The notes below the pieces were generated by a model. It was not told the origin of the DNA. It ran no database searches and saw nothing but the letters and a program-made list of their open reading frames with translations. From Pseudomonas rhizophila (GTDB lineage: Bacteria > Pseudomonadota > Gammaproteobacteria > Pseudomonadales > Pseudomonadaceae), in assembly GCF_003033885.1 (NCBI RefSeq), contig NZ_CP024081.1, positions 3,929,735 through 3,993,734 on the forward strand: a stretch of 64,000 nucleotides of DNA. Reading direction: 5' to 3'. Below are positions 1 through 64,000 of this stretch, one piece after another. The stretch's first letter is position 1, and the number at the start of each line of letters is the position of its first letter. The position numbers and the translations under genes were made by a program.

Positions 1-459
1 ACGCAATTCAATCGGCCGCTGGACCTGATGCGCCTGCCTCGCCACTGTCTGGCCCAGCCCTGGCCCAACGTGTCGGCCACCGCCGGCCAGGTGGCGCGGA
101 TCGAAGCCCGAGACCAACTCGATCAACTGGGTTTCACGGCAAGCTTTCTGGACTGCGTCTACGACTACCTGCACAGCCATGTGCAGCAGACGCCCAGCCT
201 GGAACAGATCGCCCAGGCTTTCGCCATGAGCCCGGCGACGCTCAAGCGCAAGCTGCACAAGCACCATACCGGGTTCCAGCAACAGGTGGACCGGGTGCAC
301 ACCCATGTGGCGTTGTACTTGTACCAGGTCAAGGGGTTCAGCAACGAGGAAGTGGCGCAGTACCTGAACTTCAACGACACGGCGAATTTTCGCCGCTCGT
401 TCAAGCGCTGGACCGGCAGTACGCCGAATCTGATCCGGCAGTTGCTGATGTTGGGGTGA
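1..459 (+). CDS. AraC-family transcriptional regulator, 5' end outside window
   Basis: The frame is open from the first base, so only the last 152 residues are seen. The visible part ends in an AraC/XylS-type double helix-turn-helix: a first helix-turn-helix around SLEQIAQAFAMSPATLKRKL and a second with the typical NFRRSFKRWTGSTP signature close to the C-terminus. This family binds DNA as a transcriptional activator or repressor, usually with an N-terminal sensor domain that is cut off here. The spacer between the helices and the final RWTG/P motif are normal. The ligand and target cannot be judged from this fragment. It converges with the CBS-domain gene downstream. Confidence 0.85.
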   Translation, partial: TQFNRPLDLMRLPRHCLAQPWPNVSATAGQVARIEARDQLDQLGFTASFLDCVYDYLHSHVQQTPSLEQIAQAFAMSPATLKRKLHKHHTGFQQQVDRVHTHVALYLYQVKGFSNEEVAQYLNFNDTANFRRSFKRWTGSTPNLIRQLLMLG

Positions 460-485
460 GGAAATTTAGCGAAACTTCGCACCAT

Positions 486-510
486 TGTGGGAGCAAGGTT
501 TGCTCCCACA
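486..510. terminator. Hairpin between convergent genes
   Basis: Eleven bases (TGTGGGAGCAA) are followed by a three-base loop and the exact reverse complement. The hairpin sits between the 3' ends of the AraC gene and the CBS gene. It resembles half of a Pseudomonas REP element. It may act as a bidirectional terminator, although there is no strong T-run on either side. Confidence 0.45.
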
Positions 511-528
511 GATAAATTCCCTGTGGGT

Positions 529-969
529 TCAGTGCCCGCGAATGTAATGCTCCAGCTGCCGGATCAAATCCGCCTGCTCGACAATCGCCTCCTTCACCAG
601 ATCGCCAATGGACAACAACCCCATCAACTGGCCGTTATCCAGCACCGGCAAGTGCCGCAGGTGGCTGTCGGTCATGACTTCCATGCAGCGGTCGATGCTC
701 TGCTGGCTATCGGCGGTGACCACGGGAGCACTCATGACGGTGCGTACCGAAGTGCCCACCGAGGAGCGTCCTTGCAACACCAGCTTGCGCGCATAGTCGC
801 GCTCGCTGAACACGCCAACCACCTGACCGTGTTCGATCACCGGCAACGCGCCGACGTTTTTCTCGGCCATGATCTGCAGCGCTTCGAGCACGGTCTGCTC
901 CGGCGCGATGCTGTGAACCTGCTGGTTCTGCACACTCTTGAGTCTTACCAGTTGAGCGGCTGTTTTCAT
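529..969 (-). CDS. Two-CBS-domain protein
   Basis: The 146-residue protein consists almost wholly of two CBS domains, roughly residues 10-65 and 75-130. Each has the usual pattern of hydrophobic strands, a GVFSERD/GLLSIGD-type motif and a following helix. Stand-alone CBS pairs bind adenosine nucleotides or S-adenosylmethionine and act as small energy or stress sensors. No enzyme domain is attached. It lies just downstream of nirD on the same strand, but an 80-base gap makes co-transcription only possible. The partner is unknown. Confidence 0.85.
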   Translation of the reverse strand: MKTAAQLVRLKSVQNQQVHSIAPEQTVLEALQIMAEKNVGALPVIEHGQVVGVFSERDYARKLVLQGRSSVGTSVRTVMSAPVVTADSQQSIDRCMEVMTDSHLRHLPVLDNGQLMGLLSIGDLVKEAIVEQADLIRQLEHYIRGH

Positions 970-1050
970 TGTTGATTCCCAACTTCAGTTAAAGGCAAGC
1001 CAATGCACTTAAATTGCCTGATTCATTGTGGCGCCCCGGTCAGAGGCGGA

Positions 1051-1437
1051 TCAGTCTTCGCCAATCTCCACCACATCACCATTCAGGCGCACCGGCCACA
1101 CCCGCAGACGCTGCTCCGGGTATTCCAGGCAATGGCCGTCTTCCAGGCGGAAATGCTGTTTGTAGAGGGGCGATGCGATCACCAGTTCACCCTTGATGCT
1201 GCCCAACAGCCCCCGACCGATCACGTTCGCCCCGGACTTGGGGTCGCGATTGTCGATGGCGTACAACGGTTTGTCCTGCTGTTCGGGCAGGTACAACAGC
1301 GCCACCTGGCGGCCGTCATGCCAGGCGACCACGCCGGAGTTGGGCACCAGATCCTCGCGGCTGCACAGGGCACGCCATTGCACGGGATTTTGGGCCGCGT
1401 TGCGGGTGGGGATACGAACGACGTTTGACTGGCTCAT
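1051..1437 (-). CDS. nirD: Nitrite reductase [NAD(P)H], small subunit
   Basis: This 128-residue protein is the Rieske-like small subunit of assimilatory nitrite reductase. It works with NirB in the cytoplasm to reduce nitrite to ammonium. NirD proteins have the Rieske fold, but the iron-sulfur ligands are usually absent, as here: there is no CxH...CxxH pair. The sequence includes the typical ALCSREDLVPNSGVVAW opening and DNRDPKSGANVIGRG middle region. The start codon overlaps the nirB stop (TGATG), which indicates tight translational coupling. Expression should follow the nirB leader control described below. Confidence 0.93.
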   Translation of the reverse strand: MSQSNVVRIPTRNAAQNPVQWRALCSREDLVPNSGVVAWHDGRQVALLYLPEQQDKPLYAIDNRDPKSGANVIGRGLLGSIKGELVIASPLYKQHFRLEDGHCLEYPEQRLRVWPVRLNGDVVEIGED

Positions 1438-3998
1438 CAGAGCACCTCCTCGGTAACGGGAATCAGGTGAAGCTCGTGGGCGTGAACCGGCCGGCGCTGG
1501 CCGCGTTCCCTGACGAAATGAACATCCGGATCACCGCGACCGTCGTTGACGAAGGTGCGGAAGCGCTTGAGCTTGTCCGGGTCTTTGAGGGCGTTGGCCC
1601 ACTCGCATTCATAACGATCGACCACCAGTTGCATCTGGGCTTCGAGTTCGGCCCCCAGGCCCAGGCTGTCTTCGATGATGACGTCCTTGAGGTAGTCCAG
1701 GCCGCCTTCCAGGCTTTCGCGCCAGACCGACGTACGCTGCAACTTGTCGGCGGTGCGGATGTAGAACATCAGGAAGCGGTCGATGTAGCGGATCAGGGTC
1801 GCGTCATCCAGGTCGGTGGCGAACAGCTCGGCGTGACGCGGGCGCATGCCGCCGTTACCGGCCACGTAGAGGTTCCAGCCCTTCTCGGTGGCGATCACGC
1901 CGACGTCCTTGCTCTGGGCCTCGGCGCACTCGCGGGTGCAACCGGACACCGCGAACTTGAGCTTGTGGGGCGAGCGCAAACCCTTGTAGCGATCTTCAAT
2001 GGTCAGAGCCATTTGCACACTGTCCTGCACGCCGTAGCGGCACCAGGTGCTGCCCACGCAGGACTTCACCGTGCGGGTCGACTTGCCGTAGGCGTGCCCG
2101 GTTTCGAAACCCGCTTCGATCAGTTCGGCCCAGATATCCGGCAACTGGTGCAACTGGGCGCCGAACAGGTCGATGCGCTGGCCGCCGGTGATCTTGGTAT
2201 AGAGGTCGTATTTTTTGGCGACCACGCCGATGGCAATCAGCTTGTCGGCAGTGATTTCGCCCCCGGCGATGCGTGGCACCACCGAATAGGTGCCGTTTTT
2301 CTGCATGTTGGCCATGAAGGTGTCGTTGGTGTCCTGCAACGGCACCAGGGACGGGTCCATGATCGGCTGGTTCCAGCACGACGCCAGGATCGAGCCCACT
2401 GCCGGTTTGCACAAGTCGCAACCGGTGTGCCCGCGGCCGTGCTTGGCCAGTAGCTCGTCGAAGCTGATGATGCCTTCAACCCGCACCAAGGCATAAAGCT
2501 CCTGGCGGGTATAGGCGAAGTGTTCGCACAGGCTCTTGTCGACACTGACGCCGCGAGCAATCAGTTCGTGCTCGAACACCTGCTTGACCAGGGCGGCGCA
2601 CCCCCCGCAACCGGTGCCGGCCTTGGTATCGCATTTCAGTTGCCCAAGGTCGGTGCAGCCGCTGTCGATGGCCGCACAGATCGAGCCTTTGGTGACGTTG
2701 TGACACGAGCAGATGGTCGCCGCCGCAGGCAGTGCTGCCGGGCCCAACGTGGGTGCACCTTCGGAACTCGGCAGGATCAGGCCGGCAGCCTCCTTGGGCA
2801 ACGCGATGCCGTTCTGCATGTATTGCAGCAGGGTGTCGTAGTAGCTGTTGTCGCCCACCAGGACCGCGCCGATCACTCGTTTGCCATCGGCGTCCACCAC
2901 CAGTCTCCGGTAGCTGGCGCTGGTTTGATCGATGAACTGGAAGCTGCGCGACCCCGGTGTATTGCCGTGGGCGTCGCCGATGGAACCTACGTCCACCCCC
3001 AGCAACTTGAGCTTGGTGGACATGTCCGCGCCAGTGAACGGCTCGGCGCTTTCACCGCACAGGCGAGCCGCGACGTTGCGGGCCATCTGGTAACCCGGAG
3101 CGACCAGGCCGAAGATGCTGCCGTTCCAGGCTGCGCATTCGCCGATGGCGTAGATGTCCGGGTCACTGCTCAGGCAATGGTCATCGATCACCACGCCACC
3201 GCGCGGGCCGATCTGCAGAGCGCACTGGCGAGCGAGGGCATCCTGGGCGCGAATGCCGGCAGAAAATACGATCAGGTCGGTTTCCAGGAAATCGTCATCG
3301 CCGAAATTCATCCGATAACGGTACTGCTCACCGGCGCTGATGGACTGAGTGCCCTTGGACAGATGCACGCCGACGCCCAGTTTCTCGATGCGCGCCTTGA
3401 GGGCCAGACCGCCCTGCTCATCCAGTTGTACCGGCATCAATCGCGGGGCGAATTCCACCACATGAGCTTCCAGGCCGAGGGTCTTGAGGGCATTGGCCGC
3501 TTCCAGGCCCAGCAGACCACCACCGACCACCACACCCCGGCGGGCGTTGCTTGCGGCGGCACGAATGGCGTCCAGGTCTTGCAGGGTGCGATAGACCAGG
3601 CAGGAATCGCCTTCGGCGCCCTGGATCGGTGGCACGAACGGGTAAGAGCCGGTAGCGAGCACCAGTTTGTCGTAGCTGATGCGAGCCTGGGCAGTGACCA
3701 CCTGGCGCGCCTCGCGATCAATTTCCAGCACCGGCACGCCCAGGTGCAGCGTGACGCCAGGGGTCTGGTACAACGAGGCTTGCCCAAGCGCCAGGGACTC
3801 GGCGTCACGGCCAGAGAAATACTCCGACAGATGCACGCGATCATAGGCGCGCATCGGTTCTTCGCTGAACACATGCAGGTGGTAATGATTGAGGGCACCG
3901 CGCTCGATCAGTTGCTCGACGCAGTGATGGCCGACCATGCCATTGCCGATCACGATCAGTGTTTGCAGCTTGTTCAGGGAAGCAACGTTGGAATTCAT
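1437..3998 (-). CDS. nirB: Nitrite reductase [NAD(P)H], large subunit
   Basis: This 853-residue flavoprotein reduces nitrite to ammonium with NAD(P)H. Domains run in order. An N-terminal FAD/NAD pyridine nucleotide-disulfide oxidoreductase region has VIGNGMVGHHC and a second GGGLLGLE nucleotide motif. A BFD-like [2Fe-2S] region has CSCHNVTKGS and CGGC. The C-terminal siroheme/[4Fe-4S] sulfite-reductase-type domain has CVGSTWCRYG and SGCTRECAEAQ. I prefer the ATG at 3998 (MNSNVASLNK); a TTG 15 bases upstream only extends it by five residues. It forms an operon with nirD. No nitrate reductase gene is in view. Confidence 0.95.
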   Translation of the reverse strand: MNSNVASLNKLQTLIVIGNGMVGHHCVEQLIERGALNHYHLHVFSEEPMRAYDRVHLSEYFSGRDAESLALGQASLYQTPGVTLHLGVPVLEIDREARQVVTAQARISYDKLVLATGSYPFVPPIQGAEGDSCLVYRTLQDLDAIRAAASNARRGVVVGGGLLGLEAANALKTLGLEAHVVEFAPRLMPVQLDEQGGLALKARIEKLGVGVHLSKGTQSISAGEQYRYRMNFGDDDFLETDLIVFSAGIRAQDALARQCALQIGPRGGVVIDDHCLSSDPDIYAIGECAAWNGSIFGLVAPGYQMARNVAARLCGESAEPFTGADMSTKLKLLGVDVGSIGDAHGNTPGSRSFQFIDQTSASYRRLVVDADGKRVIGAVLVGDNSYYDTLLQYMQNGIALPKEAAGLILPSSEGAPTLGPAALPAAATICSCHNVTKGSICAAIDSGCTDLGQLKCDTKAGTGCGGCAALVKQVFEHELIARGVSVDKSLCEHFAYTRQELYALVRVEGIISFDELLAKHGRGHTGCDLCKPAVGSILASCWNQPIMDPSLVPLQDTNDTFMANMQKNGTYSVVPRIAGGEITADKLIAIGVVAKKYDLYTKITGGQRIDLFGAQLHQLPDIWAELIEAGFETGHAYGKSTRTVKSCVGSTWCRYGVQDSVQMALTIEDRYKGLRSPHKLKFAVSGCTRECAEAQSKDVGVIATEKGWNLYVAGNGGMRPRHAELFATDLDDATLIRYIDRFLMFYIRTADKLQRTSVWRESLEGGLDYLKDVIIEDSLGLGAELEAQMQLVVDRYECEWANALKDPDKLKRFRTFVNDGRGDPDVHFVRERGQRRPVHAHELHLIPVTEEVL

Positions 3999-4035
3999 AA
4001 AAGCACCCGACAAAAGCCCATCACGGTTTTGAAAG

Positions 4036-4078
4036 CAAAAAAAAAGACGCCTGAAACCTTGCGGTTCCAGGCGTCTTT
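4036..4078 (-). terminator. Intrinsic terminator in the nirB leader
   Basis: Read on the minus strand, AAAGACGCCTG pairs with CAGGCGTCTTT around a GGTT/AACC inner stem and a four-base loop, followed by nine T residues. It lies about 38 bases before the nirB start on the coding strand, so it must be read through for nirBD to be expressed. It is therefore an attenuator and not an end-of-gene terminator. Confidence 0.85.
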
Positions 4079-4164
4079 GCCTGTTCTGTGCGGTATCGAT
4101 CCGGCGACTGCGCCCCGATCTACCGTTATCCCCGGCCTGCTGGCTCTCGATCTTCGTTGACCGA
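4068..4164 (-). promoter_or_regulatory. Candidate ANTAR (NasT-type) two-hairpin antiterminator
   Basis: Two hexaloop hairpins precede the nirB terminator on the minus strand. P1 (4147-4164) has a six-base stem and loop AACGAA. P2 (4068-4083) has stem CAGGC/GCCTG and loop AAAGAC. Both loops have A at position 1 and G at position 4, the known ANTAR-binding signature. P2 uses the same bases as the terminator's 5' arm, so the two structures exclude each other. By analogy with NasT in Azotobacter and Pseudomonas, binding would permit read-through when nitrate or nitrite is present. The roughly 60-base linker between P1 and P2 is long. Confidence 0.7.
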
Positions 4165-4433
4165 CGGGGTTGCCCACTTGAATGTATTTACAGTGGGCCT
4201 GAACAGCCTCTTGCAGCGAGCGTGCCAAGCCTTTGTCTGCCGCCCTGAAGTCATAGACCTAACGCTGCTTGCAACCCTCGAAAATCCCTGTGGGCGCGGG
4301 CTTGCCCGTGAAAAAGGCCGTCCAGTCACCTCATGCTTACAAGCGCTCGCCTGACGCCTCCATCCGCGGACGATTGCCTTGCCATGGTGCGATCCATCGC
4401 CTGCGGCTTCATAAAAGTGCAGTGACTGGGCTG

Positions 4434-4464
4434 ACGCTATCGCGAGCAAGCTCGCTCCCACAGG
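4434..4464. repeat. REP element
   Basis: The sequence CGCGAGCAAGCTCGC flanked by CTCCCACAGG is a typical Pseudomonas REP palindrome. It lies between the nirB leader and the 3' end of the TetR gene. A looser relative (CTGTGGGCGCGGGCTTGCCCG) occurs at about 4286-4308 in opposite orientation. The 4165-4495 interval otherwise holds the probable nirB promoter region and no gene that I can support. Confidence 0.75.
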
Positions 4465-4495
4465 GGGGGCTCGGGCCATTTGCGATGGGGAAGGT

Positions 4496-5125
4496 TCAGG
4501 TTGCGCCGATGCGGGCGGCTCTATCCACCATCGCCACGATGGTCACAAAGAGCTCTTGCTTGGCCTCGGCGGCGCTGACTTCCCCGGTGGCAGCGGCATT
4601 GGACAGGGCTTCTGCCGCGCCCAGCATCGCCCGCAGACTCGCCTGGGTGATGGCCCGTGTACCGGCGAACGGTTCCAGGACGGTTCGGCACTTGTCCAGG
4701 AAAATCGCCTCATATTCGCGCTTGATGCGCTCCAGTTCTGGCGAACTGGTCAGCGCCGCAATCACCCCCGGGATCTCCCGGCCTTGCAGCAGGACGCATT
4801 CGACAAACGAAGCAGCAATCACCTCCGCGCGGCTTTGCAGTGTCGGTTCGCTCGCTTCCAGGGCGGCGTCCATGAGCGCCGTCTGACGGGCATCGAAATC
4901 CTGATAGAGCGCCGCCAGCAGCCCGGACCGAGTGGTGAAGTGGTCATACACGATGGGTTTGGTTACCCCCGCCTGTTCCGCGAGGCGGGCCAGGGTCAGC
5001 GCTTCGCTGCCCTCCTCTCGCACCAGCCGCCAGGCGACATCCAACAGCTGCCGTTGCCGATCCTCGCGAGACAAGCGTCGACGGGGAGCAGCTGTAGATC
5101 GCGAATTTTCATCAAGGCTTGACAT
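4496..5125 (-). CDS. TetR-family transcriptional regulator
   Basis: The 209-residue protein has an N-terminal helix-turn-helix (about residues 22-68, with TLARLAEQAGVTKPIVYDHF) typical of TetR repressors. The alpha-helical ligand-binding domain behind it is of a TetR_C type. It is transcribed divergently from the quinone reductase at 5212, and three evenly spaced copies of TAACTT lie in the shared promoter region. The likely role is repression of itself and that reductase, relieved by an electrophile or quinone-like ligand. The ligand is an inference from the neighbour only. Confidence 0.9.
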   Translation of the reverse strand: MSSLDENSRSTAAPRRRLSREDRQRQLLDVAWRLVREEGSEALTLARLAEQAGVTKPIVYDHFTTRSGLLAALYQDFDARQTALMDAALEASEPTLQSRAEVIAASFVECVLLQGREIPGVIAALTSSPELERIKREYEAIFLDKCRTVLEPFAGTRAITQASLRAMLGAAEALSNAAATGEVSAAEAKQELFVTIVAMVDRAARIGAT

Positions 5126-5127
5126 GC

Positions 5128-5163
5128 TAACTTTACCAACCGTAACTTACTAAAGGTAACTTA
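5128..5163. promoter_or_regulatory. Candidate TetR operator: three phased TAACTT repeats
   Basis: TAACTT occurs at 5128, 5143 and 5158, exactly 15 bases apart, in the gap between the divergent TetR and reductase genes. An inner TTAC-N5-GTAA inverted repeat (5147-5159) overlaps the last two copies. Position and symmetry fit an autoregulatory operator. Confidence 0.5.
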
Positions 5164-5211
5164 ACCAAGCATACCTGCTTGATACCGGTCATTGCCATGA
5201 GGAGTTTTGCC

Positions 5212-5844
5212 ATGCACGCACTCATCGTTGTCGCTCATCACGATCCCCATTCCCTTACCCACGGCCTCGCGAAAAAAATCGCCCAAGGCCTGACCCAGGC
5301 CAATCCCGTCGATACGTTCGAGATCGCCGACCTGGCCGTCGAAGGCTTCGATCCGCGGTTCAGTTTCGCCGATCACGCGGTACACCACCGCGAGGCCTCA
5401 CCGCCCATGGACGTTTTGGCCGAACAAGCCAGAATCGACCGCGCAGATGCGCTGGTGCTGGTGTATCCCATTTACTGGTGGTCGATGCCAGCATTGCTCA
5501 AAGGGTGGATCGACCGGGTGTTTTCCAACGGCTGGGCGTTCGATTTCAGCCTCGATAAACCCTTTATCAAAAAACTGCAGCGTTTGCAGGTGCATCTGGT
5601 GGCCCTGGGCGGGGCTGATGAGGGTACGTTCCTGCGCCACGGTTATGGCCAGGCGATGACCGCGCAAATCGACCACGGCATCTTTGATTACTGCGGCGCC
5701 CGGGTGGTCAGTTCCCAACGTTTGCTCGACTCGGAAACCCTCGAACCGGCGCTTCACCTGGCCACTGCCTATGACCTTGGCCGGCGGCTGTTCCCGCAGT
5801 GCGAGAAGACTGCACAGGTTCAAGCCAGCAGCGAGTGCGCCTGA
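5212..5844 (+). CDS. NAD(P)H:quinone oxidoreductase, flavodoxin-like fold
   Basis: The 210-residue protein belongs to the flavodoxin_2 family of NAD(P)H dehydrogenases (quinone), relatives of KefF and mammalian NQO1. It shows the N-terminal beta strand and phosphate loop (ALIVVAHHDPHS), the LVLVYPIYWWSMPALLKGWIDRV flavin-binding stretch (the run WWSMPALLKGWIDR is diagnostic) and a GGADEGTF region. These enzymes use FMN or FAD to reduce quinones in two-electron steps. I chose the ATG at 5212, which has TGAGGAG eight bases upstream, over an earlier frame opening at 5179. It is divergent from the TetR gene and probably controlled by it. Confidence 0.88.
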   Translation: MHALIVVAHHDPHSLTHGLAKKIAQGLTQANPVDTFEIADLAVEGFDPRFSFADHAVHHREASPPMDVLAEQARIDRADALVLVYPIYWWSMPALLKGWIDRVFSNGWAFDFSLDKPFIKKLQRLQVHLVALGGADEGTFLRHGYGQAMTAQIDHGIFDYCGARVVSSQRLLDSETLEPALHLATAYDLGRRLFPQCEKTAQVQASSECA

Positions 5845-5850
5845 CCGCCA

Positions 5851-7413
5851 TCAGAGCACGCTGCCCTTGGCGGCAGCGAGGACCTGATCACGCTTGTAGA
5901 TATCCGGGATGTACACCGCCTGCCCCTGGCTGTCGGCTTGCACTGTCCAGTAGCCCAACAGAATCGGCACCGGCCTGGCCAGCCTGAACTCATGAGTCAG
6001 CCCGCTGGCCAGCAGCGTGTCGGTGCGCAGACGTTCAGCCGGGCTCACCAACCAGTCGCGCAACTGCATGGCCTGTTCGACTCGCACACACCCCGAACTG
6101 AACGCCCGCGGTTCCTTGCTGAACAGTGACTGGCTGGGCGTGTCATGCAGGTACACGGAAAACGGATTGGGGAAGCGGATCGCCATTTTACCCAGTGGGT
6201 TTTGCGGACCGGGGTCCTGGCGCAGCATGAGGCCGCCGGGATGCTCCCAATCGATGTCCTGGGCCAGTAACGGCAAGCCATCGCGATCGATCACCCTCAG
6301 GTTGTGTCGACTCAAGAACTCTGGGTCGCGACGAATCTCAGGCAGTTTGTCTTCACGCATGATAGTCGGGGGGATGGTCCAGGTCGGGTTAAGTGTCAGT
6401 CGTGTCACTCGGGACTTGAGCAATGGGGTTTCCCGGTCCGCGCGGCCCACTTGGGTGCGGGTTTGCCAGACCGCTGCGCCGTCCTGGTAGACCGTCAACC
6501 GGGCCGCCGCCACATTGACCAGTACGCTGTCCGGCTCCAGGTCCCGGGCCAGCCAGCGCATGCGCTCCAGATTGACGCGCAACTGCTCGCGCCGCATGAA
6601 CGGGCTGATGTTCAGCTCCGTCACCGTCCATGGCCCCACTACCCCATCGGCTTGCAGCGAATGGTGAAGCTGGAAGCTTTTCATCGCCGCCACCAAGTCG
6701 GGGTTGTAGTGATCGTCGACGATCACGGGGGGTGCGCTGAAATAGCCTTCGCTGAACAATCGCTGGGCCAGGGCCGGTACGCGGGCGTCCCGCTTGTCCG
6801 GGTGCAACAACGGGCCGCCGGGCACCGGTTGCCATTCGGGCAAGGGCTGTTGCCGTTGCCGGGCGTAAAGTTCACGCAAGTTGCGATACAGCGCCAGGCT
6901 CGGCCGGGCCTGCTCAAAGGCCTCGTCCAAGTCGTGCAGGCCCGACCCGGCAATGGCCAACACCTCGACCTGACGATCCTGCGGCAGCGGGTCGGCCTTC
7001 CACACCGGCTCCAGGCGGTCCTGAGGCAGGTATCCGAAACGCAGCTCATACAGCGCTTGCAAGTAGCGCTGACTGATGGCGATGTCTACACAATGGGGGT
7101 TTTGGGCGGTTCCTTCTGCGGGCAAGCTGTAGCGTGCCGGGTCCAGTCCGTCGTCGGCCAGTTGCTGCAACTGTGCCTGCAACGCCATCCGTCGCTCATC
7201 GTCCGACCAGACGTCCTGGCCTGCGTTTTGCTCGTAGAACGCCTGCAAACTCATCATCGTCGGAAAGTCGACGCCTGCGGCCAGCTCGGGACAGTTGACC
7301 GACAGCTGGGCCAAGGTGGTTTGCACCAATGCCGGATCGCTTTGCTCGGCTGTTGCGACCAATGGCGCAGTGAGCAATAAAACGCTCAGGTAACATGCGG
7401 ACTTTTTGAACAA
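5851..7413 (-). CDS. L,D-transpeptidase of the YcbB/LdtD type
   Basis: The 520-residue exported protein has a signal peptide (MFKKSACYLSVLLLTAPLVA), a central scaffold, a peptidoglycan-binding helix bundle (MKSFQLHHSLQADGVVGPWT, about residues 245-270) and a C-terminal YkuD catalytic domain. The domain carries HDTPSQSLF and SSGCVRVE, with the nucleophilic cysteine near residue 442. LdtD-type enzymes make 3-3 cross-links in peptidoglycan in the periplasm. The only start that preserves the signal peptide is TTG at 7413, with GGAG eight bases upstream. It is divergent from another YkuD-fold gene at 7480, so the two may share a promoter region. Confidence 0.9.
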   Translation of the reverse strand: MFKKSACYLSVLLLTAPLVATAEQSDPALVQTTLAQLSVNCPELAAGVDFPTMMSLQAFYEQNAGQDVWSDDERRMALQAQLQQLADDGLDPARYSLPAEGTAQNPHCVDIAISQRYLQALYELRFGYLPQDRLEPVWKADPLPQDRQVEVLAIAGSGLHDLDEAFEQARPSLALYRNLRELYARQRQQPLPEWQPVPGGPLLHPDKRDARVPALAQRLFSEGYFSAPPVIVDDHYNPDLVAAMKSFQLHHSLQADGVVGPWTVTELNISPFMRREQLRVNLERMRWLARDLEPDSVLVNVAAARLTVYQDGAAVWQTRTQVGRADRETPLLKSRVTRLTLNPTWTIPPTIMREDKLPEIRRDPEFLSRHNLRVIDRDGLPLLAQDIDWEHPGGLMLRQDPGPQNPLGKMAIRFPNPFSVYLHDTPSQSLFSKEPRAFSSGCVRVEQAMQLRDWLVSPAERLRTDTLLASGLTHEFRLARPVPILLGYWTVQADSQGQAVYIPDIYKRDQVLAAAKGSVL

Positions 7414-7479
7414 CTGCTTTACTCCAATCCATGGCCGTCCCGTTGACGGTCAACTTTGCGACAGGTACGACCCGCCATC

Positions 7480-8256
7480 ATGCAAACAAACCAAATCGGA
7501 CGGGATGCCGCAAACAAACACCACCGTGGGAATTTTCCATCTTCAGCAAGCCTCTTGCGCCGACTCTGCCTGGTCATCACCGGCCTTGGCGTGATGTGCA
7601 GCCCGGCGCTGGCCGACAAAGGAAATTCTCAGCCGCTTTACAACAGCCTCACCCACGCGGCGCCGGAACTCAATCCCCAAGCGCTCAAAAGTGCCTTGAG
7701 CGCCATGCAATGCGCTGTCGCCAACGGCGCTCGCCCAGCCCGCCACCTGGCGGTCATCGACTACTCGCAACCTTCCACGGCCCGTCGCCTGTGGATCTTC
7801 GACCTGCGCCAGAAGAAGCTGGTATTGCGCGATCTGGTGGCCCACGGGCAAAAATCCGGGGAAAACTTCGCCACGCAGTTCTCCAATCGCCTGGGCAGTT
7901 TCCAGTCGAGCCTGGGACTGTTTCGCACTCAGGAAAGTTATCAGGGCGCCCATGGATACTCGTTGCGCATGGACGGTCTGGAGCCGGGCTTCAATGACCT
8001 GGCCCGCGACCGCGCGATCGTGATCCACGCCGCCGATTATGTGAACCCGTTGTGGAGCGTGCGTCAGGGGCGCATCGGCCGCAGCCTGGGCTGCCCTGCC
8101 GTCCGCCCGCAGGTGGCGCGCAAGGTGATCGACAAACTTAAAGACGGGCAATTCATGTTTTCCTGGTACCCGGACCCGAGCTGGCTCAAGCGTTCGGCCT
8201 ACCTCAACTGCCAGCCGCAACAGGTTGCGAGCATTTTGGCTACTAGCGGCAGTTAG
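7480..8256 (+). CDS. Murein L,D-transpeptidase catalytic domain family protein (YkuD_2)
   Basis: This 258-residue protein has a hydrophobic export segment (LCLVITGLGVMCSPALA, about residues 30-48) followed by a YkuD_2-type domain. Motifs include VIDYSQPSTARRLWIFDL, an IVIHAADYVN histidine motif and GRSLGCPAVRP with the putative catalytic cysteine near residue 205. This family resembles L,D-transpeptidases, but its substrate is not settled. The N-terminal start is uncertain: ATG 7480 is used, while the frame extends to a TTG at 7456. It stands divergent to the YcbB-type enzyme, which suggests linked cell-wall functions. Confidence 0.85.
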   Translation: MQTNQIGRDAANKHHRGNFPSSASLLRRLCLVITGLGVMCSPALADKGNSQPLYNSLTHAAPELNPQALKSALSAMQCAVANGARPARHLAVIDYSQPSTARRLWIFDLRQKKLVLRDLVAHGQKSGENFATQFSNRLGSFQSSLGLFRTQESYQGAHGYSLRMDGLEPGFNDLARDRAIVIHAADYVNPLWSVRQGRIGRSLGCPAVRPQVARKVIDKLKDGQFMFSWYPDPSWLKRSAYLNCQPQQVASILATSGS

Positions 8257-8266
8257 GTAGCACCTT

Positions 8267-8409
8267 TGTGGCGAGGGGATTTAGCGAAACGTCGCACCGC
8301 CCCGCTGGGCTGCGAAACAGCCCCAATGCAGCAGACTCCATCTTCCTGGCACACCGAGTTGGCAGGCAGGGCTGCTTTGCAGCCAGCGGGGATAAATCCC
8401 CTCGCCACA
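8267..8409. repeat. 143-bp repeat with perfect 17-bp inverted ends
   Basis: The element begins TGTGGCGAGGGGATTTA and ends with its exact reverse complement. Between the ends are a second inverted pair around GCTGGGCTGCGAAACAGCC and GGGCTGCTTTGCAGCC. This is a MITE-like intergenic repeat of the kind scattered in fluorescens-group genomes. Shorter versions of the same arms occur at 9454-9485, 42323-42357 and 46847-46875 in this window. Confidence 0.75.
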
Positions 8410-8469
8410 GATTGCACCTGCTGAAAGGCTGGTTAAAATGCCGGCCTTTCGCATTGCTGGCCTTGTCCG

Positions 8470-9423
8470 ATGAACCCTGAAGCCCTTCAAACCCTGCAGA
8501 CCCATTTACTGACGGCCCTGACCTCGGTGCCGGAAGAAACCCGGCGCCTGTTCCATGGCCGCGGTCGCTGCTGGCCGGGGTTGGAGCAGATCACCGTCGA
8601 CTGGCTGCAAGGGGTGATGCTGGTTTCGTTGTTCAAGCAGCCTGAGCCGACGCAGTTGGACAATCTGATGTCCACGCTGCTCGCCCTCACCGTTACCCCG
8701 GCCTGGCAACAGAGCAAGGCCCATACGCTGGCCGTGCAACACCGTTACCTTCCCGACAGCCTTACCCAGTGGCTGGTGGGTGAGGCTCTGGACGAATGGA
8801 CCTTGGTCGAAGGCGGCTTGCGCTATCGGATCGACCTGGGCAAGAAGCAGAACAACGGTCTTTTCCTCGACATGCGCTACGGCCGCGACTGGGTTCGCGC
8901 CAACGCCAGCGGCAAGCGAGTGTTGAATCTGTTCGCCTACACCTGCGGTTTTTCCGTGGCAGCCATCGCCGGCGGTGCACAGCATGTGGTCAACCTGGAC
9001 ATGTCGCGCGCGGCCTTGAGTCGTGGCCGCGACAACCATCGCCTGAACGGCCATGACCTGAGCCAGGTGAGTTTTCTTGGCCACGACTTGTTCAAGTCAT
9101 GGGGCAAGGTGATCAACAGCGGCCCTTATGACCTGGTCATCATCGATCCCCCCACCTTTCAGAAAGGCAGCTTCCTGCTGACCAAGGACTATCAGCGAGT
9201 CCTGCGGCGCTTGCCGGAACTGTTGTGCGCCACTGGCACGGTCCTGGCCTGCAGCAACGACCCCGCCACCGGCCCGGACTTCCTCATCGACGGCGTCACC
9301 CGCGAAGCGCCTGGCCTGAAGTTCGTGGAACGCCTGGCCAATCCCCCGGAGTTTCCCGACGCGGATATGGAGTGCGGCTTGAAGGCATTGGTGTTCACCC
9401 GCGACGATGGCTGCGCCGTGTAA
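8470..9423 (+). CDS. Class I SAM-dependent methyltransferase, RlmI/RlmK-like
   Basis: The 317-residue protein has a Rossmann methyltransferase core in its C-terminal two thirds. SAM motif I is VLNLFAYTCGFSVAAIAGGA (about residues 156-175), followed by the acidic NLDMS strand, and motif IV is IIDPPTFQKG. The KKQNNGLFLDMR segment just before motif I and the DPPTF motif are typical of the RlmI/RlmK branch of 23S rRNA cytosine or guanine methyltransferases. There is no PUA or THUMP domain, so the RNA substrate is not certain. It appears monocistronic, with an ATG start right after a hairpin-like leader. Confidence 0.85.
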   Translation: MNPEALQTLQTHLLTALTSVPEETRRLFHGRGRCWPGLEQITVDWLQGVMLVSLFKQPEPTQLDNLMSTLLALTVTPAWQQSKAHTLAVQHRYLPDSLTQWLVGEALDEWTLVEGGLRYRIDLGKKQNNGLFLDMRYGRDWVRANASGKRVLNLFAYTCGFSVAAIAGGAQHVVNLDMSRAALSRGRDNHRLNGHDLSQVSFLGHDLFKSWGKVINSGPYDLVIIDPPTFQKGSFLLTKDYQRVLRRLPELLCATGTVLACSNDPATGPDFLIDGVTREAPGLKFVERLANPPEFPDADMECGLKALVFTRDDGCAV

Positions 9424-9453
9424 CGATGCCTGATGCGCCCCTTTGCAAGGGCG

Positions 9454-9485
9454 CTGTGGCGAGGAGATTTACGCCCTCGCCACAG
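9454..9485. terminator. Hairpin between convergent genes (REP-like half repeat)
   Basis: CTGTGGCGAGG and its reverse complement flank a ten-base loop. The hairpin sits between the methyltransferase end and the 3' end of the giant LRR gene. The arms match those of the 8267-8409 repeat. It may help termination of both genes. Confidence 0.5.
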
Positions 9486-9511
9486 CTTCGCGGCAGGTGT
9501 GCCGGCACAGG

Positions 9512-12500
9512 TTATTGCGGTCGCAGCGACCACCAAGGGGTGACCAGGCCAGTGGTTATCCGATGCACCATGGCCTCGACTTCCCGGCTCTTGACCGAAC
9601 GGTAGATCGCCATGGTGCGCCGCAATTGGTCTTCGGTGAGCGTCACCGGCTCGCCTGCGGCCCAGTTCACATCTGCTACGGCCTCGAGCCTCACCCGATA
9701 CCACATCGTCCCGGTGGGCTGGGTGATTGACTCCAGGGCGCTGGGCAGGTCGGCGTCCGGTTGCGCCAGGTTATCCAGCAATACCTGCGGCCAATGGGAG
9801 GGATCCACCGGCTCGCTGAAGGCATCCACCAGGTTTTCCTCCACCGTGTCCCAGATGGCCAGGCCGTCGAGCCAATCGCGAGACATCAACCCCAGATACG
9901 GGCGCCAGGCCAGTTCCCCTACGCGGGGCGTTTGATCATTGCTGTTGAATGTGTCCTGTGCGTCACTGAGCCAGTTGATGAAACCCTCACGGGTCATCGC
10001 GGCCCGGCGTTGCACAAGCTCGGGATATCGGCCGCTTAACACCTGGCCCCAATAGTCATCATGGTTGGTCAGAAACCTCGCAAAGTGTATGCCCTGGGGT
10101 TCGAGGCGAGCACGCTGAACCGAACCGAACATGAGGAAATGCAGCTCCAGCTCGGCAACGTCTGGTGTTTGCCTGTCCAGAACCCGTGCTTGCAAGCGGG
10201 TACGCAGTTGGGCCAATTGCTGGTCGAAATCTGCGATACGGCCCGACAGCTCGGTATAAAGGTCGGGGTAGCCAGTGTAGTACTGCAGGATACCGGCAGC
10301 CCTCTGACGATCTCCCAGGGCCAGGCCGCCTGGTTGATCGGCGTCTGCGTCACGGATGGCGCCGCAGAACCAATCGATGAAGCGGCGCCCTCCGGCATCG
10401 TCGCGAGCCACTTCCAATGCACTCTTGAGGTCGGGGAAGTCACGGAGCCAGTCATCGACGGTGTAGCGAAAGGCCTCGGGGTCCAATGCGCGAAGGGCGC
10501 GGATCTGGGCGCTGGGCAGTGGATTATCTTCGAGCCAGAGCCCAAGGGTGTTCGTCTTCGGCATGTTGCCAAGGGCAGGAATCAGATCATCCTGGATGTT
10601 GCTGATGCGATTGCCCTTGAGGTCGAGGAAGATCGGATCGGATGAAGGCCTGGCCAACAGCGCCAGGGCCAATGCCGGTACCCGATCGAGCCCCGCGTTG
10701 GCCAGTTCCAGCTCCTTGAGGTGCGCAAGCTCCGGCAGATCGGGTAATTCCCGACAGTTGTTACCGCTCAAGCGCAGGTCCTCCAGGGCCGTGGCGGCAC
10801 GCAAGAATGCACTGCCCTGTTCATCCAGGCGAAGGCCACAACGAACCAGGTCCAGCGCTTGCAATCCTGGTAAAGCGGTGATGGCCTCCAGCTCCTGGGG
10901 GGTGAAATGCAAGTTGTCGGACCAGACCAGTTCACGCAGGGACGGCAACTCAGCCAGGCGGCCGATGGCCGCGACCATATTGGCACTGGCCACGGGGTCC
11001 GAGCCACTGCTCACCTCGGACAGCTGCAGCTCTCGCAAACCAGTAGCACGGTCGGCGCCGATCAAGGGGGCAAAGGTGTCCGCATTCATATTGAGCGGAT
11101 TTCTGCCCAATGACAGCTCCTCCAGAGAGCGAAACTCACCCGCCGCTACCGGCACGGCGGTGAGCTCATTGCCATGCAGGCGCAGCGTATCGATATTGGG
11201 AAACAACCTCAGGAAATTCGAAGGGTCTTCGCTCAGCCCCAGATGAGCCAACGTCAGCTCTTCAATATGCTCGAAACGTGCGCTGATGGGAGGAAGCCGG
11301 CCGATGTTCAACCCCGACAGACGTAGAGTCAGCTCGCTATCCTCCCTGCGCGGATCCGGCTCACGGCGCCAGGCGCGACGGATCTCCTGCGCCACCTCCC
11401 TGCGCATGGCGATGGTATCTGCACGGGTATATTCGCTCTCGACGGGGTGATGAACCCCCTCATGGACCTCCCACTGACGCAGGCCTTCGTCCAGCGTTGC
11501 CCAATCGTTGCTCAACCGGGTCACCAGGGTGTCCAGGCTGATGCCTTCGCGCCTGGCCTGATCGGCCAGGCTACGCTGAAGCCTGGCCAGCGATTCCCCG
11601 GCATAGTAGGGAAACAGGCGTTCAAGACGCCCTTCCACACGGTGGCGCCAGCCCTGCAAAGGAAGTTTCCCGCGCCCACTGAGCGGATAACCCAGGCGTC
11701 CGTTCTGCCATTGCAGGGCAGCTGCGTCGTTGCCCGTGCGTTTGAGCGACAGGTACGTACGCAGCCTCTGGCGATCGCCAAGGGCTTGCTCCATCAGCAC
11801 CTTGCGAAGGGTGGTCGACGCCCAGATGTTCAAGCCGAGCGCGTTGCGGGCCTCATCCGGCATCGCTCTGAGCAGCGCCTCTTCGAGGCTCGAATCCCCA
11901 GCCAGCTCATTTCCCCTTTCGTCGAAGGGATGGTATTTCCCGCCGTCCTGGCGGATGACTTTCAAGGGGCCGTTCTCTCCCACCTCGAGCGGAGCCAACA
12001 ACTTGTCCGACAACAGCCGCAGGTGCAACCGGCCTTGCAGTTGCGGCGCATTGCCAAGTAGGCCCATGACAATGCGATCCCGGTCCGCGCTGCTTTCACC
12101 CCGCTCAAGATCGCGCAAGGCTCGAGTCAGGCGCAGCTCAGTCAGGGCTTCTACGCATTGTTTACCCAGGCGTCCCGTCACCCGGCCTGCTTGCAGCCGC
12201 ACCCGGTCCTGGCCCTGAGACTGCCGGGCAAGCTCGTTGGCGATGGATTCAGGCAGCCCGGAAAAAGCCCGAACTATCGGAGCGGCCAACGGATCGAGCC
12301 GGATGGACGAGGCCATGCCAGCAGTCACCTGCGTAACATTGCGCTCAAGATAATCGGCCCAGCGGCCGGCCAACAACCGACTGCTTTCCACCGGGCGCAG
12401 GCCGATAGAACTCTGCCCCAGCAGCACGCGCTGTTCGTCCGCGCGAAGACCGGCCAGGATACGCTCCGCCCAGGCATGATGCTCCAGGTCCGCTTTGTCC

Positions 12501-14614
12501 AGATCGAGAAAACGCATGGTGGCCCTGTCGCCCACGGAGTGAACCTGCTCGCCATCGTGCAAGCGCAGCGTCATGTCCGCAGGCCAACCGGGCAAATCCA
12601 CAAGGGTTTGGCTGACCTGAATGTGCGCGCTCCCGGGTGCTTCACCCGCGCGCAAGCGTCCAACGGTCTGCTGCACCCATTGCCAGTTGCGTGCCTCAGC
12701 GAGGGCATCGGCGAATATGGCCGGCATTGGCTGCCCGCCTACTTGCAGGTAGCGCAGATGCGCCTCGCTGATACCGACCTGCTGCTGTACGGCCAGGAGC
12801 ATAGCGTCGTCCAGCTCGGCGGGCGTCTCGACAAAGTTGCGCAGCAACTCCAGATTGCTTCGCTGCAAGGGATTGCGGTGTGCCCATTGCCAGCCGCGCG
12901 CGCGGCTCCACTCCAGAGGCGGGGTCACGCCTCGGTGACCGGCAGGCAGGCGCAGCCCCAGGGCCTCGCCGGTGCCTTGCACCTCGAAATAACGACCATC
13001 GATCCGCACCCATGCCTCGTCTGGCGTACGCCAGACACCCCAGGCGTCCTGCTCGGCCTCCACAGGCGGCAAGCGCCGCGCCTGGAAGGGCGTGACATCG
13101 CCATTCCACAGCCGCGTCGTGCCGTCATGCACGGGCATGGGTTCAACAGCTCCGCCGATGAAACCCAGATAGGCACCTTGGGCGACCCCGAACAGCACGT
13201 TGAAGATGTGATTGATGCCTTCTTGCGCGTGGCCTTCGTTGAGCGCCTGGATACCTTCAAAGAACTCATACACCAGGCGCACCCCGCCCACCGCCGCCGC
13301 AGCCATCCCCATGGGAGCGCAGAACGGAATGAAGCTGACAGCCAGCATCAATGAACGCTCGGCAAGGCCTTCCCAATACTCCAGGCGTGCCAGCAATGCC
13401 TGCCAGTCCTGGTCCCGGGTCGAGATCATCAGCGCCGAGGCATTGCTCAGGGTGTGGGTGCGCCATTCGTGATAGCGATCATTCCAGTGATCCTCGCGAA
13501 CATCGCTAAGGGTCCAGGGGACGTGGGGAACAGGCACGCGAATGCGCCGGGGATTACCCTCCTCGCCAAGCTCGCCTTCACGCCAACCCACAATACGCGC
13601 GTGGATTTCCTGGAAAAGGTTGAGGTTGTCTTTTATCTCCCACTCCACTTGGTCATGCAGGGCCTCACCTAAGCGGGCCTGCAAGCGTACCGGCAGGTAA
13701 CGCATCAGGCTCTGGCGGTAACTGCGTTTGCGCACCAGTTCGGTCAGCTTTGCGGCCATGGCCTGCAGGCTGGGAAATTGCCTGATCGGGGCCACTACGT
13801 CATAGGGCAGGTGCAAGACGACCGGGCGAACGCCTTTTACGTCCCCTTTCAGCCCCCAATACACCCGTGCGCCGAACAACGGCGCAGACAGCACCTCCAG
13901 GCCCTTGACCTCACACGCCAGGGAAGCCACCGGACGATCTTCGAGCCGCACCCCGACATAGGCCAACAATCGCTCGCCGGTCTCGTCCAGGCGTCCATCC
14001 AGCTTCGCCTCGTACGCGTCATAGGCGAGCAGACTGCGCGCGTAGGCCATATAGGCGTCAGCCACGACAGGAACCTCGTCGCCGATAGGCGGCAGGCGTT
14101 GCTTGAGCAGACGCTGGTAGGCACCGCCCACATCCACCTGCCGACAGACTCGGGCAAAACTGGCAGGGGTCGTGGGCAATGCCGTGGTGTCTGACGGCGC
14201 GCCCCAACGGTAAAACTCTCCAGGCTTGCCCTTGATGAAAAGCTCGCCGGTTTTATCGAAAGAACTGCCGGTGGCCGCATCAGCAGGAGGAAAGTTGCGC
14301 ATGGCGGCCTCCACCACCGACAGAGAGGGGCCGAAGTGCTCGCGCCTGACCCTTGCCCGCCGGACTGCGTCGCAAACACTGCCGCGGCCATTGATCGGGC
14401 GCCAGGCCTGCATGGGTGGCTGAGCCTGTAGCAAATTGAGTGTGAAGGGTTCCGGCGCTGGCAGGTCGATAAGCAGTGCGTTCAGCGCATCGCTGTCGCG
14501 CTGCAATTGCTGGGCAAGGACCTTGAAACGCTCTTGGCGGTGGCGCGAAGCTTGTTTCAACCAGGCCGGTAGCCTGGCCTGGATGAAATCGATATGGGAA
14601 TCGACAGTGGACAT
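9512..14614 (-). CDS. Giant dermonecrotic-toxin-like protein with leucine-rich repeats
   Basis: This 1700-residue protein matches the general plan of large Pseudomonas toxin/effector proteins. An N-terminal helical region starts VDSHIDFIQARLPAWLKQAS. A hydrophobic stretch lies near residues 415-490 (LMLAVSFIPFCAPMGMAAAA). Leucine-rich repeats span about residues 1100-1370, with repeated LxxLxLxxNxL units. The C-terminal region is about 330 residues long. In related proteins that end is often a NEL-type E3 ubiquitin ligase, but I do not find the expected cysteine-x-aspartate active site; the only cysteine there is in DWFCGAIRD. The start is the ATG at 14614, with AAGGAGG upstream. No secretion gene or chaperone adjoins it. 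Toxin activity is inferred only. Confidence 0.7.
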   Translation of the reverse strand: MSTVDSHIDFIQARLPAWLKQASRHRQERFKVLAQQLQRDSDALNALLIDLPAPEPFTLNLLQAQPPMQAWRPINGRGSVCDAVRRARVRREHFGPSLSVVEAAMRNFPPADAATGSSFDKTGELFIKGKPGEFYRWGAPSDTTALPTTPASFARVCRQVDVGGAYQRLLKQRLPPIGDEVPVVADAYMAYARSLLAYDAYEAKLDGRLDETGERLLAYVGVRLEDRPVASLACEVKGLEVLSAPLFGARVYWGLKGDVKGVRPVVLHLPYDVVAPIRQFPSLQAMAAKLTELVRKRSYRQSLMRYLPVRLQARLGEALHDQVEWEIKDNLNLFQEIHARIVGWREGELGEEGNPRRIRVPVPHVPWTLSDVREDHWNDRYHEWRTHTLSNASALMISTRDQDWQALLARLEYWEGLAERSLMLAVSFIPFCAPMGMAAAAVGGVRLVYEFFEGIQALNEGHAQEGINHIFNVLFGVAQGAYLGFIGGAVEPMPVHDGTTRLWNGDVTPFQARRLPPVEAEQDAWGVWRTPDEAWVRIDGRYFEVQGTGEALGLRLPAGHRGVTPPLEWSRARGWQWAHRNPLQRSNLELLRNFVETPAELDDAMLLAVQQQVGISEAHLRYLQVGGQPMPAIFADALAEARNWQWVQQTVGRLRAGEAPGSAHIQVSQTLVDLPGWPADMTLRLHDGEQVHSVGDRATMRFLDLDKADLEHHAWAERILAGLRADEQRVLLGQSSIGLRPVESSRLLAGRWADYLERNVTQVTAGMASSIRLDPLAAPIVRAFSGLPESIANELARQSQGQDRVRLQAGRVTGRLGKQCVEALTELRLTRALRDLERGESSADRDRIVMGLLGNAPQLQGRLHLRLLSDKLLAPLEVGENGPLKVIRQDGGKYHPFDERGNELAGDSSLEEALLRAMPDEARNALGLNIWASTTLRKVLMEQALGDRQRLRTYLSLKRTGNDAAALQWQNGRLGYPLSGRGKLPLQGWRHRVEGRLERLFPYYAGESLARLQRSLADQARREGISLDTLVTRLSNDWATLDEGLRQWEVHEGVHHPVESEYTRADTIAMRREVAQEIRRAWRREPDPRREDSELTLRLSGLNIGRLPPISARFEHIEELTLAHLGLSEDPSNFLRLFPNIDTLRLHGNELTAVPVAAGEFRSLEELSLGRNPLNMNADTFAPLIGADRATGLRELQLSEVSSGSDPVASANMVAAIGRLAELPSLRELVWSDNLHFTPQELEAITALPGLQALDLVRCGLRLDEQGSAFLRAATALEDLRLSGNNCRELPDLPELAHLKELELANAGLDRVPALALALLARPSSDPIFLDLKGNRISNIQDDLIPALGNMPKTNTLGLWLEDNPLPSAQIRALRALDPEAFRYTVDDWLRDFPDLKSALEVARDDAGGRRFIDWFCGAIRDADADQPGGLALGDRQRAAGILQYYTGYPDLYTELSGRIADFDQQLAQLRTRLQARVLDRQTPDVAELELHFLMFGSVQRARLEPQGIHFARFLTNHDDYWGQVLSGRYPELVQRRAAMTREGFINWLSDAQDTFNSNDQTPRVGELAWRPYLGLMSRDWLDGLAIWDTVEENLVDAFSEPVDPSHWPQVLLDNLAQPDADLPSALESITQPTGTMWYRVRLEAVADVNWAAGEPVTLTEDQLRRTMAIYRSVKSREVEAMVHRITTGLVTPWWSLRPQ

Positions 14615-14794
14615 GATGGACCTCCTTCCTTGGGGTCGATTAAGCATCTGAAATTTTGAAATACGCTAAGCCGGGGCGTGGGCGATCCTCTCCAAAATGA
14701 GCTTGTTTTTAAACCGCCCAACCGTTGCAAGGGGTTGCAGGTTCCATGGCCAGTCGCTGACAGGTCTGCATCAAATGCTTGCGCCTGATCAGGA

Positions 14795-15397
14795 TCACAC
14801 CACCAACGTCAACCACGCCGACATCAGCAACAACACCGCCATGATCCGATTGAACCGACCCATGGCCACGGTGGATCGGCAGAATCTGGCGGCGCCGAGG
14901 CCCAGATACGCCCAGGCGGTCATGCATGGGATCGAAATCGCGAAGAACGCCAGGGACAGCCAGAGCACCCGCACGGTGCGGTCGGCCTCGGTGCCGGCGA
15001 AGACGCTGACCACCGCCAATGCCATCATCCAGGTCTTGGGATTGACCAACTGCAAACCGGCCGCCCCCGCCAAGCCAAGACGCAGACCCTCAATGGGTCG
15101 TTCAGGGTCGATGGCCTGGACTGGCGTGCTGAATATTTGCCAGGCCATCCAGCTCAACCAGGCAATTCCGGCCCATGACAGCAAAGTCTGGAGCGTTGCA
15201 TGACGGGCCAGCACATCGCCCAATCCGGTGCCCACCAACAACACCAACAAGGCTGCGGCGGCGCAGGCGCCGAGGATGATTGGCAAGGTGGTCGCCAGGC
15301 CAAAGCGCGAGCTGTGGCTCAGCACCAGGATATTGGTCGGGCCCGGGGTGATGGAGGCAACAAAGGCGAACAAGGCGAACGGCAGCAACTGGTCCAT
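14795..15397 (-). CDS. LysE/RhtB-family amino-acid exporter
   Basis: The 200-residue membrane protein has the family hallmark near its N-terminus (FVASITPGPTNILVLSHS) and five to six hydrophobic segments. LysE/RhtB transporters export amino acids such as lysine, threonine or homoserine across the inner membrane. The NPKTWMMALAVVSVF segment near residue 117 is also typical. It is followed upstream on the same strand by an AraC regulator (15451), 53 bases away, a common arrangement in which the regulator controls the exporter. The substrate is not predictable from the sequence. Confidence 0.92.
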   Translation of the reverse strand: MDQLLPFALFAFVASITPGPTNILVLSHSSRFGLATTLPIILGACAAAALLVLLVGTGLGDVLARHATLQTLLSWAGIAWLSWMAWQIFSTPVQAIDPERPIEGLRLGLAGAAGLQLVNPKTWMMALAVVSVFAGTEADRTVRVLWLSLAFFAISIPCMTAWAYLGLGAARFCRSTVAMGRFNRIMAVLLLMSAWLTLVV

Positions 15398-15450
15398 GGA
15401 GCAACATCTCGGTGAATGATCGTAGCCTGATCATCCCCACCCAACCGCGC

Positions 15451-16287
15451 TCAGTCTGGAACGTTTGAGCAACGCTTGCGGTAGTCCGCCGGGCTCAGGC
15501 GATAGGCGCGCTGGAACCAGCGACCCAAATGACTCTGGTCGGCAAAACCGAGTATCGCCGCCACCGCCACCGCGCTTTCGCCACGGGCCAGCAAGCGCCG
15601 GGCCCGGGCCAGGCGTAACTGGATCAGATAGGCATGGGGGGCGAGACCGAACGCGGCCTTGAAGGCCCGGGTCAGGCGAAAACGGTCCACCCCGGTGACC
15701 CGTGCCAGGTCATCCAGCCCGATGTCTTCACTCAGATGACTGTGCAGATAATCACGGGCCTGCTGCGCCACCAATGGCAGGCGCGGATCGGGATTGATCC
15801 GCGCACGCCAGTGCAGGTGCTGGGTCAGGTTGGCCAGCAAGGTGTCGAGGGCCGTCTGGCGCACGATGCGCATCTCCTGCTGATGCAAACTCTGGAACGC
15901 CATGGCCGTGGCGCTCGCCAGCCGCGCATCGTCGGCCAGGGTGGCGGCAAATCCCAGCTGTGCATTATCCGGAGCCACGTCGAACAACGACCGCAGTTCG
16001 CGCTCCAGCCACTGTGGCTCGAGGTACAACGTGCGATAGGTGAAACCGCTGGCGTGGGGCGCGTTGCCGTCATGCAACTCCCCAGGCTCGAGCAGAAACA
16101 CCTTGCCCGGCGTGCTGTTGTGCTGCTGGCGGCGACAATGGAACTGCTGCACGCCCTGTTCGGTCACGCCCACCAGATAGGCGTCGTGCCAATGGGGATC
16201 GTAGGCATGTCCCTCGAAATGCGCGCGCACGGTCTCGATGCCGGACGTGGCGTCCTGCTTGAGATCGATCCAGTTGCGCGTTGTCAT
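15451..16287 (-). CDS. AraC-family regulator with cupin-like sensor domain
   Basis: The 278-residue protein has an N-terminal AraC-type ligand-binding cupin domain (FEGHAYDPHWHDAYLVGVTE, about residues 23-42) and a C-terminal double helix-turn-helix (LDDLARVTGVDRFRLTRAFK and HLGRWFQRAYRLSPADYR). Proteins of this subtype often stand beside LysE exporters and respond to amino acids. Here the LysE gene follows it on the same strand. The start is ATG 16287. On the other side, the vanA promoter is divergent, but the vanillate pathway has its own GntR regulator, so I infer the exporter as the target. Confidence 0.88.
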   Translation of the reverse strand: MTTRNWIDLKQDATSGIETVRAHFEGHAYDPHWHDAYLVGVTEQGVQQFHCRRQQHNSTPGKVFLLEPGELHDGNAPHASGFTYRTLYLEPQWLERELRSLFDVAPDNAQLGFAATLADDARLASATAMAFQSLHQQEMRIVRQTALDTLLANLTQHLHWRARINPDPRLPLVAQQARDYLHSHLSEDIGLDDLARVTGVDRFRLTRAFKAAFGLAPHAYLIQLRLARARRLLARGESAVAVAAILGFADQSHLGRWFQRAYRLSPADYRKRCSNVPD

Positions 16288-16387
16288 GGGCAGTCTCGTT
16301 TTTGTGTATCAGCACGAGCAGGTTAACCGCTGGCGGCGAGGGAGTCTGGAAGATTTGTGCAGTTTTGTTTTCGCCGAAACGAAGCAA

Positions 16388-16472
16388 ATGGATCCATTAA
16401 AGACTGCCAACCGTCTACCAGGACACCAAAAATATTGACAACCGAAATAGTTAAGAGAGTTAATGGATCCAT
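16388..16472 (+). promoter_or_regulatory. vanAB promoter with two VanR-type operators
   Basis: The perfect palindrome ATGGATCCAT occurs at 16388-16397 and again at 16463-16472, 75 bases apart. A -35-like TTGACA lies at 16435-16440, and a weak -10 (GTTAAT) at 16459-16464 overlaps the second copy. The Caulobacter VanR operator known to me is ATTGGATCCAAT, with the same core. Repression by the GntR regulator at 18657, relieved by vanillate, is the likely mechanism. Confidence 0.7.
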
Positions 16473-16503
16473 AAGCACAACAACATCCGCCCGGAGATCC
16501 GTC

Positions 16504-17580
16504 ATGTATCCCAAGAACACCTGGTACGTTGCCTGCACCCCCGATGAAATCGCTGACAAACCTCTGGGCCGCCAGATCTGCGGCGAGAAGATGGTTTTCT
16601 ACCGTGGGCATGAAGGCAAGGTCGCGGCTGTCGAGGACTTCTGCCCCCATCGCGGCGCCCCGCTCTCTTTGGGTTATGTCGAAAACGGTAACCTGGTGTG
16701 CGGCTATCACGGGCTGGTGATGGGGTGCGACGGCAAGACCGTCGAAATGCCCGGGCAACGGGTCCGGGGATTCCCTTGCAACAAGACGTTTGCGGTGCAG
16801 GAGCGTCATGGGTTTATCTGGGTCTGGCCCGGTGACCAGGCCTTGGCTGACCCGACGCTGATCCATCATCTTGAATGGGCCGAAAGTGACGAGTGGGCTT
16901 ACGGCGGCGGTCTGTTCCATATCCAGTGCGATTACCGCCTGATGATCGACAACCTGATGGACCTGACCCACGAAACCTACGTGCACGCCTCCAGCATCGG
17001 CCAGAAGGAAATCGACGAGGCGCCGCCGGTGACCACGGTCGAAGGTGACGAAGTGGTCACCGCCCGGCACATGGAAAACATCATGGCCCCGCCCTTCTGG
17101 CGCATGGCCTTGCGCGGCAACAACCTGGCCGACGACGTGCCGGTGGACCGCTGGCAGATCTGCCGTTTCACCCCGCCCAGCCACGTCCTGATCGAAGTCG
17201 GCGTGGCCCATGCCGGCAACGGCGGGTATCACGCCGCGCCGCAGTTCAAGGCGTCCAGCATCGTGGTGGACTTCATCACCCCGGAAACCGAGACATCCAT
17301 CTGGTACTTCTGGGGCATGGCCCGGCATTTCCAGCCCCAGGACGAAGCACTGACCGCCAGCATTCGCGAAGGCCAGGGCAAGATTTTCAGCGAAGACCTG
17401 GAAATGCTCGAACGCCAGCAGCGCAACCTGCTGGATCACCCGCAACGCAGCCTGCTCAAGCTCAATATCGATGCTGGCGGCGTGCAGTCGCGTCGAGTGC
17501 TGGATCGTTGGATTGCCCGTGAGCGCGAGCCACAAGCGGGATTGATTGCCAGCACCCATCAGGGAGAGCAGCGAGCATGA
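16504..17580 (+). CDS. vanA: Vanillate O-demethylase, oxygenase subunit
   Basis: This 358-residue Rieske non-heme iron oxygenase removes the methyl group of vanillate, giving protocatechuate and formaldehyde. The Rieske [2Fe-2S] ligands are C47, H49, C66 and H69 in CPHRGAP and CGYHG. The mononuclear iron site includes the histidines in NLMDLTHETYVHASSIG. The start is ATG 16504, with a GGAG upstream; an open frame continues to 16357 without a plausible start. It overlaps vanB by four bases (ATGA). VanB supplies the electrons. Confidence 0.96.
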   Translation: MYPKNTWYVACTPDEIADKPLGRQICGEKMVFYRGHEGKVAAVEDFCPHRGAPLSLGYVENGNLVCGYHGLVMGCDGKTVEMPGQRVRGFPCNKTFAVQERHGFIWVWPGDQALADPTLIHHLEWAESDEWAYGGGLFHIQCDYRLMIDNLMDLTHETYVHASSIGQKEIDEAPPVTTVEGDEVVTARHMENIMAPPFWRMALRGNNLADDVPVDRWQICRFTPPSHVLIEVGVAHAGNGGYHAAPQFKASSIVVDFITPETETSIWYFWGMARHFQPQDEALTASIREGQGKIFSEDLEMLERQQRNLLDHPQRSLLKLNIDAGGVQSRRVLDRWIAREREPQAGLIASTHQGEQRA

Positions 17581-18527
17581 TTGAAGTCCAGGTCACGGCG
17601 CGACACAACGAAGCCCAGGACATTTGCAGCTACGAGCTGACGAGTGTCGACGGCCAGCCTTTACCGGCGTTCACCGCCGGTGCCCATATCGACGTACACC
17701 TGCCCAACGGCATGATTCGTCAGTATTCGCTGTGCAATCATCCCGAGGAACGGCATCGCTACCTCATCGGGGTGCTCAAGGATGCCGCATCCCGAGGCGG
17801 TTCGCGCAATTTGCATGAACAGATTCTGCCAGGCGCGCGCTTGCTGATCAGCGAACCGCGCAACCTGTTCCCCCTCGCCCCCGAGGCTCGACGTAGCCTG
17901 CTGTTTGCCGGCGGTATCGGTATTACGCCGATCCTGTGCATGGCCGAACACCTGGCCCAGAGCGGTGCGGCGTTCGAACTGCATTACTGTGCCAGGTCCA
18001 GGGAGCGTGCAGCCTTTATCGAACGCTTGCGCCAATCGCCTTATGCCGACCGGGTGTTTCTGCACTTCGATGAAGAGCCTGGAACCATGCTGGACGCTGC
18101 CAGGGTCCTGGCCGCCCCCAGTGAGGATCTGCACCTCTATGTGTGCGGTCCCGGTGGCTTCATGCAGCATGTCCTCGACACCGCCAAGGTTCAGGGCTGG
18201 CGGGAAAGCTGTGTGCACCGCGAGTACTTTGCCGCTGCGCCCACCGACACCCGCGCGGACGGCAGCTTCTCGGTGAAAGTCGCCAGCAGCGGCCAGGTCT
18301 TCGAAGTACCCGCCGACCGAAGCGTGGTCCAGGTGCTGGAAAGCCATGGTATCGAGATTCCGATCTCCTGCGAACAGGGCGTGTGCGGCACCTGCCTGAC
18401 GCGTGTGCTGGAAGGTGTGCCGGAGCACCGGGACATGTTTTTGACCGAGGCCGAACAGGCTTGCAACGACCAGTTCACGCCGTGCTGCTCCCGCTCGAAG
18501 ACGCCACTTTTGGTGTTGGATATCTGA
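17577..18527 (+). CDS. vanB: Vanillate O-demethylase, reductase subunit
   Basis: The 316-residue protein is a phthalate-dioxygenase-reductase-type electron donor for VanA. An N-terminal FMN-binding ferredoxin-reductase domain (RQYSLCNHPEE), an NAD domain (LLFAGGIGITPILCMAEHL; CGPGGFM) and a C-terminal plant-type [2Fe-2S] domain (ISCEQGVCGTCLTRVLEG plus a final cysteine) occur in that order. It passes electrons from NADH to the VanA Rieske centre in the cytoplasm. The start overlaps the vanA stop by four bases, so the two are co-translated. Confidence 0.96.
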   Translation: MIEVQVTARHNEAQDICSYELTSVDGQPLPAFTAGAHIDVHLPNGMIRQYSLCNHPEERHRYLIGVLKDAASRGGSRNLHEQILPGARLLISEPRNLFPLAPEARRSLLFAGGIGITPILCMAEHLAQSGAAFELHYCARSRERAAFIERLRQSPYADRVFLHFDEEPGTMLDAARVLAAPSEDLHLYVCGPGGFMQHVLDTAKVQGWRESCVHREYFAAAPTDTRADGSFSVKVASSGQVFEVPADRSVVQVLESHGIEIPISCEQGVCGTCLTRVLEGVPEHRDMFLTEAEQACNDQFTPCCSRSKTPLLVLDI

Positions 18528-18550
18528 CCCAATACCCTGAGGGAAGAGCT

Positions 18551-18641
18551 TTGTGGGAGCAAAGCTTGCTCGCGATGGCGGCGACTCAGTCAGCATTGCT
18601 ATCGGCTGACAGACGGCTATCGCAAGCAAGCTTAGCTCCCC
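18551..18641. repeat. REP pair (BIME-like) after vanB
   Basis: TGTGGGAGCAAAGCTTGCTCGC is followed after a loop by an inverted, imperfect copy ending in AGCTCCCCC. It lies between the convergent ends of vanB and the GntR gene. Such pairs often serve as transcription-end or RNA-stability structures. Confidence 0.75.
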
Positions 18642-18656
18642 CAGCCGTATGCGCGC

Positions 18657-19370
18657 TCACTGCGAGCGAACAATCACCTTCATCCGCTCATCAGCCAACG
18701 TCGAGCCGAACACCTCGGCATAACGCAAAGTCGCATTGGCATGTTCGCGCATGATTGCCTCGGCGCGGGCTCCCTGGCGATGGATCAGCGCATCGAACAC
18801 CGAGTGGTGCTGCATGTGGGCGTAGTTGAAGCGGCGAAATTCGCCGGCCATGTTCTGACGATCCACCGCCAGGGCGGTGACTGAGGCAAATGGCAGGTGA
18901 TCGTTGCGAGCCAGGGCATCGGCAATCGCCGGGTTATGGCTGCCCTCGACGATCACCTGATGAAAGCGCATGTTCAAGTCGTGATAGACCTCAAGGTCAT
19001 CCTCGGTCACATAGCCCTTGGCAAACAGTTCGTCGCCCTGCACCAGGCATTGTTCAAGTGCCGCTCGCCCCTCTTCGGATAAGCCACGCTCGGCCGTTTG
19101 CCGCGCGGCCAGGCCTTCGAGCACACCACGCACCTCCACGGCCCCGGCGATTTCCTCGGCACTGACCGAGCGCACCTGGAATCCGCGACCACCGAAGCGC
19201 ACCAGCAGCCCTTCCTGCTCCAGGGTACGAAACGCCATGCGCACCGGCATTCGCGAAACACCGAACAACTCAGCCGTGGGAATTTCCATCAAGCGCTCAC
19301 CGCCCGCCAGCTCGCCTGAGGCGATCATCCTGCGCAATGCGACCAGCACCGTTTGGCCGGGCTTACTCAT
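18657..19370 (-). CDS. vanR: GntR-family (FCD) regulator, probable VanR
   Basis: This 237-residue protein has an N-terminal winged helix (ELFGVSRMPVRMAFRTLEQEG, conserved in GntR) and a C-terminal FCD ligand domain with metal-site histidines (FHQVIVEGSHNP, YAHMQHHSVFDAL). It lies next to vanAB, as VanR does in other Pseudomonas. VanR binds upstream of vanA and is released by vanillate. I place the start at 19370 (MSKPGQ), with GGAAGA upstream; the open frame beyond it runs through a REP element and is not coding. Identity as VanR rests on context and on the palindromic operators before vanA. Confidence 0.85.
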   Translation of the reverse strand: MSKPGQTVLVALRRMIASGELAGGERLMEIPTAELFGVSRMPVRMAFRTLEQEGLLVRFGGRGFQVRSVSAEEIAGAVEVRGVLEGLAARQTAERGLSEEGRAALEQCLVQGDELFAKGYVTEDDLEVYHDLNMRFHQVIVEGSHNPAIADALARNDHLPFASVTALAVDRQNMAGEFRRFNYAHMQHHSVFDALIHRQGARAEAIMREHANATLRYAEVFGSTLADERMKVIVRSQ

Positions 19371-19491
19371 CCAGGTTCTTCCAGAGAAAACAGAGTCGCC
19401 ATAGTAGAAGGCTTGGGACGGTGTGTCACGGCGGGGGTATGGAGCGAACGCAAGAGCAATCGAACGCAGGAAAATCAGCGGGGCAGGCAGA

Positions 19492-19569
19492 CCGCCATCG
19501 CGAGCAGGCTCGCTCCCACAATGGGTCCGCCATAGATCCTTGTGGGAGCGAGCCTGCTCGCGATGGCGG
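19492..19569. repeat. REP pair with perfect 30-bp arms
   Basis: A 30-base arm ending in CGCTCCCACAA is followed by 18 bases and then its exact reverse complement starting TTGTGGGAGCG. This is two inverted REP units. It lies between the fcs 3' end and the vanR promoter region. No gene is apparent in 19371-19626. Confidence 0.85.
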
Positions 19570-19626
19570 CAGACCAGACAACATTGATGGCAAGCCTTGC
19601 TGTCACGGATTTTGGGTCTGGACCGA

Positions 19627-21501
19627 CTAGTTCGCCCGCAGGATCGACAGATCTTCGCCGCAATACAGCGCCTCGACTTTCGCCGCGCGCCATTGCAACA
19701 CCGCCCGTTGGTTGATCGAGCCCTTGTCGGTGATTTCACCACGATCGATGGAGGGCGGCTCATCGAGCAAGGCAATCCACTCTACGCGGCTGGCGTTGCC
19801 GCTCGCCTCGCGGTTAAGACGTTGCAGCCAATCGGCAAACCACTGGCGTACCGGTGGGCTGGCCAAGACCTCGGCATCGCTGGCGCTCGGGGACAGGCCT
19901 GACAAGCGTCGGCATTCAGCCAGCCGTGGGAACACCAGCGCGCCCAGGCACTCGCGATCCGGCGCGGTCACCACCAGGTCCTGGACATACGGGGTCCCCT
20001 CCAGCACCGCTCGGTTGCGCAGCGGCCCGACACTGACGAACACCCCGGAGGACAGCTTGAAGTCCTCGGCTATCCGTCCGTCAAACATCAGGCCCAATTG
20101 CGGGTCATGGGGATCGGCCAACTTGATCGCATCGCCCGAACAGTAAAAACCGTCTTCGTCGAACACCTCAGCGGTCTGCTGCGGCGAGCGCCAGTAGCCG
20201 GGCATGATGTGCGGTCCGCGGAAGCGCCCTTCGAACTTGCCGTCCACCGGCACCAGCCGTACCTCGCAGCCGGGTGCCGGCAAGCCGATGTAACCGGCCA
20301 TGGACAACGGCCCGGTGGTAAAAGTGCAGGACGGCGACGCCTCCGTCATGCCCAGCCCGGCCATCATGCGAATGCGTTCGCCGCAATGCTGTTCGGCGAC
20401 CTTGTCGAGCCGATCCCAAGTACTTTGGGACAGACCCGCTGCCGCAAAAAAGAACAGACTGATGCGCTCGAAGAACCGCTCGCGCAACTCGCCGTCCTGC
20501 TCCAGGGCACTGACCAACTCTTCCCAACCTTTGGGCACGGTCAGGTACGCAGTGGGAGAAATCTCCTTGAGGTTGCGCAAAGTTTCGGCGAAGCCCTGGG
20601 CGGTGGGCTTGCCGTCGTCCAGGTAAAACGTGCCGCCGTTGTACAACACGATGCCGACGTTGTGACTGCCACCGAATGTGTGGTTCCACGGCAACCAATC
20701 CACCAATACCGGCGGCGCTTCACCGAACACCGGAAAGGTCTGCAACAGCATTTGCTGATTGGCGCAGAGCATGCGTTGGGTAGTGATCACAGCCTTGGGC
20801 AGCTTGGTGGAGCCCGAGGTGAAGAGAAACTTGGCAATGCTGTCCGGTCCGGTGGCGGCAAAGGCCCGCTCGGCCTCAATACCACCGGGTTGCGCCAGCA
20901 GGCTGGCAAAGCTTGCCCTGGACCTTGCGGCCATTTCCCCGCGCACTGTGATCAAGGGGATGTCCGCCGGCAGCACCGCATTGATCGCCCGCTCAAACGG
21001 CGCGGCCTCGCTGACAAACACCAGCCCCGGCTGCAACAAATCGCAAACGTGCCGCAGCTTGGCGAAATCCTGGGACAGCAACGAATAGGCCGGCGACACC
21101 GGGCAATAGGGAATCCCAGCGTACATCGCGCCAAGGGCCATTTGCAGGTGCTCGATGTCATTACCCGATAGCAGCGCCAGGGGCTTTTCGGCTGACAGGC
21201 CATAGCTCAACAAACCTTGAGCGATGGCCCGCACGCTGTCGAGCATCTGGGCATAGCTGACTCGACGCCAGTCCCCGCCCGCCTGGCGGGCTGCAATAAA
21301 GGTCTGTTGCGGGCGCACCTCGGCCCAATGCACCAGGCGATCAAGCAAGCGCGTCGGCAACGCAGCCAACGGCTCCAGGGAGCGCATGTGCAGGATGCCC
21401 TGCTCTTCTCTGACTTCAACGGCTGGATGACCAATCGACACCTGGCGATAGCGCCCGGGGCCGGCTCGGGAGGACGATCTGAACTCAACACTCACGTACA
21501 T
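19627..21501 (-). CDS. fcs: Feruloyl-CoA synthase
   Basis: The protein of about 624 residues is an ANL-superfamily adenylating enzyme that activates ferulate (and p-coumarate or caffeate) to the CoA thioester, using ATP. The AMP-binding motif FLFTSGSTKLPKAVIT and the GLGMTEASPSCTFTTG and YCSGDAIKLAD motifs are visible. The start is ambiguous: ATG 21510, ATG 21501 and GTG 21495 all follow or overlap a GGAGG sequence. I use 21501. It is the last gene of the ech-vdh-fcs series on the minus strand, which matches the ferulate pathway order of reactions only loosely. Confidence 0.92.
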   Translation of the reverse strand: MYVSVEFRSSSRAGPGRYRQVSIGHPAVEVREEQGILHMRSLEPLAALPTRLLDRLVHWAEVRPQQTFIAARQAGGDWRRVSYAQMLDSVRAIAQGLLSYGLSAEKPLALLSGNDIEHLQMALGAMYAGIPYCPVSPAYSLLSQDFAKLRHVCDLLQPGLVFVSEAAPFERAINAVLPADIPLITVRGEMAARSRASFASLLAQPGGIEAERAFAATGPDSIAKFLFTSGSTKLPKAVITTQRMLCANQQMLLQTFPVFGEAPPVLVDWLPWNHTFGGSHNVGIVLYNGGTFYLDDGKPTAQGFAETLRNLKEISPTAYLTVPKGWEELVSALEQDGELRERFFERISLFFFAAAGLSQSTWDRLDKVAEQHCGERIRMMAGLGMTEASPSCTFTTGPLSMAGYIGLPAPGCEVRLVPVDGKFEGRFRGPHIMPGYWRSPQQTAEVFDEDGFYCSGDAIKLADPHDPQLGLMFDGRIAEDFKLSSGVFVSVGPLRNRAVLEGTPYVQDLVVTAPDRECLGALVFPRLAECRRLSGLSPSASDAEVLASPPVRQWFADWLQRLNREASGNASRVEWIALLDEPPSIDRGEITDKGSINQRAVLQWRAAKVEALYCGEDLSILRAN

Positions 21502-21638
21502 TTCCTCCATCAAGGCACGCCGAACCCGCGCGAAGCGAGCGGAGCGTGGCAGCATCTGGCTGCGGCCTTGTTATTGTTATGTCTGGCCTGCATCGGGCCG
21601 GCGATGTCCACGCGCCGCCGCCCGCAATGCGACGGATA

Positions 21639-23087
21639 TCAGATCGGGTAATGCCGGGCGCCGTTCTGCATCGTCACCCAGCGCAACTGGGTGAAATGCT
21701 CGATGGACGCCTTGCCGCCAAAACTGCCGTAACCGCTGGACTTGACTCCACCGAAGGGCATCTGCGCCTCGTCGTGCACGGTCGGACCATTGATGTGGCA
21801 GATGCCCGACTCGACCCGTTGGGCCAAAGCCAACGCCCGAGTGGTATCGCGGCTGAAAATGGCTGCCGAAAGGCCGAACTCGGAGTCGTTGGCCAGGCGC
21901 AACAAGGCTTCGTCGCCTTCACCACGCAGCAACACGGCCACCGGACCGAAAGACTCTTCGCGGTACAGGCGCATGTCTGGAGTGACGCCGTCGAGCAAGG
22001 TCGGCTGCAGAATGCTGCCGTCCAGTTGCCCTCCCGCCACCAGCGTCGCGCCTTTGGCCAAGGCATCGTCGATCAACCCCTTGATACGCTGGCCGGCACT
22101 GACGTCTACCAGCGAACCCAATACCGAATCACCGGCCGCAGGATCACCGGCACGCAAGGTGGCGATCTTGGCGCTCAGCCGGGAAACAAAGGCATCGGCC
22201 ACGCTGGCATCGACGATCAGCCGCTCGGTGGACATGCAAATCTGCCCCTGATTGAAGTACGCCCCGAAGGCGGCAGCTTCTACCGCTGCATCCAAGTCAG
22301 CGTCATCCAGCACCAGCAACGGCGCCTTGCCGCCCAGTTCCAGTAATGCCGGCTTGAGGTGGCGCGCCGATAGTTCGCCAACGATGCGCCCGACATGGGT
22401 CGAGCCGGTGAAATTGACACGGCGTACCGCCGGGTTGGCGATCAGCCGCGCGACAATGGCCGGCGCATCTGCCGGGGCATTGCAGATGACATTGACCACG
22501 CCATCGCCCAGTCCGGCGTCCTGCAATACCTGGCCAATCAAGCGGTGCACCGCCGGGCTGATTTCAGAAGCCTTGAGCACCACGGTGTTGCCGCAGGCCA
22601 GAGGCATGGCGATGGCGCGGGTGGCGAGAATCACCGGGGCATTCCACGGCGCGATACCCAGCACCACACCACACGGCTGACGCAGGGCCATGGCGAAACT
22701 ACCAGGCACATCCGAAGGAATGATTTCGCCATTGATCTGGGTGGTCATGGACGCGGCTTCGCGCAGCATATTCGCCGCCAGATGCACGTTGAAACCGTAC
22801 CAGTTGGCCATGGCGCCCGTCTCGCCGGCAGCGGCGATGAACTCGCCAGTGCGCGCCTGCAATTGCTCGGCGGCACGCAGCAGACGCGTGCGTCGCTCAT
22901 TGGGCGCCAGCGCTGCCCAGGCGGGAAACGCAGCTTGCGCGGCGGCCACGGCGGCGTCGGCATCCTCCAGCGTGGCAGCCGCCACACGGGAGACCACTTC
23001 ACCGGTTACCGGATTGCAACGCTCGAAAGTCCGACCGTCACGGGCGGGGCACGACTGGCCGCCGATCAACAGGGGCACGTCCAGCAT
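21639..23087 (-). CDS. vdh: Vanillin dehydrogenase
   Basis: This 482-residue NAD(P)-dependent aldehyde dehydrogenase oxidises vanillin to vanillate. Core motifs are present: GIAPWNAPVILATRAIAMPL, the catalytic glutamate in LELGGKAP, and the catalytic cysteine in FNQGQICMSTERL. The general family includes many aldehyde dehydrogenases, but its place between ech and fcs and near vanAB identifies vanillin as the substrate. It is 106 bases downstream of ech and is probably in the same transcript. The start is ATG 23087, with AAAGAGGAATCACC upstream. Confidence 0.94.
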   Translation of the reverse strand: MLDVPLLIGGQSCPARDGRTFERCNPVTGEVVSRVAAATLEDADAAVAAAQAAFPAWAALAPNERRTRLLRAAEQLQARTGEFIAAAGETGAMANWYGFNVHLAANMLREAASMTTQINGEIIPSDVPGSFAMALRQPCGVVLGIAPWNAPVILATRAIAMPLACGNTVVLKASEISPAVHRLIGQVLQDAGLGDGVVNVICNAPADAPAIVARLIANPAVRRVNFTGSTHVGRIVGELSARHLKPALLELGGKAPLLVLDDADLDAAVEAAAFGAYFNQGQICMSTERLIVDASVADAFVSRLSAKIATLRAGDPAAGDSVLGSLVDVSAGQRIKGLIDDALAKGATLVAGGQLDGSILQPTLLDGVTPDMRLYREESFGPVAVLLRGEGDEALLRLANDSEFGLSAAIFSRDTTRALALAQRVESGICHINGPTVHDEAQMPFGGVKSSGYGSFGGKASIEHFTQLRWVTMQNGARHYPI

Positions 23088-23193
23088 GGTGATTCCTCTT
23101 TATTGTCTTTATAGGGAACACATTCACAGTAGCGCCAAGGGCTTTTGAACAACAGCCTGCGGGCGCAGGATAGACACCCGCCGCGCCGTCGTC

Positions 23194-24024
23194 TCAGCGC
23201 TTGTAGGTCTGCAACCCCGGCTTGATGCTCTTGTCGTCGAGGAACTGCTTCATCCCCTGCTCGCGACCACCCTCGGTGTCGAGCAGGCGCGACTGATCGA
23301 GCTTGGCGTACAGGTAATCCTCATTCTGCTCCCAGGTCAGTTCGCGGCAGCGTTTGAACCCGTGCTTGGCTGCTCGCAACACCACCGGGTTTTTCTCCAG
23401 CAGGTTACGCGCCAGCTCAACGGTGACTTCGCGCAGTTGCGCCAGGGGCACGCTTTCGTTGACCAGTCCCATCTCGGCGGCTTTCTGCCCGCCAAAGGTT
23501 TTGCCGGTCATGATGTAATACAGCGACTGGCGATGGCCCACGGTATCAGCCATGGCCTTGCTGACCAGATTACCGGGCGGGATGCCCCAGTTGATTTCCG
23601 AAAGGCCGAAGGTCGCCTCGTCAGCGCAGATCGCCAGGTCACACGCCACCAGCGGGCTGAAGCCGCCACCGAAGCACCAGCCATTGACCATCGCAATGGT
23701 CGGCTTGGCGTACATGCGCAGCAGTTTCCATTGCCACTGGGAGGCTTCGCGACGGATTTTTTCTTGCAGGATTTCAGGCCCGGCATCTACTTCGCGGAAA
23801 TACTCCTTGAGGTCCATGCCGGCCGTCCAGGCATCACCGGCCCCGGTCAGCACCAGTACACCGGCGGCCGGGTCCTGCTCCAGGGTTTCCAGCACGTCGA
23901 TCATCTCGCGATTGAGCGTCGGACTCATGGCGTTGCGTTTTTCCGGACGATTGAGGGTGACCCAGGCAATGCCTTCCTCGATATCGACCTTGACCGTTTT
24001 CCAGCGACCTTCGTAATTGCTCAT
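23194..24024 (-). CDS. ech: p-Hydroxycinnamoyl-CoA hydratase/lyase (feruloyl-CoA hydratase/aldolase)
   Basis: The 276-residue crotonase-fold enzyme hydrates feruloyl-CoA and cleaves the product to vanillin and acetyl-CoA. The oxyanion-hole motifs (AWTAGMDLKEYF and NGWCFGGGFSPL) and the family-typical GLSEINWGIPPGN are visible. The length matches known Ech proteins. I use the ATG at 24024 (MSNYEGRW); an earlier in-frame start at 24063 would lengthen it by 13 residues without family support. It leads the ech-vdh-fcs operon and is divergent from a MarR gene. Confidence 0.95.
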   Translation of the reverse strand: MSNYEGRWKTVKVDIEEGIAWVTLNRPEKRNAMSPTLNREMIDVLETLEQDPAAGVLVLTGAGDAWTAGMDLKEYFREVDAGPEILQEKIRREASQWQWKLLRMYAKPTIAMVNGWCFGGGFSPLVACDLAICADEATFGLSEINWGIPPGNLVSKAMADTVGHRQSLYYIMTGKTFGGQKAAEMGLVNESVPLAQLREVTVELARNLLEKNPVVLRAAKHGFKRCRELTWEQNEDYLYAKLDQSRLLDTEGGREQGMKQFLDDKSIKPGLQTYKR

Positions 24025-24080
24025 GGCGGGCGTGCTCTCTTGTTCTTGGCTGAAGATGAGCAAAAATTAAACTCGAAAAC

Positions 24081-24099
24081 TAGTTATGTCAATTAACTA
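24081..24099. promoter_or_regulatory. Candidate MarR operator
   Basis: TAGTTA and TAACTA form a perfect inverted repeat around a seven-base spacer (TGTCAAT) between ech and the MarR gene, 57 bases before the ech start. This 19-base size is normal for MarR operators. Feruloyl-CoA or a similar thioester would be the expected inducer. Confidence 0.5.
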
Positions 24100-24240
24100 T
24101 TAATCCATTTATCTGTATTTTTCCCAACGGACAGGACAAAGCGACAAATCACGATTTCGATATCCACCATAGCCATCGCGCTTCAACCTCGGCAAAATGG
24201 ATAGCCTTGTTAATCACTCACCTTGAGGATGCTCCCTCCG

Positions 24241-24729
24241 ATGGCCAAGTCTTCCAAGCTTGCCGAACCCGCCGAGCCCCAGGCCAGCGGTACCGACGCA
24301 CAGGCCCCGCTGGACTCCGCGCTGGATGATCTGATCGGTTACGCCCTGCGTCGCGCCCAGTTGAAACTGTTCCAGAACCTGATCGGTCGACTCGCCATCC
24401 ACGATCTGCGGCCCGCCCAATTTTCGGCCCTGGCGATCATCGACCAGAACCCCGGCCTGATGCAGACCGATCTGGCCAAGGCCCTGTCGATCGAACCGCC
24501 GCAAGTCGTGCCCCTGTTGAACAAGCTGGAAAGCCGGGCACTGGCCGTGCGGGTGCGGTGCAAGCCCGACAAACGCTCCTACGGGATATTCCTGAGCAAA
24601 ACCGGCGAAACCCTGCTCAAGGAACTCAAGCAAATCGCCGCACAGAGCGACCTGGACTCCACCTCAACGCTTGACGGTGCCGAGCGCGAAGAATTGCTGC
24701 GCCTGCTCAAGAAGGTTTACCAGGCATAG
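24241..24729 (+). CDS. MarR-family regulator of the ferulate genes
   Basis: This 162-residue protein has a winged helix-turn-helix (LMQTDLAKALSIEPPQVVPLLNKLE) flanked by dimerisation helices, the MarR architecture. It is divergent from ech-vdh-fcs. In other bacteria, MarR-type FerR/FerC/HcaR proteins repress hydroxycinnamate genes and are released by the CoA thioester, and I infer the same here. The start is ATG 24241; an ATG at 24229 and a TTG at 24223 are less likely. Confidence 0.88.
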   Translation: MAKSSKLAEPAEPQASGTDAQAPLDSALDDLIGYALRRAQLKLFQNLIGRLAIHDLRPAQFSALAIIDQNPGLMQTDLAKALSIEPPQVVPLLNKLESRALAVRVRCKPDKRSYGIFLSKTGETLLKELKQIAAQSDLDSTSTLDGAEREELLRLLKKVYQA

Positions 24730-24786
24730 AAAAACGGGCGCCAGCGTTTACAATCGCCGCCTTCTCCTACTACCCAAGGAATCGCC

Positions 24787-25350
24787 ATGTCCGGGCTTGA
24801 ACTGTTTGCCGCAGCCCTCGGCGTGATTGCTGTCTGGTTGACCGTCAAGCAGAACCCCTGGTGCTGGCCGATCGGCCTGGTCATGGTGCTGCTCTATAGC
24901 TGGATCTTCTTCGAAGTGAAGCTGTACTCGGACATGTTGCTGCAGTGTGTCTACGCCGTACTGCAACTCTATGGCTGGTACCAATGGACTCGTGCGGGGC
25001 AGCATCATGAGGGGCGACAAATCACCCGTCTGGGCGCGCCTTCAGTATTGCGTGGCCTGGCGGTCGGCGCGGCAGGCAGCCTGATGCTGGGTGCTGCCAT
25101 GGCGCACTGGACCGACGCCGCCCAGCCCTGGCTCGACGCTGCACTCACCGGCTTCAGTCTCGTGGCGCAGTGGTGGATGGCGCAAAAACGCGTGCAATGC
25201 TGGCCGTTGTGGATCGCCCTGGACATCATCTTCGTGGGCTTGTTCATCTACAAGGACCTGTACCTGACCGCTGCGCTCTACGCTTTGTTCACGCTGTTGG
25301 CCGTACAAGGCTGGCGCGAATGGCGCGCCGACCCGGTCCTGCGCACATGA
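24787..25350 (+). CDS. pnuC: Nicotinamide riboside transporter PnuC
   Basis: This 187-residue membrane protein has the PnuC features: several transmembrane helices with tryptophan-rich motifs (NPWCWPIGLVMVLLYSWIFF, LQLYGWYQWTRAG and WPLWIALDIIFVGLFIYK). PnuC proteins carry nicotinamide riboside by facilitated diffusion, and phosphorylation inside the cell traps it. That is what the overlapping downstream kinase gene should do. ATG 24787 is close to the MarR stop and may be transcribed separately. I see no NAD riboswitch in the short gap. Confidence 0.9.
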   Translation: MSGLELFAAALGVIAVWLTVKQNPWCWPIGLVMVLLYSWIFFEVKLYSDMLLQCVYAVLQLYGWYQWTRAGQHHEGRQITRLGAPSVLRGLAVGAAGSLMLGAAMAHWTDAAQPWLDAALTGFSLVAQWWMAQKRVQCWPLWIALDIIFVGLFIYKDLYLTAALYALFTLLAVQGWREWRADPVLRT

Positions 25351-25871
25351 AGGTGATGGTGCTCACCGGCCCGGAGTCCAGCGGCAAGAGCTGGCTGGCG
25401 GCGCAGTTGCAGGAGCACTTCGGCGGCTTGCGGGTGGACGAATACGTTCGCCACTTCATGGAGCAGAATCCGCGTGAGACCCGCCTGTCGGACATCACCG
25501 ATATCGCCGCAGGACAGTTGGCCTGGGAAGACGCAGCCCGCGCCGGTAAACCACCGTTGTTGATCCTCGACACCCACCTGTTGAGCAACATCCTCTGGAG
25601 CCAAACCCTGTTCGGCGACTGCCCAAGCTGGCTGGAGCCGGCCTTGCTGGCCCGCCATTACGACTTGCACCTGCTGCTGAGCCCGCAACAGGTCGAATGG
25701 ACGGGCGACGGCCTGCGCTGCCAACCCGAACTGGAAGACCGAATGAGGTTTTTCGAGGCTATCGAGCAATGGCTGGTTCGGCATCAGCAACCCTTCCAGG
25801 TTATTGAAGGCGATTGGGCGCAACGTCGGGAACGGGTGTTTGCAACCGTGACTCGACTGCTCCAAGCCTGA
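25347..25871 (+). CDS. NadR-like AAA-family ATPase / nicotinamide riboside kinase
   Basis: This 174-residue protein has a P-loop (LTGPESSGKSWLAAQL) and the LLILDTHLLSNILWSQTLFG region typical of the kinase domain of NadR. It would phosphorylate nicotinamide riboside to NMN. It has no separate NMN adenylyltransferase domain, unlike full NadR. The start overlaps the pnuC stop by four bases (ATGA), so the two are coupled for salvage of NAD precursors. The start at 25347 is preferred over an open frame running back to 25170 inside pnuC. Confidence 0.85.
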   Translation: MKVMVLTGPESSGKSWLAAQLQEHFGGLRVDEYVRHFMEQNPRETRLSDITDIAAGQLAWEDAARAGKPPLLILDTHLLSNILWSQTLFGDCPSWLEPALLARHYDLHLLLSPQQVEWTGDGLRCQPELEDRMRFFEAIEQWLVRHQQPFQVIEGDWAQRRERVFATVTRLLQA

Positions 25872-26118
25872 TTTACCCCTCTGTTTGTACCACTCTTGAA
25901 ACACCCCAGTCGTGGCAAACCCGGCTCCAGAGCACTTCGATGGTTTTTCCAGTGCCTTTGTCAGGTTCTTGAAACACCTGCTTGCGAAGCCTTGAACCAG
26001 AGCCAAGCGATAGCGCCCGGCCATTAGCCTCTATCGGCATGTCTCACGGATGAAACAGGTGCTGGGCGAAACTCCCCTTAAATATAGCAACCCATTGAAT
26101 TTGATAGATTTTTTATAA
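25872..26118 (+). promoter_or_regulatory. fap upstream region with repeated CTTGAAACACC
   Basis: No gene is visible. CTTGAAACACC occurs at 25895-25905 and again at 25968-25978, 73 bases apart (about seven helical turns). The shorter core TGAAACA recurs at 26051. The copies lie upstream of the candidate sigma54 promoter and are candidates for the binding sites of an enhancer-binding protein. This is a guess from position and repetition. Confidence 0.4.
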
Positions 26119-26136
26119 CCGGCACAACACCTGCTC
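26119..26136 (+). promoter_or_regulatory. Candidate sigma54 promoter of the fap operon
   Basis: CCGGCACAACACCTGCTC has GG at 26121-26122 and GC at 26133-26134, twelve bases apart, as sigma54 -24/-12 elements require. GGCAC and TGC match the conserved cores. Transcription would start near 26146, some 45 bases before fapA. A sigma54 activator gene lies at the other end of the operon. Confidence 0.6.
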
Positions 26137-26191
26137 TTCCTCCTTCGCAACGCTGGACCAAGGCCAGCCCACCGAAGAAGGAATCGATGCC

Positions 26192-26641
26192 GTGGGGACT
26201 TTCAATAGAAGCTTGACCTGCCTGCTGTTGATCGGCTGCGCCGCTGGCGCGACGTTCAGCCTCCCTGTGCAGGCCGAGGGCAACGGCGTCATTGTGCTCA
26301 CCCGTGACGTACAGCCCGTTCATATCGGTCGCAACGGTGGCAAAGACCCCTACCCGAGCACCGTCAACGCCAACCCATCTGATCGAGTCAATCAAGCGAC
26401 CGCCAGCATCGAGCTGAGCGACGGCGAATTCGCCAGCGTCGCCAGCGGCTCGTCGATCCGCAACGCCGTCAACCCGAACAACACCGGCGTACAAGGTCTG
26501 AACATCGTGACCAACCCCAACGGCTTGCCGGGCATGCGCGCCGGTCACGGTGGCGGCAACGGTGGTGCCATCTCCGGCACGATCAACCGCTCGCTGAGTT
26601 CAGGGCTGGCCCCGCTGGGCCGGCTGGCCGGAGGTCAGTGA
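26192..26641 (+). CDS. fapA: Functional amyloid operon protein FapA
   Basis: This 149-residue protein has a signal peptide ending VQAEG and a low-complexity region rich in Asn, Gly and Ser. It is the first gene of the six-gene fap order, where FapA is a periplasmic factor, suggested to act as a chaperone that affects the FapB/FapC ratio in fibrils. The start appears to be GTG (26192), with AAGAAGGAA upstream; no in-frame ATG gives a signal peptide. Sequence similarity to known FapA is weak by eye, so the name depends mostly on position, size and the rest of the operon. Confidence 0.82.
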   Translation: MGTFNRSLTCLLLIGCAAGATFSLPVQAEGNGVIVLTRDVQPVHIGRNGGKDPYPSTVNANPSDRVNQATASIELSDGEFASVASGSSIRNAVNPNNTGVQGLNIVTNPNGLPGMRAGHGGGNGGAISGTINRSLSSGLAPLGRLAGGQ

Positions 26642-26642
26642 C

Positions 26643-27221
26643 ATGAAGCCAACCCTGTTTCTGCTTGCCCTGCTCGGCTCGTCCACCGCGTTCGCCGATC
26701 CGGGCGCGGCGGTGATCAGCACTGCCAATCTGCAGGATTCCGGCAGCCGCTATACCGGCAACTTCAACGTCAACCAGGCCGCTGGCGATCAGACCCAGCA
26801 GACCAACACCCGGGCCATCGCCATCGGCACTCACGCCCAGGCCACCACTGTCGTGCGTCAACGACTGGACACCGCGGCCGACCCGTCGATGAACGCAACG
26901 GCCCGCATCGGCGGCAGCTCATTTAGCAACGGCAACGGAGTACTGGGCGTGAACCAGTCCGCCGGGGCCAACAACCAGATGGCCAATGTCATGCGGGTGG
27001 GCATCAGTGCCCGGCCGCAGAGCATCGACGATAGCGCCCTTTCTCAACAGAACGTGGCGTTGTTACCAAACTCAGGAGCAACTGGCACCCCAACCGGCAG
27101 TCGCCAGGTCGTCACCAGCGACCAGGCCTTCACCGGCAGCCGAGGGGTTATCCAGGTGAACCAGAGTGCCGGGGTGGGGAACCGCATGGCTAACACCCTG
27201 AGCATCCGGGTCGCTGACTGA
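26643..27221 (+). CDS. fapB: Minor amyloid component / nucleator FapB
   Basis: This 192-residue secreted protein has a signal peptide (ALLGSSTAFADPG) and three imperfect amyloid repeats with the core VNQxAGxxNQMAN: NVNQAAGDQTQQTN, GVNQSAGANNQMAN and QVNQSAGVGNRMAN. FapB is the minor fibril component, thought to nucleate FapC. The ATG is one base after the fapA stop codon, so the genes are coupled. A 63-base gap with a strong AAGGAGA precedes fapC. Confidence 0.92.
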   Translation: MKPTLFLLALLGSSTAFADPGAAVISTANLQDSGSRYTGNFNVNQAAGDQTQQTNTRAIAIGTHAQATTVVRQRLDTAADPSMNATARIGGSSFSNGNGVLGVNQSAGANNQMANVMRVGISARPQSIDDSALSQQNVALLPNSGATGTPTGSRQVVTSDQAFTGSRGVIQVNQSAGVGNRMANTLSIRVAD

Positions 27222-27284
27222 CCCGAAAAACGTGGGCATAAGAAAGTACTGACACTTAACCAACGACACGCAAGGAGAAACACC

Positions 27285-28268
27285 ATGAAACCAACAATGG
27301 CACTTAAACCATTGGTTTTCGCTCTCGCCGCTGTCATGGCAATGGCTGCACAGGCTGATGGAAACGGACGTGGCAACGGGCACGGCAACGGGCATGGCAA
27401 TCACGGTCCGCAAGGTCCGTCGTTTGAACAACTGCTTTCGATCACCGCCGGGGCTAGCGCGACCGTGATGGATGAGCAGAACAGCGACGGCAACGTGGTG
27501 ACCAACCAGGCCACCCGCAACACGGCTGAAGCCGCTGACTCGCTCAATGGCAGCAACGGCAATATGGGCGCCAACATCGCCGCCGGCGATGGCAACCAGC
27601 AGGACAACGCCGCCGCCATCGCCACCGCTGACGAAGCATTCATCTTCGGCTCGGCGGTCGCGACCTCCAGCGCCATGCAGGTCAATAACAATAACTACGT
27701 CAAAAACAACTCGACCCGAAACAACGCCTCGCTCACCAATGCGGGCAACAATGGCTCCGGCAACATCGGCATCAACGTGACGGCCGGCAACTTCAACCAA
27801 CAGAAAAACAACCTGGCCATCGCTGTATCGGGCGGACGTGTCGCAGAAGCCGCAGCCTCGGCCGATCAGTCTTCCACCGGCCTTGTGGTCGACAACAAGG
27901 GCGTACGGACCTACAAGACCGACACCCTCACCAGCACCTACGCTGCTTCCGGCACCTTCAAGGCCAAAGGCACCGGCACCGTCGAAGACGACGACCATGG
28001 CGGCTGGGGCAACAGAGGCGGCTACGGCGGCGGTCACGATGACGACAAGTTCAAGTTCTCCGCCGTGGGCACTTTCGAACTGGCCGGCAGCAACACTCAA
28101 CAAGTGCTGACCCGCGATGGCTGGAAAAACCCTGTCATCAACAACGCGACCATGACCAACTCCATGAACGGCTTCTCCGGTAACGGCGGCGCCAACGTGT
28201 CGGCGGGCGTGGGCAACCAGCAAAGCAACTCGCTGTCCATTTCGGCCGGTTGCAGGGCTTGCATGTAA
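27285..28268 (+). CDS. fapC: Major amyloid subunit FapC
   Basis: The 327-residue protein is the main Fap fibril subunit. After a signal peptide (ALAAVMAMAAQADG) come a Gly/His/Asn-rich segment (GNGRGNGHGNGHGNHG) and three amyloid repeats around MGANIAAGDGNQQDN, IGINVTAGNFNQQKN and GANVSAGVGNQQSN. They are separated by two long linkers; the second holds a Gly/Asp-rich patch (DDDHGGWGNRGGYGGG). The C-terminal CxxC (CRAC) is typical of FapC. It has its own strong ribosome binding site (AAGGAGAAACACC). A hairpin directly after the gene may lower expression of the genes behind it. Confidence 0.95.
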   Translation: MKPTMALKPLVFALAAVMAMAAQADGNGRGNGHGNGHGNHGPQGPSFEQLLSITAGASATVMDEQNSDGNVVTNQATRNTAEAADSLNGSNGNMGANIAAGDGNQQDNAAAIATADEAFIFGSAVATSSAMQVNNNNYVKNNSTRNNASLTNAGNNGSGNIGINVTAGNFNQQKNNLAIAVSGGRVAEAAASADQSSTGLVVDNKGVRTYKTDTLTSTYAASGTFKAKGTGTVEDDDHGGWGNRGGYGGGHDDDKFKFSAVGTFELAGSNTQQVLTRDGWKNPVINNATMTNSMNGFSGNGGANVSAGVGNQQSNSLSISAGCRACM

Positions 28269-28281
28269 GCGCGATCGAAAC

Positions 28282-28303
28282 GAAGCCCCGGAAACGGGGC
28301 TTC
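28282..28303 (+). terminator. Internal hairpin/attenuator between fapC and fapD
   Basis: GAAGCCCCG and CGGGGCTTC form a perfect nine-base stem with a GAAA tetraloop, 13 bases after the fapC stop and followed by a short T-run. Partial termination or protection of the upstream mRNA would give more FapC than export proteins. Confidence 0.65.
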
Positions 28304-28333
28304 TTTCCCAGGTGTGCATAAGGCGTATCGATC

Positions 28334-29014
28334 ATGCGAGCGGCAGCCCTTTCTCTGCTCCTTTGTCTGGCCGGCGTGGCTGAAGCTGCGCAAATGCCGG
28401 TCGCTGCCCTACCCGGCGGCATGTTGGTCTACAAGCCAGTACAGAGTGTGCGCGAGCGCAAGTTCAGTGACATCGTCGAACAGAAAACCGATTTCAGTTG
28501 CGGCGCCGCCGCGCTGGCCACGGTACTGCGCCAGGCCTATTGGCTTGACGTGGATGAAGAGCACGTCATCAAGGGCATGCTGGTCAAAGCCGACCATGAC
28601 CTGGTCCGCACCCAGGGATTTTCCATGCTCGATATGAAGCGCTACGTGGAAAGCATCGGCATGCGCGCCCGGGGCTACCGGATACCGCCAGAAAAGCTCG
28701 AGGCAGTGACAATTCCGGTGGTGGTCCTGATGGACATCCGTGGCTACAAGCACTTCGTGGTATTGCAGCGAGCCGACCAGCAATGGGTTTATATCGCCGA
28801 CCCCGTACTGGGGCACAAGCGCTACGCCCATAACGATTTCGTCAAAGGCTGGAACGGCATCGTGTTTGCCATCGTCGGCCCGGGTTACGACAAGACCAAC
28901 GCACTGCGCACCCCTCCGCAACCGCTAACGGCGCGTAACAAACTGGACGGGTTCAACCCGGTCAAAGATGCAGAGCTGATGGATTTTGGTTTCATACAGA
29001 GCGACTTTTTCTAA
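28334..29014 (+). CDS. fapD: Fap-associated C39-family peptidase FapD
   Basis: The 226-residue protein has an N-terminal signal (LSLLLCLAGVAEAAQ) and a C39 (bacteriocin-processing) cysteine-protease domain. Catalytic residues are visible as C56 in DFSCGAAALATVLR, H140 in YKHFVVLQ and D156 in YIADPVLG. FapD is needed for Fap export and is thought to process Fap components in the periplasm. Unlike ABC-type C39 proteins, it has no transmembrane ATPase. It follows fapC after the hairpin, as in other fap operons. Confidence 0.93.
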   Translation: MRAAALSLLLCLAGVAEAAQMPVAALPGGMLVYKPVQSVRERKFSDIVEQKTDFSCGAAALATVLRQAYWLDVDEEHVIKGMLVKADHDLVRTQGFSMLDMKRYVESIGMRARGYRIPPEKLEAVTIPVVVLMDIRGYKHFVVLQRADQQWVYIADPVLGHKRYAHNDFVKGWNGIVFAIVGPGYDKTNALRTPPQPLTARNKLDGFNPVKDAELMDFGFIQSDFF

Positions 29015-29072
29015 TCGCCGACCAATCGCCAACCATAAGTACAAAAGGAGCAGGAAGCTCCGGGAGCAGCAC

Positions 29073-29819
29073 ATGAAAACTTCACGCTGGCTGGCGTTTG
29101 CCAGCCTTGCCGCGGCTGTGTCGGGCCATGCCCACGCCGGATTCAAACCCATCGAAGTCAAGGATCAGGAGCTTGCCGAACTGCGTGGACGCTATGTCAT
29201 GCCCGGTCGGGTCATCAGCTTCGGCATCGTCATGAGCAGCACCTGGCGCAACGCCAGTGGCGACCTGATCGGCGCGAGCAGTTCCATGCAAATCCAGGCG
29301 GCCACCGTCAAACCCCAGTTCTATGTTTCAACGATCAAGCAGACCGGCAATGGCCAGGCCCCGCAACAGGGCAGCGGCAACATTGTCGGTGGCGCGGGCC
29401 TGGCCGGTGGCCAGGGCGTGACCCAGAGCGTGCGCGCCGCGGGCGATGGCAATTCCGCCTACAACAACGTCAGCATCAACGTCAGGGAAAGCAACCAGGC
29501 ACCCGCACTGGTGCCTGCTCAAGGCCAGCTGCTGAGCAAAGGCCAAACCATCAGCGGCAGCAACGCCGCCGGCAGTGTCGCGGTTACCGCCACCGGCAGC
29601 GGCGTGCAGATGGCGATCCAGGCCAACCACAACCAGGGTAGTTCTCTGCAACAAGTCGCCCAGGGCGGCTTGCTGCAAAACACTCGCTTGCTGGGTAACA
29701 GCAACCTGGTCAACAACATGACGCAACTCAACGTGGTGTTGAACAACAACGGCCTCAGCGCCGGAGCTTTGGACTGCAACCTGACCCAGCTGCGCGGACT
29801 GCGCAATCTCGGATATTGA
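29073..29819 (+). CDS. fapE: Fap minor component FapE
   Basis: This 248-residue exported protein has a signal peptide ([17 protein letters not shown]) and Asn/Gln/Gly-rich sequence with weak amyloid-like repeats ([31 protein letters not shown]). The C-terminal [14 protein letters not shown] and the many Asn residues match the FapE type. In other Pseudomonas, FapE is a minor fibril constituent. The start ATG 29073 has GGGAGCAGCAC upstream. The reading frame begins earlier, but that part overlaps fapD and lacks a signal peptide. Confidence 0.9.
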
Positions 29820-29865
29820 ACTACGCTGCCTTGCGACCACTGGGCAAATAGGGACGGCATATTTC

Positions 29866-31128
29866 ATGTATCGATCCGTATCGTTGCGCGCTGTGATGTG
29901 CGTAAGCACCCTTTTACCGGCGCCCCTGCTGCAAGCAGCACCTGACGCCGACATTCAAGCACTGAAGCAGGAGCTTCTCGAGCTCAGACAACGATACGAG
30001 GTCCAGCAAAGAGCCCTGGCGGTACTCGAGCAGCGAGTCCGCCAGGTCGAAGATCAACCCGCTGCTCCCGCGCCCAAGCGCCTGGCCAAATCCCCAGCCG
30101 ACATGAAAGGCAACCAGACTGCGGCTGGCGGCAGCGGTTACGGGCAGTCCCTGGCCGATGATTCACAGCCCGCCCAGAGTGTCTCCAACCTCTATGACGA
30201 GGCCAGCGGCTTTTTTGGCGGTGGCAAGTTCAGCTTCGAAACCGGCGTGACCTATTCGCGCTACGACACACGACAATTGATTCTGAACGGCTTCCTGGCC
30301 CTGGACTCGATTTTCCTGGGCAACATCAACCTGGACAGGATCAAGGCCGACACCTGGACCCTGGACCTCACCGGCCGTTACAACTTCGACAATCGCTGGC
30401 AGTTCGACCTCAACGTACCGGTGGTCTACCGCGAATCCACCTATCAGTCCGGCGGTGCCAACCAAGGGGCAGCTGGGGTGACCAGCGAAGAAACCGTTAC
30501 CCGCGATCCCACCATCGGTGACGTCAACTTCGGCATCGCCTACAAATTCATGGACGAATCGATCAACAGCCCGGACGCGGTGCTCACTCTGCGCGTCAAG
30601 GCGCCAACCGGCGAAGAGCCGTTCGGCATCAAGCTGCGCCAGTCCCAGGCCAACACCAACCTGTTTGTGCCTGAAGAGCTGCCCACCGGCAACGGCGTAT
30701 GGTCGATCACACCCGGGATCTCGCTGGTCAAGACCTTCGATCCGGCCGTGCTGTTCGGCAGCCTCTCCTACACCCATAACTTCGAAGAGTCCTTCGACGA
30801 CATAAGCTCCACCGTCAACCAGAGGATACCGGGCAAGGTGCGGATCGGCGACAGCTTCCAGATCGGCGCGGGCATTGCCTTCGCGCTGAACGAGAAGATG
30901 AGTATGTCGTTCTCGGTTTCCGACCTCATACAAAAGAAAAGCAAGCTCAAACAGGACGGCGGGGATTGGGAATCGGTGGTTTCCAGCGACGCCAATGCCG
31001 GCTACTTCAACATCGGCATGACCGTAGCCGCCAGCGACAACCTGACCATCGTCCCCAACCTGTCCATCGGTCTGACCGACGATGCACCGGACTTCACCTT
31101 TAGCCTGAAATTCCCGTATTACTTCTAA
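29866..31128 (+). CDS. fapF: Fap outer-membrane pore FapF
   Basis: This 420-residue protein begins with a signal peptide, then a predicted coiled coil ([18 protein letters not shown], about residues 28-65), a short linker and a C-terminal beta-barrel ending in aromatic residues (KFPYYF). FapF is the trimeric outer-membrane channel that exports FapB and FapC; its coiled coil gates the pore. Strand-like alternation is evident throughout ([16 protein letters not shown]). It is the last gene of the operon. A REP pair follows at 31139. Confidence 0.94.
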
Positions 31129-31138
31129 CGCAGTGCCC

Positions 31139-31226
31139 TGTGGGAGCGAGCCTGCTCGCGGTAGTGGTAGATCAGTGACCTGTTGGTGACTGACACACCG
31201 CTACCGCGAGCAGGCTCGCCCCCACA
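31139..31226. repeat. REP pair between fapF and the activator gene
   Basis: TGTGGGAGCGAGCCTGCTCGCG and a nearly exact inverted copy (CGCGAGCAGGCTCGCCCCCACA) flank a loop of about 35 bases. It is placed between two convergent genes and would form a strong RNA hairpin for either transcript. Confidence 0.8.
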
Positions 31227-31247
31227 TCGAATAGGGCAAGGCTTGAT

Positions 31248-32573
31248 TCAGCGGATTTGATGCTTGTGCAGAAGCCGGTAGAACGTCGGTCGGGATATGC
31301 CCAGCACGCGGGCAGCAACACTCAGGTTGTCACTGTGCCGGTTAAGCACATCGCTCAACGCCTGGCGCTCAGCACGGGTCTTGTAGTCTTCAAGGGTGCC
31401 CATCGGCGCCACCGGCCCTTGATGACCTGTCAGGCCAAGGTCCATCGCTTCGATCTGCCGCCCCTCGGCCAACACCAGGCCGCGACGTACCCGGTTGGCC
31501 AGCTCACGCACATTGCCCGGCCAGTCATGCTTGCCCATGGCCACCAACGCGTCTTCACTGAAACTGCGAGGCCGGCGACCGGTTTCCTGACTGTAGAAAT
31601 GCGAGAAGTGGCTGGCCAGCATCGACAAATCGCCATGGCGTTCACGCAACGGCGCCATCAGCACCTGCAGCACGTTCAAGCGATAATACAGGTCTTCACG
31701 AAACAGCTTGTGCTCGATGGCTGCTTCCAGATCCACATGGGTGGCGGCCAAAATCCGCACATCGACGGCGATCGGCTGGCTGCCTCCGACCCGCTCGATG
31801 TGTTTCTCCTGCAGGAAACGCAACAGATTGGCCTGTAGCTCCAACGGCAGGTCGCCAATTTCATCCAGAAACAACGTGCCGCCGTGAGCCGCTTCGATCC
31901 GCCCGATCTTGCGCTGATGGGCACCCGTGAAAGCGCCTTTCTCGTGCCCGAACAATTCCGACTGGATCAAATGCTCCGGTATCGCGCCACAATTGATGGC
32001 AATGAACGGTTTGTTGCGCCGATGGGATTGGCGATGCAGCGTGCGCGCCACCAGCTCCTTGCCGGTGCCGCTTTCACCGCGAATCAACACTGGCGATTCA
32101 GCAGGTGCCAGCTTGCTCAACAATTTGCGCAGCTCCCGAATGGGTTTGCTGTCGCCCAGTAATTCATGTTCGGGCTCATTGATGTGAATCGAGCCCTGTC
32201 CGCGCAAACGCGCCATGCCAAAGGCGCGCCCCAGAGTCACCTGAACCCGGGACACGTCGAATGGCAAGGTATGAAAATCAAAAAACCACTCGCAGACAAA
32301 GTCCCCCACATTCTTCAGACGCAACACTTCCTGATTCAGCACGGCGATCCACTCGGTGCCGCTGCGGCTGATCAACTCCTTGACCGCCTCCGGCCGTTCC
32401 AGATGAAAAGGTTGAAGTCGCAACAGGCCCACATCGCACGTTCGATCGCCCGCATGTTCAAGGGAACAGCTCTCCACGTCCCAGCCAATGGTGCGTAATC
32501 CGGGCAACAGGCGATGGCAATCATCGCAGGGATCAACCACGAGCAGACGACGCGACGTACTGGCTTCGATCAT
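31248..32573 (-). CDS. Sigma54-dependent activator, VpsR/FleQ-like (possible BrfA)
   Basis: The 441-residue protein has an N-terminal receiver-like domain lacking a clear phospho-acceptor pattern (about 1-130), an AAA+ domain with Walker A GESGTGKE, the sigma54-contact motif GAFTGA (GHEKGAFTGAHQ) and Walker B GGTLFLDEIGDLP, and a C-terminal Fis-type helix-turn-helix (VAARVLGISRPTFYRLL). It should activate RNA polymerase-sigma54. Because it converges on the fap operon and a sigma54-like promoter precedes fapA, it is a candidate fap regulator. From memory, an activator called BrfA drives fap in P. fluorescens in response to cyclic-di-GMP, and this may be it. The start is ATG 32573. Confidence 0.9.
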   Translation of the reverse strand: MIEASTSRRLLVVDPCDDCHRLLPGLRTIGWDVESCSLEHAGDRTCDVGLLRLQPFHLERPEAVKELISRSGTEWIAVLNQEVLRLKNVGDFVCEWFFDFHTLPFDVSRVQVTLGRAFGMARLRGQGSIHINEPEHELLGDSKPIRELRKLLSKLAPAESPVLIRGESGTGKELVARTLHRQSHRRNKPFIAINCGAIPEHLIQSELFGHEKGAFTGAHQRKIGRIEAAHGGTLFLDEIGDLPLELQANLLRFLQEKHIERVGGSQPIAVDVRILAATHVDLEAAIEHKLFREDLYYRLNVLQVLMAPLRERHGDLSMLASHFSHFYSQETGRRPRSFSEDALVAMGKHDWPGNVRELANRVRRGLVLAEGRQIEAMDLGLTGHQGPVAPMGTLEDYKTRAERQALSDVLNRHSDNLSVAARVLGISRPTFYRLLHKHQIR

Positions 32574-32652
32574 GACTGATCCTTGGCGCCAAAATAAGGA
32601 ATATGAGGAAAAACAGTCGTTTGGCGAACCTGCATGTAACAGTAGCAAGAAG

Positions 32653-32681
32653 TTGACACCTGCTTGTATCAATTGATTATC
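32653..32681 (+). promoter_or_regulatory. Possible sigma70 promoter in the 32574-32913 gap
   Basis: TTGACA at 32653 and ATTATC at 32676 are 17 bases apart. It could drive the small gene at 32914. The remaining roughly 340-base gap between the activator gene and 32914 is AT-rich for this genome and contains a C-run (about 32819-32825), but no supportable gene. Confidence 0.3.
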
Positions 32682-32913
32682 GAGTTCGCTTTAAAGTGGT
32701 TATAAGCGCGCGTTTCGTTAGTTGTCGCCCGCTTGAATCTTTCATCAAGCTTTCAAACAAAAGTCCAAAAGCCGGGTCTGAAAGAAAATCGAAATTTATT
32801 TAAGGAATGTGTGACCTGCCCCCCCTTACAAGACATCAGTACAAGTAACCAGCCGCCCGGTACGCCCAACCGACGGCACATCATTTGATTGGGCATACTT
32901 AAGAGATAACGCC

Positions 32914-33180
32914 ATGAACGCCCCGCTCCGTATCAACGAAGCTCTTTTGATTGCCGACCGCGCCTTTCGTCCTTTTCAATGCGTGGCCTGGGCTCCACAA
33001 GACGGTAATGGTGAACTGAGCCTGACCGTCATTGACCGCACCAATACTCATATTGGCCGCACTCAGATTCCAAGCAGTGCCTACACCGACCCGGCCCAAC
33101 TGGCTGACTGCTTGAAACAGGCCCGTGCCGAGTTGAGCCAGGAAGGCTACACCCTGCAATCCTGGTCCATGCCTGAGTAA
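32914..33180 (+). CDS. Small protein of unknown function
   Basis: The 88-residue protein begins MNAPLRINEALLIADRAFRP and has no clear domain, signal peptide or membrane segment. It mixes strand-like stretches (GELSLTVIDR) with a helix-rich C-terminus (QLADCLKQARAELSQEG). The codon use and a ribosome binding site-like AAGAGATAA before the ATG suggest that it is real. I do not recognise the family. Its neighbours (a sigma54 activator and a delta-60 repeat protein) give no functional hint. Confidence 0.7.
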   Translation: MNAPLRINEALLIADRAFRPFQCVAWAPQDGNGELSLTVIDRTNTHIGRTQIPSSAYTDPAQLADCLKQARAELSQEGYTLQSWSMPE

Positions 33181-33367
33181 ATCCTTAGCGGTAAACCTGA
33201 TGATGGATTGCAGGCTTTGCACTGGATCGAAAAGCCAGTGTTCTGGCACGATTCGCTGCTGTTTCTGCAGCGTCTGATAGTTGTGCATTGTCACATTCAG
33301 GGATTGAATGTTGCCCTCATGCAGTCGTCGCCCCTCCGGGCTTATCGACACGCAAGGAGAGGCATGC

Positions 33368-34657
33368 ATGCTCGATCAAACCGCGTTTGCAATGCCGACG
33401 GCCGCAGCCTGTGCCGGCCAACTCGACCCAGGCTTTGCCGATAACGGTAAAGCCTGGGTGCATTTTACCGGTAGCTTCGGGAGCCGGACCACGGGCCTGA
33501 CGGTCGATCATGCCGGAAGGATCCTGGTGGCAGCCCGGATCGAAACGACCGAAGGCAGCCGGTTCGGGCTTGCACGGCTCAACCACGACGGTTCGGCTGA
33601 CGCGAGCTTCGGACACCATGGCTATGTGATCGGCTCTTTTGAGCGCGGCTTCGAAGCCACGGCAGGCAAGGTGATGGAATTACCCGACGGCCGTATCCTG
33701 CTGTCCGGTCTGCACTACGAAAACACCGACCGCACCCTGCCCGCCATCGCGCTGTTCGATCAGCAGGGCCGCGCCGTTCAAAGCTTCGGCAGCGCCGGGC
33801 GGCAGGTCATACGGCTGTGCGGCAATCTTTCCCAAGGTCTGCGCGACACCTGGCTCCCACCCGGCGTACCGGGTCTTGAAGCCTGCGACATGCGGGTGCA
33901 GGCCGATGGCCGGATCCTCATCCTCGCCAATCATCATTACCAATTATCTGACCATGTCGGCATCCTGATCCGGCTCCTGCCCGACGGCGCATTGGACACT
34001 TCGTTCAACAACCGCGGCTTTGTGATGGTCCGGCATCTGTTGAAAAACACTTGGCTGGGTTGTGTGGCGCTTCAGGCCGACGGCAGCATCGTGGTCGGCG
34101 GAGTGATTGACTTGCCCCAACAAGGTTTGATGGCCCGCTATGATCCCAGCGGCACACTTGATGACAGCTTTGGCGAGGACGGTTTCCTGTCCATCACGAC
34201 CCAACAGCACAGCGTGATGGTCAGCCAGATCGTCCAACTTCCAGACGGTGATCTGCAAGCACTGGGCAGCAGCCGCGACCCGATGCATTGCCTGTCGCTA
34301 AGAGTGGGCAGGGACGGCAAACCGGACCCTCGCTGCAATCAAGGACAGTGTCAGTTCCTGAAATTTGGCAACAGCGCCAGTCAGTGGACGGCGGCCCAGC
34401 TTCAAGCAGACGCAAAGCTGGTGACCGCTGGGGCCACCATCGGCGGTATCGAAACTGACTTCGTTCTGGCCCGGCACTTGCCGGACGCCAGCCTCGATCC
34501 GGATTTCGGTGAGGGCAGAGGTTGGGTCCGCACTCGACTGGGCTACAGCCTCGACACCGCCACATCCCTGGCGCTGCAGGCAGACGGGAAGATCCTGGTG
34601 GGCGGCTATTCTCTGCATGGCAAGTATCGAGCAGTGGTGGTGCGGTACCGGCCCTGA
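33368..34657 (+). CDS. Delta-60 repeat protein
   Basis: The 429-residue protein is built from about six to seven repeats of 55-60 residues, each with the pattern xxRxxxDGxxDxSFGxxG, as in ARLNHDGSADASFGHHG, RYDPSGTLDDSFGEDG and RLLPDGALDTSFNNRG. Each repeat also contains an ADGxIL/VGG strand. Delta-60 repeat proteins are predicted beta-propellers of uncertain function. There is no signal peptide; the start at 33368 follows AAGGAGAGGC closely. A leader frame back to 33308 is not supported. Confidence 0.85.
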   Translation: MLDQTAFAMPTAAACAGQLDPGFADNGKAWVHFTGSFGSRTTGLTVDHAGRILVAARIETTEGSRFGLARLNHDGSADASFGHHGYVIGSFERGFEATAGKVMELPDGRILLSGLHYENTDRTLPAIALFDQQGRAVQSFGSAGRQVIRLCGNLSQGLRDTWLPPGVPGLEACDMRVQADGRILILANHHYQLSDHVGILIRLLPDGALDTSFNNRGFVMVRHLLKNTWLGCVALQADGSIVVGGVIDLPQQGLMARYDPSGTLDDSFGEDGFLSITTQQHSVMVSQIVQLPDGDLQALGSSRDPMHCLSLRVGRDGKPDPRCNQGQCQFLKFGNSASQWTAAQLQADAKLVTAGATIGGIETDFVLARHLPDASLDPDFGEGRGWVRTRLGYSLDTATSLALQADGKILVGGYSLHGKYRAVVVRYRP

Positions 34658-34670
34658 GGATTTGCTTGGT

Positions 34671-35492
34671 TCATCGAGCCAGAATGAATCGCTCGATTGC
34701 CAGCGCCGCGCCGTCTTCGGTGTTGGCTGCGGTGATGACATCGGCCTGACGCTGAATCGCCTCCTCCGCCTGCCCCATGGCAATCGACAACCCCGCACGG
34801 TGAAACATCGCCGGATCGTTGCCACCGTCGCCCATGGCGGCAGTCTGTTCCAACGGCACCCCCAGGAACGCTGCCAGGGTCGCCAGCGCTTCACCCTTGT
34901 TTGCCCGCATCGCCGTCACATCCAGATAGATCGGTTGCGAACGCGAGACCTGAGCCTGGCCCTTGAGCAGCGGATGCAAACGCGCCTCCAGCTCAACCAG
35001 TAGCTGCGTATTGGCGCTGGTGGCGACGATCTTGTCGATACGTTCCAGGTAAGGCTCGAAACTCTCGACTTGCACCGGCGGATAGCCAAGCCCACGCGTC
35101 TCCACCGGCACCATCGGACCGTTGGCGTCGCGCACCAGCCAGTCACCGTCGGCAAACACCCAGACCTCGATATCAGGCTGGTCGGCGTACAAGGCCAGCG
35201 TCGCCAAAGCCGCCTCAGGTGGCAGGTAGTGCACGGCGAGGAAACTGCCGTCCGGGTGGACCAGCGTACCGCCATTGAACGCGGCGGTAGGCAGGTCCAC
35301 GCCCAAGGCTTCGATCTGCTGCAACATCGCCCGGGGCGGCCGCCCGGTGGCGAGGCTGAACATCACGCCCGCCTCGCGCAACGAGCGAACGGCCTCGATG
35401 GTGCGCTGGTTGAGACTGTGGTCGGGCAGCAGCAGCGTGCCGTCCATGTCACTGAGTAAAAACCGGATGGGGTGTTTCACCTGATCACTCAT
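34671..35492 (-). CDS. Cof-type HAD-IIB phosphatase
   Basis: The 273-residue protein has the HAD motifs: LLSDMDGTLL (nucleophile and acid aspartates), SLATGRPPRA (motif II with T), a KGEALATLAAFLG lysine helix (motif III) and GDGGNDPAMF (motif IV). Cof/YbiV-like enzymes dephosphorylate sugar phosphates or nucleotides in the cytoplasm. It overlaps the end of zwf by a few bases (ATG 35492 is within eight bases of the zwf stop; starts at 35501 and 35516 are also possible). It is therefore in an operon with gnd and zwf. A role on phosphogluconate or a related metabolite is possible. Confidence 0.87.
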   Translation of the reverse strand: MSDQVKHPIRFLLSDMDGTLLLPDHSLNQRTIEAVRSLREAGVMFSLATGRPPRAMLQQIEALGVDLPTAAFNGGTLVHPDGSFLAVHYLPPEAALATLALYADQPDIEVWVFADGDWLVRDANGPMVPVETRGLGYPPVQVESFEPYLERIDKIVATSANTQLLVELEARLHPLLKGQAQVSRSQPIYLDVTAMRANKGEALATLAAFLGVPLEQTAAMGDGGNDPAMFHRAGLSIAMGQAEEAIQRQADVITAANTEDGAALAIERFILAR

Positions 35493-37008
35493 CGAGCGCA
35501 TGCCAAACGCGGCCATCGCGTGTCAGCAGGTCATCTGCGGCCGACGGACCATCTTCACCGGCCTTGTAGAACTGGACCGTCGCGTCCTGTTGCCAGGCAT
35601 CGAGGAACGGCTGGACCACACGCCAGCCGTTTTCAATGTTGTCGGCACGCTGGAACAAGGTCTGATCGCCGGTCAGGCAGTCATAGATCAAGGTTTCGTA
35701 GCCCGTGGACGGTTGCATTTCGAAGAAGTCCTTGTAGGCAAATCCCAGCTCAATATTCGCCATGTCGAGGGTTGGCCCCGGCCGCTTGGCCAGCAGGTCG
35801 AACCACATGCCTTCATTGGGCTGGATCTGGATTCTCAAGTACGTAGGTTGCAGTTCATCGACTTCGGTATCGCGAAACTGCGCGTAAGGCGCCGGTTTGA
35901 AGCAGATGACAATTTCCGTGTCCCGCACACTCATGCGTTTGCCTGTGCGCAGGTAAAACGGCACCCCGACCCAACGCCAGTTATCGATCATCACCTTGAG
36001 GGCGACGTAGGTTTCGGTATTGCTGTCGGGCGCGACATTCGCTTCCTCGCGGTAACCATTGACCGGTCTGTCGCCGACGTGGCCTGCGGTGTACTGGCCA
36101 CGCACCGAGTTGGCGCGGGCCTGCTCCACCGACCAGGGGCGAATGGCCCCGACCACCTTGGCCTTCTCACCACGCACCGCATCGGCGCCAAAGGCGGCCG
36201 GCGGTTCCATGGCCACCATCGCCAGCAACTGGAACAAGTGGTTGGGCACCATGTCCCGCAGGGCGCCGGTGTGTTCATAGAAACTGCCACGGGTTTCCAC
36301 GCCAACGGTTTCTGCGGCGGTGATTTGTACGTGGTCGATGTAGTGATTGTTCCAGAAGGCCTCGAACAGGCTGTTGGAAAAACGGCTGACCAGAATGTTC
36401 TGCACCGTTTCCTTGCCTAGGTAATGGTCGATCCGGTAGATCTGTTTTTCGCTCATGACTTTGAGCAGGCAGGCATTGAGCGCTTCGGCGGTTTGCAGGT
36501 CGGAACCGAACGGTTTCTCGATCACCACACGCCGGAAGGCATCATCCTGTTCCTGAAGCAGCCCAGCCGCGCCAAGGCGGCGGACCACTTCACTGAAAAA
36601 GCGCGGCGCGGTCGCCAGATAGAAAACCGCGTTGCCGGTGCCACTGGCGGCGATTTTCGCCGTCAGTGCTTGGTAGGTGCTGTCGTCGAGGAAGTCACCC
36701 TGAACATAACTGATGCCCCGAGCCAGGCTGGCCCACAGCACCGGGTCGAGCGCCCGGTCGGCATCACCGCCCTTGCTCGCCGCCTGGTGACGGATGAAAT
36801 CCTCGAGTTTCCGGGCGAAGTCCACATCACTGATAGCATTATGGTCAACGCCAATGATCTGCAGGCCATCCCCCAGCAGCCCGTCGCGACTGAGGTGGTA
36901 CAGCGCCGGCATCAGCAGACGCTTGACCAGATCACCATGGGCGCCGAACAGAAACAGCGTGGTCGGCGGCGCGGGTTCTGCCTTGGATTTCCTGCCGATC
37001 GAGGTCAT
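35485..37008 (-). CDS. zwf: Glucose-6-phosphate 1-dehydrogenase
   Basis: This 507-residue protein oxidises glucose 6-phosphate to 6-phosphogluconolactone with NAD(P)+. The family motifs are clear: [20 protein letters not shown] (nucleotide binding; a histidine replaces the common serine), the active-site [14 protein letters not shown], and [18 protein letters not shown]. Its start overlaps the gnd stop by four bases. Pseudomonas generally has more than one zwf; this copy sits with a short-form gnd and not with the Entner-Doudoroff genes edd and pgl. Confidence 0.96.
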
Positions 37009-37985
37009 TTTTTCGGCGTCTCCACGTGACCACCGAAGCCAAAGCGCATGGCCGAGAGCATCTTGTCACCGTAGGTGCTCTGCTGGCGCGAGCGGAAACG
37101 GGCGAACAATGAACTGGAGAGCACCGGCACCGGCACCGCTTGCTCAATGGCCGCTTCGATGGTCCAGCGCCCTTCACCACTGTCGGCAACCTCACCGGAG
37201 AAGCCGTCCAGCTTCGGATCGCTGGCCAAGGCGTCGGCGGTCAAATCCAGCAGCCAGGACGACACCACACTGCCGCGACGCCAGACTTCGGCGATATCGG
37301 CCACGTTCAAGTCAAATCGCTGCTCAGGTGGCAGGCTTTCGCTGGATTTGGTCTTGAGGATGTCAAAGCCCTCGGCGAAGGCCTGCATCATTCCGTATTC
37401 AATGCCGTTGTGGATCATCTTCACGAAATGCCCCGAACCGGCCGGGCCCGCGTGGATGTAGCCGCGTTCAGCGCGATCATCGTCGGACTTGCGGTCCCGG
37501 GTGCGCGGGATATCGCCCATCCCTGGTGCCAGGCTGTCAAACAAGGGGTCCAGGCGCTTCACCACTTCGGCGTCACCCCCAATCATCATGCAATAACCGC
37601 GTTCCAGGCCCCAGACGCCGCCGGAAGTGCCGACGTCGATATAATTCAGGCCCTTGACCGACAACGCCTGCGCGCGACGGATGTCATCCTTGTAGTACGT
37701 GTTACCGCCATCAATGATGACGTCGCCCGGCTCCAGCAACTCGCTGAGAGCGTTAATCGTGTCTTCGGTGGGTGCGCCGGCAGGCAACATGACCCAGACA
37801 GCCCGTGGTTTTTCCAGACCGGCCACCAGTTGCGGCAGATCCGCGACGCCCGTTGCGCCCTCCTGGCTCAGGTTTTCAACAAAGGCGGCATTGCGATCGT
37901 AGACGACGGTGGTATGCCCATTGAGCATCAGGCGCCGCGCAATATTGCCGCCCATGCGGCCCAGTCCAATGATCCCGAGTTGCAT
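37005..37985 (-). CDS. gnd: 6-Phosphogluconate dehydrogenase, decarboxylating (short form)
   Basis: At 326 residues this is the shorter 6-phosphogluconate dehydrogenase that usually prefers NAD+. It decarboxylates 6-phosphogluconate to ribulose 5-phosphate. The N-terminal [17 protein letters not shown] dinucleotide motif, [10 protein letters not shown] and [17 protein letters not shown] active-site segments are visible. It heads the gnd-zwf-HAD operon, each overlapping the next. A divergent small ORF lies upstream at 38260. Confidence 0.95.
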
Positions 37986-38259
37986 GTGCTGATGCTCCCT
38001 ACTACAAATAAAGGTGTGTCAAAGGTTTAGCTCAATCGACGAGTGGAGGTTAGTCCAGAGCATTGCTGCATAGTTTCCGGGTAATTCGAGCGATCACAAG
38101 GGATAACGCTCCAGATCCGGCCAAAGACACAGCGACCATGAAAAATAAAAAAGTTCCAATCACAAGCAAAAGAAATCAGAATCGGCGCCGATAGTAGAGG
38201 TGTCGACCAAATACTGGCGACATCTCTATAGTTGATGTACGCCATTTGCGAGGTGAGCA

Positions 38260-38433
38260 ATGGACTCCGTAGTTACCGCACGTCCTCCCCAAACCCTTTA
38301 CGTGACCATTCGTCGCGACGAATTACGCCTGCTCAAAGAAGAGCGTGATCTGCTGCTTGATGAGGTGACGCAATTGCGCATGCAGTTGCAACACTCCCAG
38401 CTGTCCCATCAGAGCCAGGCCCTGGCTCGGTAA
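38260..38433 (+). CDS. 57-residue putative coiled-coil microprotein
   Basis: ATG at 38260 follows GCGAGGTGAGCA and opens 57 codons ending with TAA. The product starts MDSVVTARPPQTLYVTIRRD and continues as a charged, leucine-heptad helix (about residues 20-48: ELRLLKEERDLLLDEV, then a Q-rich end). This composition suggests a short coiled coil. It lies divergently from gnd with a promoter-sized gap. I do not recognise it; it is too short for most gene finders and its codon use resembles the neighbours. Confidence 0.6.
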   Translation: MDSVVTARPPQTLYVTIRRDELRLLKEERDLLLDEVTQLRMQLQHSQLSHQSQALAR

Positions 38434-38780
38434 CCCCCGAGCAGAGGCGCGGCGCCGGAAGTGGCACTGGATAAACCGGTGTCATTTCCATGTGTACCCA
38501 TTCGTGCCAAGGGCATGTGTTCTTGCCGCAACACGTAGCGGCCAGCCCCTGAGTGCGCGGTTTCAGTGCGTGAGGTTGCAACGCGAACACCGGAAATAAA
38601 CCTCCTCGCCACAAAAAACGCCTTCGCCACAGCCCCCCGACATTCGTTTTGTAACCAAATATCTAACAAACTTTTCACACCCCCATCGCGATACTCCCGG
38701 CCTTTTAGGTAGTTCGGCGCATGTCTGTGGGCATCCATTGGGTGCCAGCGGCTTTGTCGACAGGAAGGCTGGAGCGCTTG
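38434..38780. other. Gene-free gap before cptA
   Basis: About 347 bases with no supportable gene. There is a run of REP-like debris (CTCGCCACA near 38609, CGCCACAGCC near 38630) and an AT-rich stretch (about 38641-38680) that may carry the cptA promoter. I see no clear terminator or operator. Confidence 0.4.
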
Positions 38781-40520
38781 ATGAGTTTGTTCAAACGCAG
38801 CACAACGACTGCGAAAAGTTTTGACTGGGCCGGGTTTGGCTGGTTATTTCTGTTTTTCTGGTATTTCTCGGGCATTACCCAACTGCTCATACTGGTGACC
38901 GACACCTCTGGGTTCACCGGGTTTCGCCAGGCATTCGTGATGAGCGCGCTGTGGCTTGCGCCCATGCTGCTCTTTCCTGCCCGGACCCGTTTACTTGCTG
39001 CGCTGATCGGCGTGGTCCTGTGGGCTTGCTCCATGGCCAGCCTGGGCTACTTCTTCATCTATCAGCAGGAGTTTTCCCAGAGCGTCATCTTCATCATGTT
39101 CGAATCGAACGTTTCCGAAGCCGGCGAGTACATGACGCAGTATTTTGCCTGGTGGATGGTGGCGGCCTTCCTGGCCCATACCGCCGTCGGATATTGGCTC
39201 TGGACACGTCTGCGCCCGGTGTACCTGCCCCGCGGCCAAGCCATGGTCGCGGCGACTGCGATTGTGGTGGCAGTTGCCGGCTATCCGCTGGTCAAGCACA
39301 CCCTGCGTGCAGGTACATTTGCCGGTGGCCTGGAGAAATTCGAAAGTCGCATCGAGCCGGCCGTGCCGTGGCAGATGCTGGTTGCTTACCGGCGCTATGG
39401 CGAACAACTGGAAAACATGCAGGGCATGCTTCACAGCGCCAGCAAGATCGCCCCCCTGGGCCACCTGAAGGACGCCATGGCCGACCAGCCCGCCACTCTG
39501 GTGCTGGTCATCGGCGAGTCCACCAACCGCCAGCGCATGAGCCTGTACGGTTACCCAAGGAAAACCACGCCGGAACTGGACAAGCTCAAGGACCAGCTCT
39601 CGGTTTTCGACAATGTCATCACCCCGCGCCCCTACACCATCGAAGCGCTGCAGCAGGTGCTGACGTTCGCCGATGAACAGAACCCAGACCTTTACCTGAG
39701 CACACCGTCCCTGGTGAGCATGATGAAGCAGGCCGGTTACAAGACCTTCTGGATCACTAACCAGCAGACCATGACCAAGCGCAACACCATGCTCACGACC
39801 TTCTCTCAACAAGCCGATGCGCAGGTATACCTGAACAACAACCGCAACCAGAACGCGGCGCAATACGACGGCGATGTGATCGCCCCGTTCAACCAGGCCC
39901 TGGCAGACAGCGCTGCGCGCAAACTGATCGTGGTGCACCTGCTCGGCACCCACATGAGCTATCAATACCGGTATCCGCCCAGCTTCAAGACGTTCACCGA
40001 CCGCCAGGGCGTACCGGCGGGGGTACGTGACGACCAGGTCCCGACCTACAACAGTTACGACAACGCGGTGCTGTACAACGACTTCGTAGTGTCCAGCCTG
40101 ATCAAGGACTACGCCAAAACCGACCCCAACGGCTTTTTGCTGTACCTGTCGGACCATGGCGAAGACGTGTTCGATTCGCCGGGCCACAGCACGCTTGGCC
40201 GCAACGAAGGCAAGCCGACCGCGCCGATGTACACCGTTCCGTTCATCGCCTGGGCCTCGCCCAAGTGGCGTGAAACTCATGACTGGAACTTCAGCGCTGA
40301 CCTGTCACGCCCCTACAGCAGCGCTCACTTGATCCACACCTGGGCAGACCTGGCCGGTTTGAGTTTTGATGAACTGGACCGCAGTAAAAGCCTGGTGAGC
40401 GATGACTTCAAGGCCCGCCCGCTGTTGATCGGCAACCCTTATGAACACCAGCGCAAAGCCTTGATCGACTTCAGCCTGATGCAGCCCAAGGCGCCTGCGG
40501 TGCGGGTCGTGCAAAAATAA
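38781..40520 (+). CDS. cptA: CptA-type phosphoethanolamine transferase
   Basis: The 579-residue inner-membrane enzyme has four to five N-terminal transmembrane helices (to about residue 180) and a periplasmic alkaline-phosphatase-fold domain. The catalytic threonine lies in VIGESTNRQRMSLYGYPRKT; other metal-site motifs are HLLGTHMSYQYRYP and YLSDHGEDVFDSPGH. CptA/EptA-type enzymes add phosphoethanolamine to lipopolysaccharide. The absence of a clear EptA N-terminus favours the CptA (heptose-core) type. The start at 38781 (MSLFKRS) has GGAG seven bases upstream; the open frame reaches 38721. Confidence 0.87.
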   Translation: MSLFKRSTTTAKSFDWAGFGWLFLFFWYFSGITQLLILVTDTSGFTGFRQAFVMSALWLAPMLLFPARTRLLAALIGVVLWACSMASLGYFFIYQQEFSQSVIFIMFESNVSEAGEYMTQYFAWWMVAAFLAHTAVGYWLWTRLRPVYLPRGQAMVAATAIVVAVAGYPLVKHTLRAGTFAGGLEKFESRIEPAVPWQMLVAYRRYGEQLENMQGMLHSASKIAPLGHLKDAMADQPATLVLVIGESTNRQRMSLYGYPRKTTPELDKLKDQLSVFDNVITPRPYTIEALQQVLTFADEQNPDLYLSTPSLVSMMKQAGYKTFWITNQQTMTKRNTMLTTFSQQADAQVYLNNNRNQNAAQYDGDVIAPFNQALADSAARKLIVVHLLGTHMSYQYRYPPSFKTFTDRQGVPAGVRDDQVPTYNSYDNAVLYNDFVVSSLIKDYAKTDPNGFLLYLSDHGEDVFDSPGHSTLGRNEGKPTAPMYTVPFIAWASPKWRETHDWNFSADLSRPYSSAHLIHTWADLAGLSFDELDRSKSLVSDDFKARPLLIGNPYEHQRKALIDFSLMQPKAPAVRVVQK

Positions 40521-40556
40521 CCGCACTGCCCTCGCCCGCTACCACAGGGGCGGCCT

Positions 40557-41066
40557 CTACAGGGGCTTTGTCCAGAACAGCATACGGCCATGGGCCGGGT
40601 CGAACATGCCAGGGGCAAAGCCAAACCTGGTATAGCTGGCCTGGGCGATGGCATTGCCTTCAAGCACTTCCAGGGTGATTTTGCAGCAACCACGCTGGCG
40701 GGCGATATCCTCGACCTTCTGCAGCATCTTCTGGCTCAACCCCAACCCGCGGAACGGCTTCATCACCACAACATCGTGGACATTGACCAGCGGTCTGCAG
40801 GCGAAGGTCGAAAAACCTTCGAAGCAATTGACCAGGCCCGCTGGTTCGCCGTTGACGAAAGCCAGTACGCTGAAGGCATGCGGGCGCTTGGCCAGTTCCT
40901 CGGGTAGATGCAGCAGCACTTCCGGCGGCAGCGACTGACCACCGCCCATTGGATCTTCGGCATAGCCGTTCAGCACATAACAGATTGCTTCGGCGTGGAC
41001 TGCATTGGTGTAGCTGGCTTGCAATACAAGAATGTCCCTGGTTTCTTCCACGGCGTTCCATCTCAC
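40557..41066 (-). CDS. GNAT-family N-acetyltransferase
   Basis: The 169-residue protein has the GNAT acetyl-CoA motif VVVMKPFRGLGLSQKMLQK and a preceding HDVVVM strand. The C-terminal GFAPGMFDPAHGRMLFWTKPL completes the fold. The substrate cannot be predicted. The start is uncertain: GTG 41066 is the frame opening, and GTG 41051, with GGAA nearby, is also plausible. It is located between cptA (convergent) and zapE (same strand). Confidence 0.85.
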   Translation of the reverse strand: MRWNAVEETRDILVLQASYTNAVHAEAICYVLNGYAEDPMGGGQSLPPEVLLHLPEELAKRPHAFSVLAFVNGEPAGLVNCFEGFSTFACRPLVNVHDVVVMKPFRGLGLSQKMLQKVEDIARQRGCCKITLEVLEGNAIAQASYTRFGFAPGMFDPAHGRMLFWTKPL

Positions 41067-41108
41067 TTCGGTAGTACCGACGGCTCCGGTGCCGTCGGCG
41101 GGATACGG

Positions 41109-42230
41109 TCAGGCGGACTGACCAAAACGCTGCATTTGCATTTCCTGCAGGCGGCTGAGCGTACGACGAAACGGGAATTGCAGATAGCCCTCGGTGTACA
41201 ACCGGTCCATCGGTACCTGTGCCGAAAGGTACAACGGCACCTTGCGGTCGTAGCATTCATCGACCAGGGCAATGAACCGTCGCACACCGTCATCATGAAT
41301 GGACAACTGCGGCAACTCACGATCACCGGCCTCGACCCTTTCAACCCCGTCTTCGGTTCCACGGGCAATGCGCCCCTCGCGCTGCTCGGCGCTCAGATTG
41401 GGTACGTCGCTGATCAGAATGGCCTTGAAACGGTCGCACAGTGCCATGAAATCCATGGCTGAGAACGGCTGTTCGCACATATCCGCGTAACGACTCCAGA
41501 GCACCGTATCGCTGGCCCGCACGGGCTGAAGCAGACGATGGCCAACTTCAATCGGCAAACTGTTGGACGCCTGTCCTGCGGTCAACTGGGCAAAAACAGC
41601 CTCCAACGGATCGGGTTGTCCGCCGTCGCGTAGCCAGTAGCGCTGCTGCAATGCTCCCGGATGCTGGCGATGATCTTGCCATCCGTTCACCGGCACGACC
41701 CGCATGTGCTGCTTGATCGCCGTGATGGTGGGCAGGAATCGCTCGCGGTTGTGGCCGTTGGCATAAAGCTCCTCGGGCGGCAGGTTGGAGGTGCTGACCA
41801 CCACCATGCCCCGCTCGAACATGACCTGAAACAGACGACCCAGAATAATGGCATCGCCAATGTCGGTGACGAACAACTCGTCGAAACACAACACCCTGAC
41901 CTCTTGGCTCAGTTCTGCAGCCAATGCCTGCAAAGGGTCCGGCGTGCCCGTAAGCTGGAACGAGCGCTGATGCACCCAGGCCATGAAATGATGGAAATGC
42001 TGACGACGGGCCGGCACCCTCAGGCTTTCGTAGAAACGGTCCATCAACCAGGTCTTGCCGCGGCCGACCGGCCCCCAGAGATAAACGCCCTGGATCGACT
42101 TGCGCCCCTCGTGCAGTGCCTGGTGGCACTCTTGCAGAGCCATGATGGCCAGTTCCTGGGCTTCATCCTGGACAAAGCCATGGTGTTCGATGGCATGCTG
42201 CCAGGCGCTCAAGGGGGAGTCGAAAGTCAT
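41109..42230 (-). CDS. zapE: Cell division ATPase ZapE
   Basis: This 373-residue AFG1-like ATPase contains the Walker A motif GVYLWGPVGRGKTWLMDRFY, a Walker B-like LCFDELFVTD and the VVSTSNLPPEELYANGHNRE sensor region typical of ZapE. In E. coli, ZapE modulates the Z-ring at the inner membrane. The start is ATG 42230 (MTFDSPLS). The downstream GNAT gene begins within about 45 bases and may be in the same transcript. Confidence 0.92.
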   Translation of the reverse strand: MTFDSPLSAWQHAIEHHGFVQDEAQELAIMALQECHQALHEGRKSIQGVYLWGPVGRGKTWLMDRFYESLRVPARRQHFHHFMAWVHQRSFQLTGTPDPLQALAAELSQEVRVLCFDELFVTDIGDAIILGRLFQVMFERGMVVVSTSNLPPEELYANGHNRERFLPTITAIKQHMRVVPVNGWQDHRQHPGALQQRYWLRDGGQPDPLEAVFAQLTAGQASNSLPIEVGHRLLQPVRASDTVLWSRYADMCEQPFSAMDFMALCDRFKAILISDVPNLSAEQREGRIARGTEDGVERVEAGDRELPQLSIHDDGVRRFIALVDECYDRKVPLYLSAQVPMDRLYTEGYLQFPFRRTLSRLQEMQMQRFGQSA

Positions 42231-42322
42231 ACGGCCCGGATCCGGAAAACGAGGTCGGGGAGTATGCCATGTCGGCGGCTTTGAGTGAGTGATCTCACCT
42301 GTCTGTGAACCCAAACAAAACC

Positions 42323-42357
42323 CTGTGGCGAGGGCGATTTATCCCCTCCCCACAGGT
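42323..42357. terminator. REP-like hairpin downstream of the NTF2-like gene
   Basis: CCTGTGGCGAGGG and CCCTCCCCACAGG form an imperfect palindrome between the zapE promoter side and the end of the NTF2-like gene. It belongs to the same TGTGGCGAGG repeat family as 8267-8409. A terminator role is possible. Confidence 0.45.
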
Positions 42358-42381
42358 GTTGACGATCCAACGTGCAAACAT

Positions 42382-42723
42382 CTAGATCGAGATATCCAGC
42401 CGACTGATCTTCCCCTGCTCGTCGAGCCGGAAGGTGTAGCGCAACTCCAGCGGGCTGCCGGGGAAAGTTCCGGAGATCAGGTTATGCACCAGCACCTTGC
42501 CGGTGCGTTGCTGCACATTGAGCACCTCGACCCGAGGCTGTAAACGCCGGGCGGTGTCTTCCATCCATTGAGCGATGGCCTGGGTGCCGGCGCGGTGCTG
42601 GCCTTCATCGAACACGTTGGCATCCTCGGCGAAAAAACGCGTCACCGCCGAACTGTCACGAGCATTGGCGGCTGCAATGTAGCCGGCAATGGCCGGGGCC
42701 AGGGAAGAGACGGGATTGGACAT
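42382..42723 (-). CDS. SnoaL/NTF2-like protein
   Basis: The 113-residue protein has the nuclear-transport-factor-2-like fold pattern: an N-terminal helix (IAGYIAAANARDSSAVTRFF), an AEDANVFDEGQ strand, and a final LRYTFRLDEQGKISRLDISI. Such domains bind or convert small molecules in stress and secondary-metabolism pathways. It is the gene downstream of the WYL regulator at 42775. Matching TGTCAG repeats before both genes make it the likely regulatory target. The enzymatic role is unknown. Confidence 0.87.
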   Translation of the reverse strand: MSNPVSSLAPAIAGYIAAANARDSSAVTRFFAEDANVFDEGQHRAGTQAIAQWMEDTARRLQPRVEVLNVQQRTGKVLVHNLISGTFPGSPLELRYTFRLDEQGKISRLDISI

Positions 42724-42754
42724 GGTAGGGCTCCTTGTTTTATCGATCTGACAC

Positions 42755-42791
42755 CATGCTAGAACAGCCTTGTGTCAGTTTTTGTCAGGAG
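42755..42791 (-). promoter_or_regulatory. TGTCAG operator/promoter element before the NTF2-like gene
   Basis: TGTCAG-N4-TGTCAGGAG (copies at 42773 and 42783, ten bases apart on the plus-strand reading) lies about 50 bases upstream of the NTF2-like start. The motif, including the flanking TAG-N-A-N-AGCCT context, recurs in front of the regulator gene at 43537. It is a candidate binding site for the WYL regulator. Confidence 0.6.
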
Positions 42792-43491
42792 TGAAACGCC
42801 CCATTTCGTCCAGTTCCATCAGCTTGAACCAGGCGCGCAACAAGTCGCTGCGCCGGCCAGGATAGCGCTCGCCCTGCTCGGTGGCAGAAGCAATCCGGTC
42901 AGTGCGAAAGGTCCGATAGGCGCCGCGTAGTTCACACCAGGCAACCACTACCCGCGCCTCATTGAAAAAACCCAGGGCCAACGGCCAGATCAGGCGCTGG
43001 CTGGGGGTTTTGTTCACGTCGGCGTAATCGATATGCAGCTTGGCTTGGGCGCGAATGGCCTGGCGGTACACATTCAGCTCCACCGTATTCTGTGGATAGC
43101 CATAGCCAGGAGGCCCGGGCAATACCGTGGGGTTGCGCAGGGCATCCCGGACGTCAGGCGCCAGCACTGCGGCCACCTTGGCCAAAGCGTCGGCAGCAGC
43201 CTTGCCCAGCACCTCGTCGCCACGCTGATCAACGTAGCGCAGCCCCAGCACAATGGCTTCGATTTCATCAGCCGTGAACATCAATGGCGGCAGGAACAGG
43301 CCGCTGCGCAACACATAGCCAATGCCCGCCTCGCCCTGGATCGGCGCCCCCAGGGCCGAGAGTTCGGCGATATCGCGGTAGAGCGTGCGCTCGGACACTT
43401 TCAACTCGGCCGCCAATGTCGCAGCGGTAACCGGGCAGCGCTTGCCTCGCAAGACTTGCAATAATGTGAGCAGTCGAGTGGTACGCGACAC
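42775..43491 (-). CDS. YafY-family HTH/WYL transcriptional regulator
   Basis: This 238-residue protein combines an N-terminal DeoR/HTH_11 winged helix (TAATLAAELKVSERTLYRDIAEL), a central WYL-domain core (AKLHIDYADVNKTPSQRLIWPLAL) and a C-terminal effector region. WYL regulators bind DNA as dimers and respond to ligands or nucleic-acid signals. It lies upstream of the NTF2-like gene on the same strand, 51 bases apart. The near-identical TGTCAG repeats upstream of both genes suggest autoregulation and control of the neighbour. Confidence 0.9.
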   Translation of the reverse strand: MSRTTRLLTLLQVLRGKRCPVTAATLAAELKVSERTLYRDIAELSALGAPIQGEAGIGYVLRSGLFLPPLMFTADEIEAIVLGLRYVDQRGDEVLGKAAADALAKVAAVLAPDVRDALRNPTVLPGPPGYGYPQNTVELNVYRQAIRAQAKLHIDYADVNKTPSQRLIWPLALGFFNEARVVVAWCELRGAYRTFRTDRIASATEQGERYPGRRSDLLRAWFKLMELDEMGRFTPDKN

Positions 43492-43524
43492 GATGGACGA
43501 TCCGGAAAAAAGATTGACGCAGAT

Positions 43525-43556
43525 TAGCAGAGCCTGGTGTCAGAAACTGTCAGGAG
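43525..43556 (-). promoter_or_regulatory. TGTCAG operator/promoter element before the WYL regulator
   Basis: The second copy of TGTCAG-N4-TGTCAGGAG is at 43538-43556, 46 bases from the regulator start, and shares flanking TAG-N-A-N-AGCCT with the copy before the NTF2-like gene. Its same distance from the start codon points to a promoter-associated operator. Confidence 0.6.
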
Positions 43557-43682
43557 CCATGAGCCCTGCCTGGATTGAACTGGACGGGAAACCGCGTGAT
43601 GTGCGGTGGTTTGAGAGAAATGTGGGTTATCGTGCTCAACAGCTCGCCCGTTTGCCCTACCTATTATCGTGAGAGTTTATCC

Positions 43683-44153
43683 ATGCGCAGAGCCCTCGGT
43701 GTGTCCCTTTTCCTGATGTTGCTCAGCCTGAGCGCCTGCGCCCTCTTCCCGCACCGCGATCCGCTGAACATCACCGTGGTGGGCATCGAACCGTTGCCCA
43801 GCCAGGAGCTGGAGATGCGCTTTGCCGTGAAACTGCGATTGCAGAACCCTAACGAAACCGCCATCGATTACAACGGTGTCGCGCTCGACCTCGAGGTTAA
43901 TGGCCGGACACTGGCATCGGGGGTCAGCGATCAGACCGGATCCATCCCACGGTTCTCCGAGGCGGTACTGAGCGTGCCAGTGAGCATCTCGGCTTTCTCC
44001 GTGCTGCGCCAGACGCTGGGCCTGAGCCAGACCCAAAGCCTGGACAACCTGCCTTACGTACTCAAAGGCAAACTGGCCGGTGGACTGTTCGGCACCCTGC
44101 GCTTCGTGGATCGCGGCACCCTGGACTTGCCGGGTACCGCGGCCACTTGGTAA
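43683..44153 (+). CDS. LEA type 2 (WHy-domain) lipoprotein
   Basis: The 156-residue protein starts with a lipoprotein signal peptide (LFLMLLSLSACALF, lipobox LSAC), so it should be anchored in the membrane. The rest resembles a WHy/LEA14 beta-sandwich: GIEPLPSQELEMRFAVKLRLQNPN and IDYNGVALDLEVNGRTLASG are the usual conserved stretches. Such proteins are associated with desiccation or hypersensitive-response tolerance in plants and occur widely in Pseudomonas. ATG 43683 was chosen because it gives the signal peptide. It converges with the nitrilase gene, with almost no gap between the stops. Confidence 0.88.
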   Translation: MRRALGVSLFLMLLSLSACALFPHRDPLNITVVGIEPLPSQELEMRFAVKLRLQNPNETAIDYNGVALDLEVNGRTLASGVSDQTGSIPRFSEAVLSVPVSISAFSVLRQTLGLSQTQSLDNLPYVLKGKLAGGLFGTLRFVDRGTLDLPGTAATW

Positions 44154-44154
44154 A

Positions 44155-45078
44155 TCAGCGAGTGAAACGCACGCCGGGTTTGGCCCGCTCGTCCACCACC
44201 AGTTCGAACACATCTGGCCTGGCGTAATGGCCGACCACGTCATAGTCGTAGCGCGCCGGTACCAGTTCATCGGTATCGATTTCGGCGGTCAACAACCCGC
44301 TTGTGCCTTTAAGCGGACCGGCCAGGACGTCCCCCATGGGGCCGACAATTACACTGCCGCCGGCAATCAAGGGACGCTCGGCGGGCCAGTTCGCCACTTC
44401 AATGCCCAGCGCCTGAGGCGAGGCCTGAACCTGACAGGCGCTGACCACGAAACAACGACCTTCGTGGGCGATATGACGCATGGTCACCTGCCACATCTCC
44501 CGCTCATCCACCGTCGGCGCACACCAGACCTGCACCCCTTTGGCGTACATCGCGGTGCGCAACAGCGGCATCATGTTCTCCCAACACACCGCAGCGCCTA
44601 CACGACCGACCTGGCTGTCGATCACCGGTAAAGTCGAGCCGTCGCCCTTACCCCAAATCAGACGCTCAGTGCCAGTGGGCATCAGCTTGCGATGCTTGGC
44701 CACCAGGCCGGCATCGGGCTCGAAATACAGGGCGGTGCAGTACAAGGTACTGCCGTCACGCTCAATGACCCCCACTACCAGACTTGCCCCCGTGCGCGCC
44801 GAAAACCCGGCCAAGGCCTCGGTTTCACTGCCCGGCACGTCGATGGCGTTGGCAAAATAACGAGCAAAGGCCTCGCGCCCCTCGGGCAACCGGTACCCCA
44901 GCTGTGTACCGAAGCGTTCTCCCTTCGGATACCCACCCAGCAGCGCTTCGGGCATCACCACCAAGCGTGCTCCGGCCTGGCGTACGGCATCTTCATAGGA
45001 AAGGATCTGCGCCAGGGTGTCAGCTTTGCCTCCGGGCAACGAGCCGATCTGCAGGGCAGCCACAATGGATTTGGGCAT
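44155..45078 (-). CDS. Nitrilase-family carbon-nitrogen hydrolase
   Basis: The 307-residue enzyme has the nitrilase catalytic triad: E44 in [12 protein letters not shown]131 in [16 protein letters not shown] and C165 in [13 protein letters not shown]. These residues hydrolyse nitriles (to acid and ammonia), or sometimes cyanide or amides. The CWENMMPL motif and 300-plus residue length are of true nitrilase type. The start at 45078 has GAGGAG upstream. The divergent LysR gene at 45164 is the probable regulator. A specific substrate cannot be assigned. Confidence 0.9.
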
Positions 45079-45163
45079 GGTTTTCAACTCCTCGATCATC
45101 TGGGGTTGCTGATTTTCAGGTGCCAGACGATCATGAATAAAGCCCCATACGCTGCTAAATGAT

Positions 45164-46072
45164 ATGAGTGTTATGAATATCGCGGATGTCGACCTTAATC
45201 TGCTCAAGACCTTCGAAGCCCTGCACGATGAATCCAGCGCCAGCCGCGCCGCGCTACGCCTGGGCGTGACCCAGTCGGCCATCAGCGCGGCGCTGCGCAG
45301 GCTTCGAAACCTGTATGACGATCAATTGTTTGTGCGCACTGGCCGCGGCCTGGCGCCGACCTTACGGGCCAATCAGCTCAAACCGGTGATCAGCGACGCA
45401 CTGAATAAATGTCGCCAGAGCCTGGCGATGGTTGACCCCGATGCCAGTCACTACGAAGGTCGCTCGGTCATCGTCGGGTTGTCCGATGATTTCGAAATTG
45501 CCCATGGCCGGCGCTTGATCGAGGACGTGGCACGACGCGCGCCGGGGCTGCGATTGATTTTTCGCCAGACCCATAGCCAGATCGTCGGCCGGGCGCTGAT
45601 GGAGCGCAGTTTCGATCTGGCGATCACGGCGGGAGGGTTTACCGAACGCTTGCTCAGCCGTCAGGTACTGGGCGAAGGCGACTACGCCTGTCTCGTCGAC
45701 CCGGCCAGCCTGACGCAGGACCAGCAGACGCTGACCCTAGAGGCGTTCGTGGCCCGTGAGCATCTGCTCGTGTCTTCCGGTGGGTTCATCGGCATCACCG
45801 ACGAAGGGTTGGCCGGCCTTGGGCTGAGCCGGCGGGTGTGTGCCTCGACCACCCACTTTGCCGCCCTGCCGTTCCTGCTCAAGGGCAGCCAGGCCGTGGC
45901 GACCATTCCGCTGCATGCCGCCGCGGCGATCGCCTCCCTCAGTGGCCTGGCGTTGCTGCCCTGCCCGCTGGACCTGCCCCGCTACCCGATCGAACTGGGC
46001 TGGCGAACCCATACGCAGATGGACCCGGCCGTGGTCAAGGTGCGTGAGGCTATCATCGCGACCTTTGCCTGA
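45164..46072 (+). CDS. LysR-family regulator
   Basis: The 302-residue protein has an N-terminal winged helix ([20 protein letters not shown] and [18 protein letters not shown]) and a C-terminal co-inducer domain of the periplasmic-binding-protein type. LysR regulators usually control the divergent neighbour, here the nitrilase gene, with the binding site in the 85-base gap. The start [10 protein letters not shown] is used; the second ATG (45173) is also possible. Confidence 0.92.
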
Positions 46073-46075
46073 GGT

Positions 46076-46330
46076 TTATTTGTTGGCTGCCATCAGACGA
46101 TTGACTTCACTGCGCACCATGTTGGCGTACTCAGGCGGCGACATGCCGTCCAGTTCGGCACGTACCCATTCGGACCACTTGCCCTTGCGCTTGGAACGCT
46201 CGCCGAACAACCGGGCCGCGTCACCCTTGGCCTTGCCCAGATTGTTTTGCCACAGTTCAAAAAGTCGGGACTTTTCGTCTTCCAGTGCCGCGCGCTCGGC
46301 CAGGGGCTTGTCAGCCAGATTGAAACTCAT
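46076..46330 (-). CDS. Small protein of unknown function
   Basis: This 84-residue protein starts MSFNLADKPLAERAALEDEK and ends EYANMVRSEVNRLMAANK. It is rich in charged and helix-forming residues, with a basic SKRKGKW stretch in the middle, and has no signal or membrane segment. I do not recognise a domain; the composition suggests a soluble helical protein. It converges with the LysR gene; the ends are three bases apart. Confidence 0.7.
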   Translation of the reverse strand: MSFNLADKPLAERAALEDEKSRLFELWQNNLGKAKGDAARLFGERSKRKGKWSEWVRAELDGMSPPEYANMVRSEVNRLMAANK

Positions 46331-46490
46331 GGGAATTACCTGTTGCGTAAATATGCGCCATCTTACACCTTGAAGAGGCGCGTCTTAACCACGTTTTATG
46401 ATCCACAGTGCTGCCGCTGCCAGACGCTGCAACTTTTGCTCAAGGGCAGCACTCCATTGTTCACTGCCATCATCAGCAAGGAGTACCTCA

Positions 46491-46808
46491 ATGGCTCGCA
46501 AAAGCACGCTGCAAGGGAATGGAGAGCAAATCAAGGATCAAGCCTTCAGTGAACTGAAGGCTTTGATTGAGGAATCGGAAAAGCTGCTCAAAAGCAGCGC
46601 CTCACTGGTCGGCGAAGACGCTGAAAACCTGCGCGACCAGATCTCGCAGAAGCTGCAACAAGCCCTGGATTCGGTTGCCAGCGCACGGGAGCGGACCCGG
46701 CCGATGGTCGATGCCACCGAAGTCTATATCGGCGGACATCCATGGCAGACCGTGGCCATTTCCGCAGGCTTCGGCCTGGTGGTGGGGTTGTTGCTCGGAC
46801 GCCGTTAA
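46491..46808 (+). CDS. DUF883 / ElaB-YqjD-like membrane-anchored protein
   Basis: This 105-residue protein has a long amphipathic, charged helix (KDQAFSELKALIEESEKLLK onward) and a C-terminal single transmembrane segment (PWQTVAISAGFGLVVGLLLGRR). ElaB/YqjD-like proteins attach ribosomes or other partners to the inner membrane in stationary phase. The start, ATG 46491, has AAGGAG eight bases upstream. A REP-like hairpin follows directly (46847). Confidence 0.9.
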   Translation: MARKSTLQGNGEQIKDQAFSELKALIEESEKLLKSSASLVGEDAENLRDQISQKLQQALDSVASARERTRPMVDATEVYIGGHPWQTVAISAGFGLVVGLLLGRR

Positions 46809-46846
46809 GCCCTTGGCAAAAACCTGTTTGAATGATCACTGATAGT

Positions 46847-46875
46847 GTGGCGAGGAGATTTATTTCCTCGCCACA
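46847..46875. terminator. REP-like hairpin after the DUF883 gene
   Basis: TGTGGCGAGGA and its exact reverse complement flank a short loop (GATTTAT). It is the same repeat type as at 8267-8409, here probably serving as the terminator between convergent genes. Confidence 0.55.
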
Positions 46876-46912
46876 GATGCGTGAACCGCCAGAGCCTCAT
46901 CCGAAGCCGGCT

Positions 46913-47944
46913 TTACAAACCCGCCAACTCCCGCAACTGCGCCAATGTCTGCCCGTCCAGTGCGATCCCCCGCTCATTGGATTTGCTGCGCTCGTTGTGT
47001 CGACGATCACCCGGCAGCCGTCGCAACCCGACACCATGCATCTGCCTGACCAGCTCCTGGCTGCGCTCGGCGAAGTTCTGCCCGGCGGCCTTGCTCGGGT
47101 CGATCACGATCAACAACTGACCGGTCCAGGGTGTCTTGGCCCCAGGATGGTTGTGCCAATCGAACTCGAAGGAAAAGTTGCCACCGGTCAGGGCGGCCGC
47201 CAGCAGCTCGACCATCATCGACAACGCCGAGCCCTTGTGTCCGCCAAAAGGCAGGAGCGCCCCGCCTTCGAGAATCGCCTTCGGATCGCAGGTCGGCTGA
47301 CCGAGGCTGTCCACCCCCATTCCTGGCGGTAGTGACTCGCCCTTGCGTGCAGCAATCTGCACATCTCCGTGAGCAATCGCGCTGGTGGCCAGGTCGAAGA
47401 CAATCGGCTCACCATCGGCCCGTGGCGCAGCGAAGGCAATGGGATTGGTACCAAAGAGTGGACGGTCAGCACCGTGAGGCACCACGCACGTCATGCTGTT
47501 GACCACGCTCAATGCCACGAGACCTTCATAGGCAAACGGCTCGACATCCGGCCACAGGGCAGCGAAGTGATGGGAGTTGCGGATCGCCAACACTGCAATC
47601 CCGGCGCTGCGGGCCTTGGCCACCAGCAACGGACGTGCGGCGGCCAGGGCCGGCTGGGCGAAGCCGTTACCAGCGTCCACCCGTACAAACCCTGATGCCA
47701 CATCTTCGACCGTGGGTACTGCCTGACCATTGACCCAACCACTTTTCAGCGTCGAGACATAACCGGGAATGCGAAACACCCCATGACTGTGGGCGCCATC
47801 ACGTTCGGCTCCGGCGCAGTTTTCGGCCAGGGCCCGGGCGACCTCGGCCGACGTGCCGTGTCGCAGGAATATTTTCTCCAGCAAGCTCACCAAAGCGGAA
47901 AAAGACAGGGTGCTTGAACCGGCATGATCGGATAGCGCAGACAT
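46913..47944 (-). CDS. dpkA: Delta1-piperideine-2-carboxylate/pyrroline-2-carboxylate reductase (DpkA-like, Ldh family)
   Basis: The 343-residue protein belongs to the malate/lactate dehydrogenase (Ldh_2) family of NADPH oxidoreductases. It closely follows what I remember of Pseudomonas DpkA, including RDGAHSHGVFRIPGYVSTL, ALSVVNSMTCVVPHG and LEGGALLPFGGHKGSALSMM. DpkA reduces the cyclic imine from D-lysine to L-pipecolate, and pyrroline-2-carboxylate to L-proline. The start is ATG 47944. Other Ldh_2 members, such as sulfolactate dehydrogenase, are alternatives. No clear partner gene is adjacent. Confidence 0.82.
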   Translation of the reverse strand: MSALSDHAGSSTLSFSALVSLLEKIFLRHGTSAEVARALAENCAGAERDGAHSHGVFRIPGYVSTLKSGWVNGQAVPTVEDVASGFVRVDAGNGFAQPALAAARPLLVAKARSAGIAVLAIRNSHHFAALWPDVEPFAYEGLVALSVVNSMTCVVPHGADRPLFGTNPIAFAAPRADGEPIVFDLATSAIAHGDVQIAARKGESLPPGMGVDSLGQPTCDPKAILEGGALLPFGGHKGSALSMMVELLAAALTGGNFSFEFDWHNHPGAKTPWTGQLLIVIDPSKAAGQNFAERSQELVRQMHGVGLRRLPGDRRHNERSKSNERGIALDGQTLAQLRELAGL

Positions 47945-48170
47945 CTGAAGCTCCAGAGTGATTGTTGGAGGTAGCAACAGCGTAAGGGGAACCAGCCGGC
48001 TGATTAAACACCGCTTCACTGTCGGAGCAAAGCTTGCTCGTGCCGGATTACGCTGATCACCGCGCTTGGGTGCGGTAACTATGTACCACCTTGGCTCATT
48101 GATCGTTGCCTAGTCTGGCCGCTCATCCACCAAACGTGCCGCCTCGCGGCGCCTTGAGCGAGAAGCAACG

Positions 48171-51100
48171 ATGACCACTGCAACTACGCCGTTATTATTT
48201 CCCGAGGTATTGGCCGCCAATAACCTGGAGGACTTGAACGCCCCCCACGGATTGACCCAGGCCGACCTCGACTGGCTGCACCACGTGTCCCTGTCCAACC
48301 ACACGCTGCGCGCCGCACAGACGCCCCCCATGTCTGCCGAAACGATTCGCTTGCAGGTCGACGCAAACGCGCCGATCCCGCTGGCCGGCTGCCTTGTGCT
48401 CAAAGCGCTGACAGACGCAGACGCAGCGCAGACCCAGCCTGCGTTCCTCTACACGCCCTACGGCGGAATCAGAAAATTCGACAGCCCCGAAGCTCTCGAA
48501 GAGAAGATGGAAGCAATGCTGGACAGTCCAGCCGAGCGTGACGATCTTTTTCGGCTGTTATCGATTTCCCAGCGCGCCGAACTCAACAGCACCTCCGCGA
48601 TCAGAACGACCCGGCAACGTATCGACGGTGACGTCTTCAACACCCTGGTCGAGTCCATCGAGTTCGCTCAAAGCCTCAACGCCCGAACAATGGTGGATGA
48701 ACTGATCAAGTTACCCTCCCTCAGTACGATGCTTGACGCGATCTTGAATGAGGTGCTGTCCAACTTTGATCATCGACAGACCCGCGTAACCATGAGCACG
48801 TGGAGTAGCGTGGGGAGTCAGAAGGCAAGCCAGTTGACCAGAAGCATGACACTCAGCGAGGCGGTCCTGGCCTACTTCCACAGCCAGGGTCGGCCCGCCG
48901 GGCAAGACGTTGACTTCATTCATCCAGGCATCACCGTATCACCGCAAAACAAGCGTCAATGGGAGAGCGTGTTGAAGGTGACCGCCAGCAACCTGATCCC
49001 CAGCCTTGCCCACTGTATCGACGCTTATTGGGACGCCACCGGCCCGTTCAATACCTCGCGCCGGCGCTTTCTTTCCCAAGTTCTCAGCGATGCGCTACAA
49101 GCCACGATTCTGATCAAGCGGGAGAAAAGACAACTCACCGAGGCCCACGCCCAGGAACTGCTGCGGCTGTACAGGCCATCTCGCCCGGACGAACCGCTGC
49201 TGTTTATCGAAACCCTGCGTCTTTGGGAATATGAGCCGCTCTACGTAGAGCTGGCGGGTTCTTTGATGATCAGCGCCAAGGGACACTATCTCTATACCCC
49301 CAGTCACGGCCTTGAGAAAGTCGACAACTACCTGGGTTTCAAGGATGCACTGCTCAATACCCCCACCGGCGCAGGGCGAAAGGAAGAACTCTACAGTCTG
49401 CTCAGCCTGGAGGAGCGCAACCGCTTCCTGCGCTTTGACGATCCCCAGGTGTCAGGTAAGGCGGTGACGTGGCCGGTATTCGAGTCTCTGGCTGATGCGA
49501 TCATCGGCAAACAGTCGAAAAACCTTCATTTCGCAATGGAGATGTCCCGCCAGGGGGACGTGGACGTCCACGCGCTCGTTGACAAGGCCCTGGACATACG
49601 CAGCCTGATCGGCAAAAACCTGCTGACGCAAAAAACCGCTGGACACTGGGGCACGCAGCCGGTTTTTTACGGGGACCTGCGCCCGTCCAATTTCATGGCT
49701 GATCAACTGGAGAGAAAGATCAAGAGCTACGCCAGTGTCGAAGAGGCCTTGAATGCCGAACTGAGCCGATTGCCACTCTCCAGCGACACCTCGCTGCGTC
49801 ACGCATTGAAAGGCCTTCTTCCTAAACTGACCAACGTCTTTTCCCTGGGAATACGTGCAGAAGCCGAACTCAGAGAACTCAACGCAACCCTGTCTCCCGC
49901 CGCGCGCGACCTTATCGCCGCGGTCTTTGCCTTTGATGCCGAATATCCGGACCGCACTCAACGCATCGGGGTAAAGGGCTTCCGGCCCGATGTCTATTCG
50001 CTGAGGCTGGCATGTACCGAGGACGGCAAAACCGTCTCTTTGCCGCTGGCCAATTGTTTCCTGCTGACCGAACGCGGCGGGCTGGATACGCCTCATTCCG
50101 GCCTGGCAATTCTCTGGACACCGGCCGACGGTTTACAAGTGTTTGCCTCAGTCGAACTTGCCACCCAGCAATTGAATCGCCACCTGCTCGACTCACGAAA
50201 GCGCTCTGGTCTGCTCGCCAACCTCTGGCCCGCCCAACGCAAGCCCCATGGACGTTATCAACTGGATGTGTTTGAGCTGATCGAAGACAACGTGCTGCTC
50301 AATCGGATGAAGTCGTTCAACGCACTGTTCGAGGCCCAATACAGGTATCTGAGCACGCTAAAGAGCGGGGACTGGCAACTGACAGGGCCTGAACGGGTAA
50401 AAAGCCTGGGCACATTGCTTGAAAAGGCCGCGCCTACCAATCTGACACACGCCACACGTATCGCCCAGGCGATCCGCTTGCAACAGAAACTCCCCGCCTG
50501 GCTTGGCGCCGCACCACTTGAAGAACAGCGCCTACAGGTTGACCTGCTTGAGCAATACAGAAGCAGTGTCGACGATGACGAGGATTATCTGGACGGTATC
50601 GAGCCCCTGCACACCTATGTGAGCAAAAAGCTCAAAGCGCTCCTGGATGCGCGTTTCGCCGTAAAAGACCTGGATCCTGCCACCCTGTTGATCACCCCGA
50701 ACCATGCGTTGGCGGGGCCCGCCAGCAGCTTGACCGAGTTCGCCCTCAATCATGCCGACTTCACTCAAAAGACAGGCTTCAGGGTGTCCTCGACCTCCGG
50801 GCGCGCGTTGCCCGACAGCCTGAACGAGACGGCTGTCAGACAAATGCTGCTGTCGTTGGACATACCCTCTGCCTATAAAAAGATCGTACTGGACGAACTC
50901 TCCACTACCTCGACCGATGGCCAGAAAAGAAAGCAGCGATTTCGCCGGCAGTTGCCCTGGCAACTGTTGCAACATGCCCACGCACTGCATCTACAACAGC
51001 ACCTTTCTCCCACAGGGTTTGACTTGATTCGCCAGGTACTGGACATGCCGGATGCCATCGCACGCCAGGCAGTGGACGGCGCCAGCGCGTTGATTCGTCC

Positions 51101-53009
51101 ACTGGAGCTGATCAAAACCCGGGGAGCTGCGGCGATCAAGGCACTGGGGCTCTACCTGATCGGATCAAGCACCGATGATACTGCCCCCCATGTGCTGTAT
51201 TCCCCCTACCATGCGGGCCACAACTTCACCGAGTTCAAGGACCAGGGCAGCCTCATTGCAGCCTTCAACACGCCGGGCGCGTTGCAGGACCTGCTGATTC
51301 GTCGACTTCCCGAAAGCCAGCAAGCCACGTTCAAGAACCTGTTCGCCGCCACGGTCGGTTCTCTATCGGAAATCACCCTGGCTTCCAATCCGATCAAGAC
51401 CAACCTGTTCGATGTATTGTTCAACGACAATACAACCCTGTTATCGGACATGCTGAGCGCACAAACAGAAAAAAACCGCCAGTTTGACTGGGAAACGGCC
51501 CTGCATTTGTTCAGCGCCGGCGTCAAACTGGTGGGGCGGCAGTTGCAAGGCAAACTGACGTTTATCGAAACGCTTTGGGAAAGTTACCAAGACTTCAAGG
51601 CCTCTTCTGAATCCCTGCAGCAGCATGACTGGAAAGCAGGCTTGCACGACTTCATCGCCGGCGCGGCAGAGATGGTCTCACTTGGCTTCCTGAATCGCGA
51701 CGACACCTTCGGCCTGCTCGACCCGATAAGTCCCGGCACGCAGAACGCCTCCATGGCGACCCCGCCCCGCTGGAAAGACATCGCCTCCACCGCCCCGACG
51801 CGCACCAACCTGCGGGCCTTCGAAGCCACGGAGGTGAGCCTGCACAACCTGCAGAAGAACCGGATCGACGGAACCTACAGGGCCCCAGGGTCCGACAAGC
51901 TTTACGCACCTGTTGCCGGCATGGTTTTTCAGGTGGCCAAAGCCAATCAGGTCTGGCGCGTGGTCCATGAACAGGGAGAGGGCCCAATACTGAGGCAGTC
52001 GCCTGATAACCAGCAATGGACCGTAGACCCACAACGGCAGACCATTCGCTACGGCAAAGTGATGTCAACGCTGGCCAATTCCTACAGCGACTACAAGGCT
52101 TCAACGTCGCTCAACATTGAGGCTCGGGGCATGGCGCAAATACGCCGCAAATACCCGGCTTACGCAAACATGATCGAGCAGGCCCTGGAGGTGGCCAGGT
52201 ATTACTCATTCAACGCCCTGCATAATCTGGATCAGATCAAACATCAGGTCCCGCCGGGCTCTCGGCTGGATACCTTCCTGAAGACGTTTTTTGGGGTGAG
52301 GACAGTCGACGCCAGCCTGATCAAGAAAATACACACCGCCGTCTCGCCGCTGTGCCGGGCATTGGCTGATCCGTCCTGGGAAACCCGCAACGCCAAGCGC
52401 CTTGTAATCGGCCGTTTGAAATACATGGACGATAGAGCCACCGCATTCGTGCTCGAACCGGAAAAGGCAGGAAGAATCTATCTGACCCAGTATTTCTTCG
52501 AGGTCGGATTGGATTGGTACAAGGACGCGGTCCCGGATTCCTTCAATGTCGATGCCCACGCCCAGGCCGCGGTGCTTATCCACGAAGTTTCTCATCAGCT
52601 TTTCGACACGCTCGATATTGTCTATCTGGACGCGGCACTGCCGTTTCTGGACCTGATTTCCAATGCCACTCAGTTCGGACATTCAAAATACAATTATCAA
52701 AAGGACCAGCAACGCAACGGGCTGTCGTTGACCACGCCACGATCCAAACTGTTCATGGGCTGGGACAGTGCAGCCGGCGGGCTCAAGAGCCTGGAGCTTT
52801 TCCCCGAGCATCGGGATATGGCCCGGGAAATCCTGAAGATGACCGGCGCCAGAAGCATGAGCGAGGCGCGCAGTATCTTTCTGGATCCAGGTTCACCGAC
52901 AGCACGCATCGACGTGATCTTGCGAAACGCCGACTCCATGACGCTACTCATCTGTGAGCTGGGTCGACAGCTGGACTCCCCACCCTTGAGTCCCGCTGCC
53001 ACGTTTTAA
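48171..53009 (+). CDS. Giant toxin-like protein with HEXXH zinc-protease motif
   Basis: This 1612-residue protein is similar in style to the large dermonecrotic-toxin-type proteins of Pseudomonas. Four imperfect copies of a module starting near YTPYGGIRKFDS occur at about residues 91, 371, 645 and 1007 (LYTPYGGIRKF, LYTPSHGLEKV, LWTPADGLQVF and LYSPYHAGHNF). A C-terminal domain carries IHEVSHQLFDT, whose HEVSH at residues 1471-1475 is the HEXXH zinc-metalloprotease motif. There is no signal peptide. It has no evident immunity or secretion neighbour. Protease and toxin activity are predictions from motif and family style. Confidence 0.7.
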   Translation: MTTATTPLLFPEVLAANNLEDLNAPHGLTQADLDWLHHVSLSNHTLRAAQTPPMSAETIRLQVDANAPIPLAGCLVLKALTDADAAQTQPAFLYTPYGGIRKFDSPEALEEKMEAMLDSPAERDDLFRLLSISQRAELNSTSAIRTTRQRIDGDVFNTLVESIEFAQSLNARTMVDELIKLPSLSTMLDAILNEVLSNFDHRQTRVTMSTWSSVGSQKASQLTRSMTLSEAVLAYFHSQGRPAGQDVDFIHPGITVSPQNKRQWESVLKVTASNLIPSLAHCIDAYWDATGPFNTSRRRFLSQVLSDALQATILIKREKRQLTEAHAQELLRLYRPSRPDEPLLFIETLRLWEYEPLYVELAGSLMISAKGHYLYTPSHGLEKVDNYLGFKDALLNTPTGAGRKEELYSLLSLEERNRFLRFDDPQVSGKAVTWPVFESLADAIIGKQSKNLHFAMEMSRQGDVDVHALVDKALDIRSLIGKNLLTQKTAGHWGTQPVFYGDLRPSNFMADQLERKIKSYASVEEALNAELSRLPLSSDTSLRHALKGLLPKLTNVFSLGIRAEAELRELNATLSPAARDLIAAVFAFDAEYPDRTQRIGVKGFRPDVYSLRLACTEDGKTVSLPLANCFLLTERGGLDTPHSGLAILWTPADGLQVFASVELATQQLNRHLLDSRKRSGLLANLWPAQRKPHGRYQLDVFELIEDNVLLNRMKSFNALFEAQYRYLSTLKSGDWQLTGPERVKSLGTLLEKAAPTNLTHATRIAQAIRLQQKLPAWLGAAPLEEQRLQVDLLEQYRSSVDDDEDYLDGIEPLHTYVSKKLKALLDARFAVKDLDPATLLITPNHALAGPASSLTEFALNHADFTQKTGFRVSSTSGRALPDSLNETAVRQMLLSLDIPSAYKKIVLDELSTTSTDGQKRKQRFRRQLPWQLLQHAHALHLQQHLSPTGFDLIRQVLDMPDAIARQAVDGASALIRPLELIKTRGAAAIKALGLYLIGSSTDDTAPHVLYSPYHAGHNFTEFKDQGSLIAAFNTPGALQDLLIRRLPESQQATFKNLFAATVGSLSEITLASNPIKTNLFDVLFNDNTTLLSDMLSAQTEKNRQFDWETALHLFSAGVKLVGRQLQGKLTFIETLWESYQDFKASSESLQQHDWKAGLHDFIAGAAEMVSLGFLNRDDTFGLLDPISPGTQNASMATPPRWKDIASTAPTRTNLRAFEATEVSLHNLQKNRIDGTYRAPGSDKLYAPVAGMVFQVAKANQVWRVVHEQGEGPILRQSPDNQQWTVDPQRQTIRYGKVMSTLANSYSDYKASTSLNIEARGMAQIRRKYPAYANMIEQALEVARYYSFNALHNLDQIKHQVPPGSRLDTFLKTFFGVRTVDASLIKKIHTAVSPLCRALADPSWETRNAKRLVIGRLKYMDDRATAFVLEPEKAGRIYLTQYFFEVGLDWYKDAVPDSFNVDAHAQAAVLIHEVSHQLFDTLDIVYLDAALPFLDLISNATQFGHSKYNYQKDQQRNGLSLTTPRSKLFMGWDSAAGGLKSLELFPEHRDMAREILKMTGARSMSEARSIFLDPGSPTARIDVILRNADSMTLLICELGRQLDSPPLSPAATF

Positions 53010-53205
53010 ACGGTCTCTGCGAACGCTGCGCGCGGACGGGTCTTGATCTTTTTTTCACGAGATGTATGCCACGCTATAACCACGACATACCGGTGTTCGA
53101 GCCTTTGACCGGAAAAAACAGGCTTATTTTGATGTGCAAACGCCATGATGGCGGTTCTCGACAGGTCATGCCGAAGGTTAGAATGCGGCAAACCAGGAAG
53201 AGTCA

Positions 53206-54207
53206 ATGACCGAACATACACTCTCGGAAGCCGAATACGACGCCATTACCGATGCGGCCGCGCATTGGTGCATGCGTTTGCACGCCGTCGACTGCACCGA
53301 CGCCGAACGGCTGGCATTCAAACAATGGCACGATGCCGATCCCCTGCACGCTTTCGAATACCAAGCCATGCTGGAGATCTGGGCCGTGGCCGATCATCTT
53401 CCGCGTGTCGAAGCGGCACCATCTCCCGCGCCAATACCGCGACCTCGGTCCCGCTGGAGTCGGATGGCTGTCGCAGCCGCAGTGCTTGTGCTGGGCATAC
53501 CCCTGGCCGCCTACACGGGCTGGAACCTGGGCTGGGTTGCCAACTCCTACGAACGATTCGAAGCGGATACAAGCGTGCGTCACATCACCCTGGGTGACGG
53601 CAGCCAGGTAGAACTGAACCTGGGCAGTGAACTGGTATTTGCCAATTACAAGAATGAGCGTCGGGTGACGCTGAAAAAGGGCGAGGCGTTTTTCGACGTC
53701 AGCCATGACACACAACACCCATTCGTTGTACGGGCCGGCCAGGGCCAGGTGCGCGTGACCGGCACTCGCTTCAATGTATGGATGTATCAGGATCAGGTCC
53801 GGGTGACGCTGGTGGAGGGCTCAGTATGGGTGACCAGCAACCAGGCACTTGCCAGTAACGGCTCGCAACTGTCGCCGGGCATGCAGGCCAGCTACAAAGC
53901 TGGCGACTACCAACCGCAAATCCGTGAAGTCGATGCCAACGACAGCTCGCTGGCGTGGCGCAACGGCAAGCTGGTGCTGGACAACCTTGCCCTCAGCGAT
54001 GCACTCCCGCTGATCAATCGTTATCTCGAGCATCCCGTCATGCTGGCCGACAACAGCACGGGCGCCCTGCGTATCGGTGGTATCTACAACCTCAACGAAG
54101 TGAAGAACCTGGTGCCTTCGTTGCCCAAAGTCCTGCCGGTTTACCTGACGCAGAACCAGGACGGCAATCCAGTCCTCAACTCCATCGGTCAACGGCCGTC
54201 CAACTGA
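53206..54207 (+). CDS. FecR-family anti-sigma factor, possible FpvR
   Basis: The 333-residue protein has the FecR plan: an N-terminal cytoplasmic domain (AAHWCMRLHAVDCTDAERLAFKQW), one transmembrane helix (MAVAAAVLVLGIPLAAYTGW, about residues 87-106) and a periplasmic FecR domain (SYERFEADTSVRHITLGDGS, RVTGTRFNVW). Such proteins control an ECF sigma factor in answer to a TonB siderophore receptor. No sigma or receptor gene is adjacent. It faces pvdQ; in P. aeruginosa fpvR lies close to pvdQ, so a pyoverdine anti-sigma role is plausible but unproved. Confidence 0.85.
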   Translation: MTEHTLSEAEYDAITDAAAHWCMRLHAVDCTDAERLAFKQWHDADPLHAFEYQAMLEIWAVADHLPRVEAAPSPAPIPRPRSRWSRMAVAAAVLVLGIPLAAYTGWNLGWVANSYERFEADTSVRHITLGDGSQVELNLGSELVFANYKNERRVTLKKGEAFFDVSHDTQHPFVVRAGQGQVRVTGTRFNVWMYQDQVRVTLVEGSVWVTSNQALASNGSQLSPGMQASYKAGDYQPQIREVDANDSSLAWRNGKLVLDNLALSDALPLINRYLEHPVMLADNSTGALRIGGIYNLNEVKNLVPSLPKVLPVYLTQNQDGNPVLNSIGQRPSN

Positions 54208-54239
54208 AAAAGCCGCGACCTGATCAGGTCGCGGCTTTT
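54208..54239. terminator. Perfect bidirectional terminator
   Basis: A 32-base perfect palindrome (AAAAGCCGCGACCTGA and its complement) directly follows the FecR stop and precedes the pvdQ 3' end. T-runs on both strands make it an intrinsic terminator for both converging genes. Confidence 0.93.
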
Positions 54240-54256
54240 GTGTAAAACAACAGCGA

Positions 54257-56611
54257 TCAGTGCGCGGCCACCCTGCCCGCCTCATCACGCTCACGGATGA
54301 TCACCGCCTGATAGTGCGGATCGGCTTTGATCTGCTGTTCGGTGAACGGTAGCGCACTCCATTGCTTCTTCGAGAATGCCTGGGTCTGGTCGGCCGAATA
54401 CGGCGATGCGGGGTCGCTGGAAATGGAAAATGCCAACAGACCTTCAGCCCGAGGTCCTTTGCCATCAAAACTCACCACTTGCAGATAGCTGGTGCCGCTG
54501 ACCACTTCCCGTTTACCGTTGGCCCCTGGCACGCTCTGAATCGCGTTATAGATCCCCAGCTCACCGGGGCCGCCGTGGATTGGCGTCTGCCGGCTGCCAC
54601 TGCTGGCAACCTGGATGTCCTGCCAGCGGCTATCCTTCGGCAATCCGGCGGCCTTCACAGAGGCCTGCGAGGCCAGCATGGCTTGACGCACAGCCTTGTG
54701 CACCGGGGCACGCTCAATCGCCAGGCCGTTTGGAGTATGTCGCGGGTCTTGCGGATCGAACGGGACACGCCATGAATCAGGCACCCCCTGCAACTGCGCC
54801 ATGATGCGCTGGAAATGAATGAAGCCCAATCCGCTGTCCAGGCCAGCGGTTCGATCCCAGACCCTGAGATCGTTGCACACCTGGGTCAACGTCACGGCAT
54901 CGGCCCCCAGGTCACCGGCACAAAAGCCCAGCAGGTCGGGCATCACCTGATCAGCAAGGTAGACCTGGTCGTCCATGACCATACGCTGCAAGTCATCGAC
55001 CTTCACCGGCCCGTCCTTGGCCAGTTGACCCAGCCGCTGCAGAGCAAAACGCGCACGCAGGCCCAGCGGTTGGTCTTGCTGGCTGATCAAGGGCGAATAA
55101 CCGGACAAGGGTTGTGAAGGGTTGACCATCCAGGCCGAATCGTTGGAATTTTGCACATAATCGCGGCGCAACAACTGCGGTAGCTTGTCGGCGGCGTAAA
55201 TGCCTTTCTGCACGGCCTCGGGATCGATATCCCAGGCGCATTCGCCGCGTGAGCCGTCCAGTACGATGAGTTGCAGCCCTGCCCGCGGGTCGCTGCAGCG
55301 GGCCAACTTGTCGGCATCGACGTTCGGTACCACCGACACGTTCATGTAGAGACTTTGCCCCTGATCGTCCACCGCCAGGGTGTTGACCCATGGAATACCG
55401 TGGATCTCATGGACCGCACTCTGCAAGTCCGTGAGCGTGACGGCTTTGTTCATGGCGTACCACTGGGCGAGCACCCGATCATTTTCCCGGTTCGCATCGC
55501 GCAGGCTGTAGGCGAACTTGTCATCCCAGTCCAGCCGGCCGGGCCATTGCACGATCGGACCGAACTGCGAGCCGTAGACCACCCGCGAAACGCTCTGCAC
55601 CTGGCCATCGGGTTGTTTGATGTCCACCGTCACCGTCTGTTGGCTCATCGGTACGGATTGACCATCGAGCAGGTAGCGGGTCGGGTCTTTCGGGTCGAGT
55701 TGCAGACGGTACAGCGTGAAATGTTTAGAGGTGTCGACGGTGTGGGTCCAGGCCAGGTGCTGGCTGAAACCGATGTTGATCACGGGCAAGCCTGGCAGGG
55801 CCGCGCCCATGACGTCCAGTTTGCCGGGAATGGTCAGGTGCATCTGGTAAAAACGCATGCCCCCCAGCCATGGGAAGTGCGGGTTCGCCAGCAACATCCC
55901 ACGCCCGTTGAAGGAGCGCTCACTGCCGATGGCGACCGCGTTACTACCACGCTCCAGGGCGAAACGCTGCTGCCGGGTCGCAGCGCCTGCGAAACCTGTC
56001 CTCGGCTCGCCAGCGTCCGCCGTCGCTTGTGGCGGCTGAGCGCCCGCCAGGGCTTCGGCGAACTGGCCGACGCCACCTTCCACCAACAGGCGCCGGGTCA
56101 GTTTGACCAGGTCCAGCGCGGTGATCGGCCGCACCCACTCACTGGCACATTGCTCGGGCAGGCCGATGGCCTTGCGTTCGGCCAGCGCGCGGTTGAAACC
56201 CGCCACATAGCCTTCGACCAGTTGCTGTACTTGAGGCGTCTGGGCTTGCCAGAAACCGGAAACGGCTTGCGGCGTGTTGAGCCAGTTGAAAAATACATCG
56301 CTGACGCGGTTCTCCCGCTGTTCGAGCGTGACCTGCTCCGGGCCGAAGTAGCGCGAGCGTTGACCATTGACCGTGACGATCTCATTGGCCAGCAGGCATA
56401 AATTATCCTCAGCGTACGCATACCCGATGCCGTAGCCCAACCCGCGCTCATCCTGAGCCCGGATATGTGGCACGCCAAAACTGGTGCGGCGGATCTCGGC
56501 ACTGGCCTGTTCTTTATCACTTTGAGCGCTGGCGACGCAGCTGAACCCCAGGCTCACTGCGAAAAACACACCTGCGAGGCCAAACCTCGATAACTGCCCG
56601 GACATTCTCAC
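54257..56611 (-). CDS. pvdQ: Acylase PvdQ (pyoverdine maturation / AHL acylase)
   Basis: This 784-residue periplasmic Ntn-hydrolase has a signal peptide (GVFFAVSLGFSCVASAQS). It is expected to autocleave before the nucleophilic serine near residue 223 in ERGSNAVAIG, giving alpha and beta chains. PvdQ removes the fatty acyl chain from the pyoverdine precursor and can hydrolyse long-chain acyl-homoserine lactones. Conserved RTSFGVPHIRAQDERGLGYG and ANPHFPWLGGMRFYQ occur at the expected places. The start is probably GTG 56611 or ATG 56605, with AGGAG before them. A PvdS-type promoter element may precede it. Confidence 0.9.
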   Translation of the reverse strand: MRMSGQLSRFGLAGVFFAVSLGFSCVASAQSDKEQASAEIRRTSFGVPHIRAQDERGLGYGIGYAYAEDNLCLLANEIVTVNGQRSRYFGPEQVTLEQRENRVSDVFFNWLNTPQAVSGFWQAQTPQVQQLVEGYVAGFNRALAERKAIGLPEQCASEWVRPITALDLVKLTRRLLVEGGVGQFAEALAGAQPPQATADAGEPRTGFAGAATRQQRFALERGSNAVAIGSERSFNGRGMLLANPHFPWLGGMRFYQMHLTIPGKLDVMGAALPGLPVINIGFSQHLAWTHTVDTSKHFTLYRLQLDPKDPTRYLLDGQSVPMSQQTVTVDIKQPDGQVQSVSRVVYGSQFGPIVQWPGRLDWDDKFAYSLRDANRENDRVLAQWYAMNKAVTLTDLQSAVHEIHGIPWVNTLAVDDQGQSLYMNVSVVPNVDADKLARCSDPRAGLQLIVLDGSRGECAWDIDPEAVQKGIYAADKLPQLLRRDYVQNSNDSAWMVNPSQPLSGYSPLISQQDQPLGLRARFALQRLGQLAKDGPVKVDDLQRMVMDDQVYLADQVMPDLLGFCAGDLGADAVTLTQVCNDLRVWDRTAGLDSGLGFIHFQRIMAQLQGVPDSWRVPFDPQDPRHTPNGLAIERAPVHKAVRQAMLASQASVKAAGLPKDSRWQDIQVASSGSRQTPIHGGPGELGIYNAIQSVPGANGKREVVSGTSYLQVVSFDGKGPRAEGLLAFSISSDPASPYSADQTQAFSKKQWSALPFTEQQIKADPHYQAVIIRERDEAGRVAAH

Positions 56612-56703
56612 GTTCACTCCTGATCCAATACTTTCTAAAACCAGGACGGCTGCCTGGGAATTCACATACCGCGTGCCTGGCCGGAATGTGCCTCCCTTGA
56701 AAA

Positions 56704-56727
56704 CGAATGGGATGAAAAAAAATTAAT
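56704..56727 (-). promoter_or_regulatory. Candidate PvdS (iron-starvation) box for pvdQ
   Basis: Read on the minus strand, TTAAT at 56727-56723 is followed after 16 bases by CGT at 56706-56704. The PvdS box is TAAAT-N16-CGT, so there is one mismatch. It lies about 93 bases before the pvdQ start. A chance match in this AT-rich stretch is possible. Confidence 0.4.
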
Positions 56728-56872
56728 GGCCTGGCACCGCCTGACTACGGGCGTTTGATCGCCTCCAGACAAATTTTTCAGCTTTTTGCCTTCATGATTG
56801 GCCGCGTTCGTTCGTCCTATTACAGGAGAGTATCCGTGACCTTTTCTGAACAGGCTGGTAAGGAGTTTTTGC

Positions 56873-57253
56873 ATGCATGACGCGCGTCAGCCCATGGAGG
56901 GCAAGCCCAGGTCGACCGGCGTTCCGGCGACAGCCACTCACAACCTGTTCGACAGGCCGGCAGAACGAGGTAGCAATGAACACATCAGGCTTTTGCTCAA
57001 GAGCTTCGGCCTCAGAACCAGCCTGATTCGCCTCAAGGTCATCGATGCATTGCTCAAGGCCGCCGATGAAAACCGCAGCCTGGGTGTGCGGGGCGTACAC
57101 AGTCAACTGCTGGGGCTGGACATTCCATTGTCCTTCCTCAGCGTGCGCGAGGTGTTGAAGCGCCTGTGCAGCGAGGGTGTCGTCACCCTTAACCCCGATA
57201 AGACCTACAGTTTGCACCGCAAGGCCATGCACGTGCTCCAGGGCGGGGAGTGA
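56873..57253 (+). CDS. Fur-like winged-helix protein (short)
   Basis: This 126-residue protein has a winged-helix section similar to the Fur N-terminal domain (LLKSFGLRTSLIRLKVIDALLKAAD, GVHSQLL, FLSVREVLKRLCSEGVVTL). It does not have the histidine- and cysteine-rich metal and dimer domain of real Fur, and ends shortly after. Related short Pseudomonas proteins carry the name Fe2+/Zn2+ uptake regulation protein. Whether it binds metal is doubtful from this sequence. It follows pvdQ divergently, but a direct link is not shown. The start has GTAAGGAGTTTTTGC before the ATG. Confidence 0.78.
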   Translation: MHDARQPMEGKPRSTGVPATATHNLFDRPAERGSNEHIRLLLKSFGLRTSLIRLKVIDALLKAADENRSLGVRGVHSQLLGLDIPLSFLSVREVLKRLCSEGVVTLNPDKTYSLHRKAMHVLQGGE

Positions 57254-57262
57254 CGCCTGCGC

Positions 57263-57451
57263 TCAGGGCTTGACCTTGCGTCGCATCACGCCGTTGATCA
57301 CGACCACGATGACCGCGACGGCAATCGCGATGTATTGAAACAGCTGCTCGCTGATCATGCCGTTGTTCTGCATCCAGGTCAGTCCCAGCATGATCGCCAG
57401 AACCACGAGGACCACCAGAATCGAGTATTTCAAACGTTGCGATTGAGTCAT
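57263..57451 (-). CDS. Small membrane protein of two helices
   Basis: The 62-residue protein has two hydrophobic segments (YSILVVLVVLAIMLGLTW and LFQYIAIAVAVIVVVINGVM) separated by a short polar turn and a basic C-terminal tail (RRKVKP). It has a good ribosome binding site (AGGAAATTGGCA) before the ATG at 57451. It is predicted to lie in the inner membrane. No known family is obvious. It converges with the Fur-like gene. Confidence 0.7.
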   Translation of the reverse strand: MTQSQRLKYSILVVLVVLAIMLGLTWMQNNGMISEQLFQYIAIAVAVIVVVINGVMRRKVKP

Positions 57452-57609
57452 TGCCAATTTCCTGAATGTATCCGCTCTGTATCCCCGTGCTTGCCAGCCC
57501 CATACCGTGTTTTGGAAATAGCGGGCAGCAGACGGGGTCTCATGGTACAGCCGAACGGGCGTACTCACGCAACCGAAGCCCATCAGATTAATTACCTGCA
57601 TCACCACAG

Positions 57610-57636
57610 AAGTCCGCCCCTGGCGGACTTTTGTCT
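57610..57636 (+). terminator. Hairpin plus T-run in the leader of the MFS gene
   Basis: AAGTCCGCC, a three-base loop and GGCGGACTT are followed by TTGTCTT, giving an intrinsic-terminator-like structure 130 bases before the MFS start. The 57452-57759 gap contains no gene that I can support. The hairpin could end upstream transcripts or act as an attenuator of the MFS-LuxE-LuxC operon. Confidence 0.5.
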
Positions 57637-57759
57637 TACAGAATTAACTCATATTTCTGCCACAAACAAAGGGGAAGACTTCTTTCGGCCCTGAATTCCC
57701 CCAACGTATTCTCGAATAAGAGGCGCTTACCTCCTTACCGAAAATCGACGTTGGAAATC

Positions 57760-58995
57760 ATGCAAACCTTGCTGGCAACTCTTTCGCCAATACGATTGAC
57801 AGGTTTTTGCCTGGCTATCGCTCTTTTCGAACTATTGACTTATCTGGCCAGCGACCTGGTCATGCCGGCCATGCTCGCGGTGACCCGGGAACTGGATGCG
57901 CCCGCGGATCAAATCCCCTACGCCTTCAATCTGTATCTATTGGGCGGTGTTCTGCTGCCGTGGCTGATCGGTCCGTTATCCGATCGCTATGGGCGTCGTG
58001 CATTCATGCTCGCCGGTTGTGCCGGTTTTGTCCTGGCTTGCGCAGCGATCACCCTGGTCACCCACATGCAGGGATTCAACGGGCTTCGTTTGATCCAGGG
58101 TATGGGGCTGGGTTTCGTGATCGCGGTCAGCTACCCGGCCATACAGGAAGTATTCAACGAGTCGGACGCTGTGAAGGTCATGGCGTTGCTGGGCAATCTC
58201 GCCCTCCTCTCGCCCTTGCTGGGGCCGCTGCTGGGTGGCTTGCTGCTGCAATGGCTGTCCTGGCGCGAGCTGTTCATGTTGCTGGCAGGCCTGGGGGCAG
58301 TGAGCTGGCTGGCCTTATGGACATTCATGCCCCGAAGCCCCGGTCTGGCGCACTCCTGCCCCCGGCAACCGGCCCTGGAGCCGTTCGAACTGCGCACACT
58401 CATCAGGCGCTATGGCGCGCTGCTGAGTCACTCCGGCTTCATGGCCGCGTGCGTGGCGCTGGGGTTGATGAGCCTGCCGCTGATTGCCTGGATCGGTCTG
58501 TCCCCCCTGTTGCTGATCCAGGACCAGGGCCTGTCGCCCCTGGTCTATGGCCTGTGGCAAATCCCGGTGTTCTCGGGCGTGATCCTTGGCAATCTCCTGC
58601 TCAATCACCTGGTGGAGCGGGTGGGCGTGCGCGGGGTATTGCGCTACAGCCTGTGGCCCTTGTCTACCGGCCTCATCGCACTGGTGATCGCCAGCCCGTT
58701 CAACCTTGGCGTACCCGCGCTGGTCAGCGGCCTGGCGCTCTACGCCCTGGGGCTGGGCATGGGCAACGCGGCCTTGTATCGATTGGCGCTGTTCGCCAGC
58801 GACGACAGCAAAGGGCTGGTCTCGGCCATGGTCGGGATGATTTCCATCGCAGTGATGAGCACCGCCGGCTCACTGCTCGCGCTGCTGGGCGCCGGAACAA
58901 GCCTGAACGCCTTTGCCTTGATGGTCGGCATTGCCGGGCTCAGCTGCCTTGTGGCGCTGCGTCTGTTCATGTCGCAACCGGCCGCTCACGTCTGA
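57760..58995 (+). CDS. MFS multidrug/metabolite transporter (MdfA-like)
   Basis: The 411-residue protein has about 12 transmembrane helices and the MFS DHA1 motif GPLSDRYGRRAFMLAGC after helix 2, with the antiporter-like GPLLGGLLLQWLSWR in the fifth helix region. MdfA-like proteins export lipophilic compounds using the proton gradient. It begins the operon: the LuxE-like gene follows after 27 bases. I therefore infer export of the product made by the following enzymes, not general drug resistance. Confidence 0.85.
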   Translation: MQTLLATLSPIRLTGFCLAIALFELLTYLASDLVMPAMLAVTRELDAPADQIPYAFNLYLLGGVLLPWLIGPLSDRYGRRAFMLAGCAGFVLACAAITLVTHMQGFNGLRLIQGMGLGFVIAVSYPAIQEVFNESDAVKVMALLGNLALLSPLLGPLLGGLLLQWLSWRELFMLLAGLGAVSWLALWTFMPRSPGLAHSCPRQPALEPFELRTLIRRYGALLSHSGFMAACVALGLMSLPLIAWIGLSPLLLIQDQGLSPLVYGLWQIPVFSGVILGNLLLNHLVERVGVRGVLRYSLWPLSTGLIALVIASPFNLGVPALVSGLALYALGLGMGNAALYRLALFASDDSKGLVSAMVGMISIAVMSTAGSLLALLGAGTSLNAFALMVGIAGLSCLVALRLFMSQPAAHV

Positions 58996-59022
58996 AAATC
59001 CCCTCCCTGAGGAACGTTACCC

Positions 59023-60150
59023 ATGATTCATTTTCCCCACGCCGATGCGCTGTGTGCATTGGCGCAGCCTTACGATCCCGATTCGGTACCTGCTGGTCTG
59101 TTTGATCGGGCCATGGCCCAGATCAGCCTGTTCCATTGCCACCACACCCCCGGCTACGAACACTGGCTCAACGCCAACGGCCTGGCGGTAGAGGATCTGG
59201 AGCATTTGACTGACTGGTCGCGCTTGCCGCCCATCTACGCCAATTACTTCAAACAGCGCTTGTTGCTCAGCCCCACCGGCGAGAACGCGCTAGAGCTGAC
59301 ATCCTCCGGCACCAGCGGCCAGAAAAGCCGCATGCGCTACGACGAGCGCAGCATGGCCGCGGCCCAGGGCATGGTGGCGCGTATCTTTGAACATTACGGC
59401 TGGTTCACGCCGGATTCGCCCTGCAACTACCTGTTGTTCAGTCACGAACCGGAGAAGGTCAATCACGTCGGCACCGCTCATACAGACCAGTTCTTGCGCA
59501 GCTTCGCGCCGGCCAATCGGATTTTTCATGCGCTGCGGCGCACCGGAAAAGGTCATGAGTTCGATGTCTTTGGCGCGATCCGGGCCCTTCAGGAGTTCGC
59601 CGAAGAGGGCCTGCCGGTGCGGATCTTTGGCTTCCCGGCGCTGCTGTGTCATGCGCTTGAGCGCATGCGTGAAACCGCGACGCCGAACCTCAAACTTGCC
59701 CCCGACTCCCTGGTATTTCTGGGAGGCGGCTGGAAAAAACAGGCCGCCCAGGAGATCCCCCGCCACGAGGTCTATGAACACATCACCCGGCAACTGGGCA
59801 TTGAGGCGCACCGCTGCCGCGACGGTTACGGTGCCGTCGAGCACGCCGTGCCGTACATCGAATGTGCGCATCACAGGTTTCATGTGCCGGTCTATTCGAA
59901 AGCTTTCATACGTCACCCCTCGAACTTCAGCGTCCAGCCCTTCGGCGAGGCGGGATTGTTGTCGTTCGTCTCGCCTTACATCTCTTCCAGTCCCGCCCAT
60001 GCCGTGGTGATGAGCGACCTGGCGACCCTGCATCCGGCCAATTGTGAGTGCGGCCTGAACACCCAATGGTTCGAGCTGCACGGCCGGGCCGGCACCAGTG
60101 CCAGCCGAAGCTGCGCCATGGCCGCTTCCGAATTGATCAAGGAGAATTGA
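59023..60150 (+). CDS. LuxE-like acyl-protein synthetase
   Basis: The 375-residue protein belongs to the LuxE/PaaK adenylating family. The nucleotide motif is LTSSGTSGQKSRMRYDERS (about residues 92-110). The C-terminal end has SRSCAMAASELIKEN, with cysteine at 364, the same position as the acylated Cys364 of Vibrio LuxE. LuxE takes a fatty acid through an acyl-AMP and holds it on that cysteine before passing it to LuxC. A LuxC-type domain is encoded one base downstream. The acid used here is unknown. No luciferase genes (luxAB) are present. Confidence 0.85.
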   Translation: MIHFPHADALCALAQPYDPDSVPAGLFDRAMAQISLFHCHHTPGYEHWLNANGLAVEDLEHLTDWSRLPPIYANYFKQRLLLSPTGENALELTSSGTSGQKSRMRYDERSMAAAQGMVARIFEHYGWFTPDSPCNYLLFSHEPEKVNHVGTAHTDQFLRSFAPANRIFHALRRTGKGHEFDVFGAIRALQEFAEEGLPVRIFGFPALLCHALERMRETATPNLKLAPDSLVFLGGGWKKQAAQEIPRHEVYEHITRQLGIEAHRCRDGYGAVEHAVPYIECAHHRFHVPVYSKAFIRHPSNFSVQPFGEAGLLSFVSPYISSSPAHAVVMSDLATLHPANCECGLNTQWFELHGRAGTSASRSCAMAASELIKEN

Positions 60151-60151
60151 T

Positions 60152-62563
60152 ATGTATCTCATCAATGGCCAACTGCACGCTGATCTGCCCCTCGATACAG
60201 CCCTTGAACGCCTGCAGACGCAACTGCCTGCTCTTCTGGACGCACCGCCCCCCAGTGATAGCGTGCTCGATTGTGCGCAGGCGTTCGCACAGATGCTGCG
60301 GGCCCCAGAACAAACTCCGCTCCTGGACGACGACCAGCGCCAGGCACTGATCGCCTTCTGCGAACGCAAGCATTTGAGCCGCAAACTCGAACGGGAGCTG
60401 GGGGCGGACGCGCGCTCGCTGCGCCGAATCGACTATAGCGATGGCCCTTTCGAAAGCTGGCAACCCCTGGGGCTGGTGGTGCATGTCACCCCCGGCAATG
60501 CTCCGCTGCTGGGGTTCTTCGCGGCACTGGAAAGCCTGCTGGCGGGCAACGTCAACTGGCTGCGACCCAGCACGCGCGATGCAGACCTGACGGCGCGGGT
60601 GCTGGCGACGTTCCTCGATTGCGACCCAAGCGGCCAGTTGCGCGATTACGTTGCGGTGCTGCCAGTGCCCTACCACGAGTGCCGGCGTCTCTTCGCGCTG
60701 GCCCAGGGCGTCAGCGCCTGGGGTGGCGAGACAGCACTCAAGGCCATGCGTGACCAGCTTCCAAGCGGCTGCCGCTGGATCGATTGGGGACATCGCATCA
60801 GCTTCGCCTATGTCACGCCGCAAGCCGCCAACGAGCAGGCGCTGGACAGTCTTGTGGATGAGGTCTGCCGCCACGATCAGCAAGCCTGTTCCAGTCCCCA
60901 GTGGCTGTTGGTGGACAGCGATGAGCCGGTTCAGATGCAGGCACTGGGTGACGCCCTGGCTGACGCATTTGAACGACGCGCCGGACAATGGCCAGCGTTG
61001 GAAACCAGTGCAGCCGAAGCGTGCGAGATCACCACCCGCACGGCACTTGCCCGACTCGACCACAGCTTTACAGGACAAACCGGCCAGATTTGGGAAGGCC
61101 ACGGTTGGCGCATTATTTGGGAGCATCACCGCGACCTGTTGCCATCGCCGCTGTTTCGCACGCTTTTGTTACGACCGGTGCCCCAAGGGCTGATCACACA
61201 AACCCTGCTGCCCTGGCGAAACGTGTTGCAGAGCTGCGCGCTGATCTGTGAACCGCAACGGGCGCCTGAACTGGCACGTTGCGTATTAGCCGCCGGCGTG
61301 ACCCGCATCTCGGCAACCGCAGACATCCAGCAAGGCTACGAGGGCGAGCCTCACGACGGCGTCTACGCGCTGCAACGATTGAGTCGTCGGGTATCGGTCG
61401 GTCTTGAACCTGGTGTCGCCAGTCATCGTGTGACACTGGACGCCCCGCCGACCACAACACCCATTTCACCCTCGACGCCGATCATGAACAAAGCGGCATT
61501 CCTGGCGCTGCCTGCCGCCCCCCAGGCCCAGCTGTTTTTCCGTTCAGGTGGTAGCAGCGGCGCACCGGTGCTGTCGCCCTACAGCTACCGCGATTTTGAT
61601 CGTCACATGCGGGCCGCCGCCGACGGACTGCGCGCGGCCGGCCTGGATCCGGCGAAGGATCGGGTCATGAACCTGTTTTATGGCGGCAACCTCTACGGCG
61701 GCTTCTTCAGTTTCTCGAAAATACTGGAGCACATGAACGCCGTGCATTACCCCATGGGCGCGACGTCAGATGCGGACTTCGAAGAGATCGCACGGATGAT
61801 CGTCGCTCACAAGGTCAATACCCTGGTGGGCATGCCAAGTACCTTGCAGCGCCTGTTTTCCAGCCAGCGAGAAACCCTTCAAGGCTACGGCGGCGTGCGC
61901 AAAGTCATGCTGGGCGGCGAGCACCTGGGGCCAGGCTGCCGTCAGTTGCTTGAGGACTGCGGCGTGACAAGTATTCGCTCAGCCATCTATGGCAGCGTCG
62001 ACGCGGGTCCCCTTGGCCATGCCTGCACTGCCAGCGGCGAGGGTGTATTCCACCTCATGGAGGACATTCAACACCTGGAGATCGTACAGCTGGAACTGGA
62101 CGCTCCGGTCGCGTCGGGGGAAACCGGACGGCTGCTGTTCACTTCGCGCAGACGCCAAGCGCAGCCCCTTCACCGCTACGAAGTTGGTGATTGCGGGCGC
62201 TGGCTCACCGCTCCCTGCCCGTGTGGCCTGGAGTCACCCCGGTTCGAGTTGCGCCAGCGCCACGGCGCCCTGATACGCATCGTGACGTACCTGATCAATA
62301 CCCACGAGCTGGCTGAGCAGGCACAAACGGCCATTCAGATCGTACTCGATTACCACAGCAGCGGCTGCGAACGCCTGTTGATTCGCGCCGATGGCGATGC
62401 ACAAACGGTCCGGAGCCAGGTCATGGGCCTCGAACTGCTGTCCACGCTGGTGGAGTCCGAAATGCTCGTACTGGACGTGCAATCCTGTCCGGCGACAAGT
62501 TTCGAACATAACAAACACAGCGGCAAAGTACCGCTGGTGATTGATCGCAGAATCACCGCTTGA
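60152..62563 (+). CDS. Fusion of LuxC-like acyl reductase and PaaK/LuxE-like adenylating domain
   Basis: The 803-residue protein begins with a LuxC domain (about 1-430): LGLVVHVTPGNAPLLGFFAA and the catalytic cysteine C246 in HDQQACSSPQWLLV, which reduces an acyl enzyme to an aldehyde with NADPH. The second part (about 450-790) is an AMP-binding PaaK/LuxE-type domain with LFFRSGGSSGAPVLSPYSYR (residues 461-480), MPSTLQRLF and YEVGDCGRWL. Such a C-terminal partner is not found in ordinary LuxC. The order suggests coupled activation and reduction in one polypeptide. The start ATG is one base past the LuxE stop. Substrate is not known. Confidence 0.8.
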   Translation: MYLINGQLHADLPLDTALERLQTQLPALLDAPPPSDSVLDCAQAFAQMLRAPEQTPLLDDDQRQALIAFCERKHLSRKLERELGADARSLRRIDYSDGPFESWQPLGLVVHVTPGNAPLLGFFAALESLLAGNVNWLRPSTRDADLTARVLATFLDCDPSGQLRDYVAVLPVPYHECRRLFALAQGVSAWGGETALKAMRDQLPSGCRWIDWGHRISFAYVTPQAANEQALDSLVDEVCRHDQQACSSPQWLLVDSDEPVQMQALGDALADAFERRAGQWPALETSAAEACEITTRTALARLDHSFTGQTGQIWEGHGWRIIWEHHRDLLPSPLFRTLLLRPVPQGLITQTLLPWRNVLQSCALICEPQRAPELARCVLAAGVTRISATADIQQGYEGEPHDGVYALQRLSRRVSVGLEPGVASHRVTLDAPPTTTPISPSTPIMNKAAFLALPAAPQAQLFFRSGGSSGAPVLSPYSYRDFDRHMRAAADGLRAAGLDPAKDRVMNLFYGGNLYGGFFSFSKILEHMNAVHYPMGATSDADFEEIARMIVAHKVNTLVGMPSTLQRLFSSQRETLQGYGGVRKVMLGGEHLGPGCRQLLEDCGVTSIRSAIYGSVDAGPLGHACTASGEGVFHLMEDIQHLEIVQLELDAPVASGETGRLLFTSRRRQAQPLHRYEVGDCGRWLTAPCPCGLESPRFELRQRHGALIRIVTYLINTHELAEQAQTAIQIVLDYHSSGCERLLIRADGDAQTVRSQVMGLELLSTLVESEMLVLDVQSCPATSFEHNKHSGKVPLVIDRRITA

Positions 62564-62615
62564 TTGTTTTCCCGTGTAATTGAATAAGCGGACGTTAGAG
62601 TCCGAGAGAACCCTG

Positions 62616-63890
62616 ATGAGCACCTCTTTACCATTCGAACAATGGCTCGCCCATATTCGTACGCATTCAACGTTCTACCGCAAGTCTTTACGGCATTTAC
62701 CCGCGCAGAATTGCGCTCTGGAGGATTTCCCCATTGTCGACGTCGCCGACTATTGGGCCGGCAGTCATGACCTGGACCATTGGGACGTACTGACCGGCAA
62801 AGTCGAAGACGCGCTGATCTACAAAACCGGCGGCACGACCAGTCAGGGGAAACTGTCGGTGTACACCCGCGCTGAATGGCAGCGGATGCTCAACTGCTTC
62901 GGTCAGAGCCTGTCAGCGCAATTGAGGGCTGGTGATCGAATCGCCAACCTGTTCTTTTCCGGAGACCTGTACGCCAGTTTCCTGTTCATTCATGGCGCCC
63001 TTGGCAAAGTCGATGTAGCCATCACCGAATTCCCGTTCACCGGGGCGGTGGATCTCGACGTGCTGACCGAGGCGGTGACCGGCCACCGCATCAATGTGCT
63101 GGCCGGTGTGCCTGCGCACCTGCTGGCGTTTGCCGACCATTTGGATCAACAGGGACGAACGCTGCCCGGCATCACCACCGTGCTGTTCGGCGGAGAAAAC
63201 CTGTTCGACAGCCAGTTGCCCGCGTTGCAGCGCGCCTTCCCACAGGCACGCTTCGCCTCCATCGGCTATGCCAGCGTCGACGCCGGGCTGGTGGGCGCCA
63301 GCGCACCGGACTGCAACCTGGGCGAGCACCGCGTGTTCGGCGAACAGATACGGGTAGAGATCATCGATGAACTGAGCGGTGAGGTCATCCAGGCGTGCGA
63401 TCGGCCCGGCAATCTGGTGGTGACCAACCTCACCCGGACCCTGATGCCCATCGTGCGGTATCCGGTGGGCGACCGAGCGTGCTGGCGCGAGCCGGTTGGC
63501 ACCCCGCGACGCAAGTTCGCGCTTCAGGGCCGCAGCGCGAAAAGCCAGCGAGTGCGGGTAGGCGTTTTCTCGCTGTTTTCGCAGGAAATCAGCGACATCA
63601 TCCGCAGCATTGGCGGTGACCTTCAGTGGCAATTGATCATCGAGCACGCACAGAACAACGACCGCGTGTTGCTCAAGTGGGTGCCTGGCGGGCAAACCCA
63701 GGCTTGCCAGTCACTCTCCAACACATTGAAAGCTGCCTTGACCGCACAGTATCCGGGTATCGACCAACTCGACCTGAACGTCCAGGCCTGCGCCTTGCAA
63801 GCGTTGGAACGCCATCCACGCTCTGGCAAGCACCTGTCGATCATCGACCGCCGCACCTACGCTCCGTTGACAGCGAGGCACGCCGGATGA
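62616..63890 (+). CDS. PaaK/LuxE-like acyl-activating enzyme
   Basis: The 424-residue protein is another LuxE/PaaK-type adenylate-forming enzyme. The nucleotide motif is YKTGGTTSQGKLSVYTRAEW (about residues 69-88), and the later FGGENLF and YASVDAGLVG follow the PaaK pattern. It probably activates a carboxylic acid for transfer to CoA or a carrier, but its C-terminal acceptor region is not the LuxE type. Start ATG 62616 was chosen; the open frame runs 12 codons further upstream. It overlaps the next gene by four bases (ATGA). Confidence 0.78.
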   Translation: MSTSLPFEQWLAHIRTHSTFYRKSLRHLPAQNCALEDFPIVDVADYWAGSHDLDHWDVLTGKVEDALIYKTGGTTSQGKLSVYTRAEWQRMLNCFGQSLSAQLRAGDRIANLFFSGDLYASFLFIHGALGKVDVAITEFPFTGAVDLDVLTEAVTGHRINVLAGVPAHLLAFADHLDQQGRTLPGITTVLFGGENLFDSQLPALQRAFPQARFASIGYASVDAGLVGASAPDCNLGEHRVFGEQIRVEIIDELSGEVIQACDRPGNLVVTNLTRTLMPIVRYPVGDRACWREPVGTPRRKFALQGRSAKSQRVRVGVFSLFSQEISDIIRSIGGDLQWQLIIEHAQNNDRVLLKWVPGGQTQACQSLSNTLKAALTAQYPGIDQLDLNVQACALQALERHPRSGKHLSIIDRRTYAPLTARHAG

Positions 63891-64000
63891 GCAGCGTGGT
63901 CATCCGAGCGTTCAGGCCCACGGATGGCGTCGGAACCAGCGAATTGTTCCGCCGGGTTTACGGCGATCACTACGTCTCACCAGACGTCTACCTGCCACAC
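63887..64000 (+). CDS. Possible GNAT-family acetyltransferase, 3' end outside window
   Basis: Only the first 38 codons are seen: MSSVVIRAFRPTDGVGTSEL, then a VYGDHYVSPDVYLPH end. The VVIRAFRPTDG opening and the VYGDHY segment resemble GNAT N-terminal strands, but too little is present to be sure. It overlaps the PaaK-like gene stop by four bases, so it is in the same operon. If it is a GNAT, it could transfer an acyl group to or from the operon's product. Confidence 0.5.
   Translation, partial: MSSVVIRAFRPTDGVGTSELFRRVYGDHYVSPDVYLPH

Follow-up and report, generated by a model that had tools for sequence, protein, structure and literature searches.

The five-gene block at the end of the window (the whole 64,000-nucleotide stretch of Pseudomonas rhizophila DNA analysed here) is, judging from its genes, very probably a leup-type operon of Pseudomonas, that is, one of the leupeptin family. 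The leupeptin pathway itself is known. The sequence comparisons indicate that its product is probably a leupeptin-family peptide aldehyde, N-acyl-Leu-Leu-argininal or a close relative. Of 298 sampled Pseudomonas genomes, 61 carry the characteristic LuxC-PaaK fusion, a few of them as broken copies, and about one fifth of the sampled Pseudomonas are hence predicted to be able to make a leupeptin-type protease inhibitor. If so, this would provide a simple and testable chemical explanation for the interference of soil and plant bacteria with the cysteine and serine proteases of their hosts. Moreover, a likely role can be proposed for proteins that have so far been named just acyl-protein synthase, acyl-CoA reductase and phenylacetate-CoA ligase.

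Organization of the gene block

The block consists of five open reading frames on the forward strand, each opening with ATG and the first starting at 57760. From the MFS gene to the GNAT gene the spacings are 27, 1, 52 and -4 bases; the first-pass annotation had described five tightly packed genes with these gaps, and the coordinates of the reading frames bear it out. The features are as follows.

56873..57253, + strand, small Fur-like gene (assigned by eye, without a Pfam match), left edge of the insertion site
57760..58995, + strand, MFS transporter (MdfA / Bcr-CflA-like drug efflux family), probable exporter (Pfam MFS_1)
59023..60150, + strand, LeupA, LuxE-type acyl-protein synthetase/adenylating enzyme (Pfam LuxE; alignment of Cys364; identity to P0045)
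60152..62563, + strand, LeupB, LuxC reductase fused to a PaaK-like adenylating domain (Pfam LuxC and AMP-binding)
62616..63890, + strand, LeupC, PaaK-like adenylating enzyme, probable amide ligase (Pfam AMP-binding; match to PaaK structure)
63887..64000, + strand, LeupD, GNAT-family acyltransferase, first 114 bases in the window (Acetyltransf_1; predicted fold)

The end of the window cuts the GNAT gene, of which the first-pass annotation had seen only the start. In the downstream sequence the gene is completed and stops at the window-equivalent position 64831 (L004:8887-9831). It is followed by what by eye resembles a methyl-accepting chemotaxis gene, and then by DUF411 and VTT genes, assigned by Pfam; the GNAT gene is hence the last member of the same-strand block. 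The promoter scan gave 0 sites, compared with a mean of 2.3 in shuffled sequences, and the terminator scan gave 6, compared with 8.4.

Correspondence to the leup cluster

A leupABCD cluster for leupeptin is known from Klebsiella michiganensis CAV1374, Xenorhabdus bovienii and Photorhabdus, according to papers that cite the original work (Li et al. 2020, cited in PMC8283571, PMC11480411, PMC11212599). We tied the names leupA and leupB to sequences by means of two published PCR primers, using both the residues they encode and their coordinates. The leupA forward primer encodes EDSDSQ, which corresponds to residues 19-24 of the LuxE homologue P0045. Although it has 21 letters, the primer is printed with a range of 23 positions. 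Counted from the printed end, 315425, it places the start of leupA at nucleotide 315353, where the published K. michiganensis cluster (CP011636.1, nt 315353-321183) begins; counted from the printed start, it places it 2 bases off. The leupB reverse primer encodes EQLKDH, found at residue 47 of the K. michiganensis LuxC-PaaK protein P0138, and implies that leupB starts 1 base past the leupA stop, the same gap as in the window. Since the residues and coordinates of both primers fit the LuxE and LuxC-PaaK homologues, we identify these as leupA and leupB. After leupB, 2293 bases are left in the K. michiganensis cluster and 2268 in the window operon. PaaK-like and GNAT genes, the candidates for leupC and leupD, follow leupB in all 80 named loci; for K. 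michiganensis the comparison of this part covers the remaining cluster length, which fits.

The block had initially been proposed to be an undescribed cluster. The first-pass annotation had itself named a match to a described cluster as what would refute this claim, and the claim does not hold: the leupABCD cluster of K. michiganensis agrees with the window in its leupA and leupB genes, in their order and spacing and in total length. An undescribed aldehyde pathway was rejected on the correspondence of leupA and leupB.

Enzymes encoded by the operon

LeupA matches the Pfam LuxE family (E = 5.8e-26). It is 62% identical to P0045, the homologue bearing the published leupA primer residues; the Klebsiella and X. 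bovienii proteins share 68% with each other and 61-62% with that of the window. Cys364 aligns with the C-terminal cysteine of the solved LuxE and is kept in 87 of 88 aligned rows, the remaining row having a gap; from this alignment it is presumed to be the acyl carrier.

In LeupB, LuxC and AMP-binding domains are joined in one protein (Pfam E = 9.4e-105 and 3.9e-8), the reductase part lying at about 60251-61390 and the PaaK-like part at about 61424-62560. It is 50% identical to K. michiganensis P0138 over 801 columns. The cysteine of the solved LuxC is present, and Cys246, presumed by homology to be the acyl-Cys of the LuxC half, is found in 88 of 88 rows, as are Tyr613, Asp680 and Lys792.

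These LuxE and LuxC matches, the presence of the cysteines and the fact that PaaK and LuxC pairs act on aryl acids would also fit the reading of the first-pass annotation, a LuxCE-like reductase pathway for fatty or aromatic acids that yields a non-peptide aldehyde. We consider this improbable, because in all 80 named loci these enzymes are accompanied by two additional ANL domains and a GNAT protein, and because the LuxE and LuxC-PaaK genes have leupA and leupB as their counterparts. A luciferase remnant was rejected as well: LeupA and LeupB reach 60.6 and 58.1 bits against the NCBIfam LuxE and LuxC models, whose cut-offs are 550 and 750, and the window has no luciferase-family gene. The absence of luxAB beside the block, as first noticed by inspection, was confirmed. 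The genome has four PF00296 (Bac_luciferase) genes, all outside the window at distances of about 127 kb or more; PF00296 is a broad family that the E. coli control matches too.

LeupC matches Pfam AMP-binding (E = 1.8e-7) and the solved PaaK structure (3.8e-13), and its gene lies downstream of leupB in 80 of 80 named loci. Asp286 is present in all 85 rows and Lys405 in 84, the other row being a gap, while position 218 is Tyr in 67 rows, including the window, and Cys in 18. The catalytic residues are also intact in a Streptomyces copy and in the divergent relative L118.

Full-length LeupD matches Acetyltransf_1 (8.9e-12, residues 46-132). Structure prediction for its close homologue L005 (pLDDT 90.7) shows a GNAT fold, and in alignments of about 160-185 columns the model matches GNAT N-acetyltransferases. 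The MFS protein matches MFS_1 (3.9e-35); its top NCBIfam model is the MdfA family, with a score under the cut-off. All 63 named Pseudomonas loci have the MFS gene immediately 5' of leupA, and the three off-site Pseudomonas copies have no MFS match adjoining.

Distribution and chromosomal site

We searched for the fused gene across genomes and examined whether the block recurs, as the first-pass annotation had suggested. The counts rest on BLAST matches in the 80 named loci that the scan retained, Xenorhabdus included. The order LuxE, LuxC-PaaK, PaaK, GNAT is conserved in all 80, of which 79 have an intact fusion; in the other locus (L015) the order is the same and the fusion is in two pieces. 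The enzyme genes also keep their order in all three off-site Pseudomonas copies. That unrelated enzymes merely came to lie side by side by chance is therefore practically negligible as an explanation; it is refuted by the constant order in surroundings that differ between Xenorhabdus and Pseudomonas, and by the presence or absence of the operon at one site.

In Pseudomonas, 31 of 34 checked fusion copies adjoin one Fur-like gene near pvdQ, and of the 63 named Pseudomonas loci, 61 have this gene next to the operon. It is present in 115 of 149 Pseudomonas genomes, operon-bearing and operon-free alike, and relatives show empty sites, the operon being present or absent at one chromosomal location. 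The insertion site is bounded on the left by the Fur-like gene, a position that does not imply membership in the pathway. A recent foreign island was rejected, given a GC content of 0.616 in the operon and 0.604 in the first 57 kb and the shared site in the named Pseudomonas loci with a visible flank (n=63).

A class-wide search of 369 genomes matched only the window's own genome, and the leupA primer used as an exact pattern had 0 matches in the same set. A search of the family around G436, presumed to be Enterobacteriaceae from a presumed PEP-carboxykinase match, hit 1 of 395 genomes, the divergent relative L118. A search for a Klebsiella LeupD gave no match. A Streptomyces plasmid bears a rearranged version of the leup-type genes, whose sequence suggests that actinomycetes may also have a non-NRPS route.

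Proposed pathway and product

Ac-Leu-Leu-argininal requires three carboxyl activations, a reduction and an acetylation, and the operon has a set of enzymes to match: three adenylating domains, a reductase and a GNAT protein. X. bovienii SS-2004 is stated in PMC11212599 to make leupeptin with individual AMP-dependent ligases and a reductase rather than with an NRPS. In the Pseudomonas operon, LeupC and the PaaK half of LeupB would adenylate carboxyls to form two amide bonds without an NRPS. After adenylating the finished peptide acid, LeupA would carry it on Cys364; from there it would move to Cys246 in LeupB, whose LuxC half would reduce it to the aldehyde with NAD(P)H. LeupD may perform the N-acetylation and the MFS protein may export the peptide aldehyde, which would trap serine and cysteine proteases. 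The assignment of ligases to bonds, the residues used, the export and the biological target are inferred; one of the amide bonds could also be made by LuxE instead of a PaaK domain. The earlier outline of acid activation, an aldehyde with a fate other than light, activation of further acids, modification and export fits the leup clusters; its novelty did not stand.

Leupeptin itself has a somewhat better than even chance of being the main product. There is a sizeable, though smaller, probability that the same chemistry yields another N-acyl peptide aldehyde with one or more other residues, which may cyclise to a pyrazinone or serve in signalling. In the LeupB tree the main Pseudomonas clade is well supported and separate from the Klebsiella and Xenorhabdus clades, so residues or acyl group could differ in Pseudomonas. 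In addition, LeupD is weakly conserved (34-39% identity to its Xenorhabdus and Salmonella counterparts), and known leup clusters are relaxed, with lysine and homoarginine versions and pyrazinones reported in PMC11480411. However, the window LeupB is as near to the Klebsiella and Xenorhabdus proteins (50-52%) as those two are to each other (51-52%). More tentatively, many Pseudomonas might have a third leup branch, whose peptide aldehyde has residues of its own and either acts in the rhizosphere on the proteases of plants, nematodes or insects or is converted to a pyrazinone signal.

Comparison with known systems

In luxCDABE, an acyl-adenylate is passed to a LuxE cysteine and then to a LuxC cysteine before the aldehyde is formed. 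The LuxE and LuxC proteins of the window share this reaction logic and the cysteines, but the window genes add a fused PaaK domain, a second PaaK and a GNAT protein, and have no luciferase gene in the window. PaaK and LuxC pairs reduce aryl acids in GriC/GriD (grixazone) and EhpF/EhpG (griseoluteic acid). They share with the window the pairing of a PaaK-type ligase with a LuxC-type reductase, whereas they act on aryl substrates and do so without LuxE, a second ligase or GNAT.

Antipain/MAPI and livipeptin of Streptomyces are peptide aldehydes made by an NRPS or by a tRNA-utilising enzyme with an NRPS-like protein, as described in PMC10548850. The products are similar, of the arginal type, while leup uses discrete ligases instead. 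The leupABCD cluster is the closest in kind: it shares with the window LuxE followed by LuxC-PaaK, the 1-base gap, a matching total length and 62% (LeupA) and 50% (LeupB) identity, and the transporter reported to be adjacent in Klebsiella has a counterpart in the MFS gene directly upstream. In contrast to K. michiganensis and Xenorhabdus, the LeupB proteins of Pseudomonas mostly form a clade of their own, and the operon occupies its own site near pvdQ.

Genes of the operon and their surroundings

The first-pass annotation had described a block of five same-strand genes, and coordinates and Pfam families agree with it. From the MFS gene to the GNAT gene, the spacings are 27, 1, 52 and -4 bases, again in agreement with that annotation.

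Features of the operon and its left flank (window coordinates, strand, description)
53206-54207, +, FecR gene, left neighbour of the operon together with PvdQ
54257-56665, -, PvdQ bifunctional acylase (NCBIfam, 1424 bits, above cut-off)
56873-57253, +, small Fur-like gene (by eye, no Pfam hit)
57760-58995, +, MFS transporter (Pfam family confirmed)
59023-60150, +, LuxE-like, LeupA (Pfam family confirmed)
60152-62563, +, LuxC-PaaK fusion, LeupB (Pfam family confirmed)
62616-63890, +, PaaK-like, LeupC (Pfam family confirmed)
63887 to window-equivalent 64831, +, GNAT, LeupD (Pfam; only its start lies inside the window)

We take the Fur-like gene to be possibly a PA2384-like neighbour of pvdQ. Further left, the Pfam domain ToxA_N (dermonecrotic toxin N-terminal) is matched in two stretches of a 1612-residue protein (48171-53009, +). 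The genome is one contig of 5.95 Mb, and the sequence downstream of the window completed the GNAT gene; what follows is not more of the operon's enzymes, being a chemotaxis-type gene (methyl-accepting, by eye), a DUF411 gene and a VTT-domain gene (both Pfam), and beyond these hydrolase and glycogen-metabolism genes (by eye). At 0.616, the GC content of the operon differs little from the 0.604 of the window's first 57 kb. The proposal of a pathway that forms an aldehyde and lacks luciferase stands. No gene of the broad luciferase-like family PF00296 was found within the 64-kb window; the nearest of its four matches in the genome lies about 127 kb from the operon.

Relation to the leupeptin cluster

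Photorhabdus, Xenorhabdus and Klebsiella make leupeptin (Ac-Leu-Leu-argininal) with discrete ligases, and the gene set led us to suspect this compound. PMC8283571 places leupABCD of Klebsiella michiganensis CAV1374 at nt 315353-321183 and gives primers that lie in leupA and leupB. Among the matches listed, one of 120 LuxE homologues, P0045, carries the amino acids specified by the leupA primer (residues 19-24). Anchored on its printed end, 315425, this primer places the start codon at 315353, where the published cluster begins, and the end of the leupA stop at 316480; the printed range covers 23 positions for 21 letters, and anchoring on the printed start shifts these positions by 2 bases. P0045 is tied to leupA by the primer residues and the coordinate and not by organism name, while the record of the LuxC-PaaK protein P0138 does name K. 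michiganensis. The leupB primer encodes EQLKDH, which is found at residue 47 of P0138; EQLKD occurs at residue 47 in 70/120 fusion homologues, again among the matches listed. By its coordinate, 316620, leupB begins at 316482, leaving after the leupA stop the single base that also separates the two genes in the window. Given an 802-residue LeupB, 2293 bases are left before the published cluster end, compared with 2268 for PaaK plus GNAT in the window genome, a comparison of leupC and leupD by remaining length.

Judged by this fit of primer residues and coordinates to the LuxE and LuxC-PaaK homologues, the LuxE gene corresponds to leupA and the LuxC-PaaK gene to leupB. The operon is very probably a member of the leup family, and the earlier view of it as a new kind of cluster is given up on this correspondence. 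Two further reports describe leupeptin formation in X. bovienii SS-2004 by a reductase together with separate AMP-dependent ligases, with no NRPS (PMC11212599), and lysine and homoarginine relatives as well as pyrazinones from leup operons (PMC11480411), so that leup products vary. In the literature citing Li et al. 2020, as far as it was accessible, no report of a leup cluster in Pseudomonas was found; the original paper may contain one. What remains new is the spread of the operon in Pseudomonas and its putative product there.

Gene order and distribution

With the fusion protein as query, named genomes gave 127 relatives, from which the best 80 loci were taken (63 Pseudomonas, 17 others). 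The block recurs in its four enzyme genes: among these best 80 of 127, BLAST matches gave the one-strand order LuxE, fusion, PaaK, GNAT in 79, and the eightieth (L015) keeps the order with its fusion in two pieces. The MFS gene lies upstream in all 63 Pseudomonas loci of this set and in two of the 17 others, from Parachitinimonas (L066) and an Enterobacterales MAG (L072). By BLAST, no upstream MFS match was found in the other 15 (14 Xenorhabdus and L082). L083 (Xenorhabdus szentirmaii) has another MFS gene upstream; L069 and L082 start less than 1 kb from LuxE and are uninformative on this point. In Xenorhabdus stockiae and a relative, the gene directly after leupD lies on the other strand and belongs to the APH phosphotransferase family (L075:14674-15450, Pfam; L082:6664-7470, by eye).

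The fusion was matched in 61/298 Pseudomonas genomes, counting the window's own. Three of these 298 hold broken copies, two in two pieces (G281, G294) and one with an internal stop (G110); L015:10001-12362 is another Pseudomonas copy in two pieces. Operon decay in some strains, or assembly errors, may lie behind such copies. A class-wide search found the fusion in 1/369 genomes, the window's own, and a search of another family in 1/395, a divergent locus (L118).

Matches in the plasmid collection came from two Salmonella and five Streptomyces/Streptantibioticus records, one of the latter five covering only 46% of the query. In one Salmonella record a conjugative plasmid carries the complete four-gene set; just upstream of these leup-type genes (L115:4467-10630) lies a gene whose match to the MFS transporter is limited to a 77-residue piece. 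On a Streptomyces plasmid (L117:2818-12356) the order is changed to PaaK, MFS, GNAT, LuxE, LuxC-PaaK, the GNAT being one by Pfam yet without a BLAST match to LeupD, and the genes adjoin three annotated as peptidase inhibitor family I36. This is possibly a non-NRPS peptide aldehyde cluster in actinomycetes.

Presence and absence at the chromosomal site

Within the fetched flanks, some of which end early with their contigs, the operon in the 63 named Pseudomonas loci is accompanied by the Fur-like gene in 61, DUF411 in 61, pvdQ in 53 and the chemotaxis gene in 47. The Fur-like gene was matched in 115/149 Pseudomonas genomes, and in 31 of the 34 operon-positive genomes among the 149 it lies within about 4 kb of the fusion. 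Thirty Fur-like loci were listed: the operon's MFS gene is next in 20, all fusion-positive, and missing in 10, all fusion-negative. Four of these 10 (L121, L122, L126, L142) show an empty site, with the chemotaxis or DUF411 gene within about 1 kb downstream. At this site, a genome has either the whole block or none of it.

By their coordinates, the three remaining operon-positive genomes (G104, G110, G127) have the Fur-like gene elsewhere. Their divergent leup-type operons (L149, L150, L151) are a second, off-site lineage: LeupB is 52-54% identical to that of the window, the four genes are in order in 3/3, and neither the MFS gene nor the site's Fur-like gene was matched in the fetched loci.

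Relatedness of LeupA and LeupB

LeupA of the window shares 62% identity with P0045 and 61-62% with the Xenorhabdus bovienii and Photorhabdus temperata homologues, against 68% between P0045 and X. bovienii LeupA. For LeupB, identity is 50% to P0138 and 52% to Xenorhabdus, and 51-52% between Klebsiella and Xenorhabdus. In a midpoint-rooted tree of 47 LeupB proteins (the window, 33 of 84 loci and 13 database proteins), 21 rows form a main Pseudomonas clade (100/99 support); a second clade contains Klebsiella, and a third unites Xenorhabdus and Chromobacterium. The fork joining the three is drawn open; the Streptomyces and L118 proteins fall outside all three, and the Pseudomonas protein P0221 (strain UFMG81) groups in the Klebsiella-containing clade. 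The main Pseudomonas branch thus does not sit within any clade that includes known producers, and what it makes could deviate in details from known leup products.

Catalytic residues and proposed pathway

LeupD was modelled on a close relative (L005, 41-row alignment; mean pLDDT 90.7). Among solved structures, the model is matched best by GNAT N-acetyltransferases, YncA, RimI and phosphinothricin acetyltransferase among them; the match spans about 160-185 alignment columns of the 314-residue protein, its second half lying outside. In LeupC, Asp286 is conserved in 85/85 rows and Lys405 in 84/85 (one gap), and Tyr218 is Cys in 18/85; Tyr613, Asp680 and Lys792 of the LeupB PaaK domain are conserved in 88/88. 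The C-terminal cysteine of the solved LuxE has its aligned counterpart in LuxE Cys364 (87/88 rows, one gap), and LuxC Cys246 lies within a DQQAC motif common to the solved LuxC (88/88). In the lux enzymes, the corresponding cysteines carry the acyl group.

To build an N-acetyl tripeptide aldehyde, three carboxyl groups have to be activated, two for amide bonds and one for reduction, and a reduction step and an acetylation step are needed as well. The operon holds three adenylating domains, a single reductase and a single GNAT. On the model of lux LuxE/LuxC, we infer that LeupA and the LuxC half of LeupB would carry out the reduction and the two PaaK domains would form the two amide bonds.
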